From positions 1 through 35,970 of IMG/VR virus record IMGVR_UViG_3300032560_000068: DNA of 35,970 nucleotides; one strand, given 5' to 3'. This document shows positions 1 through 35,970 of this stretch, piece after piece; position 1 is the first letter of the stretch; each line of letters begins with the position of its first letter. The DNA comes from a virus. The notes under the pieces were generated by a model. That model searched no databases and was not told the DNA's origin. It saw only the letters and a list, made by a program, of their open reading frames with translations. The position numbers and the translations under genes are program-made.

Positions 1-30
1 AAACAGGCTGCCAGGACTGCCAAGCGTTAA
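1..30 (+). CDS. 3' end of a small basic phage protein (partial, cut by window edge)
   Basis: The first 30 bases read KQAARTAKR-stop. They are identical to the last codons of the complete 47-residue gene at 33274-33417. The gene is therefore not truncated biologically: this is where a circular genome was opened. Its TAA overlaps the TAA of the leftward glycosyltransferase gene in a shared TTAA. Confidence 0.85.
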   Translation, partial: KQAARTAKR

Positions 31-827
31 GGTGCTGGTAAGAGTCCACCTTCAAACAAATACGTCCCAAAATGGCCTAATTGCGCCCACGGTGCTGCCC
101 ATACCTTCAGGCCAGCCTCTCTAGCCTTCCAGCAGAAGAAGTAGTCCTCAGACAGCAGTCTCTCTGTGCCTGGTTCAATAGCACAGGCAAAGTATTCTGT
201 GATCCACTCTTGTTGTTCCACGCCTTGGCCTATAAACCCTACGTCATTCTTGTACTTGTTGACCACCTTCTTCATGCGTTCAAAAGTGCGTCTCTTGATC
301 AACATGAACCCTGTTCCCCCGTTGAAGATTTCCACAGGCTTGTCCACAGGCACGGTGACTGACCCTTGATAATCTTTGAGGTTGATCACTAAAGACCCTG
401 TTCTGTTCTTCCACTGGTCTACGGGTACACCTTCTGCAGCTGCTTGTGCAACTCCAGCCCAGTTGATTTCTTTCTTAGGGTAAATGCCACAGATGATGTC
501 CTTGTCGGACTGGATCATCTTCACAATATCACCTGGGTGGAACTTGATGTCTGCGTCTATGAACATCAGGTGGGTGTACTGTTTGTTGGTCATGAAAGTA
601 TGCGCCAGAGCGTTCCTACCCCGCTGTATGAGGCTTTCGTTGAACATGGCAGAGAACCCCATGCTGATACCGTTCTGCTGCAGTGCGTGCCCCAGAGTAA
701 TTAGGGACTGAGTGAAGTAACCTGTACACATACCACCGTACATGGGGGTTGCTACAAACACGTTGATCTTCTTCTCTTTCTTCTCTGCTTTAACTTCTGT
801 CACTTCTTTTTTCTTGCGAGTTGCCAT
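27..827 (-). CDS. Glycosyltransferase-like protein, left copy
   Basis: 266 aa. After a lysine/glutamate-rich N-terminus (residues 1-20) comes a hydrophobic strand leading into VATPMYGG (about 25-32), then a DxD-type motif in MFIDADIKFHPGD (around residue 90), the usual nucleotide-sugar and metal-binding signature of GT-A fold enzymes. Such phage enzymes may modify DNA, virion proteins or host surface sugars; the substrate cannot be read from sequence. The start is set by AAGGA about 9 bases upstream of ATG at 827. It is the last gene of the leftward unit and meets the rightward late unit tail to tail with overlapping stop codons. A second copy at 33414-34214 appears to differ by one residue (Q versus K after KMI) plus many silent changes. 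Confidence 0.8.
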   Translation of the reverse strand: MATRKKKEVTEVKAEKKEKKINVFVATPMYGGMCTGYFTQSLITLGHALQQNGISMGFSAMFNESLIQRGRNALAHTFMTNKQYTHLMFIDADIKFHPGDIVKMIQSDKDIICGIYPKKEINWAGVAQAAAEGVPVDQWKNRTGSLVINLKDYQGSVTVPVDKPVEIFNGGTGFMLIKRRTFERMKKVVNKYKNDVGFIGQGVEQQEWITEYFACAIEPGTERLLSEDYFFCWKAREAGLKVWAAPWAQLGHFGTYLFEGGLLPAP

Positions 828-849
828 GATAAATCCTTGTTGAGTTAAG

Positions 850-881
850 AAAAGGCATACTGTGGATTACGGGGGTATGCC
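850..881 (-). terminator. Weak intrinsic-terminator-like hairpin after the tRNA
   Basis: Read leftward, GGCATAC (881-875) pairs with GTATGCC (860-854) around a 14-base loop and is followed by TTTT (853-850). It lies between the tRNA-Lys and the glycosyltransferase start codon. The U-run is short, so it may attenuate transcription or only mark a 3' processing end. Its loop contains the 3' strand of a second, covarying helix (see the RNA element at 854-926). Confidence 0.45.
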
Positions 882-926
882 AGCTCCCGTCCTAACTCCC
901 AGGGTTGCCCTGGAGTTCGCATCCAC
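854..926 (-). ncRNA. Covarying structured RNA element downstream of tRNA-Lys (left copy)
   Basis: On the minus-strand transcript, GTGGAT (926-921) can pair with ATCCAC (867-862). Between them a strong hairpin AACTCCAGGG-CAA-CCCTGG(G)AGTT forms (about 919-895). The 3' strand of the outer helix lies in the loop of the GGCATAC/GTATGCC terminator-like hairpin, so the fold is either a pseudoknot or a switch between exclusive structures. The right copy (35624-35696) has GTCAGT/ACTGAC in place of GTGGAT/ATCCAC, which is three compensatory pair changes, and a G-C to G-U change in the inner hairpin. All seven differences keep pairing. It lies in the leader of whichever gene follows: the glycosyltransferase here, a small accessory gene in the right copy. 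I do not recognise it as a named family. Confidence 0.7.
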
Positions 927-934
927 TGCTGTGT

Positions 935-1010
935 TGGTGGGACGTGCGGGGATCGAACCCACGACAAACGGATTAAAAGTCCGCTGCTCTACCATCTGAG
1001 CTAACGTCCC
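935..1010 (-). tRNA. tRNA-Lys (anticodon UUU), CCA encoded
   Basis: A full 76-nt cloverleaf on the minus strand. The acceptor stem is GGGACGT/ACGTCCC, followed by discriminator A and an encoded CCA. The D-arm contains AGCTCAGATGGTAGAGC, the anticodon loop is CTTTTAA (UUU) and the T-arm is GTGGGTTCGATCCCC(G)C. The 5' end overlaps the stop codon of the micro-ORF at 1001-1069, so the tRNA is probably cut out of a polycistronic leftward transcript. The copy at 35705-35780 is identical. It probably supplements host decoding of AAA/AAG codons. Confidence 0.95.
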
Positions 1011-1069
1011 TCTTGACCGTCTTTGTACCCTTCCGAGTAAGCGAGTGTCCACAGTTCTTGCAGACTCAT
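1001..1069 (-). CDS. 22-residue micro-ORF overlapping the tRNA-Lys 5' end
   Basis: Predicted peptide MSLQELWTLAYSEGYKDG followed by QEGR. ATG at 1069 is preceded by GAGG about 9 bases upstream, overlapping the stop of the gene at 1081-1407. The TAG stop lies inside the tRNA (bases 8-10 of the mature tRNA). The right-hand copy (35771-35839) differs at four bases, and all four are synonymous (ACA/ACT, CTC/CTA, GCT/GCC, CTG/TTG). That is hard to explain without translation. The acidic, tyrosine-containing tail resembles short ends seen in phage hypothetical proteins; function unknown. Confidence 0.65.
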   Translation of the reverse strand: MSLQELWTLAYSEGYKDGQEGR

Positions 1070-1080
1070 GTTGATGAACC

Positions 1081-1407
1081 TCACGAGATGTCTTCTATTC
1101 TCAGCACATATTTGCCCGTCTTCAAAGACTTTCTCCACCCGTGGACGTGTATCTTGATGTTGGCTTTCCTCACCCATGAGATGGTCTCACTTTCTTGTAT
1201 CTTTTTGATTCTGGTGGACACTGCACTGGCAGTCACTTGCACCGCCAGCACCTCATTCTCTTTAATGGCTAACAGATCGCACCACCCCCAGAGGTCCTGT
1301 CTAATGCGTGCAAATGGATTCCAATGCTCGACTATAGACACTAGATAACCTTGCTCTCTGAGGTAGGCTAAAGACCGCTGGGTGGGGCTGATCTTCTTAG
1401 TTGCCAT
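1081..1407 (-). CDS. PD-(D/E)XK-like nuclease fold protein (VRR-NUC/resolvase-like)
   Basis: 108 aa. The core matches the restriction-endonuclease-like fold: an N-terminal helix with SLAYLREQGY, a basic strand with RIRQDLWGWCDLLAI carrying the likely metal-binding Asp, then a strand VLAVQVT in place of the usual (E/Q)xK. The QVT variant is odd because the catalytic lysine is missing at its normal place. It may be a variant nuclease or a non-catalytic DNA-binding relative. It starts at ATG 1407 overlapping the upstream stop (TGATG), so it is translationally coupled to the SSB-tailed protein. Its neighbours are recombination genes, which suits a role in processing branched or broken DNA. Fold assignment is by eye. 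Confidence 0.6.
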   Translation of the reverse strand: MATKKISPTQRSLAYLREQGYLVSIVEHWNPFARIRQDLWGWCDLLAIKENEVLAVQVTASAVSTRIKKIQESETISWVRKANIKIHVHGWRKSLKTGKYVLRIEDIS

Positions 1408-1742
1408 CAGAAGGGCACGTCATCATCAGCTGCTGCAGCCTTTTTAGCGTAACCAGGAGTCACCTCACGGTCTTGCATCTTGATACCCTGTTCTTGCAGA
1501 CGTTTCTTCTTTAGCCAGTTGTCTTCTTTAATGCTGAGTAGAGTGTTACCTCTAGAGGTGTCCTTCTTCCACGCACCCAGATACAACTTCTCGCCACGTT
1601 TATAGTCCATCTCTAAGAGGACATAACCAGAGTAGTCTGGTGACATCTCATGTTTACGGTCAGAGACTTCATTCCAGTACATGACACCTTTGCCATGTTG
1701 TTCTGGATAACCTCCTACGTTTATTTTCTTATCGTATGGCAT
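1407..1742 (-). CDS. Small protein with SSB-type acidic C-terminal tip
   Basis: 111 aa. The C-terminus ends ADDDVPF, close to the DDDIPF tip with which bacterial single-stranded-DNA-binding proteins recruit exonucleases, helicases and recombination factors. The body (VMYWNEVSDRKHEMSPDY, GYVLLEMDYKRGEKLYLGAW) is beta-rich and could be an OB-like or small DNA-binding domain, but I do not recognise an SSB fold for certain. A strong site (AAGGAGA) lies 5-6 bases before ATG 1742. It sits directly after the RecT-like gene and is coupled to the nuclease-like gene, so a role as the ssDNA-binding or partner-recruiting member of the recombination set is a reasonable inference. Confidence 0.6.
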   Translation of the reverse strand: MPYDKKINVGGYPEQHGKGVMYWNEVSDRKHEMSPDYSGYVLLEMDYKRGEKLYLGAWKKDTSRGNTLLSIKEDNWLKKKRLQEQGIKMQDREVTPGYAKKAAAADDDVPF

Positions 1743-1752
1743 TGTCTTCTCC

Positions 1753-2607
1753 TTAAATGTCTATAGTTTCTGCGTTGTGGGGGATGTGAGTTGCTGGGTC
1801 TACACCAGCCTGGGCAATAGCACTTCTGAGTAAGATGCGTTGGTGGCTGCTGAACTTGTCTGTGACCATTTGGTTGACCACATAGAGAGACATGATCTTG
1901 TCTGTCTTCTCGTGGACCTTCAGCTTGGCAGAGCTGTTGATGCGCTCTACAAGCCCTCTATAAGCCTCTATCCACTCTTCTGGAGAGTGGTGGGCACTGT
2001 GTGCCTCTTCTAAGTTTGGAACAAATAGAGGCCATTCTGCGGTCTGCTGCTCTTGTACCACTTCTTTAATGATCTCAACTGGAGTCGGTGGTATAGCAGA
2101 CTGCTCTTGTCTGACAGGTGAGAAATCCTGTACTTCTTCAGGCGTGTAGACACCGACAACGCAGCCTGGATAGACGCTGCGTATGCCTTCCGAAACACAC
2201 CGTGCCCTAAGCATGGCACGAGGGTAGTTCCTCCAATTATCTTTGCTCGCAATCCCGATGAGTTTAGCCTTTGCGAGTGTCCATGTGACTTCAAGGCTGC
2301 CTCCCGCTGGATGGCTAAATATTCCCGTGACTTGCTCATCCTCGTATACCTTCCAATTAACTGCACCACCCGCTTGTTGAAACCTGGCTAACATTGCGTC
2401 TGCTTTCAAGGCTGGATGGCCTTGGATGACGTGGTAGTCCCGCATGGCGATGGCGGGGTGTAAGTCTTCTGCCTGGCACAGTAGCATGATTGCCATTGCC
2501 TCTTGTGGGTTCTTGAACCCAAACATCTTAGAACCAGCTGCTACTTCAGCCATTGTCTGGATGTCATTCAGGGGTATTAAGTTGTTGCTCATTAGGTTTG
2601 CTTTCAT
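1753..2607 (-). CDS. RecT/Red-beta superfamily single-strand annealing protein
   Basis: Up to 284 aa. Residues 8-150 carry the pattern of phage RecT-type proteins: a helical start with MAEVAAGSKMFGFKNPQEAMAI, then HPALKADAMLARFQQAGG, WKVYEDE, SLEVTWTLAKAKLIG and a basic segment NYPRAMLRARCVSEGIR. The C-terminal third is variable, helical and probably for partner contact. RecT proteins anneal complementary strands after an exonuclease resects ends; the partner exonuclease is encoded at 3270-4163. ATG 2607 overlaps the upstream gene by about 40 bases and has no clear ribosome site; ATG 2592 (MSNNLIPL) is an alternative start. Confidence 0.8.
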   Translation of the reverse strand: MKANLMSNNLIPLNDIQTMAEVAAGSKMFGFKNPQEAMAIMLLCQAEDLHPAIAMRDYHVIQGHPALKADAMLARFQQAGGAVNWKVYEDEQVTGIFSHPAGGSLEVTWTLAKAKLIGIASKDNWRNYPRAMLRARCVSEGIRSVYPGCVVGVYTPEEVQDFSPVRQEQSAIPPTPVEIIKEVVQEQQTAEWPLFVPNLEEAHSAHHSPEEWIEAYRGLVERINSSAKLKVHEKTDKIMSLYVVNQMVTDKFSSHQRILLRSAIAQAGVDPATHIPHNAETIDI

Positions 2608-2803
2608 TAAAAGTTAGGAGTGCGTCTGCGAGTGCAAACGAGGATGCTGCAATTTCTTCTACAGTTGCAAATTTAGAGTAGGCATAGGAGACCATGCCCG
2701 CTGCTATGTGTGTTGCCACCCAGAGACGGGTGTCTATGCCATCATGCTGGGTCACCAGGCCACTTGTGGGATTGCGGTGTAGAAAGGGGTAGACTTTGTT
2801 CAT
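2564..2803 (-). CDS. Small conserved-type hypothetical protein
   Basis: 79 aa, not recognised. It has an N-terminal segment NKVYPFLHRNPTSGL and a helical C-terminal half (AAGMVSYAYSKFATVEEIAASSFALADALL) typical of small phage proteins expressed with recombination genes. ATG 2803 overlaps the stop of the preceding gene as TGATG, so it is probably translated by re-initiation. Its 3' end overlaps the start of the RecT-like gene. No transmembrane segment or catalytic motif is evident. Confidence 0.6.
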   Translation of the reverse strand: MNKVYPFLHRNPTSGLVTQHDGIDTRLWVATHIAAGMVSYAYSKFATVEEIAASSFALADALLTFNESKPNEQQLNTPE

Positions 2804-3273
2804 CAGAATATGTGTGGTTGTGCCTCTTGAGCGTACTCTGGGCGTTGTTTGTAATGTTTCTCATGAATGTCTCTAAAACGTATCTCAGAGCCTTCAAAAC
2901 GTGTAGTGTCACCTCTGTATGTCCAAACATACTTTGTGATGTTTAGACGGCCTTCTATGAAGTCTACGCCTCTCTTGGTGACTTGCCAGAGGCAGTTAAT
3001 ACGTTTGCCTTCATCATCTGTGACTTTGTTGACCAGACCCCAGTAGCGCAACTTCTGAAAGTTCGTCCACTGGTTTCTAGAAAGTGACAGCTCTGATAGA
3101 GGTAGAGGTTTATTAAAAACGTAAATCTTGTGTAAAGAGTTAGCCAAGGCTGCATTAAAGTTGTGTTTGTACTCCACCACTTTAGCCCCACAACACTCAC
3201 AGATTTCTGGTTTTATTGCATTGCCATATTTGGTAAACAATGGGTGTTCGTAAGGATTAAAGTCCATCATCAT
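2803..3273 (-). CDS. Hypothetical protein with CxCC zinc-like motif and winged-helix-like region
   Basis: 156 aa. Near the N-terminus, ICECCGAKVVEYKH offers cysteines and a histidine that could bind zinc. The middle (PLPLSELSLSRNQWTNFQKLRYWGLVNKV) followed by a strand pair (CLWQVTKRGVDFIEG) resembles a small winged-helix DNA-binding unit. It starts at ATG 3273 overlapping the exonuclease stop (ATGA) and ends overlapping the next start (TGATG), so it is a tightly coupled member of the leftward recombination operon. Function is not established; a DNA-binding or accessory role is inference. Confidence 0.6.
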   Translation of the reverse strand: MMMDFNPYEHPLFTKYGNAIKPEICECCGAKVVEYKHNFNAALANSLHKIYVFNKPLPLSELSLSRNQWTNFQKLRYWGLVNKVTDDEGKRINCLWQVTKRGVDFIEGRLNITKYVWTYRGDTTRFEGSEIRFRDIHEKHYKQRPEYAQEAQPHIF

Positions 3274-4163
3274 GATTTCACCAAGAACCTTCTGCTGCCA
3301 GGTACGGGTCTAACGAACTGCTCATAGATGTCGGGCATGGACTGCTGAAAGAGTTTGCTATCAAACTTCATGGATGCCTTTGCGTTCTTCCAGGTTGCCA
3401 GCACCTTGTTGTCTATGCTGACAAGTGTGCCCTTGTCTTCCATATAACCTTGAATCATGGTCTGCAGCTGTGCCTCCTGTGCCTCCAGAACCTTGATTTG
3501 ATCTTTGATGGATGCTAGGGTACTACAGGCCATTTCTACGCTTTGTGAGGCCGTTTTAAGGCTTTCTGTGGACGTTGGGAACATCACTTTAGTTTGTTCC
3601 AAATCTTCTGGGGGGTATGGGCTATTTGTCTGTACTCGTGCCCAGACTTCAGCCAGTTGCCACAGGAGTTCTGTTTTCATCTGTTCTGTGACGTGCACGG
3701 GAAACAGCTGCAGCTCTTGACCACCAAAAAGGACTGCCAGGTAAACCTTCTCGCAACCGTACACCAGTGCCTCGTGGATGCACTGTGCCATGTCTGCGGG
3801 TGGGATCAAGCCTGGTTCAAACTTATTGCGGACTGCTGCGTTGTAGTTCTTGCATTCCACCAGGATGGTTTGTCCATCTTCTTTACCGACAAAATCAAAA
3901 TGTGATTTCAGCCAAGCCTCTTTTGGATGCGTGAGTGCGTCCTCAATCTTGTGGAGTTCTACCTTTAAGCGTTCAGATGCAAGTCTACCGATGACAGGTT
4001 CAAAGACGTGGCCCATCTGGACCGCCTCGATGCTGCTCAAGTCTGGTATTTCCATTTGGCCTGTCTTGGTCAAGATGACCTCGTTGGCCTTGCCTTGTGC
4101 GATGCGCCTGGAGTCTCCAGACCACATGGCTGAGTTGCGTGTTGCGGGAGAGAAATCACTCAT
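3270..4163 (-). CDS. YqaJ-type viral recombinase / exonuclease
   Basis: 297 aa. The catalytic layout of the lambda-exonuclease/YqaJ family is visible: MGHVFEP (Glu about 55), KSHFDFVG (Asp about 90) and ILVECKNYN (Glu 103 and Lys 105, the PD-(D/E)XK core), followed by a helix with MAQCIHEALVYG whose Gln is typical of this family. The enzyme would resect double-stranded ends 5' to 3' so that the RecT-like protein can anneal strands. Residues about 200-250 look coiled-coil (IKDQIKVLEAQEAQLQTM). The leader carries AAAAGGCACA before ATG 4163, closely matching the leader of the next gene upstream at 4438. Confidence 0.85.
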   Translation of the reverse strand: MSDFSPATRNSAMWSGDSRRIAQGKANEVILTKTGQMEIPDLSSIEAVQMGHVFEPVIGRLASERLKVELHKIEDALTHPKEAWLKSHFDFVGKEDGQTILVECKNYNAAVRNKFEPGLIPPADMAQCIHEALVYGCEKVYLAVLFGGQELQLFPVHVTEQMKTELLWQLAEVWARVQTNSPYPPEDLEQTKVMFPTSTESLKTASQSVEMACSTLASIKDQIKVLEAQEAQLQTMIQGYMEDKGTLVSIDNKVLATWKNAKASMKFDSKLFQQSMPDIYEQFVRPVPGSRRFLVKS

Positions 4164-4231
4164 GTTTGTGCCTTTTAAGGAAAGTTAGGAATATGTGGAC
4201 TAGCCACAAAGTGGATTATACATATAGATGA

Positions 4232-4438
4232 TTAGTCTGCAAGTAAATCTTTAACCTCCTTTTTGTTCGTGTTGATTGTGGGCGCAACTGTGGGCAATGT
4301 GTCCACTTGCTTATGTGTGCGTTTGTATCTCTTGATCAAGAGATCAACCTCATTTATCCTGGTGTACAACACCCCAGTGGCCTGTTGTTTGTACAACTTA
4401 GCCAGCTGTACACGTCTCTTTTGTAGAAGTTCAATCAT
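4232..4438 (-). CDS. Small basic hypothetical protein
   Basis: 68 aa, not recognised. It is strongly helical and basic in the first 40 residues (LLQKRRVQLAKLYKQQ, DLLIKRYKRTHKQ), then a threonine/proline stretch and an acidic end KEVKDLLAD. The start ATG 4438 follows TTTAAAAGGCACACAC, nearly the same leader as the exonuclease gene, so both may share translation control. It lies between the structured stretch at 4495-4766 and the exonuclease. Confidence 0.55.
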   Translation of the reverse strand: MIELLQKRRVQLAKLYKQQATGVLYTRINEVDLLIKRYKRTHKQVDTLPTVAPTINTNKKEVKDLLAD

Positions 4439-4494
4439 GTGTGTGCCTTTTAAAGGTTACATGGGGGTCTAAGAGGGGGAAAACTAATAAACTT

Positions 4495-4518
4495 AAAAAC
4501 ACACCATAGGCTAGGGTG
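4495..4518 (-). terminator. Possible intrinsic terminator at the end of the structured stretch
   Basis: Leftward, CACC (4518-4515) pairs with GGTG (4505-4502) and is followed after two bases by TTTTT (4499-4495). The stem is short, so termination would be partial. It closes the hairpin-rich stretch 4519-4766 and lies upstream of the gene at 4438. Confidence 0.35.
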
Positions 4519-4766
4519 CTTGTTTCCAATAGGAAAACCACCAGAGAAAAGTACCCTGTGGATAACTTTTTTACTGGTAATCATGCTCTCGCATGGGCAT
4601 TCTCGTTTATCTAACTTATGTCCCATTAAGGACACCCCTGTTTTCACTACCCCGAGGGAATATGCTCCCAGGAGATACAAGCAGAGTTCAGTACGTTTAT
4701 CGGGATTGGTCATGCCTACCGCACCCAGGGACTGGTGGTCTATCCCCGTAGTGCGAATAATATCAC
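4495..4766 (-). ncRNA. Candidate structured RNA or leader, no convincing ORF
   Basis: About 270 bases between two leftward genes hold no credible gene but many local inverted repeats readable on the minus transcript. CACTAC (4753-4748) pairs with GTAGTG (4650-4645), closing a 97-nt domain. TGTCC/GGACA lies at 4634-4619. CATGC-GAGA-GCATG with a GNRA loop is at 4595-4582. A longer stem ACCAG...AAAAGT/ACTTTT...CTGGT spans 4578-4540. TTTCC/GGAAA lies at 4537-4523, followed by the weak terminator at 4518-4495. It could be an independent RNA or a long leader for the recombination operon. The fold is by eye only. Confidence 0.4.
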
Positions 4767-4970
4767 TTACCAGAAAACAGCCCAAACAATAAAAACTATC
4801 GAAAATACAAACCCGATAGCTAAAATCAATGAGTCATCCTCGTCAACCGCATACAGGTCGTGGGGTTCATAAATCGTGTAATCCAGATGACCAGGGAAAG
4901 CCTCCTGTAACGTCCTAGCAAATCGCTGAGTGGTGTGATTGCCATCTTGCCAAGTCTTGTACTTAATCAT
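4767..4970 (-). CDS. Small C-terminally anchored membrane protein
   Basis: 67 aa from ATG 4970, chosen because AAGGAG lies 7 bases before it; a longer reading from 5027 would overlap the promoter at 4999-5027 and has no such site. Residues 1-45 are soluble (YKTWQDGNHTTQRFART, LYAVDEDDS) and the last 20 (ILAIGFVFSIVFIVWAVFW) form one transmembrane helix ending at the stop. It is the first gene of the leftward unit, directly behind its promoter, so it is probably expressed early. Function unknown; a small inner-membrane modulator is possible. Confidence 0.6.
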   Translation of the reverse strand: MIKYKTWQDGNHTTQRFARTLQEAFPGHLDYTIYEPHDLYAVDEDDSLILAIGFVFSIVFIVWAVFW

Positions 4971-4998
4971 GCTGCAGCTCCTTGTTGTTGATGGATCA

Positions 4999-5027
4999 AT
5001 TCTGATGATTAGGTGACGAGTTGTCAA
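4999..5027 (-). promoter_or_regulatory. Leftward sigma70-like promoter
   Basis: On the minus strand TTGACA (5027-5022, perfect -35) is followed by a 17-base spacer and CAGAAT (5004-4999, four of six to TATAAT). It would start transcription near 4992 and drive the 4970 gene and the recombination block. It is back to back with the rightward promoter at 5046-5073, with 18 bases between the two -35 boxes. Confidence 0.65.
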
Positions 5028-5045
5028 GTGGAAAGTGGTATATTA

Positions 5046-5073
5046 TTGACGATAGTCTTTACCTATGTATAAT
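5046..5073 (+). promoter_or_regulatory. Strong rightward sigma70-like promoter
   Basis: TTGACG (5046-5051, five of six) is separated by 16 bases from a perfect TATAAT (5068-5073). Transcription would begin near 5080. This is the best-matching host-type promoter in the window and is divergent from the leftward promoter, marking the early control region. Confidence 0.75.
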
Positions 5074-5127
5074 ATGTATTTAATAGGGAGACGTACATCT
5101 AGTTGAAGATTAAGGTGTGTGGCTATA

Positions 5128-5150
5128 TAGTTAACAGGGTAGTTAACAGG
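5128..5150 (+). repeat. Tandem TAGTTAACAGG repeat near the rightward promoter
   Basis: TAGTTAACAGG occurs at 5128-5138 and again at 5140-5150, a 12-base period, each copy containing the palindrome GTTAAC. Two such sites about 55 bases after the promoter could bind a dimeric regulator side by side, but no regulator gene is recognised here. Confidence 0.5.
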
Positions 5151-5226
5151 TAGGGGAGAACAGGAGAAGGGTGGATACCACTACTCGTTCTCTGTAGTGA
5201 ATTCACCCCCCAAAAGGGGTCTCCTG

Positions 5227-5295
5227 ATGCCTCTTCCCCCACCAGCTGGGGTTCTCCACGCAAGTGGTCGTACGCATCGTATTAACTTAACATAA
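5227..5295 (+). CDS. Possible 22-residue leader peptide
   Basis: ATG 5227 to TAA 5295 would encode MPLPPPAGVLHASGRTHRIN followed by LT. AAGGGG lies about 8 bases before the start, an acceptable ribosome site. The ORF covers the CCCCA/TGGGG hairpin (5237-5251), so translation would open that hairpin as in leader-peptide attenuation. There is no second copy in the window for comparison, so coding is unproven. Confidence 0.3.
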   Translation: MPLPPPAGVLHASGRTHRINLT

Positions 5296-5471
5296 CGCCT
5301 GTTGTATCAAATGGATTGTGTTTTTGGGTAAGTTGGTAAGTGCTTACTGACATTTTTGTATGTAAGTGAGCGGTCACTTCATGGGGACTGGGGGTGTGGA
5401 AAGTGTGACCCCCACTTCTCGCCCACCCCAAAAAAATTATGTGTTTTCCCCGCAGTTGCCACTTAGGGGTT

Positions 5472-5510
5472 GAGGCTATGTGAGTGTGTACTTGCATAGC
5501 CTCTTTTTTT
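5472..5510 (+). terminator. Strong rho-independent terminator
   Basis: A perfect 9-bp stem GAGGCTATG (5472-5480)/CATAGCCTC (5495-5503) with a 14-base loop is followed by seven T (5504-5510). It is the clearest terminator in the window and stands between the rightward early promoter and the first rightward gene. Confidence 0.85.
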
Positions 5511-5519
5511 ATGTATACT
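5492..5519 (+). promoter_or_regulatory. Possible promoter just after the terminator
   Basis: TTGCAT (5492-5497), a 16-base spacer and TATACT (5514-5519) could start transcription near 5526, just before the gene at 5546. The -35 is poor and overlaps the terminator stem, so this is tentative. It matters because otherwise the late block depends on readthrough. Confidence 0.3.
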
Positions 5520-5545
5520 CAGGGTTATCTGACGAGGTGTAGAGT

Positions 5546-5764
5546 ATGCAAAGAATAGAGATAGTAAAAGGTGTAGAGATGCCTAGTCCAAAAGTAATCT
5601 TTGATTACCCCTATGAGGAGATGGACGTGGGGGACTCGTTTGCTGTGCCTGTGGAATATCGGGACAAGGTATACAACGCCAACTACAGGGCTGGTAAACG
5701 CTTGGGGTACAAGTTCACTTGTAAGAGTAACGGGAACACATTGCACGTCTGGAGGGTAGCGTAA
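5546..5764 (+). CDS. Small conserved-type phage protein
   Basis: 72 aa. The pattern FDYPYEEMDVGDSFAVP, then a basic segment with AGKRLGYKFTCKS and an end LHVWRVA, resembles short proteins common in phages of proteobacteria, where a compact beta-rich fold is likely; their role is unknown. GAGGTG precedes ATG 5546, while an internal ATG at 5579 (MPSPKV) also has AAAGGTG, so the true start could be either. The stop TAA overlaps the next start (TAATG). First gene of the rightward block after the terminator. Confidence 0.65.
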   Translation: MQRIEIVKGVEMPSPKVIFDYPYEEMDVGDSFAVPVEYRDKVYNANYRAGKRLGYKFTCKSNGNTLHVWRVA

Positions 5765-5970
5765 TGAATGGTGGCAAGGTAAAGGCATTGGCTCACGAGG
5801 AGTTCACCCTGGTGGGCAGCCACAAGATCACGGCAACTGATCTGTTGGACCAGTACATGGTTTGGAGGTTGAAAGACACCATGAGTGACTGCGAGGCTTA
5901 CATGGAGCTGGAGGACATCAGGCTGGCCTGTAGGGTGCTGCTGAGGTTTATGGGGGAAGACGTTGGGTAA
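5764..5970 (+). CDS. Small helical hypothetical protein
   Basis: 68 aa, not recognised. After a short lead (HEEFTLVGSHKITATDLLDQ) the rest is helical and acidic (MSDCEAYMELEDIRLACRVLLRF). ATG 5764 overlaps the previous TAA, giving translational coupling, and its end overlaps the next ORF by 8 bases. It is part of a run of four tiny early genes and has no membrane segment or catalytic motif. Confidence 0.6.
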   Translation: MNGGKVKALAHEEFTLVGSHKITATDLLDQYMVWRLKDTMSDCEAYMELEDIRLACRVLLRFMGEDVG

Positions 5971-6169
5971 TCTGCTCTGGGAAGAAGAAGACGAACTGAG
6001 GGCACGGTGTCGTGTCTTGTGGGAGAGTCTTGTCCAGGTGCAGAGAGAGAAGAATAAATTGGTAGCAGAGGCATATGGGTATGGATTTGCAGAAGGATAT
6101 GCAACAGCAGTTGTACGCATCTCGTGTGAAACTCAGGAAGGAAATGCAACGTGCCCTCGCTTGCATTAG
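5963..6169 (+). CDS. Small acidic coiled-coil-like protein (TTG start)
   Basis: 68 aa from TTG 5963, which has GGGGGA just upstream. The sequence is helical with heptad-like spacing (LLWEEEDELRARCRVLWE, VQVQREKNKLVAEAY) then glycine/tyrosine-rich (GYGFAEGYATA). It overlaps the next ORF, in another frame, by up to 95 bases, which is unusual. Either the downstream gene starts later (ATG 6144, preceded by AGGAAGG) or the two share a dual-coded stretch. Function unknown. Confidence 0.5.
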   Translation: MGNLLWEEEDELRARCRVLWESLVQVQREKNKLVAEAYGYGFAEGYATAVVRISCETQEGNATCPRLH

Positions 6170-6317
6170 TAAACCGAGCAAGAGGAAGTTGGCAAAAGAG
6201 TGGCGTGAAACATATTCGGAGTTGTTTTACAAAGAGTTGATCAGCTGTGCCAAGAACAAAGAAGTGCGACTAGAGATTGCCAGGTGGGATGACGAAAGAA
6301 TGGGAAAACCTGAATGA
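6075..6317 (+). CDS. Small basic hypothetical protein
   Basis: 80 aa if it begins at ATG 6075, or 57 aa from ATG 6144 (MQRALACISK), which has the better ribosome site AGGAAGG. It is basic and helical (KPSKRKLAKEWRETYSEL, NKEVRLEIARWDDER). The stop TGA overlaps the next start as ATGA. The shorter form would nearly remove the odd overlap with the ORF at 5963. No family recognised; a nucleic-acid-binding role would fit the charge but is inference. Confidence 0.55.
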   Translation: MGMDLQKDMQQQLYASRVKLRKEMQRALACISKPSKRKLAKEWRETYSELFYKELISCAKNKEVRLEIARWDDERMGKPE

Positions 6318-7015
6318 ACAAAATAGCAGTGATCACGCCTTATTACAAAGAGAGTTTAGAGACGTTGAGTAAGTGCATGACGAGTGTGGGTCACCAGACG
6401 CACAATCATGTGTATCACTTCATGGTGGCAGACGGTTATCCTAATGAGGTGGTGGAGAAGTTGTCCTGGATCAAGCACATCACATTACCCAACAATGCGG
6501 ATTTTGGAGACACACCCAGAGGGGTGGGGGCTGCGGTAGCGTCTGCACAGGGGTACGACTACATTGCCTTTTTGGATGCAGACTGTTGGTATGAACCCAA
6601 TCATCTAGAGACAATGTTGGGGGTCATGAAGGAAGCCAACGTGGACGTGGTGACCTGTCCTAGAAACCTCTACAGAGAAGACGGCTCGTGGATGTGCGTG
6701 GACGAGGAGTCAGACGGCTATGACTTTAACGATACTAATTGTTATTTGTTTGGGCCTACAGCGCATCACCTGGCACGCAACTGGATGTTCAAGAGTAGAG
6801 CTGACTGTGCGGTAGGAGACCGTCATATGTGGGCAAACGTGAAGGCTCATAATGTCAGAGTAGCCAGATCATTAAAGCCTACAGTGAACTACAGTACCAG
6901 AGTAGTGCAGCACTACAAGGTGGTAGGAGAAGTGCCACCCGTTGACTCACAGATGATGATGGTCACAGACAAGACGGTAGAGATTTATAAACTAGCCAGG
7001 ATGATTTACAAATGA
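6314..7015 (+). CDS. Family-2-type glycosyltransferase
   Basis: 233 aa. The GT-A nucleotide-sugar fold is clear: an opening strand IAVITPYYKESLETL (residues 4-18), VADGYPNE (about 38-45), and the metal-binding motif FLDADCWYEPNHL near residue 90. The middle has DVVTCPRNLYREDG, then a GDRHMW segment at the usual position of the catalytic-base region. It probably transfers a sugar to a phage or host component; the acceptor is unknown. ATGA overlap with the previous gene and a 4-base overlap with the next one place it in one translational unit with another DxD protein, so the two may work in sequence. Confidence 0.8.
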   Translation: MNKIAVITPYYKESLETLSKCMTSVGHQTHNHVYHFMVADGYPNEVVEKLSWIKHITLPNNADFGDTPRGVGAAVASAQGYDYIAFLDADCWYEPNHLETMLGVMKEANVDVVTCPRNLYREDGSWMCVDEESDGYDFNDTNCYLFGPTAHHLARNWMFKSRADCAVGDRHMWANVKAHNVRVARSLKPTVNYSTRVVQHYKVVGEVPPVDSQMMMVTDKTVEIYKLARMIYK

Positions 7016-7677
7016 TGCAACCCCAGATTCACTGCTTACACTGGCCTAATGTAGACCGTCTCATTGTCAACGCTCACAAAGAAACCTGTGAGCATTTAGG
7101 CTTGACGGTGAACTACACAGAACAAGAGATACCCCACGGGATTTGGATGGACAACATCATGATGTCGAGCATGGCAGAGGTGAAGTTGTTTCTGGATATT
7201 GACTGCGTGCCACTCAACAAAGAGATTGTGGACAAGGCTATCTCATTTGCCCTCAACAACAAGAGCATGGTGGGCATTGCCCAGGTGAGTAATCACATAG
7301 CACCCTATTCACATATCTATGCAGCCCCCGCCTTCTTTGCCATTCACAGAGACATCTGGGATGATATGGGCAGACCCTCATTCTGCGAGAATGAGACGTG
7401 TGACGTGGGCGAGAACGTCAGCTATGCTGCAGAGATTTACAAGGTCAAATACAAGACTCTTTATCCAACACATTACTTTAAAGAACCTGAAGGCGGTGCG
7501 TGGGACTTACATACCTACGGCAAGTATGGCATTGGGACGCATTTTGAGGGGGGTGTGTTCCATTTGTATCAGGGTAGGATGCCTGACAATGCCAGGCTCT
7601 TTTACAACGTCTGTAAGGGCATTCGCAGCGGTGAGTTTAAGCATACCAACATGACCCCCTGTAGAACACCGCTATGA
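7012..7677 (+). CDS. Glycosyltransferase-like protein with DxD motif
   Basis: 221 aa. VKLFLDIDCVPLN near residue 63 matches the DxD strand of glycosyltransferases. It is followed by an aromatic loop AAPAFFAIHRDIWDDMGRP and a histidine/glycine-rich end (GIGTHFEGGVFHLYQGRM) like the acceptor-side region of GT-A enzymes. The N-terminal Rossmann part is shorter than in the gene upstream. It overlaps the upstream glycosyltransferase and the terminase gene by 4 bases each (ATGA), so all three are co-translated. Substrate unknown. Confidence 0.65.
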   Translation: MMQPQIHCLHWPNVDRLIVNAHKETCEHLGLTVNYTEQEIPHGIWMDNIMMSSMAEVKLFLDIDCVPLNKEIVDKAISFALNNKSMVGIAQVSNHIAPYSHIYAAPAFFAIHRDIWDDMGRPSFCENETCDVGENVSYAAEIYKVKYKTLYPTHYFKEPEGGAWDLHTYGKYGIGTHFEGGVFHLYQGRMPDNARLFYNVCKGIRSGEFKHTNMTPCRTPL

Positions 7678-9443
7678 ACTTCAACCTCCAGCAGTTCTAC
7701 AAGTTCTGCGCTGAACTCAAGATTGAGACCAAGGAAGAGGGTCTCAAGAAGATGGGCAAACTCCTGGGGACTCAATCGTATGTGATGGGTGAGATTGATA
7801 AGGGGTTAAAAGAAGATGTCCACTTTTTCGTCATACTCAAGGGAAGGCAGTTGGGGATCACCACAGTGTCGTTGGCATTGGATTTGTATTGGCAGTTCAC
7901 ACATCCTGGGTGGCAAGGAACACTCGTTGCAGATACAGAGGAGAACAGGGATATGTTCCGCTCAACATTGGGAATGTACATTGAGGGTCTACCCAAAGAG
8001 TACAAGATTCCGCTGGTGGCCCACAATCGCAACCAAATGGTCCTCAAGAACAGAAGTCGTATTTTCTATCAGATTGCGGGAAACAAAGCTCGACTGGGCC
8101 AAGGTAAGGCTATCACTTACTTACATGGTACAGAGACCGCATCCTGGGGAAATGAAGAAGGACTAGCCTCTCTCATTGCCTCACTCGCAGAGAAGAACCC
8201 AGAACGTCTATATCTTTTTGAATCCACAGCTCAAGGGTTCAATATGTTCCACGATATGTACAAGACGGCTAAGAAGGCACGCACCCAGCGTGCGATCTTC
8301 TGTGGCTGGTGGAGAAACGAATACTACAGCGTGGACGCTGAGTCTAAAGAGTACAAAGTGTATTGGGATGGCAAACTCAAGTCTGACGAGAAAGAGTGGG
8401 TCAGGGAAATCAAGAAGTTGTACGGAGTGGAGGTCAACAGCAGACAGATGGCCTGGTGGCGGTGGAAGATGGCAGAGGGGATCAAGGACGAGACCCTTAT
8501 GTATCAAGAGTTCCCGCCTACAGAGGACTATGCGTTTGTCATGACTGGCACGAGTTTCTTTTCTAACAGTCGCTGCACAGACGCAGCCAAGTATGCAAAG
8601 GGGTTGGACTATGAGTGTTACAGATACGCATTTGGGCAACTCTTTCAAGATACAGAGTGCCTTCAATCAACAGACCGTCTCGCTTCCCTTAGGATATGGC
8701 AACAACCAGTTGACTCAGCCTACTACGTCATCGGTGCTGATCCAGCCTATGGCTCATCAGACTGGGCCGATAGATTCTGCATACAGGTGTTTCGAGTATA
8801 TGCGGATGGTCTTGATCAAGTGGCAGAGTTTGCAACCTCAGAACTCAACACCTACCAATTCGCATGGGTTATTGCTCATCTGGCGGGGGCATACAAGAAT
8901 AGTACGCTCAACCTAGAAGTCAACGGCCCAGGTCAAGCCGTCATCAACGAACTAAGAAACCTTAAACGCCTGGCAGCTGCCATGACAGGTGACACAGGCC
9001 GAGGCTTGATGGACGTGCTGGGCAGTATGTCTAACTACATCTGGAGACGCATGGACAACATGGGAGGACTCTCCTCCTCCATTGGGTTTGTGACCAGCTC
9101 CAGTTCTAAAGAGCGGATGCTGTCCTACATGAAAGATTATTTTGAACGGGGCATGATGGGCATCTTCAGCATGGACACGCTAGAAGAAATGAAGGGCATT
9201 GTGCGAGAGAACGGGTTTATTGGCGCACCAGGCCGTGGCAAGGATGACCGAGTGATAGCAGCTGCTCTAGCAACGATTGCGTGGGCAGAACAAGTGCAGC
9301 CAAGGCTAATTGGTATGCGTCTGTCAAAAGAGATGTCTCTGAAACAAGACGAGTACACGCCAGAACAACTTGCAGTTGGCAAGAATGTATCCAACTACTT
9401 AAAGATGATCGGAGTCTACGGTGGAAAAGACGCACGCTCTTAG
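7674..9443 (+). CDS. terL: Terminase large subunit (ATPase and nuclease)
   Basis: 589 aa, a usual length. The packaging ATPase has a variant Walker A in ILKGRQLGITT (about 55-64), a Walker B-like strand ITYLHGTETASW (about 147-158) and a motif III-like FESTAQG. The C-terminal RNase-H-like nuclease has its acidic residues at D356 (IGADPAYGSSD), E415 (LNLEVNGPG) and D524/D525 (RGKDDRVIAA). The enzyme threads DNA into the prohead through the portal encoded at 10336. I recognise no small subunit for certain; the neighbouring gene at 9421 is a positional candidate. The circular closure of the window fits headful packaging. Confidence 0.93.
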   Translation: MNFNLQQFYKFCAELKIETKEEGLKKMGKLLGTQSYVMGEIDKGLKEDVHFFVILKGRQLGITTVSLALDLYWQFTHPGWQGTLVADTEENRDMFRSTLGMYIEGLPKEYKIPLVAHNRNQMVLKNRSRIFYQIAGNKARLGQGKAITYLHGTETASWGNEEGLASLIASLAEKNPERLYLFESTAQGFNMFHDMYKTAKKARTQRAIFCGWWRNEYYSVDAESKEYKVYWDGKLKSDEKEWVREIKKLYGVEVNSRQMAWWRWKMAEGIKDETLMYQEFPPTEDYAFVMTGTSFFSNSRCTDAAKYAKGLDYECYRYAFGQLFQDTECLQSTDRLASLRIWQQPVDSAYYVIGADPAYGSSDWADRFCIQVFRVYADGLDQVAEFATSELNTYQFAWVIAHLAGAYKNSTLNLEVNGPGQAVINELRNLKRLAAAMTGDTGRGLMDVLGSMSNYIWRRMDNMGGLSSSIGFVTSSSSKERMLSYMKDYFERGMMGIFSMDTLEEMKGIVRENGFIGAPGRGKDDRVIAAALATIAWAEQVQPRLIGMRLSKEMSLKQDEYTPEQLAVGKNVSNYLKMIGVYGGKDARS

Positions 9444-9819
9444 CAAACAACAGCTCATGAAAGAGATCAAACTGTTCTTTAAGGACAAGGACAGGGGCAT
9501 TTCTATTGAACTGTTTGGGGAATTGGCGGGTTTATCTAAGCTGCACATGGAAGAAGTGTTTGTCAGAGAGACCAGACCCTTGACTGAATACACCCAAAAG
9601 AGAGTTAATAGGGCCTATGCCATCTGGAAAACAGGTAGAGTGAAGGTTATGCGTAAGTATTCTGGGCACAGATATGTGGATTTCAGGAAAGAACCAGAGA
9701 TTCCACTTGTCCCGCACCTCAAAATTGAAATGATCAACGGGGTAGCAAAGGTCAAACTAGGGGCTGTAAACAGGCATGATTACAGCAATTTCAACGAAAT
9801 TTTGTCAAAAAGGGGGTAA
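9421..9819 (+). CDS. Hypothetical protein next to terminase (GTG start)
   Basis: 132 aa from GTG 9421, overlapping the terminase 3' end by 23 bases. An alternative ATG lies at 9457. The first 70 residues look like a helix-turn-helix unit (SIELFGELAGLSKLHMEEVFV then TEYTQKRVNRAYAIW), which would suit DNA recognition. The C-terminus is strand-rich and basic. By position and the HTH-like part it could be a terminase small subunit, but small subunits usually precede the large one and I cannot confirm the family. Confidence 0.5.
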   Translation: MEKTHALSKQQLMKEIKLFFKDKDRGISIELFGELAGLSKLHMEEVFVRETRPLTEYTQKRVNRAYAIWKTGRVKVMRKYSGHRYVDFRKEPEIPLVPHLKIEMINGVAKVKLGAVNRHDYSNFNEILSKRG

Positions 9820-9820
9820 T

Positions 9821-10339
9821 ATGGGTGTTTTAAAGGACTATTTTTGCGATTCTCACGGTGTATTTGAGTCTAGAGAGGCCAAATGCCCGATCAAAGGCTG
9901 CAATGCTGCTTTATCGGTGGTTTTTTTGCAACCAGTGGCTATAAAGTCCGCAAAAACCACAAAAACAGATAAAAACCTGAAACAACTGGCTATGGACTTT
10001 GACATGACCGACATCAAGTCCACAAGGGCGGGTGAGCATCAAACTGGCTACTTAAAACGCAAAAATAAGCTGTCAGACAAGGAATTTGCCCAGGCTACAG
10101 AGGCTATGGAGGCCAACAACAAGCGCATGGCAGAAGAAAAGAAAGAACCACGGCCTGGGGATAGCGTGATGTGGGGCAATGGTGGTAATATCAACCTTAA
10201 ATCTGTGATGGGCGGGCAATTTAAGGCCGTCAAAGACGAATCTGTTTCCATTATGCCCAGAGATATAGGACAATTCACACCACCCAAGGCGGGTGCTGGG
10301 ACAATGGTTGATCACGAGGGTCTGAAAGTACAAACATGA
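9821..10339 (+). CDS. Zinc-ribbon-like virion-region hypothetical protein
   Basis: 172 aa from ATG 9821, chosen because AAGGGGG lies 5-9 bases upstream; a longer frame from 9776 lacks a site. The N-terminus CDSHGVFESREAKCPIKGC has the CxxH...CxxxxC spacing of a small zinc-ribbon. The rest is polar and charged (LSDKEFAQATEAMEANNKRM), followed by a flexible end. It lies between terminase and portal and overlaps the portal start by ATGA. It may be a minor head or portal-associated protein. Not recognised by name. Confidence 0.6.
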   Translation: MGVLKDYFCDSHGVFESREAKCPIKGCNAALSVVFLQPVAIKSAKTTKTDKNLKQLAMDFDMTDIKSTRAGEHQTGYLKRKNKLSDKEFAQATEAMEANNKRMAEEKKEPRPGDSVMWGNGGNINLKSVMGGQFKAVKDESVSIMPRDIGQFTPPKAGAGTMVDHEGLKVQT

Positions 10340-11958
10340 AGATACCCAAGAATGCGCTAGATCGAGATGAGTTCTTTAAGGAGATCATCTACAAATGTGA
10401 AGTCTCTATAGGCTCTCGCAAGATTGACTACGCATCTCTCAGAAACTGGTATCTGTTTGGCAATGGGCCTGATGAAGCCCCAGCCCTCTACAACAAAATC
10501 TTCCCACACCTAGACCAGCTGACCTCGTTTCTCTACTCAGCAGAAACCACCAGGTTCAGCATTAACTTAGGTGCGTCTATTCCTGAGAACGAACACCAGA
10601 AAGTGCCCGTCCTCACAAAAGCACTCAATGACGAGTGGCTCAACTCCAACGCTGATCAGGTGTTCTCTACCGCCACTACCTGGTCACTGGTCTACGGCAC
10701 GGCCTACGTCAAACTCATCATGAACAACGGCATTCACCCGTACATGGTTGAACCAGGCAGTGTGGGCGTGTTGCGTGAAGACATCACCTACACAGACCGA
10801 CAAGAGGCGTTGGTTCAGAAATACTACATCACCAAGTCTGAGTTGTATGCACGCCTGTACTCGCACCCTAGACGGGAAGAAATTGTGAACCGTGTTGGCT
10901 CGATGCCTCACGAAAGAACAGAGATTGCAAACGGGCTAGAGCGGATCATCATTAGCCAGTCCAACCCCACCATCTACGGTAACGTCAACCTAGACTTGGC
11001 GGGGGGCAACAGATACAAAGCCGAGGTGTCAGAAGATACGGTTGAAATGACCGAGTTGTGGATATGGGATGATGACATTGCTGACTACCGTGTAGTCACA
11101 AAAGCTGATCCAGACGTGATCATTTATGACCGTCCAGGTGAGTCCCTCTTCATGAAGGGTGAGTTGCCATTTGTCCAACTATGCCCCAACCCGCTTTACG
11201 ATTACTACTGGGGTGCGTCTGAAGTACAACGCCTGGTCTACTTGCAGCAGCTGCGTAACAGACGCATGACTGAGATTCTAGACTTGCTGTCTAAACAAGT
11301 TAGTCCACCCACGGCCTTGATCGGGTTCACGGGTATCTTAGATGAAAAGAACTTTGCGTTGAACCGTGCGGGTGGTTTACTGTCTACAGATATGCCCAAC
11401 GCAAAAGTAGAGAAGATGGCCCCAAATATGCCACCTGATCTATTCACAGAAATCAGAGAGATAGATGCCATGTTTGAGGAGGCCAGCGGTATTGGCAACG
11501 TCCTCTCAGGCAAGGGTGAAGCTGGGGTGAGGTCAGCGGGTCATGCAAGTCAACTGGCTCGTCTAGGTTCTTCTAGAACTAAAAAGCGTGCACTTGTAAT
11601 TGAGGATAGCCTGGAGAAAGTGGCAACTCTCTACCTCAAAGCTATGCAGCAGTATGACGATACAAGGTTCAAAGACACTCAAGGCCACACGTTTATTGCC
11701 GAGCAGTTCACCAGTAACTTTACTGTGAAGGTGGATGCACACAGCAACTCCCCCATCTTCATGGAAGACAACAGACAGATGGCCTTCAACCTCTTCAAGG
11801 CTGGTGTGATCGACAAGGAGTCATTGATTGACCTGGTTGAACCACCCATGAAAGAAGAGTTGAAGTCACGTCTCAAGAAAATGGAGGCTACTAAAGCTGG
11901 GCAACCCCCAGCTCCTCCATCTCACAAAGAGAAACCCGATCTCAAAAAGGTAGGTTAA
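10336..11958 (+). CDS. Portal protein
   Basis: 540 aa. Position immediately after terminase, length and sequence style fit podovirus portal proteins, which form the dodecameric ring for DNA entry and exit. Visible marks are an alpha/beta clip and wing region with GASEVQRLVYLQQLRNRRMTE, a long stem-helix region, and GKGEAGVRSAGHASQLARLG (around 395-415), a segment often seen in phage portals. The C-terminal 40 residues are charged and proline-rich (PPMKEELKSRLKKMEATKAG) like a flexible barrel end. A segment after residue 135 (VGVLREDITYTDRQEALVQ) is beta-rich. Confidence 0.8.
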   Translation: MKIPKNALDRDEFFKEIIYKCEVSIGSRKIDYASLRNWYLFGNGPDEAPALYNKIFPHLDQLTSFLYSAETTRFSINLGASIPENEHQKVPVLTKALNDEWLNSNADQVFSTATTWSLVYGTAYVKLIMNNGIHPYMVEPGSVGVLREDITYTDRQEALVQKYYITKSELYARLYSHPRREEIVNRVGSMPHERTEIANGLERIIISQSNPTIYGNVNLDLAGGNRYKAEVSEDTVEMTELWIWDDDIADYRVVTKADPDVIIYDRPGESLFMKGELPFVQLCPNPLYDYYWGASEVQRLVYLQQLRNRRMTEILDLLSKQVSPPTALIGFTGILDEKNFALNRAGGLLSTDMPNAKVEKMAPNMPPDLFTEIREIDAMFEEASGIGNVLSGKGEAGVRSAGHASQLARLGSSRTKKRALVIEDSLEKVATLYLKAMQQYDDTRFKDTQGHTFIAEQFTSNFTVKVDAHSNSPIFMEDNRQMAFNLFKAGVIDKESLIDLVEPPMKEELKSRLKKMEATKAGQPPAPPSHKEKPDLKKVG

Positions 11959-11960
11959 TC

Positions 11961-12131
11961 ATGGCAACAAAGAATGTGGGCGGTCCACAAACTCAACCCC
12001 GTGCAGATCAACCCAGAGTCAGCTCTGAAACGCTGAAACGGGAATCAACAGGACCTGGTTTGACATACCGTCAGACTGGTGTTAAAAACTCGTCTGGAGG
12101 TAGGACTCAACGGTCTTACGCCAGAACTTAA
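11961..12131 (+). CDS. Small polar phage protein, 56 aa
   Basis: ATG 11961 to TAA 12131, two bases after the portal stop. GGTAGG about 8 bases upstream is the ribosome site. The product is polar, glycine/arginine-rich and probably disordered (MATKNVGGPQTQP, LKRESTGPGLTYRQTG, RTQRSYART). It is one of three consecutive tiny ORFs between portal and the proline-rich gene. It might be a small head or cement component; function unknown. Confidence 0.6.
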   Translation: MATKNVGGPQTQPRADQPRVSSETLKRESTGPGLTYRQTGVKNSSGGRTQRSYART

Positions 12132-12144
12132 TCAGGAGGTTGTT

Positions 12145-12186
12145 ATGTACAAAGTTCACAAACGTGGTCGTAAAACACGCAGATAA
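12145..12186 (+). CDS. 13-residue highly basic peptide MYKVHKRGRKTRR
   Basis: A perfect AGGAGG at 12134-12139 is followed by ATG 12145; the frame ends with TAA at 12186. Eight of 13 residues are K, R or H. With so strong an initiation site in a late virion operon, translation is plausible despite the size. A second tiny basic ORF follows at 12256. Such peptides could bind packaged DNA or RNA or act as leaders; no family can be assigned to so short a sequence. Confidence 0.5.
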   Translation: MYKVHKRGRKTRR

Positions 12187-12255
12187 GTCTTCTTTGCAAA
12201 GGAAGAGGGTATGGTTTCTCCCCTAATCGAGAAACCGCTTGTTCAGGAGATTGCC

Positions 12256-12288
12256 ATGCGTAAAGCTCGTAAACATAAGCGTAAGTAA
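12256..12288 (+). CDS. 10-residue highly basic peptide MRKARKHKRK
   Basis: CAGGAGATTGCC precedes ATG 12256, a strong site with normal spacing, and TAA ends at 12288. Eight of ten residues are K, R or H. It repeats the design of the peptide at 12145-12186 (strong ribosome site, tiny basic product) without being a sequence duplicate, which argues against chance. Confidence 0.45.
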   Translation: MRKARKHKRK

Positions 12289-12309
12289 TCCCTTGGGATG
12301 AACCGACAT

Positions 12310-12337
12310 TGGGGGGTATGTCGCTAAATACCCCCCA
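12310..12337 (+). other. Perfect 10-bp hairpin TGGGGGGTAT/ATACCCCCCA
   Basis: The stem arms 12310-12319 and 12328-12337 enclose the 8-base loop GTCGCTAA. No U-run follows, so it is not a classical terminator on the + strand. It stands after the tiny basic ORFs and just before an internal promoter. Likely a transcript-stabilising or processing hairpin, or a partial terminator. Confidence 0.55.
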
Positions 12338-12342
12338 CCCAC

Positions 12343-12373
12343 TTGACAGAAAGTTTGTAAGTGGTTACAAACT
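12343..12373 (+). promoter_or_regulatory. Internal sigma70-like promoter overlapped by a 9-bp inverted repeat
   Basis: TTGACA (12343-12348, perfect) with a 17-base spacer and TACAAA (12366-12371, four of six) could initiate transcription near 12378, just ahead of the ribosome site AAGGAG for ATG 12390. AGTTTGTAA (12352-12360) and TTACAAACT (12365-12373) are perfect inverted repeats covering the spacer and -10, so the site could be an operator. It would separately drive scaffold and capsid genes. Confidence 0.5.
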
Positions 12374-12389
12374 AGGGCAAGGAGAATTT

Positions 12390-12887
12390 ATGAGTGTTCC
12401 GCAAGACAAATTGATGGAGTTAATGGGTGGCCCACGGTCAGCTGGCGCACCTCCACCTGTATTGCCCACCTCTGCTGGCATGGGGTCTGCCCCGCCTGAT
12501 GCAGAAACACCTCCTATGGGTTCGCCCATGTCCACACCTGAACCCAAGATGGGGACAAAACAAGCAGCAATGATCAACCTTGGCATGGCGCAAGACTTGC
12601 TAGAGCAGTCCTTGGCCTCTATCGGTTCAGACTCAGAAGAAGGCAAGTCTATCCTGGCTGCCATCTCTACGCTGAACAAAGTGCTTGGTCCACGCAAGAA
12701 TAAAACAAACGAGTTGCAGCAGTCTGAAATTATCCAGATGCTACAGTCTTTACCTCAAGCTGGCGGTGCTACTCCAGAGAGTAAAGCACTTGCAGCTGCA
12801 CCCCTTCCTGGTATGACACCACCTGGTGGTGGAATGCCTCCACCCCCCCCACCTCCCCCAGGCGGTGGTATGCCCCCCCCAATGTAA
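12390..12887 (+). CDS. Proline/glycine-rich head-region protein
   Basis: 165 aa from ATG 12390, with AAGGAG at the right distance; a longer frame from 12309 runs through the hairpin and promoter and is not supported. Residues 1-55 are proline/methionine/glycine-rich, the centre is helical (AAMINLGMAQDLLEQSLASI, SILAAISTLNKVLG), and the C-terminus is a run of prolines bounded by PGGGMPPP repeats. Such proteins often occur near scaffold genes in marine and freshwater podoviruses; role unknown, possibly head assembly. The terminal CCCCCCC tracts are slippage-prone. Confidence 0.65.
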   Translation: MSVPQDKLMELMGGPRSAGAPPPVLPTSAGMGSAPPDAETPPMGSPMSTPEPKMGTKQAAMINLGMAQDLLEQSLASIGSDSEEGKSILAAISTLNKVLGPRKNKTNELQQSEIIQMLQSLPQAGGATPESKALAAAPLPGMTPPGGGMPPPPPPPPGGGMPPPM

Positions 12888-12896
12888 GGAGCGATC

Positions 12897-13079
12897 ATGG
12901 ACTTATTCAAACCCAGAGGTTCGTCTACTCCCCGTAGACCCACAGACAACAATCAAAAAAACGGTGTCGTGATCAACACGCCTCGTTATTCTCAACTCGG
13001 TGGCTTGTCTGGCGCAACAAAAACTGGTTTTCAAGGCATGAAAGTTGAGAAACCAGCTGACGGCAAAAAAGTAATCTAA
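12897..13079 (+). CDS. Small basic hypothetical protein
   Basis: 60 aa. AAGGAG lies 7 bases before ATG 12897. The product is basic and polar, likely disordered (LFKPRGSSTPRRPTDNN, GATKTGFQGMKVEKPADG). It lies between the proline-rich gene and the scaffold-like gene within the head module. No family recognised; an internal head or assembly peptide is possible. Confidence 0.6.
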   Translation: MDLFKPRGSSTPRRPTDNNQKNGVVINTPRYSQLGGLSGATKTGFQGMKVEKPADGKKVI

Positions 13080-13099
13080 CACGGTAAGAGGGTAACAAA

Positions 13100-13627
13100 A
13101 TGTCTTTAGAAAATCTGTCACTTGAACAACGAGACGAGTTGGCTGGCCTCATGCAGCAACTCGCTGACACGCCAGAAACACGCAAGGATATATTGCGGTT
13201 GACGAAAAAAATTCGTCCTGGTTTAAATGTGCCAGAACTCGACATTGAGGACAACACCAATTCTGCTATTCAGCAAATGCGTGCAGAAAACGAGGCTCTC
13301 AAGGCCAAGTTTCAGCAAAAAGAGGCGGTGGAAAACCTAGAAAGCATCAGACGTAAAGTCGTGAAAAAAGGTTTGGTTTCTGAAGACGAGATGCCAGAAG
13401 TTGAAAAGTTAATGCTAGAGAAACGCATTGCAGACCATGAAACGGCTGCAGAGCATTATCGCTGGATGAAACAGGCAGCTGTGCCAACACCAACAGGGTA
13501 CAACCCCAGTGCTATTCGCCAGTTCGATCTTGGCAAGTATTGGAAAGACCCCAGAGGTGCAGCACAGCAAGAGGCCGTGCGTGCTTTCGCAGATTTGCGG
13601 AAACCCACACGTCCTATTGGTTTGTAA
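13100..13627 (+). CDS. Probable scaffolding protein
   Basis: 175 aa, located directly before the major capsid gene where scaffolds usually lie. It is highly helical and charged, with a predicted coiled coil around residues 55-105 (AIQQMRAENEALKAKFQQKE, AVENLESIRRKVVKKG). A C-terminal basic segment (FADLRKPTRPIGL) could contact the coat protein. The start at ATG 13100 follows AAGAGGGTAAC. Assignment rests on position, length and composition rather than a recognised motif. Confidence 0.65.
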   Translation: MSLENLSLEQRDELAGLMQQLADTPETRKDILRLTKKIRPGLNVPELDIEDNTNSAIQQMRAENEALKAKFQQKEAVENLESIRRKVVKKGLVSEDEMPEVEKLMLEKRIADHETAAEHYRWMKQAAVPTPTGYNPSAIRQFDLGKYWKDPRGAAQQEAVRAFADLRKPTRPIGL

Positions 13628-13646
13628 AAGAGGGTGTAATTTGTTT

Positions 13647-13660
13647 GGGCAGAGATGCCC
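13647..13660 (+). other. GNRA hairpin in the capsid-gene leader
   Basis: GGGCA (13647-13651), GAGA loop, TGCCC (13656-13660), followed by GTCTTT and then the capsid ribosome site AAGGAG. A stable GNRA hairpin just upstream of the most highly expressed gene may protect the message or define a processed 5' end. It also contains an ATG (13655) that is probably not used. Confidence 0.5.
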
Positions 13661-13678
13661 GTCTTTAAGGAGCTAACT

Positions 13679-14701
13679 ATGGCTATTGGTGGCGGTATTC
13701 TGCCTCAAACAGGGTCAAGTCAGTTTACAGAATTAACCTACGTCACAAGACGTGCGTTCATTCCTAAACTGGTTGTCCAACTGTATAACTCTACGCCACT
13801 AATGGCTGCGTTGATTGCCAACAGTCAACAAGCCTCTGGTGGTGTTTCTTCAGTAACTGTTCCCGTCCAGGGCGCACAGTTTGTGAACGCTCAATGGTCT
13901 GACTACTCTGGCTCTTTTGCCCAGCCGTCAGTCCAACAAGGTGCTTACAACGCTGAATTTGACCTCAAGTTGATGATCTCTCCCGTACCGTTCCTCGGTA
14001 TGGAAGGCGTGGCTCAACAAGACGCTGCAATTATCCCGTTGATTGAAGCCCGTATGAATGACGCAACAAACGTCATGATGGACGCAATGGCAACGGCGTT
14101 GTACAACAACACTACCAACAATCAACAGTTCATTGGTTTGCCCGCTGCTGTGGATGATGGTACAGGTGGTGCTGCATACCAGACTACTTACGGTAACATC
14201 AACCGTTCCACCTACACCTGGTGGCAGTCTAAGGTTTACGCAGCTGGTAACGTAAACCCCACACGTCAAAACATTCTCCAGTACATCTCTGGTACAGTGA
14301 AAAAAGGTGCAGAAATGCCCTCTTTCGGTGTTTGCGGATTTGGTACTTGGACATTGTTGGCTCAAGACTTTGTTGGTCAAGAGCAATATGTGATCACTCC
14401 TGGTTCAGGATTTGATGGTGACAATAACGGCCCTCAAGCTGCATTCCGTGCATTGATGGTTGCTGGCGTGCCAATCTATCCAGACCCATACTGTCCAGAA
14501 GGCACAGTGTACTTCCTCAACACTAACTACTTGTCGCTCTATATTCACGAGCAAGGTTCGTTTGTGTTCACAGGGTTTGAGTCCACTCTACCTAACTGGC
14601 AAATCGGTTATGTCGGTGCAGTTCTTATGATTGCTGAGTTGGTGTCTGTCAAGCCCAAGTCAATGTCTAAGATCACTGGCTACAATTATTTGTCGCTATA
14701 A
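13679..14701 (+). CDS. Major capsid protein (HK97-fold type)
   Basis: 340 aa from ATG 13679, set by AAGGAG 7 bases upstream; the in-frame ATG at 13655 lies inside a hairpin and has no site. The sequence has the look of HK97-type coats of small podoviruses: an N-arm with FTELTYVTRRAFIPKLVVQL, an E-loop-like stretch VTVPVQGAQFVNAQW, a spine helix with ALYNNTTNNQQFIGLPAAV, and a C-terminal A-domain with GVPIYPDPYCPEGTVYFLN and LPNWQIGYVGAVLMIAELV. It would form the icosahedral shell. It stands between the scaffold-like gene and two small alanine/threonine-rich proteins likely to decorate it. Confidence 0.85.
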   Translation: MAIGGGILPQTGSSQFTELTYVTRRAFIPKLVVQLYNSTPLMAALIANSQQASGGVSSVTVPVQGAQFVNAQWSDYSGSFAQPSVQQGAYNAEFDLKLMISPVPFLGMEGVAQQDAAIIPLIEARMNDATNVMMDAMATALYNNTTNNQQFIGLPAAVDDGTGGAAYQTTYGNINRSTYTWWQSKVYAAGNVNPTRQNILQYISGTVKKGAEMPSFGVCGFGTWTLLAQDFVGQEQYVITPGSGFDGDNNGPQAAFRALMVAGVPIYPDPYCPEGTVYFLNTNYLSLYIHEQGSFVFTGFESTLPNWQIGYVGAVLMIAELVSVKPKSMSKITGYNYLSL

Positions 14702-14713
14702 GGAGAATTTGAA

Positions 14714-15058
14714 ATGGCATTAGCTCTTAATAAAATTATCCTTGCAAATGCAAATGCGAACACCCCAGGTGCGTATTTTCAGATCACAACTCTTGCAGCC
14801 ACTACTGTTGGTAACGTAGTTCCCGCTGGTGTTTACATTGTGTTTCCCACTGCTAACGTGACCATCCAGGCCACCAGCGCAGTTAACACAGCTGGCAACA
14901 TCACAGCAGTTTCAACCGTGTTGGCTAACAATACTGGTGGAATGATCTTTTCTGACGGTGTTAACGTGTTTGCCAACTCTTCTGTTACCAACGCTACAGT
15001 TACTTTGTTGACTGTTGACGGTGGACAGGCTGTGTCTGGTACATACAACGCATCATAA
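14714..15058 (+). CDS. Small beta-rich head-region protein (possible decoration protein)
   Basis: 114 aa, ATG 14714 after AAGGAGAATTTGAA. It is almost free of charge and rich in A, T, V and N with alternating strand patterns (FQITTLAATTVGNVVPAGVY, NITAVSTVLANNTGG, ATVTLLTVDGGQAV), which suggests a compact beta-sandwich. Placement directly after the coat gene suggests a capsid decoration or stabilising protein, but no family is recognised. Confidence 0.6.
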   Translation: MALALNKIILANANANTPGAYFQITTLAATTVGNVVPAGVYIVFPTANVTIQATSAVNTAGNITAVSTVLANNTGGMIFSDGVNVFANSSVTNATVTLLTVDGGQAVSGTYNAS

Positions 15059-15068
15059 GGAGTGAACA

Positions 15069-15530
15069 ATGGCTAATCCCGATTCAGTCAGTCAGTATTA
15101 TCTGGATTCGTTTGGATACGGTCGTATTGGTCAAGCTACAGTTGTGTCTATGGCAGCCTTGGGTAATGCGGTTGCCACTATTCCTTTGTTGACTGGTGGC
15201 CTCACAAACTCAGGGACTGCAGTAGGTTCTGGTGCAGTGATTCCTCGCAGAATTACTGTTAACAATCCTACAGGGTCTGTTTCGTCTGCTTATGTGACGA
15301 TTACAACAAGCAATGACGGCAACGCATCCAATGCGATAGTTGCTAACGTGGCTTTGAGTAACATCACTGCAGCGGGCAGATACCAAGACTTGACCATAGC
15401 AACGCCTTACTCCACTACAACTTCAGTTACTGGTAACTTGACATCTGCACTTTATGTGAACGTGACCACAGTTTCTGGTAATAGCAACACTGTAAACTTC
15501 CAAGTTTACGGTGACGTTGTACAGTTCTAA
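15069..15530 (+). CDS. Beta-rich structural protein, probable head decoration
   Basis: 153 aa. AAGGAG precedes ATG 15069. The N-terminal part SQYYLDSFGYGRIGQATVVS is followed by uncharged strands with regular T/S/V pattern (VIPRRITVNNPTGSVSSAYV, ALYVNVTTVSGNSNTVNF), suited to an Ig-like or jelly-roll sandwich. It ends with TAA overlapping the next start (TAATG). Together with the gene at 14714 it forms the post-capsid pair expected of minor head proteins; assignment is by context. Confidence 0.6.
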   Translation: MANPDSVSQYYLDSFGYGRIGQATVVSMAALGNAVATIPLLTGGLTNSGTAVGSGAVIPRRITVNNPTGSVSSAYVTITTSNDGNASNAIVANVALSNITAAGRYQDLTIATPYSTTTSVTGNLTSALYVNVTTVSGNSNTVNFQVYGDVVQF

Positions 15531-15853
15531 TGAACGTGTTTGTTACGAACCGTGGGGACACACAGCTCGCTGTGGGTTCTTACGAGTTCAAAAAGAATAC
15601 TCCTGTAGAGTTGCCTATTGAGGCAGCTGTGCAATTATTTGGGTATGGTCTTGATGATCGAGAGCATATCTTGGTTCGCTGGGGGTGGATACAACTGCAC
15701 AGCGAACTGGCAGAAGGTTTGAAAAAGTTAGATCAGTTTGAAATAACAACTGAAAGACCAGGGAAAAACAGCTCGTTACCCTCGGCTGTTGGACGAGTAC
15801 CCCTAACCCTCCAGAAGGGTTCGGGGGAAAAGACTCAAATGAAGGTAGCCTAA
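15530..15853 (+). CDS. Small head-completion-region hypothetical protein
   Basis: 107 aa, coupled to the previous gene (TAATG). The N-terminal half is a strand-rich unit (MNVFVTNRGDTQLAVGSYEF, TPVELPIEAAVQLFGYG) with a tryptophan-containing turn RWGWIQLHSELAEGLKKL. The C-terminal 40 residues are basic and flexible (NSSLPSAVGRVPLTLQK). Similar short proteins with this organisation occur next to coat genes in many phages, but their role is not settled. The 3' part of the gene forms a strong hairpin (15800-15826). Confidence 0.6.
   Translation: MNVFVTNRGDTQLAVGSYEFKKNTPVELPIEAAVQLFGYGLDDREHILVRWGWIQLHSELAEGLKKLDQFEITTERPGKNSSLPSAVGRVPLTLQKGSGEKTQMKVA
15800..15826 (+). other. Strong hairpin inside the 3' end of a structural gene
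   Basis: CCCC-T-AACCCT (15800-15810) pairs with AAGGGTT-C-GGGG (15815-15826) around CCAG. The stem is about 10 bp with a single T-C mismatch and no U-run. It sits 27 bases before the stop of the gene and before the adaptor gene, so it may reduce transcription into the connector genes or protect the coat message from 3' decay. Confidence 0.5.
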
Positions 15854-15865
15854 CATGGACAGCAA

Positions 15866-16726
15866 ATGGCAACGCTTAACGACTATCTCAGCCAAGTTGA
15901 AAATTTGCTCCATGACGTTAACAATGTTTTCTGGACGCAAAACCAGCTAACCACTTACATTAACGAGGCGAGAGAACGCACCGTTAGAGATACGGGTTGT
16001 CTGCGTAATTTGCAGACTACTACAGCTCCCCTGGCTTACAACTCTAGTACCTCGGCTGGTGTTTCTCCTACCATTTGGGCGGGCAACACCGCGGTCACAG
16101 CTGGTCAGTACGTCTTTTCCAACATCTACAACTATGTCTACACCCAGAGTGGGACATCAGGCAACTCTGCACCAATCTATCCTAATGGTGCTAATCCATT
16201 CCCGCCCACGACTCCATTTGCAGATGGCACTGCCATGCTGCAGTATGTGAGTAATTGCGAGATTCTTCCTTTTAATGCGTTGCCCCAGGGCATCAATGTT
16301 TATGATGTTGTCAATATCAACCTATATTGGGGCAATAGTCGGATACCTTTGCGTTATCTGCCTTGGTCCAACTTCACCGCCCAGTTGCGCTACTGGCAAA
16401 ATTATGTGGGCAGACCCATCTGTTTCTCTATGTACGGGCAACAGGCCATCTACATTGCCCCCATACCAGACCAACTCTACTACATCGAGGTAGATACCAA
16501 CATTTTGCCCTCTGCTTTATCACTCACGAACATTAACCAGGTGGACACCATCATTGACCCGTACACTACTGCGGTTCAATACTATGCTGCATACAAGGCC
16601 AAGTTCTATGAGCAGTCTTATGGTGAGGCTGAAATCTTCAAACAAGAGTACAACAAACACATATTGAACGTCCTCAATAGCACGTTTACAAGAAGGATTC
16701 CTGATCCATACAGTAGTGGAGGTTAA
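15866..16726 (+). CDS. Head-to-tail adaptor/connector-like protein
   Basis: 286 aa. The start MATLNDYLSQVENLLHD, then WTQNQLTTYINEARERTVRDTG, is the helical opening typical of phage adaptor proteins that seal the portal ring. The middle contains an uncharged beta-insert (residues about 55-125), and the C-terminal part resumes a helical bundle (TTAVQYYAAYKAKFYEQSYGEAEIF). Location between coat proteins and the tail hub supports a role as first ring beneath the portal. The spacing to the next gene is 2 bases. Confidence 0.7.
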   Translation: MATLNDYLSQVENLLHDVNNVFWTQNQLTTYINEARERTVRDTGCLRNLQTTTAPLAYNSSTSAGVSPTIWAGNTAVTAGQYVFSNIYNYVYTQSGTSGNSAPIYPNGANPFPPTTPFADGTAMLQYVSNCEILPFNALPQGINVYDVVNINLYWGNSRIPLRYLPWSNFTAQLRYWQNYVGRPICFSMYGQQAIYIAPIPDQLYYIEVDTNILPSALSLTNINQVDTIIDPYTTAVQYYAAYKAKFYEQSYGEAEIFKQEYNKHILNVLNSTFTRRIPDPYSSGG

Positions 16727-16728
16727 AC

Positions 16729-18960
16729 ATGGCCTCCGCAGAACAGAAGAAGTCCTACCAGGTAATCAAGGCTTTCAAGGGTCTCAACACCAAGGCCAAC
16801 CGCACGGCTATCGACAAGGAGGAGTTCTCCTGGTTAGAGAACGCCATGCCTGTGGGGTCTGGCAATATGCGGATTATTCCCACCAGTAGCAACGTGACCA
16901 ACGGTGCAAATGCGGTGGTATTTACCAACAATGTAGTTACCCTGTTTTCTGCCAACATCAATGATGATTATGTAGTGGCTGCAGAAGATAATGGTGCGCT
17001 AGAGGCATATGACCTCAGTTCTAACAACTTTGTGACCATTGTCGGCTCTGGCTCATTGTCCAATTCTGGTGTTGCATTCTCTCAATACCAAAATACAGAC
17101 GTTTTTGTAGGAGACCCCACTAAAGGTTTGTATGACTGGAATGGGGTTAGTTTGATTCCCGTAGGTTCTGTGGGCAGTATTGCCATCACAAACCCAGGTA
17201 TCAACTACACGTCTGCCCCCAACGTCACTATTTCTTCCCCCAACAATGCCAACGGTACACGGGCAACAGCTGTGGCCTCGATTACCACGGGTTCTGGCGG
17301 GGTGCAGAGCATACAAGTTTTAACGGGTGGATCAGGTTACACGTCTGTGCCCACGGTGACCCTTTCTACACCTGATGTGACGGGTGGAAGTACGGCTACG
17401 GCTGCAGCCACCATCTCTGGCGGTAATGTGGTGGCTATTTCTGTGGTCACGCCTGGTTCTGGCTACCTTAACCCGCCAACGGTTAGCATTACTGGAGGTG
17501 GTGGGTCTAGTGCAACTGCAAATGCATCACTTTCTACGGGTATTGTGAACGCCATCACGCTGACAAATGCGGGTAGCGGGTACACGTCTCAGCCTAGTGT
17601 CACTATTTCTGGTGGTGGCGGGTCAAATGCGACTGCTCTAGCCCAGCTCGTCACTTTTGCCACAGGCGTGGTGTCCATTCAGGTCACCAATGGGGGAACA
17701 GGTTACGGTCAGTACGGCAACCTGGCAGTCACCATCACGGGTGGCGGGGGCACAAACGCAAATGCAACCGCCATCATTTCTGGAAACGTGGTTAGCCAGG
17801 TCATTATGAACAATCCTGGCTCTGGTTATACCTCTGCACCGTCTGTGGCGGTCTCAGGTGGGACTGGCACGGGTGCAAACCTTGTTGCGACTGTGCAGCT
17901 AAACCCCATAGTGGACTTGGCTACCTTCTCCAACAGAGTTTGGGTGGCACAGGGGCGCACGGTTTATGCGTCTGCCTCCACAAGCCCCACAGATTTCACT
18001 TCTGTATCTGCTGTAGCGTTCAACATTCAGGACAGCACCTTGCACGGCAACATTCAAGGACTCTTGTCTGCCAATAACTTCTTGTATGTTTTCGGAGACG
18101 ATAGCATCAACGTGTTCTCGGATTTGCAAGTGACCTCCACAGGGGCTACGGTGTTCACCAACACCAACGTGAGTGCGTCTATCGGTACTAAACGCATTTA
18201 CGCCATTTTCCCCTATTTCAGGTCAGTCTTGTTCATGAATGACTACGGTATTTATGCCCTGGTTGGTTCAACAACCACCAAGATTTCTGACCCTCTAGAC
18301 GGTATTTTTCCCTATATTGACTTCACTAAGCCTGTCACAGCTGGTCAAACACTGCTCAACAACATCCTTTGTGCGGTGTTTAACTTCTATGTGAACAGTT
18401 CTTTCCCGATTGGACCATCTGGATCACGGTACATACAGTGTATTTTCTTTGAGAAGAAGTGGTTTGTGTCTAGCCAGGGCAACATCCAGTATGTGACCTC
18501 TGTGCCTTTTGGCGGTAAGGTTAGACTGTATGGCACAGATAACAACAAAGTATTAAAACTGTTGTACAACGATACAACCAGTCCGATCAGTTCGTACATC
18601 CAGACTGCACTCAATGAGATGGGTGACCCCATCAGGACAAAACAAGCCCTCAAATTCGCTGTAGAAGCGACTTTAGCGCAAGGTGGCAACCTGAATGTCA
18701 CCGTGGACTCAGAAAGCGGTTCTAGCCCGTCTTACACCCTTTCTAACACGGTTACCTGGACAAACACGGCTGGAACGACTATCGGTTGGACAAATTACCT
18801 ATCTCAAACGATAATTTGGACAAATGTTAGCGGGTACTATTTGTACAAATCAGACGCAGAGCAGTACGGTAAGTATTTAGGATTAACGCAAACCAGTAAT
18901 TCTGCTGGGTTTATTGTGAACACATTTGAGTTTGAACATGAATTAAGAGTGAGGTTCTAA
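16729..18960 (+). CDS. Tail hub/stabilisation protein, P22 gp10-like, with repeat insertion
   Basis: 743 aa. The opening (YQVIKAFKGLNTKANRTAI...EFSWLENAMPVGSGNMRIIP) and the second half (VDLATFSNRVWVAQGRTVYA, LSANNFLYVFGDDSINVFSD, RSVLFMNDYGIYALVG) show the blade-like strand repeats of the podovirus hub or packaged-DNA stabilising family, which closes the tail after packaging. Between residues about 150 and 390 lies an unusual insertion of six GSGYTSxPxVTISGGGG-like units, not expected in the core fold; these could project outward as a spike or receptor-contact domain. ATG 16729 follows GGAGG. Assignment of the flanks is by pattern. Confidence 0.7.
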   Translation: MASAEQKKSYQVIKAFKGLNTKANRTAIDKEEFSWLENAMPVGSGNMRIIPTSSNVTNGANAVVFTNNVVTLFSANINDDYVVAAEDNGALEAYDLSSNNFVTIVGSGSLSNSGVAFSQYQNTDVFVGDPTKGLYDWNGVSLIPVGSVGSIAITNPGINYTSAPNVTISSPNNANGTRATAVASITTGSGGVQSIQVLTGGSGYTSVPTVTLSTPDVTGGSTATAAATISGGNVVAISVVTPGSGYLNPPTVSITGGGGSSATANASLSTGIVNAITLTNAGSGYTSQPSVTISGGGGSNATALAQLVTFATGVVSIQVTNGGTGYGQYGNLAVTITGGGGTNANATAIISGNVVSQVIMNNPGSGYTSAPSVAVSGGTGTGANLVATVQLNPIVDLATFSNRVWVAQGRTVYASASTSPTDFTSVSAVAFNIQDSTLHGNIQGLLSANNFLYVFGDDSINVFSDLQVTSTGATVFTNTNVSASIGTKRIYAIFPYFRSVLFMNDYGIYALVGSTTTKISDPLDGIFPYIDFTKPVTAGQTLLNNILCAVFNFYVNSSFPIGPSGSRYIQCIFFEKKWFVSSQGNIQYVTSVPFGGKVRLYGTDNNKVLKLLYNDTTSPISSYIQTALNEMGDPIRTKQALKFAVEATLAQGGNLNVTVDSESGSSPSYTLSNTVTWTNTAGTTIGWTNYLSQTIIWTNVSGYYLYKSDAEQYGKYLGLTQTSNSAGFIVNTFEFEHELRVRF
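17190..17905 (+). repeat. Six protein-coding repeats (GSGYxSxPxV units) in the tail hub gene
   Basis: The encoded motif recurs as GINYTSAPNV, GSGYTSVPTV, GSGYLNPPTV, GSGYTSQPSV, GTGYGQYGNLAV and GSGYTSAPSV, each followed by a glycine turn and an alanine-rich strand, roughly every 120 bases. The DNA of the units has diverged while the protein pattern is kept, so the array is old and under selection. Confidence 0.8.
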
Positions 18961-18961
18961 C

Positions 18962-20440
18962 ATGGCATTACCAATTACAGTTCCCTATACGTTTGGAACG
19001 GCAACCACTGCTATCCCGCTGACCAATTTGGACAGTGATTTCAGCACTGTTTACAATGCGGTGAATGGTCTGGGTAATGGCTCGGTGTCACTAGCAAACG
19101 TGTCTATCACTGGCGGTACAGTATCAGGAAATACCACGTTCTCTAACGTCACCATCAGCAGTGTTGCAAGTACGTTTCCTAATAACTATTTGTCAAACAG
19201 TAGCGTTACTGTTGGTAATACATCTGTTGCGTTGGGTTCAACTGTCACATCTTTTGGTAATGTGACTTTGACAAACACCACGATCAGTAGCGTTGCAAGT
19301 ACATTCCCCAACAATTACTTGTCCAACAGTTCTGTTACTATTGGTAACACGGCTGTTGCACTAGGTTCATCTGTAAGCACTCTTGGAAATGTAACGCTTA
19401 CAAATGCAACTATTTCTAGTGTTTCTACTGCAATTACACCCGCAGAAGGTGGAACAGGATTAACAAGCATTACTGCTAATAATGTTATTTTAGGTAATGG
19501 CACAAGTTCTGTTCAAATTGTTTCACCAGGCACGTCTGGTAATGTTTTAACCAGTAACGGTACAACATGGATTTCTCAAGCTGGTGGCTCTGCTGCTACT
19601 CCTACTTCTTTGGGGACTGTTTATGGAAGCACAGTTTCGTCAGGAAGTTATACAACTGCTTTAGGCTATCAGGCGTTAAATTCAAATGGAAATAATTACA
19701 ACGTAGGAATTGGTTATCAGGCTTTATACACCAATAATAATGGGGGGTATATGGCGGCAGTTGGTTATCAAGCACTATATTCTAATAGTGGAAATAGCGG
19801 TTCTGTTGCTCTTGGTTATCAAGCTGGATATTCTGCCGCTTGTGATAATTCTATTTTTATTGGAAACATTGCTGGTTATAACACAACAGGTGGTAACTAT
19901 AATACTTACATTGGTTTTCGTGTTCGTGGAAGTTCAGCAACCGATACAGATAATTTAGTTATCGCTGGTGGATATAATGGAGGCGGCGCTGTTGGTAAAG
20001 GTTCAAGCACTGCATTTATTACTGGAAATGGTGGTAACACTTATAACGGGGCAAATACATCATCTTTTGCAACAACTTCAGATCAACGTCTCAAGAAAAA
20101 CATTGTAGACAATACAGTTGGTCTTGCTAATATTATTCAACTTAGGGTTCGCAACTTTGAATATCGTTTACCCGAAGAAGTTGATTCAAGTCTAAAACCC
20201 ACAGATGCCATTACAAAAAGTGGTGTGCAACTTGGTTTTATTGCTCAAGAGCTTGCAGAAGTTTTACCCGATTGCGTTAAAACAGAATCAACAGGCGTTA
20301 TGTCTGTAAACATTGATAATGTAACTTATCACATGGTCAACGCAATAAAAGAACTCAACACTCTTATTACAACACAAGCGGCAACAATTACATCCATGCA
20401 AGCAACCATCACGGCTTTGCAAGCAAAAGTAGGAGTTTAA
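18962..20440 (+). CDS. Tail fibre/spike with C-terminal S74 intramolecular chaperone
   Basis: 492 aa. Residues 1-55 would attach to the tail. Residues about 60-155 hold two near-identical repeats (SSVASTFPNNYLSNSS then VGNTSVALGS). A linker EGGTGLTSITANNVILGNG follows, then a YadA-head-like stretch of LGYQAL/IGYQAL units. From about 372, TSDQRLKKNIVDN through FIAQELAEVLP is the S74 chaperone domain that trimerises and then cleaves itself off, ending in a coiled coil (ITSMQATITALQAKV). From about 19380 the DNA is visibly AT-richer than upstream, which suggests the receptor-binding end was acquired from another phage. Confidence 0.85.
   Translation: MALPITVPYTFGTATTAIPLTNLDSDFSTVYNAVNGLGNGSVSLANVSITGGTVSGNTTFSNVTISSVASTFPNNYLSNSSVTVGNTSVALGSTVTSFGNVTLTNTTISSVASTFPNNYLSNSSVTIGNTAVALGSSVSTLGNVTLTNATISSVSTAITPAEGGTGLTSITANNVILGNGTSSVQIVSPGTSGNVLTSNGTTWISQAGGSAATPTSLGTVYGSTVSSGSYTTALGYQALNSNGNNYNVGIGYQALYTNNNGGYMAAVGYQALYSNSGNSGSVALGYQAGYSAACDNSIFIGNIAGYNTTGGNYNTYIGFRVRGSSATDTDNLVIAGGYNGGGAVGKGSSTAFITGNGGNTYNGANTSSFATTSDQRLKKNIVDNTVGLANIIQLRVRNFEYRLPEEVDSSLKPTDAITKSGVQLGFIAQELAEVLPDCVKTESTGVMSVNIDNVTYHMVNAIKELNTLITTQAATITSMQATITALQAKVGV
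19147..19420 (+). repeat. Tandem fibre repeat coding for SSVASTFPNNYLSNSS...VGNT.VALGS
   Basis: Two units with a period of about 114 bases, starting near 19147 and 19261, followed by a partial third (NVTLTNATISSV). The unit IGNTxVALGSTVTTLGNVTL recurs in the second fibre gene at 21470-21690, so the two fibres share modules. Confidence 0.75.
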
Positions 20441-20441
20441 A

Positions 20442-20783
20442 ATGGCACAAGTAAATCAATGGACTTGGACAATTCAATCAATGCAACAATGGCCTAGTGG
20501 AACAAACGCTGGTTACGTTGTTAATGTAAATTGGACTTTAACAGGTACTGATGGCACTCAAACTGCCAGTATTCAAGGCAATACTCAATACCCTGTAAAT
20601 GAAGCTCAATCAGGATTTGTGCCTTACGCACAGCTCACTCAAGCTACAGTTATTGGTTGGGTGCAAGAATCTTTGGGTGAAACAGGTGTTGCTAACTTTG
20701 AGGCCAATGTACAAGGTCAAATAAATAACTTGGAAACACCTCCAGTTTTGCCTGTAATAGAACCTCTTCCTTGGAGTGCTTAA
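20442..20783 (+). CDS. Small tail-associated protein following the fibre
   Basis: 113 aa, starting 2 bases after the fibre stop. The pattern QWTWTIQSMQQWPSGTNAGY then VVNVNWTLTGTDGT, QTASIQGNTQYPV and a helix TQATVIGWVQESLGE resembles short proteins regularly found beside S74-type fibres; they may help fibre folding or cap it. The AT-rich composition of the fibre 3' end continues through this gene, so both were probably acquired together. Function is inferred from context only. Confidence 0.6.
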   Translation: MAQVNQWTWTIQSMQQWPSGTNAGYVVNVNWTLTGTDGTQTASIQGNTQYPVNEAQSGFVPYAQLTQATVIGWVQESLGETGVANFEANVQGQINNLETPPVLPVIEPLPWSA

Positions 20784-21119
20784 ATGTCCGTATCAGCACC
20801 ATTTGCCCCGTCTGGTAACACTGTAGTCATTACAGCTTCTACTACTGCACCCGCACCTGTGCAAGTGCCTTCTGCCACTTTGGGTAGTAACCAATACAGA
20901 ATCATAAATTCTGGTTCGCAAGTGGTGATACTTGGATTTGGACAAACATCTGCCATTGCAGCTGCTGGTGGAGTCATACCATCGACTACACAGAGTAATT
21001 GTTTGCCTTTGTTGCCTGGTACGGATGAAATCATCACGTTTGCACCCAATGCTTACTTCACCGCAAACGCAACATCAAGCACTGCAACTATTTACATTAC
21101 TCCTGGAGATGGGGACTAA
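20784..21119 (+). CDS. Small beta-rich virion protein, paralogue of 30674-31024
   Basis: 111 aa, beginning directly at the previous stop. Low charge and many strands (GNTVVITASTTAPAPVQVPS, QYRIINSGSQVVILGFGQTS), ending STATIYITPGDGD. The protein at 30674-31024 has the same order (N-terminal NxVxxxVxG-like strand, QYYLANADTNSAVYVQIN, end ATCYITPGEGF), so the two are probably related. A role as a small fibre-tip, decoration or adhesion protein is likely for such repeat-flanked beta proteins, but unproven. Confidence 0.6.
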   Translation: MSVSAPFAPSGNTVVITASTTAPAPVQVPSATLGSNQYRIINSGSQVVILGFGQTSAIAAAGGVIPSTTQSNCLPLLPGTDEIITFAPNAYFTANATSSTATIYITPGDGD

Positions 21120-21121
21120 TC

Positions 21122-22291
21122 ATGTTAAAAACGGTATCTAGTGGCGGTGGAACAACTGGGCAGTTAAATTATTTAGGCACATGGAATGCCAATACAAACT
21201 CGCCTACGCTTGTTTCTGGCACTGGTACTAAGAATGGTTACTATGTGGTTTCCGTTGCTGGAACAACCACATTAGATGGCATTTCATCATGGTCTGTCGG
21301 GGACTGGGCTATATTTAACGGCACAGTTTGGGAAAAGGTATTGGGAGGCACTACAGAGTCTTTTGCAAATGTGTCTATCACAACGGCAACAGGTTATCTC
21401 TACGCCAACAATACTGCCAACGTCATTGCATCTTTGACCATTCCTAATTCTGGACTAGCCAATAGCAACGTCATTATTGGCAACACCACGATTGCACTAG
21501 GCAGCACAACTGCTAACCTTTCCAACCTTACTCTAGCCAACGTCACTATTCAGAGCGGTACGTTTCCTTCTGCAAACCTCTCTGCCAACAGTGCAACCAT
21601 AGGCAACACTGTGGTGGCACTAGGTAGCACGGTGACTACGCTAGGCAACGTCACTTTAGCCAACGTCACCATACAAAGTGGTAATGCAACATTTACCAAT
21701 GTCACCGCTCAAAATCAGATTGCAACTGCAAACATCTATGCAAACGTCACAGCGGGTGCATTTTCCTATGGAACTCTTGGATATTCAGATGTAGGAATTA
21801 TTGCATCTTACGCAAATAGTTCTAATAACTATGTGCAAATTGTTTTACAAAACACAAGTAGTGGAACAAATGCGTCTAGTGATTTTGTGGTGGTTAATGA
21901 CACAGGGTCTGCCTATGCTGATTTTGGTATGACATCTAGCCAGTACACGGGTACAGGTGCATTCTATAAACCCAACGCACCGTATTTGTATTCTGGTTCT
22001 TCTGATTTGTACATTGGCACGATCACTGCAAATGCTATTCACATTGTTGCTAACAATGCAACAACAGATGCCATCACAGTTGCCTCTACTAATGCGGTAA
22101 CTATTCCCTCGTTGTCTAGTGGCAATGTCACCATCACAGGAGGAACAATCAATGTTACGACTACTAATGTGGCTGCTACCACTGCTGCTAGTGCTACTTT
22201 TGCTAATTCAAGCCTATTGTTAGTACCAGCTGGTTATATAGATTTTGACCTCAACGGCACAGTAGTAAAAGTGCCCTACTACGCTGTTTAA
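21122..22291 (+). CDS. Second tail fibre protein
   Basis: 389 aa. After an N-terminal unit with TGQLNYLGTWNANTNSPTL and SWSVGDWAIFNGTVWEKV, a carbohydrate-binding-like opening common in fibre proteins, come repeats VIIGNTTIALGSTTANLSN and TIGNTVVALGSTVTTLGNV (about 117-185) shared with the fibre at 18962. Long N/T/A-rich strands follow, suited to a triple beta-helix, and a short end DFDLNGTVVKVPYYAV. No S74 domain is present. Starts at ATG 21122 two bases after the previous stop. Probably a side fibre or adapter. Confidence 0.75.
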   Translation: MLKTVSSGGGTTGQLNYLGTWNANTNSPTLVSGTGTKNGYYVVSVAGTTTLDGISSWSVGDWAIFNGTVWEKVLGGTTESFANVSITTATGYLYANNTANVIASLTIPNSGLANSNVIIGNTTIALGSTTANLSNLTLANVTIQSGTFPSANLSANSATIGNTVVALGSTVTTLGNVTLANVTIQSGNATFTNVTAQNQIATANIYANVTAGAFSYGTLGYSDVGIIASYANSSNNYVQIVLQNTSSGTNASSDFVVVNDTGSAYADFGMTSSQYTGTGAFYKPNAPYLYSGSSDLYIGTITANAIHIVANNATTDAITVASTNAVTIPSLSSGNVTITGGTINVTTTNVAATTAASATFANSSLLLVPAGYIDFDLNGTVVKVPYYAV

Positions 22292-22292
22292 G

Positions 22293-22457
22293 ATGAACGA
22301 TGACAACAACAACCTATCACTCCTAGACTTACTCATTATGTGGGTAGGGACGGTGGTGGGGCACATTACACTGTCCACTCTAGTGTTGTTGGCTACGTTA
22401 ATTTACACTGTCATAAAGACATATCTCTTAATTAGAGATAACTTTAGGAGAAGATAA
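22293..22457 (+). CDS. Small single-span membrane protein (possible holin-like)
   Basis: 54 aa, one base after the fibre stop. An acidic N-terminus (MNDDNNN) precedes a hydrophobic stretch LLDLLIMWVGTVVGHITLS-TLVLLATLIYTV (about residues 9-41), followed by a basic tail IRDNFRRR. The charge layout (acidic outside, basic inside) is that of small phage membrane proteins such as holins or spanin-like parts. A better holin lies at 31575, so this may be an extra membrane effector. Its stop codon at 22455 is one base before the probable ATT start of the next gene. Confidence 0.6.
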   Translation: MNDDNNNLSLLDLLIMWVGTVVGHITLSTLVLLATLIYTVIKTYLLIRDNFRRR

Positions 22458-22458
22458 A

Positions 22459-22800
22459 ATTAACCAGAACGATTTAGCCTATGTACAGTTTGGTGACGTG
22501 GAGGGACTTTCCAGGCTCGTGTTTGAGAACTTTCAGCAACACAGGCTATTTTGGCAAACCCTAAACCGCAACAACATTGCTACGCCTTTCTACCCTATAG
22601 AAGAGGCCAACCCTGACAACCTCGATGACTGGCTACTGATTCACAACCAGATGCACGAATCACTAGCAAAGATACTGAACCTAGCCAACCCTTTCCAACT
22701 GCTAGATGCGGACTGGAATGTGGAAGATGACTTCTATGACTGGATTGGGGTTCATCAGGACATTCACCAGCAAATTGCTCAACGTCTGAAGGTGCAGTAA
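22459..22800 (+). CDS. Hypothetical protein, probable ATT start
   Basis: 113 aa if translation begins at ATT 22459 with AGGAG 8-9 bases upstream; the next candidate start, GTG 22498, has no ribosome site and would remove NQNDLAYVQFGDV, which reads as the normal opening of this protein type. The rest is helical and polar with FENFQQHRLFWQTLNRN, two similar DW-containing segments (NLDDWLLIHNQMHESLA and DFYDWIGVHQDIHQQIA) and a C-terminal RLKVQ. The two segments suggest an internal duplication. Translation is coupled to the membrane gene upstream (stop and start 1 base apart). Confidence 0.6.
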   Translation: MNQNDLAYVQFGDVEGLSRLVFENFQQHRLFWQTLNRNNIATPFYPIEEANPDNLDDWLLIHNQMHESLAKILNLANPFQLLDADWNVEDDFYDWIGVHQDIHQQIAQRLKVQ

Positions 22801-23183
22801 TGGCTACAAGACTTGAACCTATACAGATACTAGAAAAGAGTATGCAAGGGTCTAAACAAGACCCTAAACGTACTTATGCTGCCATGACACGCCTGGTAAA
22901 AGAAGACCCCAAATTCAGGGTAATGCGTGCAAATAACTCGTTGTTTTCCTATTACAACTTAGGCAACGGCAATGTAGATGTTGCGCTAGACACGGCAGAT
23001 ACTCCTCGTGATTTGGTCAAGAGCGTGAAACAATTTGCACAGGCCATGAAGGTGGCTAAGTTCAAAAGAGGGCGGTTTGACATTAGCAACCCACAAATTG
23101 AGAAAGTCCTCAAAATGGCTGGTTTGCAATACAAATTGATGCCTATGCCTGGTGGTCAAATGGCTGCAGTGGTGGAGGTATAA
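22800..23183 (+). CDS. Hypothetical protein
   Basis: 127 aa, coupled to the previous gene (TAATG). It is basic and mixed alpha/beta, with EKSMQGSKQDPKRTYAAMTR, FRVMRANNSLFSYYNLGNGN (strand pair), a helix LVKSVKQFAQAMKVAKF and a C-terminal strand pair YKLMPMPGGQMAAVVEV. The layout loosely resembles a shortened acetyltransferase-like fold but lacks a recognisable acetyl-CoA loop, so I leave it unassigned. It lies in the virion block between fibre and long structural proteins. Confidence 0.6.
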   Translation: MATRLEPIQILEKSMQGSKQDPKRTYAAMTRLVKEDPKFRVMRANNSLFSYYNLGNGNVDVALDTADTPRDLVKSVKQFAQAMKVAKFKRGRFDISNPQIEKVLKMAGLQYKLMPMPGGQMAAVVEV

Positions 23184-23184
23184 C

Positions 23185-25278
23185 ATGAGTAATGTTGTTA
23201 ATACTGTTGTTTCTGATGTTGGAAATGTTGTCAATACCGTTGCCAATGATGTCAACACCATTGTCACGACTGCTATACAAAACCCTTTACCCATTATTGA
23301 GACCATTGCGGTGACTGCTGCACTAGGTCCAGAAGGTTTAGATTTAGCCACAACCATAGGTGCACCCGCTACTGCTGCGGTGTCTAGTGCTGCGGTGGCA
23401 GCTGCTAACGGTGCAAATGTAGACCAAATTGCTACCGCTGCTCTGTCTTCTGGTGCGGGTAGTTACATTTCTGGTGCTACTGCTACAAGTGTGGCTGGGG
23501 CACAACCAGACGTTAATCAACAAGCACTAGCCAACATTGCGGGTTCTGCTGCTGGATCAGGTGCAGCCACGGCTATTAAAGGCGGTAGCATTGCCGACAT
23601 TCTCAACAACATTGCCTCTGGTGCAGCCGCTGCGGGTACTGCTACGGGCACACAAGCCTTGGGTGCTGGCCCTACAACTGCAAACGTATTGGGCGGTTAT
23701 GTAGGCGGTGCAACTCAGGCGGGTGGTAATGTCTTAACTGGTCTAGAAGGAGCTGCTGCGGGTGCTACTAAACCCTCTGCATTGCCAGTTGACACCACAA
23801 ATGTTTCACAAGTTGATACAAGTCAGGCGGTGACACCCACGCCAGTACCAACAACAACAACACAAGTTGCAGAAACCCCATTTGTAGATTTATCAAAACC
23901 CACTGTTGTTGCAAGTTTAACAGGTGGACTAAATGAATTGCCACCAGGTGGATTTCAGCCTGGTCAGATTACGCAAACAGCTGCGGGTCTGTTTACCACC
24001 TATATTGCTCAAGATGGTACAGCTGTCAACATTCCTATTACTGTAAACCCATCAACAGGAGCTATCAGCACAACATCTACAGACCCAGAGGCACTCAAGG
24101 CGATCAAGGTCCTGACGGTAGACCCCACCAAAGTCAACCCTGTTTTCTACGACAAAACGCCTATAGACCCAGGCTTGTCCGCAGAAGAGAAGTCTGCACT
24201 TGCAAATGTTGCTAGTCAAACTAGCCAGGACATGATCAACGCACTCAAGTCTGGTAAAGCACTAGACGAGTATTACAACACCTATGCCTACACGTCATCT
24301 TTGCCCACGTTTGTGACGCAAATGGCACAGGAGTTGGCTAACGATCCTACAGGTACAGACCCTAGTTATAACTCACTGAGAGCAGAATACAAGGCGGTAA
24401 CAGGCACTGACTTTATTAGTCCTTCTGGTGTACCTAATGTTATTTTGCCACCCGTGACTATTGTTGCGTCTAGAGTAATCAGCTCAGACCCAGCCACTGG
24501 TGTCACGTTTGTGGTGGGTGCAGACGGTAATCCTATTCCTGTCTCTACAACAACACCGCTCACGCCTGGTCAGACGATTGCCTACAACAGTGCAACTAAT
24601 ACAGTTATTCCTAGCAGTGTGACCAGTCAGACTTCTGCTGACATTACCACGCCAGATACAACAAAGACACCGAGTACAACCACAACATCTGGCACTACAC
24701 CAGGTGCAACAGCTGGTGCAACACCAACGCCCAGCACAACCGTCAGCACCAGTCCTAGTACAACAACATTGTCTACGGCCTTGAACTTGCCTAGTGCGGG
24801 GTCAATTACAACAACCCCAGCGGGCACTACTGCAAACACAACTAGAAGTTATGGTGGGTTTGTATCTGGTCCAACACCTACGCCTACACCATCAGGAACG
24901 CCAACGCCTACTCCTAGTGTTACTCCTACGCCTACGCCATCTATCACGGTGACACCACCACCTACCCCTACGCCTGTGCCTAGTGAGGTGGTGACACCAC
25001 CTAGTGGGCCATCTACTGAGAAAACACCTTATCCAACCTACAAGCCTGACGTGTTTGTTGAAAGTAATGTGCCTAAGACATTGGCGGGTGCGCTAAATAT
25101 TGGTGGCAATTTACCGTTGGCGGGTCAGACCGTGGGATTAGGTGGCGGTGGAGGGGGTGTTTCTGTAGAATCAGGGCAGCAACAAAAACCTGTCTGGAAC
25201 GTAGCCTCACTCAAGTTAAAAGACGAGGCCGAGGGCACGCCTGATTACGGGGCATTATCATCAGCACTGGGGATATAA
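23185..25278 (+). CDS. Large low-complexity virion protein with PTP-rich linker
   Basis: 697 aa from ATG 23185, set by GGAGG 5-8 bases upstream. The first 220 residues are alanine/glycine/valine-rich helices (IAVTAALGPEGLDLATTIGA, ATAVSGAA-type), resembling membrane-active or ejection-type proteins. A strand-rich middle (ITQTAAGLFTTYIAQDGTAV, TSADITTP) follows. About residues 555-625 are a TPTPTPS-type proline/threonine linker, and a glycine run (VGLGGGGGGVS) comes before a short polar end. The role may be an internal or tail-tip protein; I recognise no named family. The linker DNA is repetitive (24870-24990). Confidence 0.6.
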   Translation: MSNVVNTVVSDVGNVVNTVANDVNTIVTTAIQNPLPIIETIAVTAALGPEGLDLATTIGAPATAAVSSAAVAAANGANVDQIATAALSSGAGSYISGATATSVAGAQPDVNQQALANIAGSAAGSGAATAIKGGSIADILNNIASGAAAAGTATGTQALGAGPTTANVLGGYVGGATQAGGNVLTGLEGAAAGATKPSALPVDTTNVSQVDTSQAVTPTPVPTTTTQVAETPFVDLSKPTVVASLTGGLNELPPGGFQPGQITQTAAGLFTTYIAQDGTAVNIPITVNPSTGAISTTSTDPEALKAIKVLTVDPTKVNPVFYDKTPIDPGLSAEEKSALANVASQTSQDMINALKSGKALDEYYNTYAYTSSLPTFVTQMAQELANDPTGTDPSYNSLRAEYKAVTGTDFISPSGVPNVILPPVTIVASRVISSDPATGVTFVVGADGNPIPVSTTTPLTPGQTIAYNSATNTVIPSSVTSQTSADITTPDTTKTPSTTTTSGTTPGATAGATPTPSTTVSTSPSTTTLSTALNLPSAGSITTTPAGTTANTTRSYGGFVSGPTPTPTPSGTPTPTPSVTPTPTPSITVTPPPTPTPVPSEVVTPPSGPSTEKTPYPTYKPDVFVESNVPKTLAGALNIGGNLPLAGQTVGLGGGGGGVSVESGQQQKPVWNVASLKLKDEAEGTPDYGALSSALGI
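24870..24990 (+). repeat. Degenerate CCTACG/CCAACG microsatellite coding for TPTPTPS
   Basis: Repeated proline/threonine codons (TPTPTPSGTPTPTPSVTP then TPTPSITVTPPPTPTP) in the long virion gene. Alternating CCTAC and GCCTAC units make it prone to replication slippage, so length may vary between phages. Confidence 0.6.
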
Positions 25279-26334
25279 ATGGCTACAGCACTTAAAAACC
25301 TGACCAAAATGGGTACAGACGTGAAACAAATAGCACGTCTACTCCAGAAGAAAGCTCCTCCAGGGCATATGCTGGCCTACATTTCTCCAGAAGAGGCAGA
25401 GGTTCTCAAGCAAAGAGGTGGCTCTGGGCGCATCACAGATGAGGGTATTCCCTCGTTTGAACCTATTGATGTTACTGGTGAAAACACTCTAGGATTTGAT
25501 CAACCTGTACAAACAGGACAACAAGTTCAACCAGATATTGGACCTATTTCTACTGAAACTCGTGGTGGTGGTGACACTATTTCTGCTGCACCAGCACCTG
25601 TAGAAACATCAGTTAGTGCTGCACCATCAGATTACAGTTTGTTTGGCGGGGGAGGTGGTGGAGGTCAACCAGGCATTAGACTGGGGACACCTAGTCAACT
25701 TAGTTTGGCCTTGCCGTCTGACGTAACACCGTCAATTACAACGCCATCTGGTCCTTCTCCTTACGACATTACAAGCAAAACTGCATCAACCCTTGCTGCA
25801 CCTGGGCCAGAAGTAAGCGCACCAGCACCAGGCGGTATGTCAGATGCTACCAAGGCTAAACTAGGCATAAGCGGTCTAGAGGCTCTTCTAGGTGCATCTC
25901 AGGTCAGGGCAGCACAATCACAAGGTCAGGCAGCGCAACAGGCATTACAGGCACAGGCAGCACCTTATCAACAGCAAGGTCAGCAGTTGTTGGCAGCCTC
26001 ACAACGGGGTGAACTCACTCCCGCCAATCAACAAGTTCTTCAGGCTGCACAGGCACAGGCAGCGCAGAATATTGCGACTAGAGGCGGTGTTGGCGGTATG
26101 CAAGCCCAGAACCAAATCAACGCACTACAACAGCAGTTGTTGACCAGTCAACTCAATTTGGGTCTCCAGTTGCAGTCTGTGGGTGACAAGATTGCTCAAG
26201 GTGCTATTCAAGCTGGTGTCCAGGCTGATCAGTATGTCAACAACCTCACGTCTAGTTATGCCATGAACATTGCTAGAACACTGGCTGGTGGTTTGCCTGG
26301 TGGCACAACTACAACTCCTACACCGCAACAATAA
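25279..26334 (+). CDS. Internal-virion-type protein with Gln/Ala-rich helix
   Basis: 351 aa, starting directly at the previous stop (TAAATG). Residues 1-60 have VKQIARLLQKKAPPGHMLAY and EEAEVLKQRGGSG; the middle is flexible (P/S/G-rich). The C-terminal third is a long glutamine/alanine helix (QAAQQALQAQAAPYQQQGQQ, VLQAAQAQAAQN), ending in MNIARTLAGGLPG. Such composition is typical of proteins packed inside podovirus heads and ejected to form a channel. Assignment is by composition and gene order. Confidence 0.6.
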   Translation: MATALKNLTKMGTDVKQIARLLQKKAPPGHMLAYISPEEAEVLKQRGGSGRITDEGIPSFEPIDVTGENTLGFDQPVQTGQQVQPDIGPISTETRGGGDTISAAPAPVETSVSAAPSDYSLFGGGGGGGQPGIRLGTPSQLSLALPSDVTPSITTPSGPSPYDITSKTASTLAAPGPEVSAPAPGGMSDATKAKLGISGLEALLGASQVRAAQSQGQAAQQALQAQAAPYQQQGQQLLAASQRGELTPANQQVLQAAQAQAAQNIATRGGVGGMQAQNQINALQQQLLTSQLNLGLQLQSVGDKIAQGAIQAGVQADQYVNNLTSSYAMNIARTLAGGLPGGTTTTPTPQQ

Positions 26335-26343
26335 GGGGTTAAC

Positions 26344-27867
26344 ATGACTACCACACTAGGCAAATTAGGATCAGGCACATTTGGGGCGTTTGGCTCACAG
26401 GATTTAGCACCCAAAAAAGCAGAATCAACAAGATCACTTGCAAGTCCAACTAAAAGTCTAGACGAACAGTTGGTGGAGTCTGCCACTGCCAAGGGTGAGT
26501 TGGAGAAGGCACAGACAGAACAACAGGCCAAGACTTCTGCTGAGATGGCTGCGGGCGAGAAAGGTGTTGCTGAAACCTATGCCAAGAGCATGGCAGAAGA
26601 CCCCACCCGTGCGCTAGTAGGACAGAAGACACAAGAACGGGCAGACATGAAGTTTGTTCCTACACAAGAAACTGTGCAAGACTTAGGGACTCTCTTTACT
26701 GTCACTAATCTTCTGGGATTCATGATTGGTGGCAAGTCCAAGGGCAATGCTCAGGCTGCCATGTCTGCCATGAACGGGATGCTAGAAGGCCATCAGAAAG
26801 GCCGTGCAGACGTTTACAAGAAAGAAAAAGACATCTTTGACGAGAATATCAAGACTTTAGACAAGACGATTGATTCTCTCAATAAGAAGATGCAAGAAGA
26901 TTTACAGCTTTATCAAACAAACAGAGACGCTGGAATGGCTGCTTTGCGGGATACAGTTGCACAGCACAATGCCACGTTTATCAAGGATGCGATGGAGAAG
27001 TATGGCCCAGCATACGCCTATGACAAGGTTAAATCTCTGGTAGAAATGCGGGACAAACAACGTATTGCACAGGCTAATTTAGACGAAAAAGAGAGAGCAC
27101 GCATTTCTAGAGAAGAAGACAAGAAACGTGATCGAGAACTTAGAGTACAGCTGGCCCAGATTGCAGCAGAGGCTAAACAGTCCAAGTCACGAGGAGAAGA
27201 ATCAGAGCTAGGTACTCCTGATATCAATGGCGTGTATCAATTAGGCGTTCCGCTTGCTTTACAAAATCCTTACAGAGGTTTGACTGACAAACTAAAAAGC
27301 CAAACATATTTAAAAGAATTGGCTAAAGCAGAGACAGAATTTGCTACAAATGCGACTGCCACAAACAAGGCTAGAAACACCATCAATGATATGACCGAGG
27401 CCGAGGACATTCTAAAAAGGATATCCACAGGTGGGTTAGCCAGAATCCCGTATGGTGGTGAGTTGCAAACTGCATTTAGTAGTGACGCTGCACGGTTTGA
27501 CTCTATTGCCAAGAATCAGGCTAGAAACGCCTATGTCAAGGGTGAGGGTGCATTGTCTGACACAGAACGCAAGATGTTTGAAAAGTCTAGCATCAGTTTA
27601 TCTAACCCTACTGCGACTAATCAACAAATTATCAACGTCACAAAAGAAGTTGGTAAACGTGCTGTTGACCACAATGAATACCTAGAGCGGTATTTTTCTG
27701 CTAACAAAACATTGATGGGTGCAGAAGAAAGTTGGAATAGATACTTGAACAACAATCCATTATTTGCACCTGGTTCAACAGAAAAGGACTTAGTATTGAA
27801 CCCTAACAGAATGCCATTTACACAATATTTCCAAAACGAAATAAGAAGGGCTGCAAGTGGACAATAA
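26344..27867 (+). CDS. Long coiled-coil internal virion protein
   Basis: 507 aa, GGGGTT upstream of ATG 26344. After a polar N-terminus comes an extended helical region (residues about 40-280: KGELEKAQTEQQAKTSAEM, KEKDIFDENIKTLDKTID, SLNKKMQEDLQLYQ, RISREEDKKRDRELRVQL) with heptad-like spacing, a glycine-rich hydrophobic break (FTVTNLLGFMIGGKSKG) and a helical C-terminal half. It suits an ejection or inner-core protein of a podovirus. It overlaps the next gene by 11 bases. Confidence 0.6.
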   Translation: MTTTLGKLGSGTFGAFGSQDLAPKKAESTRSLASPTKSLDEQLVESATAKGELEKAQTEQQAKTSAEMAAGEKGVAETYAKSMAEDPTRALVGQKTQERADMKFVPTQETVQDLGTLFTVTNLLGFMIGGKSKGNAQAAMSAMNGMLEGHQKGRADVYKKEKDIFDENIKTLDKTIDSLNKKMQEDLQLYQTNRDAGMAALRDTVAQHNATFIKDAMEKYGPAYAYDKVKSLVEMRDKQRIAQANLDEKERARISREEDKKRDRELRVQLAQIAAEAKQSKSRGEESELGTPDINGVYQLGVPLALQNPYRGLTDKLKSQTYLKELAKAETEFATNATATNKARNTINDMTEAEDILKRISTGGLARIPYGGELQTAFSSDAARFDSIAKNQARNAYVKGEGALSDTERKMFEKSSISLSNPTATNQQIINVTKEVGKRAVDHNEYLERYFSANKTLMGAEESWNRYLNNNPLFAPGSTEKDLVLNPNRMPFTQYFQNEIRRAASGQ

Positions 27868-29776
27868 AGAAGTCAAACCCATACCAGGCGGTCCTGTCTT
27901 AAAAGAGGCACTACAAGGTGCTACTCTAGGATTTGGAGAAGAGGCTCTAGCGGGTCTCAGGTCAATGATTCCTGGGCAACCCAGCTATCCAGAGGCGGTC
28001 AAAGCCGAGCGAGAAGAGTTACGCAAGTTTGAGTCTACGTCACCAGGTGGTGCTACAGCTGCTCAATTAGGTGGTGCAGTATTGCCAGCTGTGGCAACTA
28101 TGGGCATGGCAGAAGTACCCGCTGCACTTGAGGTGGGTGGTAATTTAGCCCTGACTGCACTTAAAAAGTATGCACCTGACTTTGCAGCCAGACTGCCAGG
28201 CTTTCTAAAAAGCACAATCACGGGTGTAGAAACTGGCATGAAAGCTGGTGCGGGTGGGGCTGAAAAAACAGAAGACATACCCTCAGAGATGGCAAAAGGC
28301 GGTGTAGTGGGCGGTGTTTTAGGTGGAGTTGGACGCATTGCGGTGGACACAGCTGCTCCAGCCTTTCGCAACCTGTTTGGCAACCCAGACAAGATTGCTG
28401 CCAAAAAGATTGCAGACGCACTAGAGGCCGACAAGACCACGCCAGAAGAGTTGGCTGCCAAGATGAAGAGTGCTGCCAAAGGTGCAGATGTAACCCTATC
28501 AGACGTTGCTGGGGAAAACCTCAGAGGGTTGATGCGGGTGGCTACCAACGTGCCTGGTGAGGCCAGACAAGAGGCTACCAAGTTCCTAAACCAGCGACAA
28601 CTAGACCAGTTCAACAGAATCTCTAAAGACGTTGAACAGACCATGATTGGCAAAAAAGGGGTAGATGTTGCCAAGTTAAAGCGGGATTTGGACACGGTTA
28701 GGAAACAAGCATCTGCACCTCTTTACGATCAGGCCAACAAAGTCATGATCGAAAACACGCCAGAGTTGGCAACTTTAATCAAAAGAATGCCTAACCAGGT
28801 ATTGGCTTTAGGCAGAGAGGCACTCAAGACTGACGGCCTACCCATACCTAAATTACCACCCAAAATAGAAGAACTGGTGGAAGTGCCTATTAGGGACAAG
28901 GCGGGTAAGGTAACTTACCTACAGATGAAACCTGAGTCCAATGATTTCAAAATCTATGACCTTCTGAAAAAGGGTCTAGACGAGATGATTGACCGTGAAC
29001 AGGACAAGGTATCAGGCAAGTTCACCCCCCAAGGTACACGCCTAATTAACTTAAAGTCTGAGTTCCTAGACTACCTAGACAAGGCCAACCCAGCCTACGG
29101 TCAAGCACGGGCATTGTGGGCTGGTCCTACACGGGCAAACAGGATGCTAGACAAGGGCAGAAAGGTCTTCTCCGCAGACCCTAGCAACATTGCCTACGAG
29201 ATTTCTAAGTTGTCTCCTACTGATAAACAATACTTCCAGTTGGGTGCTGCACAGGCGGTCAAGGAGGCATTGGCGGGTAAGCGGGATATGTTGGACAAGG
29301 CCACGGCTATTTTCTCCACGCCCAAGGCCAGAGAACTATTACGCCCTATATTCCCTTCTAAAGCAGCCTATGACGTGTTTGCAAACAGAATGGAGACAGA
29401 ACAGGCCATGTCTCGCACCAGAGGCTATATGTTGCCCACAGCGGGTTCTAAGACTGCTGGACTAGGGGTAGACATCGGTGAGTTTGGTGGTGAGGCCGAG
29501 TCAGGTGCGTTGTCTAAATTGATTAGGGGTGATTTTGGTGGCGCTGCACTACAGTTAGCCCCTGGTGTTTATGGCAAGACCACGGGCATGACCCCGCCAG
29601 TTGCCAGCTCCTTGCAAAAGACTTTGCTAACCCCAGGCGTGACTGCTAAATCGTTTGCTGACCAGGTCAAGGCTGCACGTCAAGCAGCTGCACGAGGTGA
29701 GAGACAACGTGAGTCCATCACAAAAGGTTTGACTGTCCCGTATGCCATCCCTGGCGCAACCGAACAAAACAGATAG
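27857..29776 (+). CDS. Large internal virion/ejection protein (GTG start)
   Basis: 639 aa from GTG 27857, which overlaps the previous stop and has AGAAGGG upstream. The opening GGPVLKEALQGATLGFGEEALAGLRS and the glycine-rich segment GGVVGGVLGGVGRIAVD are typical of the third long ejection protein in podovirus tails, with membrane-active helices. The rest is helical and charged (VAKLKRDLDTVRKQASAPLY, GLDEMIDREQDKVSG, NRMETEQAMSRTRG). No peptidoglycan hydrolase motif is seen. Gene order (three long proteins after fibres) supports DNA-ejection function; a specific family is not claimed. Confidence 0.65.
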   Translation: MDNKEVKPIPGGPVLKEALQGATLGFGEEALAGLRSMIPGQPSYPEAVKAEREELRKFESTSPGGATAAQLGGAVLPAVATMGMAEVPAALEVGGNLALTALKKYAPDFAARLPGFLKSTITGVETGMKAGAGGAEKTEDIPSEMAKGGVVGGVLGGVGRIAVDTAAPAFRNLFGNPDKIAAKKIADALEADKTTPEELAAKMKSAAKGADVTLSDVAGENLRGLMRVATNVPGEARQEATKFLNQRQLDQFNRISKDVEQTMIGKKGVDVAKLKRDLDTVRKQASAPLYDQANKVMIENTPELATLIKRMPNQVLALGREALKTDGLPIPKLPPKIEELVEVPIRDKAGKVTYLQMKPESNDFKIYDLLKKGLDEMIDREQDKVSGKFTPQGTRLINLKSEFLDYLDKANPAYGQARALWAGPTRANRMLDKGRKVFSADPSNIAYEISKLSPTDKQYFQLGAAQAVKEALAGKRDMLDKATAIFSTPKARELLRPIFPSKAAYDVFANRMETEQAMSRTRGYMLPTAGSKTAGLGVDIGEFGGEAESGALSKLIRGDFGGAALQLAPGVYGKTTGMTPPVASSLQKTLLTPGVTAKSFADQVKAARQAAARGERQRESITKGLTVPYAIPGATEQNR

Positions 29777-29785
29777 GAGTAGACC

Positions 29786-29944
29786 ATGCCACTCAAGAAA
29801 GGTACTAGCCGTGAAACAATATCTAAAAACATCAGCAAACTCACAAAAGAGGGAGGCCGTCCACGCAAGCAAATTATTGCTATCGCTTTGTCATCGGCTC
29901 GCAAATCAAAAAAGTCTGGTAAGAGAAAAGGCAAAAGAGGCTGA
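29786..29944 (+). CDS. Small basic phage protein, 52 aa
   Basis: ATG 29786 preceded by AGGAG. The sequence [20 protein letters not shown] then [17 protein letters not shown] and a tail of K/G/R repeats (SGKRKGKRG) matches a short conserved protein type found in many phages, often near structural or lysis genes. It is probably a DNA- or RNA-binding protein or a minor virion component; function unknown. Confidence 0.7.
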
Positions 29945-29962
29945 AAAACTAGGGTTTAAGTT

Positions 29963-30178
29963 ATGACCAAGAAGAAAGAAAAGGGTATCAACCCAGCACT
30001 AGAGACAGCCATCTCTGAGATGCTAAAAGCGGTCATGGTAGACCCTACTGCCACGATTACTGACAAAACAAAGGTGATAGACCGTGCCCTCAAGTTGGAG
30101 GCCATCAAGATGAAGATGCAAGATGACGAGTGGGGTAGTGGGTTTATGGGATTAGAAGACGAGGAAAACGAGGCATAA
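29963..30178 (+). CDS. Small helical hypothetical protein
   Basis: 71 aa, AGGGTTTAAGTT precedes ATG 29963. The centre is amphipathic helix (LETAISEMLKAVMVDPTATI, VIDRALKLEAIKMKMQDDEW), followed by an acidic tail LEDEENEA. No membrane segment. It lies between small basic proteins in the late region; not recognised. Confidence 0.6.
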   Translation: MTKKKEKGINPALETAISEMLKAVMVDPTATITDKTKVIDRALKLEAIKMKMQDDEWGSGFMGLEDEENEA

Positions 30179-30200
30179 TAGGGCTTTTTAAGGGGGTTCT

Positions 30201-30437
30201 ATGGATAAAGTCTCATTGATCACGTTGGCTTTGAAAGTCATCTCAGATCGTCTAATCACGATTCTGGCACTCATCATGTCGTGTGGATTAACGTCCTACA
30301 CGTTGTGGGCGGGTGATTGGACAAGGGTAGCAACACTTGCTATATTTGTGTTATTCAGTTATTTAGTTGTAAAGAACAAGGAGGTTAGTCATGCCAAGCA
30401 GCAACCGCAACAAGAACCCTATGAGTCCCAAAGCTGA
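30201..30437 (+). CDS. Small two-span membrane protein
   Basis: 78 aa with AAGGGGG 5-9 bases before ATG 30201. Hydrophobic stretches ITILALIMSCGLTSYTLW (about 19-36) and VATLAIFVLFSYLVV (about 42-57) give two membrane helices separated by AGDWTR, followed by a polar tail (KNKEVSHAKQQPQQEPYESQ). It resembles class II holins by topology but sits 1.4 kb before the better holin. It could be a second holin, antiholin or host-membrane modifier. Its tail is dual-coded with the next gene (47-base overlap). Confidence 0.6.
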   Translation: MDKVSLITLALKVISDRLITILALIMSCGLTSYTLWAGDWTRVATLAIFVLFSYLVVKNKEVSHAKQQPQQEPYESQS

Positions 30438-30672
30438 TTATGAAAACAGCAACATGGCTAACTCTAAACACCAGAGACCCCATGAGGTAAACCAACAGAT
30501 TGCCAAGTCTGTGCGTCCACAGTTGCCCCGTGACGGGTCTGTTGGCATGGAAAGATGGACACCTGGCACATTGCCTATGGGCGGGTTTAGGTCAGTCATT
30601 GACTTCTCTGGCACGCCTAGTTACAACACCAAGAAGTCACCTACCTCTGGTGGTGGTGGAAAGGTTTACTGA
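30391..30672 (+). CDS. Small polar phage protein overlapping the membrane gene
   Basis: 93 aa. AAGGAGGT ends 6 bases before ATG 30391, a near-ideal site that supports the real start despite the 47-base overlap with the upstream gene. The product is polar, basic and probably disordered (SNRNKNPMSPKADYEN, QRPHEVNQQIAKSVRPQLP), with a conserved-looking part GMERWTPGTLPMGGFRSV and a glycine run at the end (TSGGGGKVY). No family recognised. Confidence 0.6.
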   Translation: MPSSNRNKNPMSPKADYENSNMANSKHQRPHEVNQQIAKSVRPQLPRDGSVGMERWTPGTLPMGGFRSVIDFSGTPSYNTKKSPTSGGGGKVY

Positions 30673-30673
30673 A

Positions 30674-31024
30674 ATGGCTAATAACATTCCATTCCAACAG
30701 ATGGGCAATACTGTTAAGATGATTGTTAATGGTGCTGCAAACACGCAATCCAATGTGTTTACTATTCAATCTAACAGTCCTTGCCAACAATATTATCTAG
30801 CCAATGCTGATACAAACTCTGCGGTGTATGTACAGATTAACGCCACCAGTAATTTTAACATTGCGTTACCAGACGCTGGTCCGTGTCCAGTCATAGCATT
30901 ACCACCTTATGCGTACAAGGTATTCACAAACATACAAGTAGGACCTGGTGCTAATGTGTACGCAAAAATCATAGGAGATGCTGCCAATGCCACTTGCTAC
31001 ATCACACCTGGAGAGGGGTTCTGA
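30674..31024 (+). CDS. Small beta-rich virion protein, paralogue of 20784-21119
   Basis: 116 aa from ATG 30674, one base after the previous stop. It begins NNIPFQQMGNTVKMIVNGA, then QYYLANADTNSAVYVQINAT, NIALPDAGPCPVIALPPYAY and ends ATCYITPGEGF. The order of strands and the C-terminal YITPG(D/E)G match the protein at 20784, so both likely share a fold and perhaps assemble on the same virion part. It lies next to the lysis genes rather than the fibres, which is unexpected for a fibre-associated protein. Confidence 0.6.
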   Translation: MANNIPFQQMGNTVKMIVNGAANTQSNVFTIQSNSPCQQYYLANADTNSAVYVQINATSNFNIALPDAGPCPVIALPPYAYKVFTNIQVGPGANVYAKIIGDAANATCYITPGEGF

Positions 31025-31578
31025 TTGGACCCAATCACAATATTCGCAGCGTGCAAGGCTGCTCATGCGGGTATTCGAGAGTGTATTGATCTTTACCAGG
31101 ACTTTAAAAAGGACGGTAAAGACGTGTCCGACATTGTGGGTGACATTGGTAAGAACTTAGGTGCATTCTTTACCCACCAGGAATCGTTTAAAGAGGCCGA
31201 GAAAGAAGCAAAGAAGAAGCCTCTAAGCAAAGGTATGTCTATCAACGAGGAGGCCATGAACCGCATCCTACGCCAGCAACAGCTGGAGCAGATGGAGACT
31301 GACCTTAGAGAGATGATCATCTATCAAATAGGTATGCCTGGTCTCTGGAGTAAGTTTGTAGAGATGCGGGAGATTGTCCGCAAAGAGAGAGAGAAAGTAG
31401 AGCGTGAACAAAAAAAGCCCTTGAAGAGGCTGCCAGAAAGAGACGGCAGTTTATCGACAAATGGCAAGTTCGTGGAGCGTTATTGGCTGGCTGTTTATCT
31501 CTCTTGATCGTCTTCTCTGCCCTCATGTATGCTATTCATGTTGACTACGAAAACAGTAAGAATGGAGTTCACAAATGA
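31025..31578 (+). CDS. Coiled-coil membrane-tailed protein made by probable -1 frameshift
   Basis: TTG 31025 opens a 160-aa frame ending at 31507: helical, charged (HAGIRECIDLYQDFKKDGKD, NEEAMNRILRQQQLEQMETD, VEMREIVRKEREKVEREQKK). At 31411-31417 the heptamer A-AAA-AAG, the slippery sequence used by bacterial dnaX, lies in the correct register. Slipping back one base continues as ALEEAARKRRQFIDKW plus a transmembrane helix (ALLAGCLSLLIVFSALMYAI) and ends at TGA 31578, overlapping the holin start ATG 31575 as ATGA. The fused product has 184 aa. The tight overlap with the next gene suggests the -1 frame is the functional one. Alternatives are an assembly error in the A7 run or a true gene break. 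Confidence 0.6.
31411..31417 (+). promoter_or_regulatory. Slippery heptamer A-AAA-AAG for -1 frameshifting
   Basis: The codons CAA-AAA-AAG allow both tRNAs to re-pair after a shift to -1. A 5-bp hairpin CTGCC/GGCAG (31430-31434 with 31445-31449) lies about 12 bases downstream as a possible stimulator, further away than the usual 5-8, so efficiency is uncertain. No strong internal Shine-Dalgarno is seen upstream. Confidence 0.55.
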
Positions 31579-32069
31579 GTTGGATTGAAAGTATTGCACC
31601 CACGATTGCATCTGCCCTGGGCGGTCCACTTGCTGGCCTAGCAGTAGAGGCAGTTTCTAAGGCTATAGGTGTTGACCCTAATCAAGTACAGGACACCATC
31701 AATTCTGGCAAACTGACGGCTGATCAGATTGCAAGTATTCAGGCTGCAGAGGTACAGCTCAAGTTAAAAGCTCAAGAGATGGGCTTGAACTTTGAGGAGT
31801 TGGCTGTACAAGACCGTAAATCAGCCCGTGAGATGCAAACGACTACCAAGTCATGGATACCCCCACTCTTGGCAATTATCATCACTGTGGGCTTTTTTGG
31901 CATCTTGGTGGGCATGATGTCGGGTAAAGTCACCAGCAGTGATGCACTCATGTTGTTGCTGGGTAGTTTAGGTACTGCCTGGACTGGAGTGATTAGTTTC
32001 TATTTTGGCTCATCTGCATCTAGCCAGAACAAAGATGCACTACTTCATCAGAGTACACCCGCAAAATGA
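31575..32069 (+). CDS. Holin (3TM gene-transfer/phage holin type)
   Basis: 164 aa. Residues 1-90 are helical and amphipathic (GPLAGLAVEAVSKAIGV, AAEVQLKLKAQEMGLNF), followed by DRKSAREMQTTTKSWIPP and two long hydrophobic segments LLAIIITVGFFGILVGMM and ALMLLLGSLGTAWTGVISF, with a weak third hydrophobic stretch at the N-terminus. The ending FYFGSSASSQNKDALL is characteristic of this holin family. It would form the lesion that releases the M15 peptidase. It overlaps that gene by 4 bases (ATGA) and is coupled to the frameshifted gene upstream. Confidence 0.8.
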   Translation: MSWIESIAPTIASALGGPLAGLAVEAVSKAIGVDPNQVQDTINSGKLTADQIASIQAAEVQLKLKAQEMGLNFEELAVQDRKSAREMQTTTKSWIPPLLAIIITVGFFGILVGMMSGKVTSSDALMLLLGSLGTAWTGVISFYFGSSASSQNKDALLHQSTPAK

Positions 32070-32497
32070 CCCTCCTAACTGAACACTTTACACTGGAAGA
32101 GTTGACCTACACCGATCACAGGGAGTTATCCAATGATCCTAGCGAATATGAAAAAGCAAATCTTATGCGCCTGGCAGAGTTTCTGGAACTGGTTAAAAGC
32201 ACTCTAGGCGGGAAACCCGTAATGATCAACAGTGCCTACCGCAGTGAGGCCGTGAACAATGCCGTAGGTAGCAAAAACACGTCTCAGCATAGGTTAGGTT
32301 GTGCAGCAGATATTAGAGTGCCTGGTATGACCCCAGATGAAGTGGTCAAAACCATCATTGCGAGTGACTTAAAGTATGACCAAATTATTCGTGAGTTTGA
32401 TCGTTGGACTCATATATCTGTGCCTAATAGTCCTAATGACAAACCTAGACTACAAAAGTTAATTATTGACCGCAACGGAACAAGATTGTATGCCTGA
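32066..32497 (+). CDS. M15-type peptidase endolysin (D-Ala-D-Ala carboxypeptidase-like)
   Basis: 143 aa. The zinc ligands of the M15 family are in place: H75 and D82 in SQHRLGCAADIRV and H116 in RWTHISVP, with the preceding NSAYRSEAVNNAVGS typical of these enzymes. It would cut peptide bonds in peptidoglycan at the end of infection. It has no signal peptide, so it relies on the holin encoded just before it. Overlaps the neighbours on both sides. Confidence 0.9.
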   Translation: MTLLTEHFTLEELTYTDHRELSNDPSEYEKANLMRLAEFLELVKSTLGGKPVMINSAYRSEAVNNAVGSKNTSQHRLGCAADIRVPGMTPDEVVKTIIASDLKYDQIIREFDRWTHISVPNSPNDKPRLQKLIIDRNGTRLYA

Positions 32498-33047
32498 TAA
32501 CTCAGAAGTCTTACAAGCCATGTCGGATACACCACCAATACTGGATACGATTGCTCAACAGCAAGGTGCTGGCTTGTTTGAGGCAGCACAAAAGGAGTAC
32601 CCTTATCTACAAGGTAAGGACATTGCCTACAAGTTCTCTCCACAACAAAACCCAGAATATATGTTGGAGTCGTACAAAGGTGAAGACTTGCCAGAGTGGG
32701 CTAAAGGCAGACAGGCAGCTATAGAGGTGTTTAATCCTAAAACCTCACCTCTGGACATTCTAGGAGATTATGTTAGCCATTATGCGGTAGAGACAGACCC
32801 GCAGCTGCAGCAACTTTATCAACAGTTCCAAGGCCAACTAGACCCAAAATCTATGCAAGAGAGGTATCAATACCATGTTGCTAATTTTGGAGAAAACAGG
32901 CCATATGAGCAGTGGTATCAGATGACAGGGTTGCCAGAGATGTTTAGGGGTTATACCTTTAACCAGTGGGAAAACCCTAAAGAGTTATATACACCAGCTC
33001 AACTACAAACACTAGATACAGTTCGTCAATATTTGGGGATTAAATAA
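32490..33047 (+). CDS. Conserved-type hypothetical protein after the endolysin
   Basis: 185 aa from ATG 32490, which overlaps the endolysin stop by 8 bases; a longer frame from TTG 32466 is less likely. It is aromatic and acidic (AAQKEYPYLQGKDIAYKF, DYVSHYAVETDPQLQQLYQQ, VANFGENRPYEQWYQMTGLP). No membrane segment or catalytic motif is obvious. Position in the lysis block and a globular aromatic composition leave open a second lysis factor or a late virion protein. Confidence 0.6.
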   Translation: MPDNSEVLQAMSDTPPILDTIAQQQGAGLFEAAQKEYPYLQGKDIAYKFSPQQNPEYMLESYKGEDLPEWAKGRQAAIEVFNPKTSPLDILGDYVSHYAVETDPQLQQLYQQFQGQLDPKSMQERYQYHVANFGENRPYEQWYQMTGLPEMFRGYTFNQWENPKELYTPAQLQTLDTVRQYLGIK

Positions 33048-33277
33048 TGGCTAGGAAACAAGGTCCATCATTATCAGTAGGACGAGGAGAAAAACTCCCA
33101 GTGTCCAAAGGGGGAGGGTTGACAGCAAAAGGACGAGCAAAGTACAACAAAGCAACAGGCTCAAAACTAAAAGCACCGCAGAAATCAGGCCCAAGACATA
33201 AATCATTTTGTGCTCGCAGTTCTAGTTGGACGGGAGAAAGAGGGAAGGCTGCCAGAAAAAGATGGGGATGCAGATGA
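33047..33277 (+). CDS. Small basic phage protein of a widespread short family (DUF6321-like)
   Basis: 76 aa, coupled to the previous gene (TAATG). Key features are KGGGLTAKGRAKYNKATGSK, LKAPQKSGPRHKSFCARSS and an end ARKRWGCR with two conserved-looking cysteines. This pattern is very common in phages and resembles the family I know as DUF6321; the name should be confirmed. It may bind nucleic acid. Ends overlapping the next start (ATGA). Confidence 0.7.
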   Translation: MARKQGPSLSVGRGEKLPVSKGGGLTAKGRAKYNKATGSKLKAPQKSGPRHKSFCARSSSWTGERGKAARKRWGCR

Positions 33278-33417
33278 AAACACCAAAAGCAAAACGTGGT
33301 CTTTACTACAACATCAACAAAAGACGCAAGGCTGGCCTACCCGCCAAGAAACCTGGTCAGCCTGGTTACCCTACCAGAAAAGCCTTTAAACAGGCTGCCA
33401 GGACTGCCAAGCGTTAA
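33274..33417 (+). CDS. Small lysine-rich phage protein, 47 aa
   Basis: ATG 33274 overlaps the previous TGA (ATGA). The product is MKTPKAKRGLYYNINKRRK then AGLPAKKPGQPGYPTRKAF and KQAARTAKR, a basic extended protein seen in pairs with the preceding family in many phages. Last gene of the rightward block. Its TAA overlaps the stop of the convergent glycosyltransferase. Positions 1-30 of the window repeat its 3' end. Confidence 0.7.
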   Translation: MKTPKAKRGLYYNINKRRKAGLPAKKPGQPGYPTRKAFKQAARTAKR

Positions 33418-34214
33418 GGTGCTGGTAAGAGTCCACCTTCAAACAAATACGTCCCAAAATGGCCTAATTGCGCCCACGGTGCTGCCCATACCTTCAGACC
33501 AGCCTCTCTAGCCTTCCAGCAGAAGAAGTAGTCCTCAGACAGCAGTCTTTCTGTGCCTGGTTCAATAGCACAGGCAAAGTATTCTGTGATCCACTCTTGC
33601 TGTTCTACGCCTTGTCCTATAAAACCTACGTCATTCTTGTACTTGTTGACTACCTTCTTCATGCGTTCAAAAGTGCGTCTCTTGATCAACATGAACCCTG
33701 TACCGCCATTAAAGATTTCCACAGGCTTGTCCACAGGCACAGTCACTGAACCTTGATAGTCTTTGAGGTTGATCACTAGAGACCCTGTACGGTTCTTCCA
33801 CTGGTCTACGGGTACGCCTTCTGCAGCTGCTTGTGCGACCCCAGCCCAGTTAATCTCCTTCTTAGGGTAAATGCCACAGATGATGTCCTTGTCGGACTTG
33901 ATCATCTTCACAATGTCACCTGGGTGGAACTTGATGTCTGCGTCTATAAACATCAGGTGGGTGTACTGCTTGTTGGTCATGAAAGTATGCGCCAGAGCGT
34001 TCCTACCCCGCTGTATGAGGCTTTCGTTAAACATAGCAGAAAACCCCATGCTGATACCGTTCTGCTGCAGTGCGTGCCCCAGAGTAATTAGGGACTGAGT
34101 GAAGTAACCTGTACACATACCACCATACATAGGGGTGGCTACAAACACGTTGATCTTCTTCTCTTTCTTCTCTGCTTTCACTTCTGTCACTTCTTTTTTC
34201 TTACGAGTTGCCAT
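33414..34214 (-). CDS. Glycosyltransferase-like protein, right copy
   Basis: 266 aa, nearly identical in protein to the copy at 27-827; one K/Q difference after KMI is evident, while many third positions differ. The DxD motif in MFIDADIKFHPGD is intact. Here the gene is preceded by AAAGGAG and overlaps the stop of the accessory gene at 34201-34422 by 14 bases, so its translation is coupled to the inserted array. In the left copy it instead follows the tRNA/RNA element directly. Its regulation therefore differs between the two variants. Confidence 0.8.
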   Translation of the reverse strand: MATRKKKEVTEVKAEKKEKKINVFVATPMYGGMCTGYFTQSLITLGHALQQNGISMGFSAMFNESLIQRGRNALAHTFMTNKQYTHLMFIDADIKFHPGDIVKMIKSDKDIICGIYPKKEINWAGVAQAAAEGVPVDQWKNRTGSLVINLKDYQGSVTVPVDKPVEIFNGGTGFMLIKRRTFERMKKVVNKYKNDVGFIGQGVEQQEWITEYFACAIEPGTERLLSEDYFFCWKAREAGLKVWAAPWAQLGHFGTYLFEGGLLPAP

Positions 34215-34422
34215 GATTTTTCTCCTTTAATTTAGTTTCAAAGTATTTGTACAAAGTCACAAAATGAGCACCTTCAATGTGTGGATCATTACCCCCCCAA
34301 TGCCACGCTTCTAAAAGCTCCTCATCTGTCAATCCTATCCATTCACGTTCTCCAGCTTTATACTGACATCCTTTTTTCTTGGTGTAACCGCAGTCACCCC
34401 CACAGCTTGGGCATGGTTTCAT
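34201..34422 (-). CDS. Array gene 1: small protein with CxxC motif and WIGLT core
   Basis: 73 aa. The N-terminus MKPCPSCGGDCGYTKKKGC has five cysteines arranged as a small zinc knuckle. Then comes the shared core EREWIGLTDEELLEAWHWG and the shared tail YFETKLKEKN. The core and tail recur in the three genes at 34419, 34630 and 34875 with different N-termini, so this is one member of a modular family. It ends overlapping the glycosyltransferase start. Function unknown; a domain-swapping adaptor or decoy is a speculation. Confidence 0.65.
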   Translation of the reverse strand: MKPCPSCGGDCGYTKKKGCQYKAGEREWIGLTDEELLEAWHWGGNDPHIEGAHFVTLYKYFETKLKEKNHGNS

Positions 34423-34640
34423 GTGTTGAGCTTCTTCAGCTTGGCTTCAATGGCTCTGGCAAAAGACTTGGCATCGACCCCATCCCAAGGAATTTCATCG
34501 TCATCTTTCAGTCCTACCCATGTGCGTTTTTTTGCTTCTACCAGTTTGGCAAAAGCTATGAAATTGTCACGTTCTTCTTTTTTAATAACTCCACCAAATG
34601 CTTGGCAAGCCATTTCTATGATTTCGTCTTTAGTAACCAT
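34419..34640 (-). CDS. Array gene 2: small protein with WVGL core
   Basis: 73 aa, coupled to array gene 1 by ATGA. The N-terminal module DEIIEMACQAFGGVIKKEER and FIAFAKLVEAKKR is related to the start of the gene at 35314 (EEIIEMANQA...FARLVAEKER). The core RTWVGLKDDDEIPWDG and the tail FARAIEAKLKKLNT are the common parts. The 22-base DNA run CTTCAGCTTGGC followed by TTCAATGGCT (+ strand, 34434-34455) is repeated exactly at 34648-34669 in the next gene. Confidence 0.65.
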   Translation of the reverse strand: MVTKDEIIEMACQAFGGVIKKEERDNFIAFAKLVEAKKRTWVGLKDDDEIPWDGVDAKSFARAIEAKLKKLNT

Positions 34641-34878
34641 TTTTATCCTTCAGCTTGGCTTCAATGGCTTGACATAGTTCGTATGACATTCCAAATGGCA
34701 ACACCCCGCATTGAATAAGTTCCGCTTGTGTTAATCCAACCCATTCACGCTCAGGCTTTTCCATTTGAACAATCAATGAGGATTCTTTAATCATCTGCCC
34801 CTTGAGCAATCGGTCAACATCATCCTTGTTGAGATACAAGTTGTCGTACCCTGCGTTGAAAGTTCGTGTTAGTCTCAT
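34630..34878 (-). CDS. Array gene 3: small protein with WVGLT core
   Basis: 82 aa, overlapping the following gene by 11 bases. A distinct N-terminal module (LTRTFNAGYDNLYLNKDDVD then RLLKGQMIKESSLIVQME) is fused to the common core PEREWVGLTQAELIQCG and the common tail LCQAIEAKLKDKNGY. Different heads on a shared core-tail suggest that the N-terminal part is exchanged by recombination at the repeated DNA around the core. Confidence 0.65.
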   Translation of the reverse strand: MRLTRTFNAGYDNLYLNKDDVDRLLKGQMIKESSLIVQMEKPEREWVGLTQAELIQCGVLPFGMSYELCQAIEAKLKDKNGY

Positions 34879-35204
34879 GTGTTGCGCTCCTTCAACATGG
34901 CTTCAATGGCTTGAACAAAGTTATAAATGTTAGGCACAGAAAAACCAATAAATTCTTTTTCCAATTCATCTATTTGATTTTCAGTCAGTCCTACCCATGT
35001 GCGTTGTGGTGTGGTGTAAAGAGGAATTCCCGCAGAATAATCAGTTACTTCTTTCCATATACCATCAGTAAACTTTGCAAACTTACCAACAGGCTCATCT
35101 TTTGTTTCTAGTGCTTCTTTGATAATTTCAATAGCCTTCATCCTTTTGTCGTAATCAAAATCAGTCAGAGCTTCTAATGCAAGTTGTAATGTTTCTTTAG
35201 TCAT
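34875..35204 (-). CDS. Array gene 4: longest WVGLT-core protein
   Basis: 109 aa. The N-terminal part KETLQLALEALTDFDYDKRM and KAIEIIKEALETKDEPVGK is an amphipathic helix pair, followed by a strand-rich part ending GIPLYTTPQ, then the core RTWVGLTENQIDELEKEF and the tail FVQAIEAMLKERNT. This head type, leading into LYTxP, is one I associate with many phages of beta-proteobacteria. It is coupled by ATGA to both neighbours. Confidence 0.65.
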   Translation of the reverse strand: MTKETLQLALEALTDFDYDKRMKAIEIIKEALETKDEPVGKFAKFTDGIWKEVTDYSAGIPLYTTPQRTWVGLTENQIDELEKEFIGFSVPNIYNFVQAIEAMLKERNT

Positions 35205-35317
35205 TCTTGTTTCCTTGCTTGAATTGCTTTTTCAACTAAATAAAATACAAAAGAATAAATAATGTTAAACAACATAAGTTGACCCAAGGTAATAGGTTGA
35301 TTTAATATTTCAATCAT
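35201..35317 (-). CDS. 38-residue single-span membrane protein in the array
   Basis: ATG 35317 overlaps the stop of the gene at 35314-35598 and its own stop overlaps the start of the next gene (ATGA at both ends). The product has IEILNQPITLGQLM, then a hydrophobic helix LMLFNIIYSFVFYLV, then KAIQARKQE, whose end resembles the tails AIRARGQE and AIEAKLK of the neighbours. DNA around its 3' end (35202-35231) is repeated with few changes at 35315-35344, pointing to local duplication. Function unknown. Confidence 0.6.
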   Translation of the reverse strand: MIEILNQPITLGQLMLFNIIYSFVFYLVEKAIQARKQE

Positions 35318-35598
35318 TCTTGTCCCCTTGCTCGAATTGCTTTAGATGTTTTCACTAATTGAGTCATTGCGCCTTGAATAAAACACTTTGCAATGTGTTC
35401 ATCATCTTCAAGTTCATTTATGGCTTCTTGGTTTTGCAACATAGTCAAGTCACATAACTTAGCACACGCCTCACGTTCTTTTTCTGCTACCAGTCTGGCA
35501 AACTGTTCTATGCTATCTAGCCACATTAACTCACCCGTAACATAGTCGTAAGGTAACTTTGCTTGATTAGCCATTTCTATGATTTCTTCATCAGTCAT
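35314..35598 (-). CDS. Array gene 6: EIIEMA-type small protein
   Basis: 94 aa from ATG 35598, with AAGAAAGG just upstream; a longer frame from 35628 would begin inside the terminator-like hairpin. The head DEEIIEMANQAKLPYDYVTG and FARLVAEKEREACAKLC is followed by an acidic helix and the tail LVKTSKAIRARGQE. It lacks the WVGLT core but shares the head with array gene 2 and the tail style with the others. Its leader is the covarying RNA element, so the whole array may be controlled by it. Confidence 0.65.
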   Translation of the reverse strand: MTDEEIIEMANQAKLPYDYVTGELMWLDSIEQFARLVAEKEREACAKLCDLTMLQNQEAINELEDDEHIAKCFIQGAMTQLVKTSKAIRARGQE

Positions 35599-35619
35599 GT
35601 TTAACCTTTCTTGGTTAGG

Positions 35620-35651
35620 AAAAGGCATACTGTCAGTTACGGGGGTATGCC
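35620..35651 (-). terminator. Terminator-like hairpin, right copy
   Basis: GGCATAC/GTATGCC (35651-35645 with 35630-35624) followed by TTTT (35623-35620), as in the left copy, but with loop bases changed from TGTGGATTACGGGG to TGTCAGTTACGGGG on the + strand. It sits before array gene 6. Confidence 0.45.
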
Positions 35652-35696
35652 AGCTCCCGTCCTAACTCCCAGGATTGCCCTGGAGTTCGCACTGAC
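35624..35696 (-). ncRNA. Covarying structured RNA element downstream of tRNA-Lys (right copy)
   Basis: Same architecture as 854-926. GTCAGT (35696-35691) pairs with ACTGAC (35637-35632), and the inner hairpin AACTCCAGGG-CAA-TCCTGG(G)AGTT has a G-U in place of one G-C. All sequence changes relative to the left copy preserve pairing on this strand, although the gene downstream is different. The element is therefore conserved for its own function rather than for the neighbouring coding sequence. Confidence 0.7.
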
Positions 35697-35704
35697 TGCT
35701 GTGT

Positions 35705-35780
35705 TGGTGGGACGTGCGGGGATCGAACCCACGACAAACGGATTAAAAGTCCGCTGCTCTACCATCTGAGCTAACGTCCC
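35705..35780 (-). tRNA. tRNA-Lys (anticodon UUU), right copy
   Basis: Identical 76 bases to 935-1010, with CCA encoded and all arms intact. Flanked by the variant RNA element and the variant micro-ORF, so the tRNA itself is the invariant part of the locus. Confidence 0.95.
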
Positions 35781-35839
35781 TCTTGACCGTCTTTGTACCC
35801 TTCCGAGTAGGCTAGAGTCCACAGTTCTTGCAAACTCAT
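35771..35839 (-). CDS. 22-residue micro-ORF, right copy
   Basis: Same peptide as 1001-1069 (MSLQELWTLAYSEGYKDG then QEGR) encoded with four different synonymous codons. ATG 35839, stop TAG inside the tRNA. Its preserved protein sequence with changed DNA is the main evidence that it is translated. Confidence 0.65.
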   Translation of the reverse strand: MSLQELWTLAYSEGYKDGQEGR

Positions 35840-35850
35840 GTTAATGAACC

Positions 35851-35970
35851 TCACGAGATGTCTTCTATTCTCAGCACATATTTGCCCGTCTTCAAAGACT
35901 TTCTCCACCCGTGGACGTGTATCTTGATGTTGGCTTTCCTCACCCATGAGATGGTCTCACTTTCTTGTAT
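35851..35970 (-). CDS. 3' part of the PD-(D/E)XK-like gene (cut by window edge)
   Basis: Corresponds to 1081-1200, encoding the last 39 residues (ending YVLRIEDIS). The rest lies beyond the window and is represented by the complete left copy at 1081-1407. No difference between the two copies is seen in this stretch. Confidence 0.85.
   Translation of the reverse strand: MQESETISWVRKANIKIHVHGWRKSLKTGKYVLRIEDIS

Follow-up and report, generated by a model that had tools for sequence, protein, structure and literature searches.

The window, i.e. the whole 35,970-nt stretch of IMG/VR virus record IMGVR_UViG_3300032560_000068 analysed here, carries on its minus strand a structured RNA element of ca. 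85 nt that belongs to a new RNA family, though of a general type already known, the cis-acting phage leader pseudoknots. We regard the existence of the structure as practically certain. Read along the gene strand, its predicted parts follow each other in the order H1a, H2 hairpin, P4a, H3a, PKa, H3b, H1b, PKb and P4b. With a probability that we put at ca. 45%, the element would act as a cis-acting intercistronic leader controlling translation initiation of the next gene, as does the T4 gene 32 operator. The parts of the two copies found in the window, together with their flanking genes, are as follows.

921-926, minus strand: H1 5' strand GUGGAU of the left copy (H1 cells 95% paired in 41 distinct sequences, double changes at 5 of 6 pairs)
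899-913, minus strand: H2 hairpin CCAGGG/CCCUGG with a CAA loop (pairing of 98-100% in the upper five pairs, each with 3-7 co-changes on the same branch)
891-898, minus strand: P4 5' strand GAGUUAGG, with GUUAG invariant (descriptor and alignment)
886-890, minus strand: H3 5' strand ACGGG (alignment pairing)
875-881, minus strand: PK 5' strand GGCAUAC, located in the H3 loop (helix absent from the search model, 99.2% of cells paired)
869-873, minus strand: H3 3' strand CCCGU (alignment pairing)
862-867, minus strand: H1 3' strand AUCCAC (alignment pairing and copy comparison)
854-860, minus strand: PK 3' strand GUAUGCC (one conserved A between H1 and this strand)
842-849, minus strand: P4 3' strand CUUAACUC ([CU]UAAC after PK in 57/58; outside the previously proposed span of 850-934)
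834-838, minus strand: AAGGA, the Shine-Dalgarno of the next gene, whose start codon occupies 825-827
27-827, minus strand: downstream ORF, glycosyltransferase-like (phrog_1574; weak Anp1)
935-1010, minus strand: tRNA-Lys (UUU) with encoded CCA, 8 nt before H1
35691-35696, minus strand: H1 5' strand GUCAGU of the right copy (copy comparison)
35669-35683, minus strand: H2 hairpin of the right copy, with G-U in place of one G-C
35661-35666, minus strand: P4 5' strand GUUAGG of the right copy (descriptor)
35656-35660, minus strand: H3 5' strand of the right copy (descriptor)
35645-35651, minus strand: PK 5' strand of the right copy (descriptor)
35639-35643, minus strand: H3 3' strand of the right copy (descriptor)
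35632-35637, minus strand: H1 3' strand ACUGAC of the right copy (copy comparison)
35624-35630, minus strand: PK 3' strand of the right copy (descriptor)
35614-35619, minus strand: P4 3' strand CCUAAC of the right copy (descriptor)
35314-35599, minus strand: a different downstream ORF of 94 aa next to the right copy (SD-preceded ATG at 35597-35599)
35705-35780, minus strand: tRNA-Lys of the right copy, identical to the left one (copy comparison)

The same minus-strand RNA occurs in ca. 120 IMG/VR contigs, representing 58 distinct sequences, which were collected by pattern, gene-neighbour and covariance-model searches. A first search with an 18-mer from the element retrieved 21 IMG/VR contigs, and divergent versions having other helix sequences were found by inspecting the region that precedes the next gene in its homologues. 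Further patterns gave 109 contigs, all genuine among the part of them that was read; 12 more were added once chance matches had been removed, and L072, L311, L314 and L239 were recovered via their neighbours and the covariance model. Nineteen new loci returned by one pattern turned out to be chance matches, and L136, L179, L216, L220, L221 and L227 were set aside as such. The sequence-only reading, which was based on the two copies of the window, had proposed building a covariance model: an Infernal model made from eight sequences and limited to H1, H2 and H3, with PK excluded, finds all lineages then known, and the additional covarying homologues on which that reading made its RNA depend are present in 58 distinct sequences. 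A descriptor detects H1, H3 and PK in 58/58 of these and P4 in 57/58; the H2 hairpin is also common to the family, and PK, usually of 7 bp, joins the H3 loop to the strand following H1.

The previous statement that the RNA matches no named family holds after Rfam cmscan: Rfam 15 at gathering threshold returns only the tRNA in the window, and relaxed scans identified no family in the window (E up to 10) or in three divergent members (E up to 5). On the gene strand, the best non-tRNA score is that of DUF2815 RNA (RF03084), with E = 0.1 and 20.6 bits for a gathering score of 41.2; this RNA has in common with ours a single hairpin before AAGGA-ATG but does not have the set formed by H1, H2, H3, PK and P4. 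When the RNA was compared by BLAST with phage and plasmid sequences, nothing matched apart from short stretches that unrelated genes share with it by chance, and the RNA model had no hit in the nearest annotated phages, MW202753 and MW202825. Scanning 257 Gb of bacterial and archaeal genomes gave two hits (Enterovibrio and Prevotella), both of which lacked the structure when read, so that no host or prophage was found there. Searches of the literature open to non-subscribers named nothing similar.

It is covariation, and not thermodynamic folding, that reveals the structure, since folding alone would not have disclosed it (z = -0.8 and -1.0). Across 40 aligned relatives, each column pair of H1, H2, H3 and PK is canonical in 75-100% of the sequences, apart from the innermost H2 pair (62%), and the helices have undergone many independent compensatory changes. 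Taken together, the four helices are 95.1% paired and reach a covariation score of 0.615, versus 0.179 when shuffled and at most 0.095 when slid. For PK, 99.2% of cells are paired in the uncorrected model alignment as compared to 21-33% when slid, 24 cells show changes in both partners where shuffles give 5.6, and 4 of the 7 pairs display both-side changes. Five rows in which Infernal had misplaced or split H3/PK were corrected by hand, after which all seven PK columns are 100% canonical across GGCAUAC, GGCAGAC, GACAGAC, GGUGGA and GGGGGGA; as such manual changes work in favour of the structure, the alignment without them provides the more impartial test. We further used a home-made tree-aware null (not R-scape) in which columns evolved independently on a FastTree tree and were scored by a G statistic with APC correction. 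Out of 2,485 column pairs, the 13 that rank first all belong to the structure, and seven of them have E = 0 in 120 simulations; the best PK pairs have E values of 0.07 and 0.22, which are modest because each PK version arose few times. On the gene strand G-U pairs are far more numerous than A-C mismatches. A single A, almost always conserved, links H1b to PKb. Family covariation thus confirms the minus-strand structured RNA that had been claimed; the expression "proven by covariation" was too strong for two alleles and is justified by the family.

Comparing 850-934 with 35620-35704 gives exactly the seven differences reported initially (864, 865, 866, 904, 922, 923 and 924), all of which fall in pairs. 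Three compensatory pairs have changed on both sides, with minus-strand GUGGAU/AUCCAC becoming GUCAGU/ACUGAC, and one G-C of H2 becomes G-U when read on the minus strand. Only 5 differences are found in the next 266 bases (tRNA-Lys and beyond), none of them in the tRNA. The differences are no assembly error, since other contigs (L003, L007 and L015) have the GTCAGT version as well. Judging from sequence comparison, we have here one locus in two strain alleles and not a pair of paralogues, because the contig ends overlap at ca. 95% identity (95.7% between 33388-34217 and 1-830, 94.9% between 35596-35970 and 825-1200) and because 10/10 relatives of at least 34 kb have a single RNA copy each. The contig probably closes on itself with strain variation, in which case the genome would be circular or circularly permuted and of ca. 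34 kb; its nearest annotated relatives are circular phages of 34-36 kb. As stated before, the downstream gene differs between the copies while the RNA is kept (27-827 for the left one versus 35314-35599 for the right one), and one strain has small ORFs, in a 1.4-kb block (34218-35595), between the RNA and the glycosyltransferase-like gene. The position previously given to the RNA, 850-934, does not cover all of it, since P4b, the last strand, is at 842-849.

Several small ORFs at 34201-35204 (minus strand) are mosaics with a common "RxWVGLT" segment and an "AIEAKLKEKN" tail, the DNA of which, AAGGAGAAAAATCATG, supplies the Shine-Dalgarno of the next gene. Short exact repeats occur among them (34434-34455 is identical to 34648-34669), and these ORFs look like exchangeable cassettes with a shared junction. 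Elsewhere on the plus strand, direct repeats of 126 bp with 75% identity (19150-19404, in ORF 18962-20440) and of 85 bp with 72% identity (21476-21683, in ORF 21122-22291) are probably repeat domains of virion proteins. The tRNA-Lys(UUU) at 935-1010 (minus strand) is the only phage tRNA; anticodon nucleases, PrrC among them, classically attack a tRNA of this kind (PMC3014915), and a role in counter-defence is possible.

P4 is composed of GUUAG and [CU]UAAC and closes the element in 57/58 distinct sequences, [CU]UAAC being present a few nt after PK in these 57 as compared to 7.5% of shuffled tails. Support for its pairing comes mainly from one covarying pair and a G-C/G-U exchange, the helix being nearly invariant: the outer pair is A-U in 31 cases, G-C in 22, G-U in 2, A-C in 1 (the right copy of the window) and C-A in 1. 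P4b belongs to the RNA, since it is retained where the downstream gene and its SD have been replaced (L002, L021, L059 and L211). In L177 (1293-1398), P4b has been lost where a different ORF joined the element, which provides a natural test of the need for P4. Because the P4 sequence is invariant while every other helix has changed sequence, P4 is likely to be recognised by something.

Between the pseudoknot and the two-state switch first envisaged for this RNA, family covariation supports the pseudoknot and argues against a switch of H1 with the "terminator" stem as a general explanation. Since H1, H3, PK and P4 use separate strands that all pair in the same sequences, a single fold with a simultaneous double pseudoknot is favoured by the alignment over the alternatives. 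In the tRNA lineage a local switch is possible, the lower H2 stem AACU/AGUU sharing bases with P4. Rough energetics (nested core -21.7, PK -11.1 and P4 -7.4 kcal/mol before pseudoknot penalties, for a best nested fold of -31.7) appear compatible with the double pseudoknot and are not decisive. In such a fold H1 would stack on PK and P4 on H3, resulting in two side-by-side rods.

The element is independent of gene identity both upstream and downstream. Among the 58 distinct sequences, 25 are preceded by tRNA-Lys and 32 by a small ORF of the MSLQxLWNIAY type having its stop inside the element; one further member, L068, has a tRNA ca. 90 nt away, and L311 has an unrelated ORF upstream. ARAGORN detected no tRNA in ORF-type loci. 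Relative to the start of GUUAG, the ORF-type stop is found between -8 and +2 nt (-26 in L072), and in three lineages the stop codon is the UAG of GUUAG itself. In the RNA-less relatives L087, L088 and L091, the small ORF upstream of the glycosyltransferase-like gene overlaps the next start (ATGA), and this direct stop-start coupling takes the place of the element. On the other side, an SD-preceded start codon occurs 15-28 nt after PK in 160/164 instances (redundant loci included), whatever the gene. Downstream genes fall into eight unrelated ORF clusters, with 133 glycosyltransferase-like instances and 27 in seven others that include HNH_3 endonucleases; the RNA is found in several separate clades of the tree of the glycosyltransferase-like gene, in which well-supported branches force at least 3 state changes. 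In L073 (2531 onward), L204 and L159, HNH_3 endonuclease ORFs are located directly between the RNA and the glycosyltransferase-like gene, and this junction may therefore be a homing site.

A general cis-acting leader is proposed because of this fixed place before the initiation region and of the indifference to gene identity. The invariant P4 helix and its flanking A residues would form a specific recognition surface, and a phage or host protein, or another ligand, bound there may alter ribosome access to the adjacent initiation region. Sequestration of the Shine-Dalgarno was dropped, as UCCUU, which would pair with it, is found in 0/55 leaders and the SD is as accessible as in shuffled sequences (0.52 versus 0.51). 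Since the element does not pair with the SD, control would be indirect, by a bound factor, geometry or mRNA stability. In tRNA-less lineages, the 5' half would be opened by ribosomes as they complete the small upstream ORF, and upstream translation could in this way also gate the element. That the downstream genes are functionally unrelated is unusual for a riboswitch or a feedback operator and counts against the leader reading.

Repression by gp32 in T4 and RB69 is nucleated at a pseudoknot immediately 5' of the RBS, and in T4 the upstream ORF segG, which encodes a homing endonuclease, overlaps the gene 32 pseudoknot (PMC535899, PMC3014915); a 2010 review considered the latter as possibly the only viral pseudoknot autoregulating translation (PMC3014915). 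The element described here resembles this operator in being a phage intercistronic mRNA pseudoknot just 5' of the initiation region and in overlapping an upstream ORF (segG in T4, the small ORF in this RNA). However, the T4 operator is a simple pseudoknot of ca. 28 nt with A+U-rich repeats on its 3' side, whereas this RNA has ca. 85 nt with two interlocked pseudoknots and a hairpin, and no sequence relation between the two was found. Moreover, the T4 operator controls the SSB gene itself while this RNA precedes glycosyltransferase-like, HNH or small ORFs, and the SSB-like gene of the window (1407-1742) is upstream of the element, not downstream. With preQ1, SAM-II and other pseudoknot riboswitches the RNA shares a pseudoknotted element just before the Shine-Dalgarno; it differs from these riboswitches by the lack of any Rfam riboswitch hit, by its functionally unrelated downstream genes and by an SD lying outside the fold.

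Besides a leader, the indifference to gene identity on both sides would also suit a processing or stability element, which would mark and protect the 5' end of the downstream mRNA, or block decay from there, once the upstream tRNA or cistron has been cut away. A compact pseudoknot at a cistron boundary, found directly after an excised tRNA in 25/58 members, is in line with this explanation, which we hold to be unlikely though worth keeping, as no cut is expected at the 5' edge of the 32 members in which the upstream ORF stops inside the element, and the tRNA lineage has 8-9 single-stranded nt before H1. The same 32 members argue against a 3' stabiliser of the tRNA transcript, as once suggested, as a general explanation, since they follow an ORF and ARAGORN finds no tRNA there. 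Their stops, clustered around the start of GUUAG (-8 to +2, one at -26) and in three lineages provided by its UAG, would suit a translation-coupled switch in which ribosomes ending at the small ORF would melt H1, H2 and P4 and expose the initiation region, the element otherwise being folded and repressive. RNA-less sisters such as L087, with their ATGA coupling, point in the same direction, but the same element is kept in tRNA lineages, in which no ORF enters it, and we see this switch as improbable. A terminator-like hairpin had also been pointed out early, and an intrinsic terminator or attenuator after the tRNA, formed by GGCAUAC...GUAUGCC-UUUU, would find its T-rich linker after PK in the window and in other tRNA-linked members. 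The T-run after GTATGCC is missing from the L017, L069, L076, L084 and L089 lineages (for example GTATGCCAAACTC in L017, GTCTGCCACCTAACC in L069 and CCCCCCTCCACC in L084), in which the strands still covary; several lineages thus lack the direct U-run that, with a GC-rich hairpin, defines an intrinsic terminator, and the downstream gene is in the same operon. As a general explanation the terminator-like hairpin is not supported, and an intrinsic terminator or attenuator after the tRNA is highly unlikely. Finally, the HNH_3 ORFs and small-ORF cassettes inserted right after the element in several relatives could suggest a recombination or homing site acting as DNA and not as RNA. This is hardly credible given the excess of G-U pairs over A-C mismatches on the gene strand, an orientation that is always that of the genes, and a long compensatory divergence of the helices that a sequence-specific DNA site would not tolerate. 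An integron attC site (GTT...AAC core sites in the opposite order), a type III antitoxin repeat (single copy, no toxin) and GOLLD (no Rfam hit) were also considered and rejected.

The helix strands of the HDV ribozyme follow the order P1-P2-P3-P1-P1.1-P2. With H1 as P1, P4 as P2, H3 as P3 and PK as P1.1, plus the extra H2 hairpin, the family has this same nested double-pseudoknot order in 58 sequences, and theta ribozymes are often located next to phage tRNA 3' ends (PMC10879173). A self-cleaving ribozyme that would free the tRNA 3' end or the downstream mRNA is thus retained because the strands of the element are arranged as in HDV and theta ribozymes, the latter sitting at phage tRNA ends; the site just 3' of a phage tRNA and an invariant A before H1 agree with it. 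It is nonetheless very doubtful, because the catalytic C at the first J4/2 position is missing, the P1.1 equivalent has 7 bp, and a cut ahead of H1 would deprive the upstream ORF of its stop in 32 members. The PK-P4 linker is short and variable (TTTTC, A, CTC, ACCCTAC, TCCAC and others) with no invariant C at its start, a hairpin is intercalated between the P1 and P2 strands, and neither HDV nor any other ribozyme was hit in Rfam (E up to 10 for the window and up to 5 for three divergent members). Furthermore, theta ribozymes that accompany a tRNA are found no more than 5 nt from its end, and seldom where the CCA is encoded, whereas here the tRNA is optional, the CCA is encoded and upstream ORFs end inside the RNA. 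A broader conception, which we consider a long shot, is that of a new RNA class with an HDV-like double-pseudoknot fold whose P1.1 would have grown to a 7-bp helix, serving either as a new self-cleaving ribozyme that matures both phage tRNA-Lys and downstream mRNAs or as a general, gene-independent phage translation-initiation module, with a logic like that of viral intergenic IRES pseudoknots.

With ca. 120 natural instances and many compensatory changes, the structure and the function of the proposed leader are directly testable in a reporter. Because the element stays while flanking genes swap, it has the look of a module for expression in general and not of a sensor tied to one gene. Overall, these data add to phage biology, in which few cis-acting pseudoknots are known, a well-supported RNA family with two interlocked pseudoknots.
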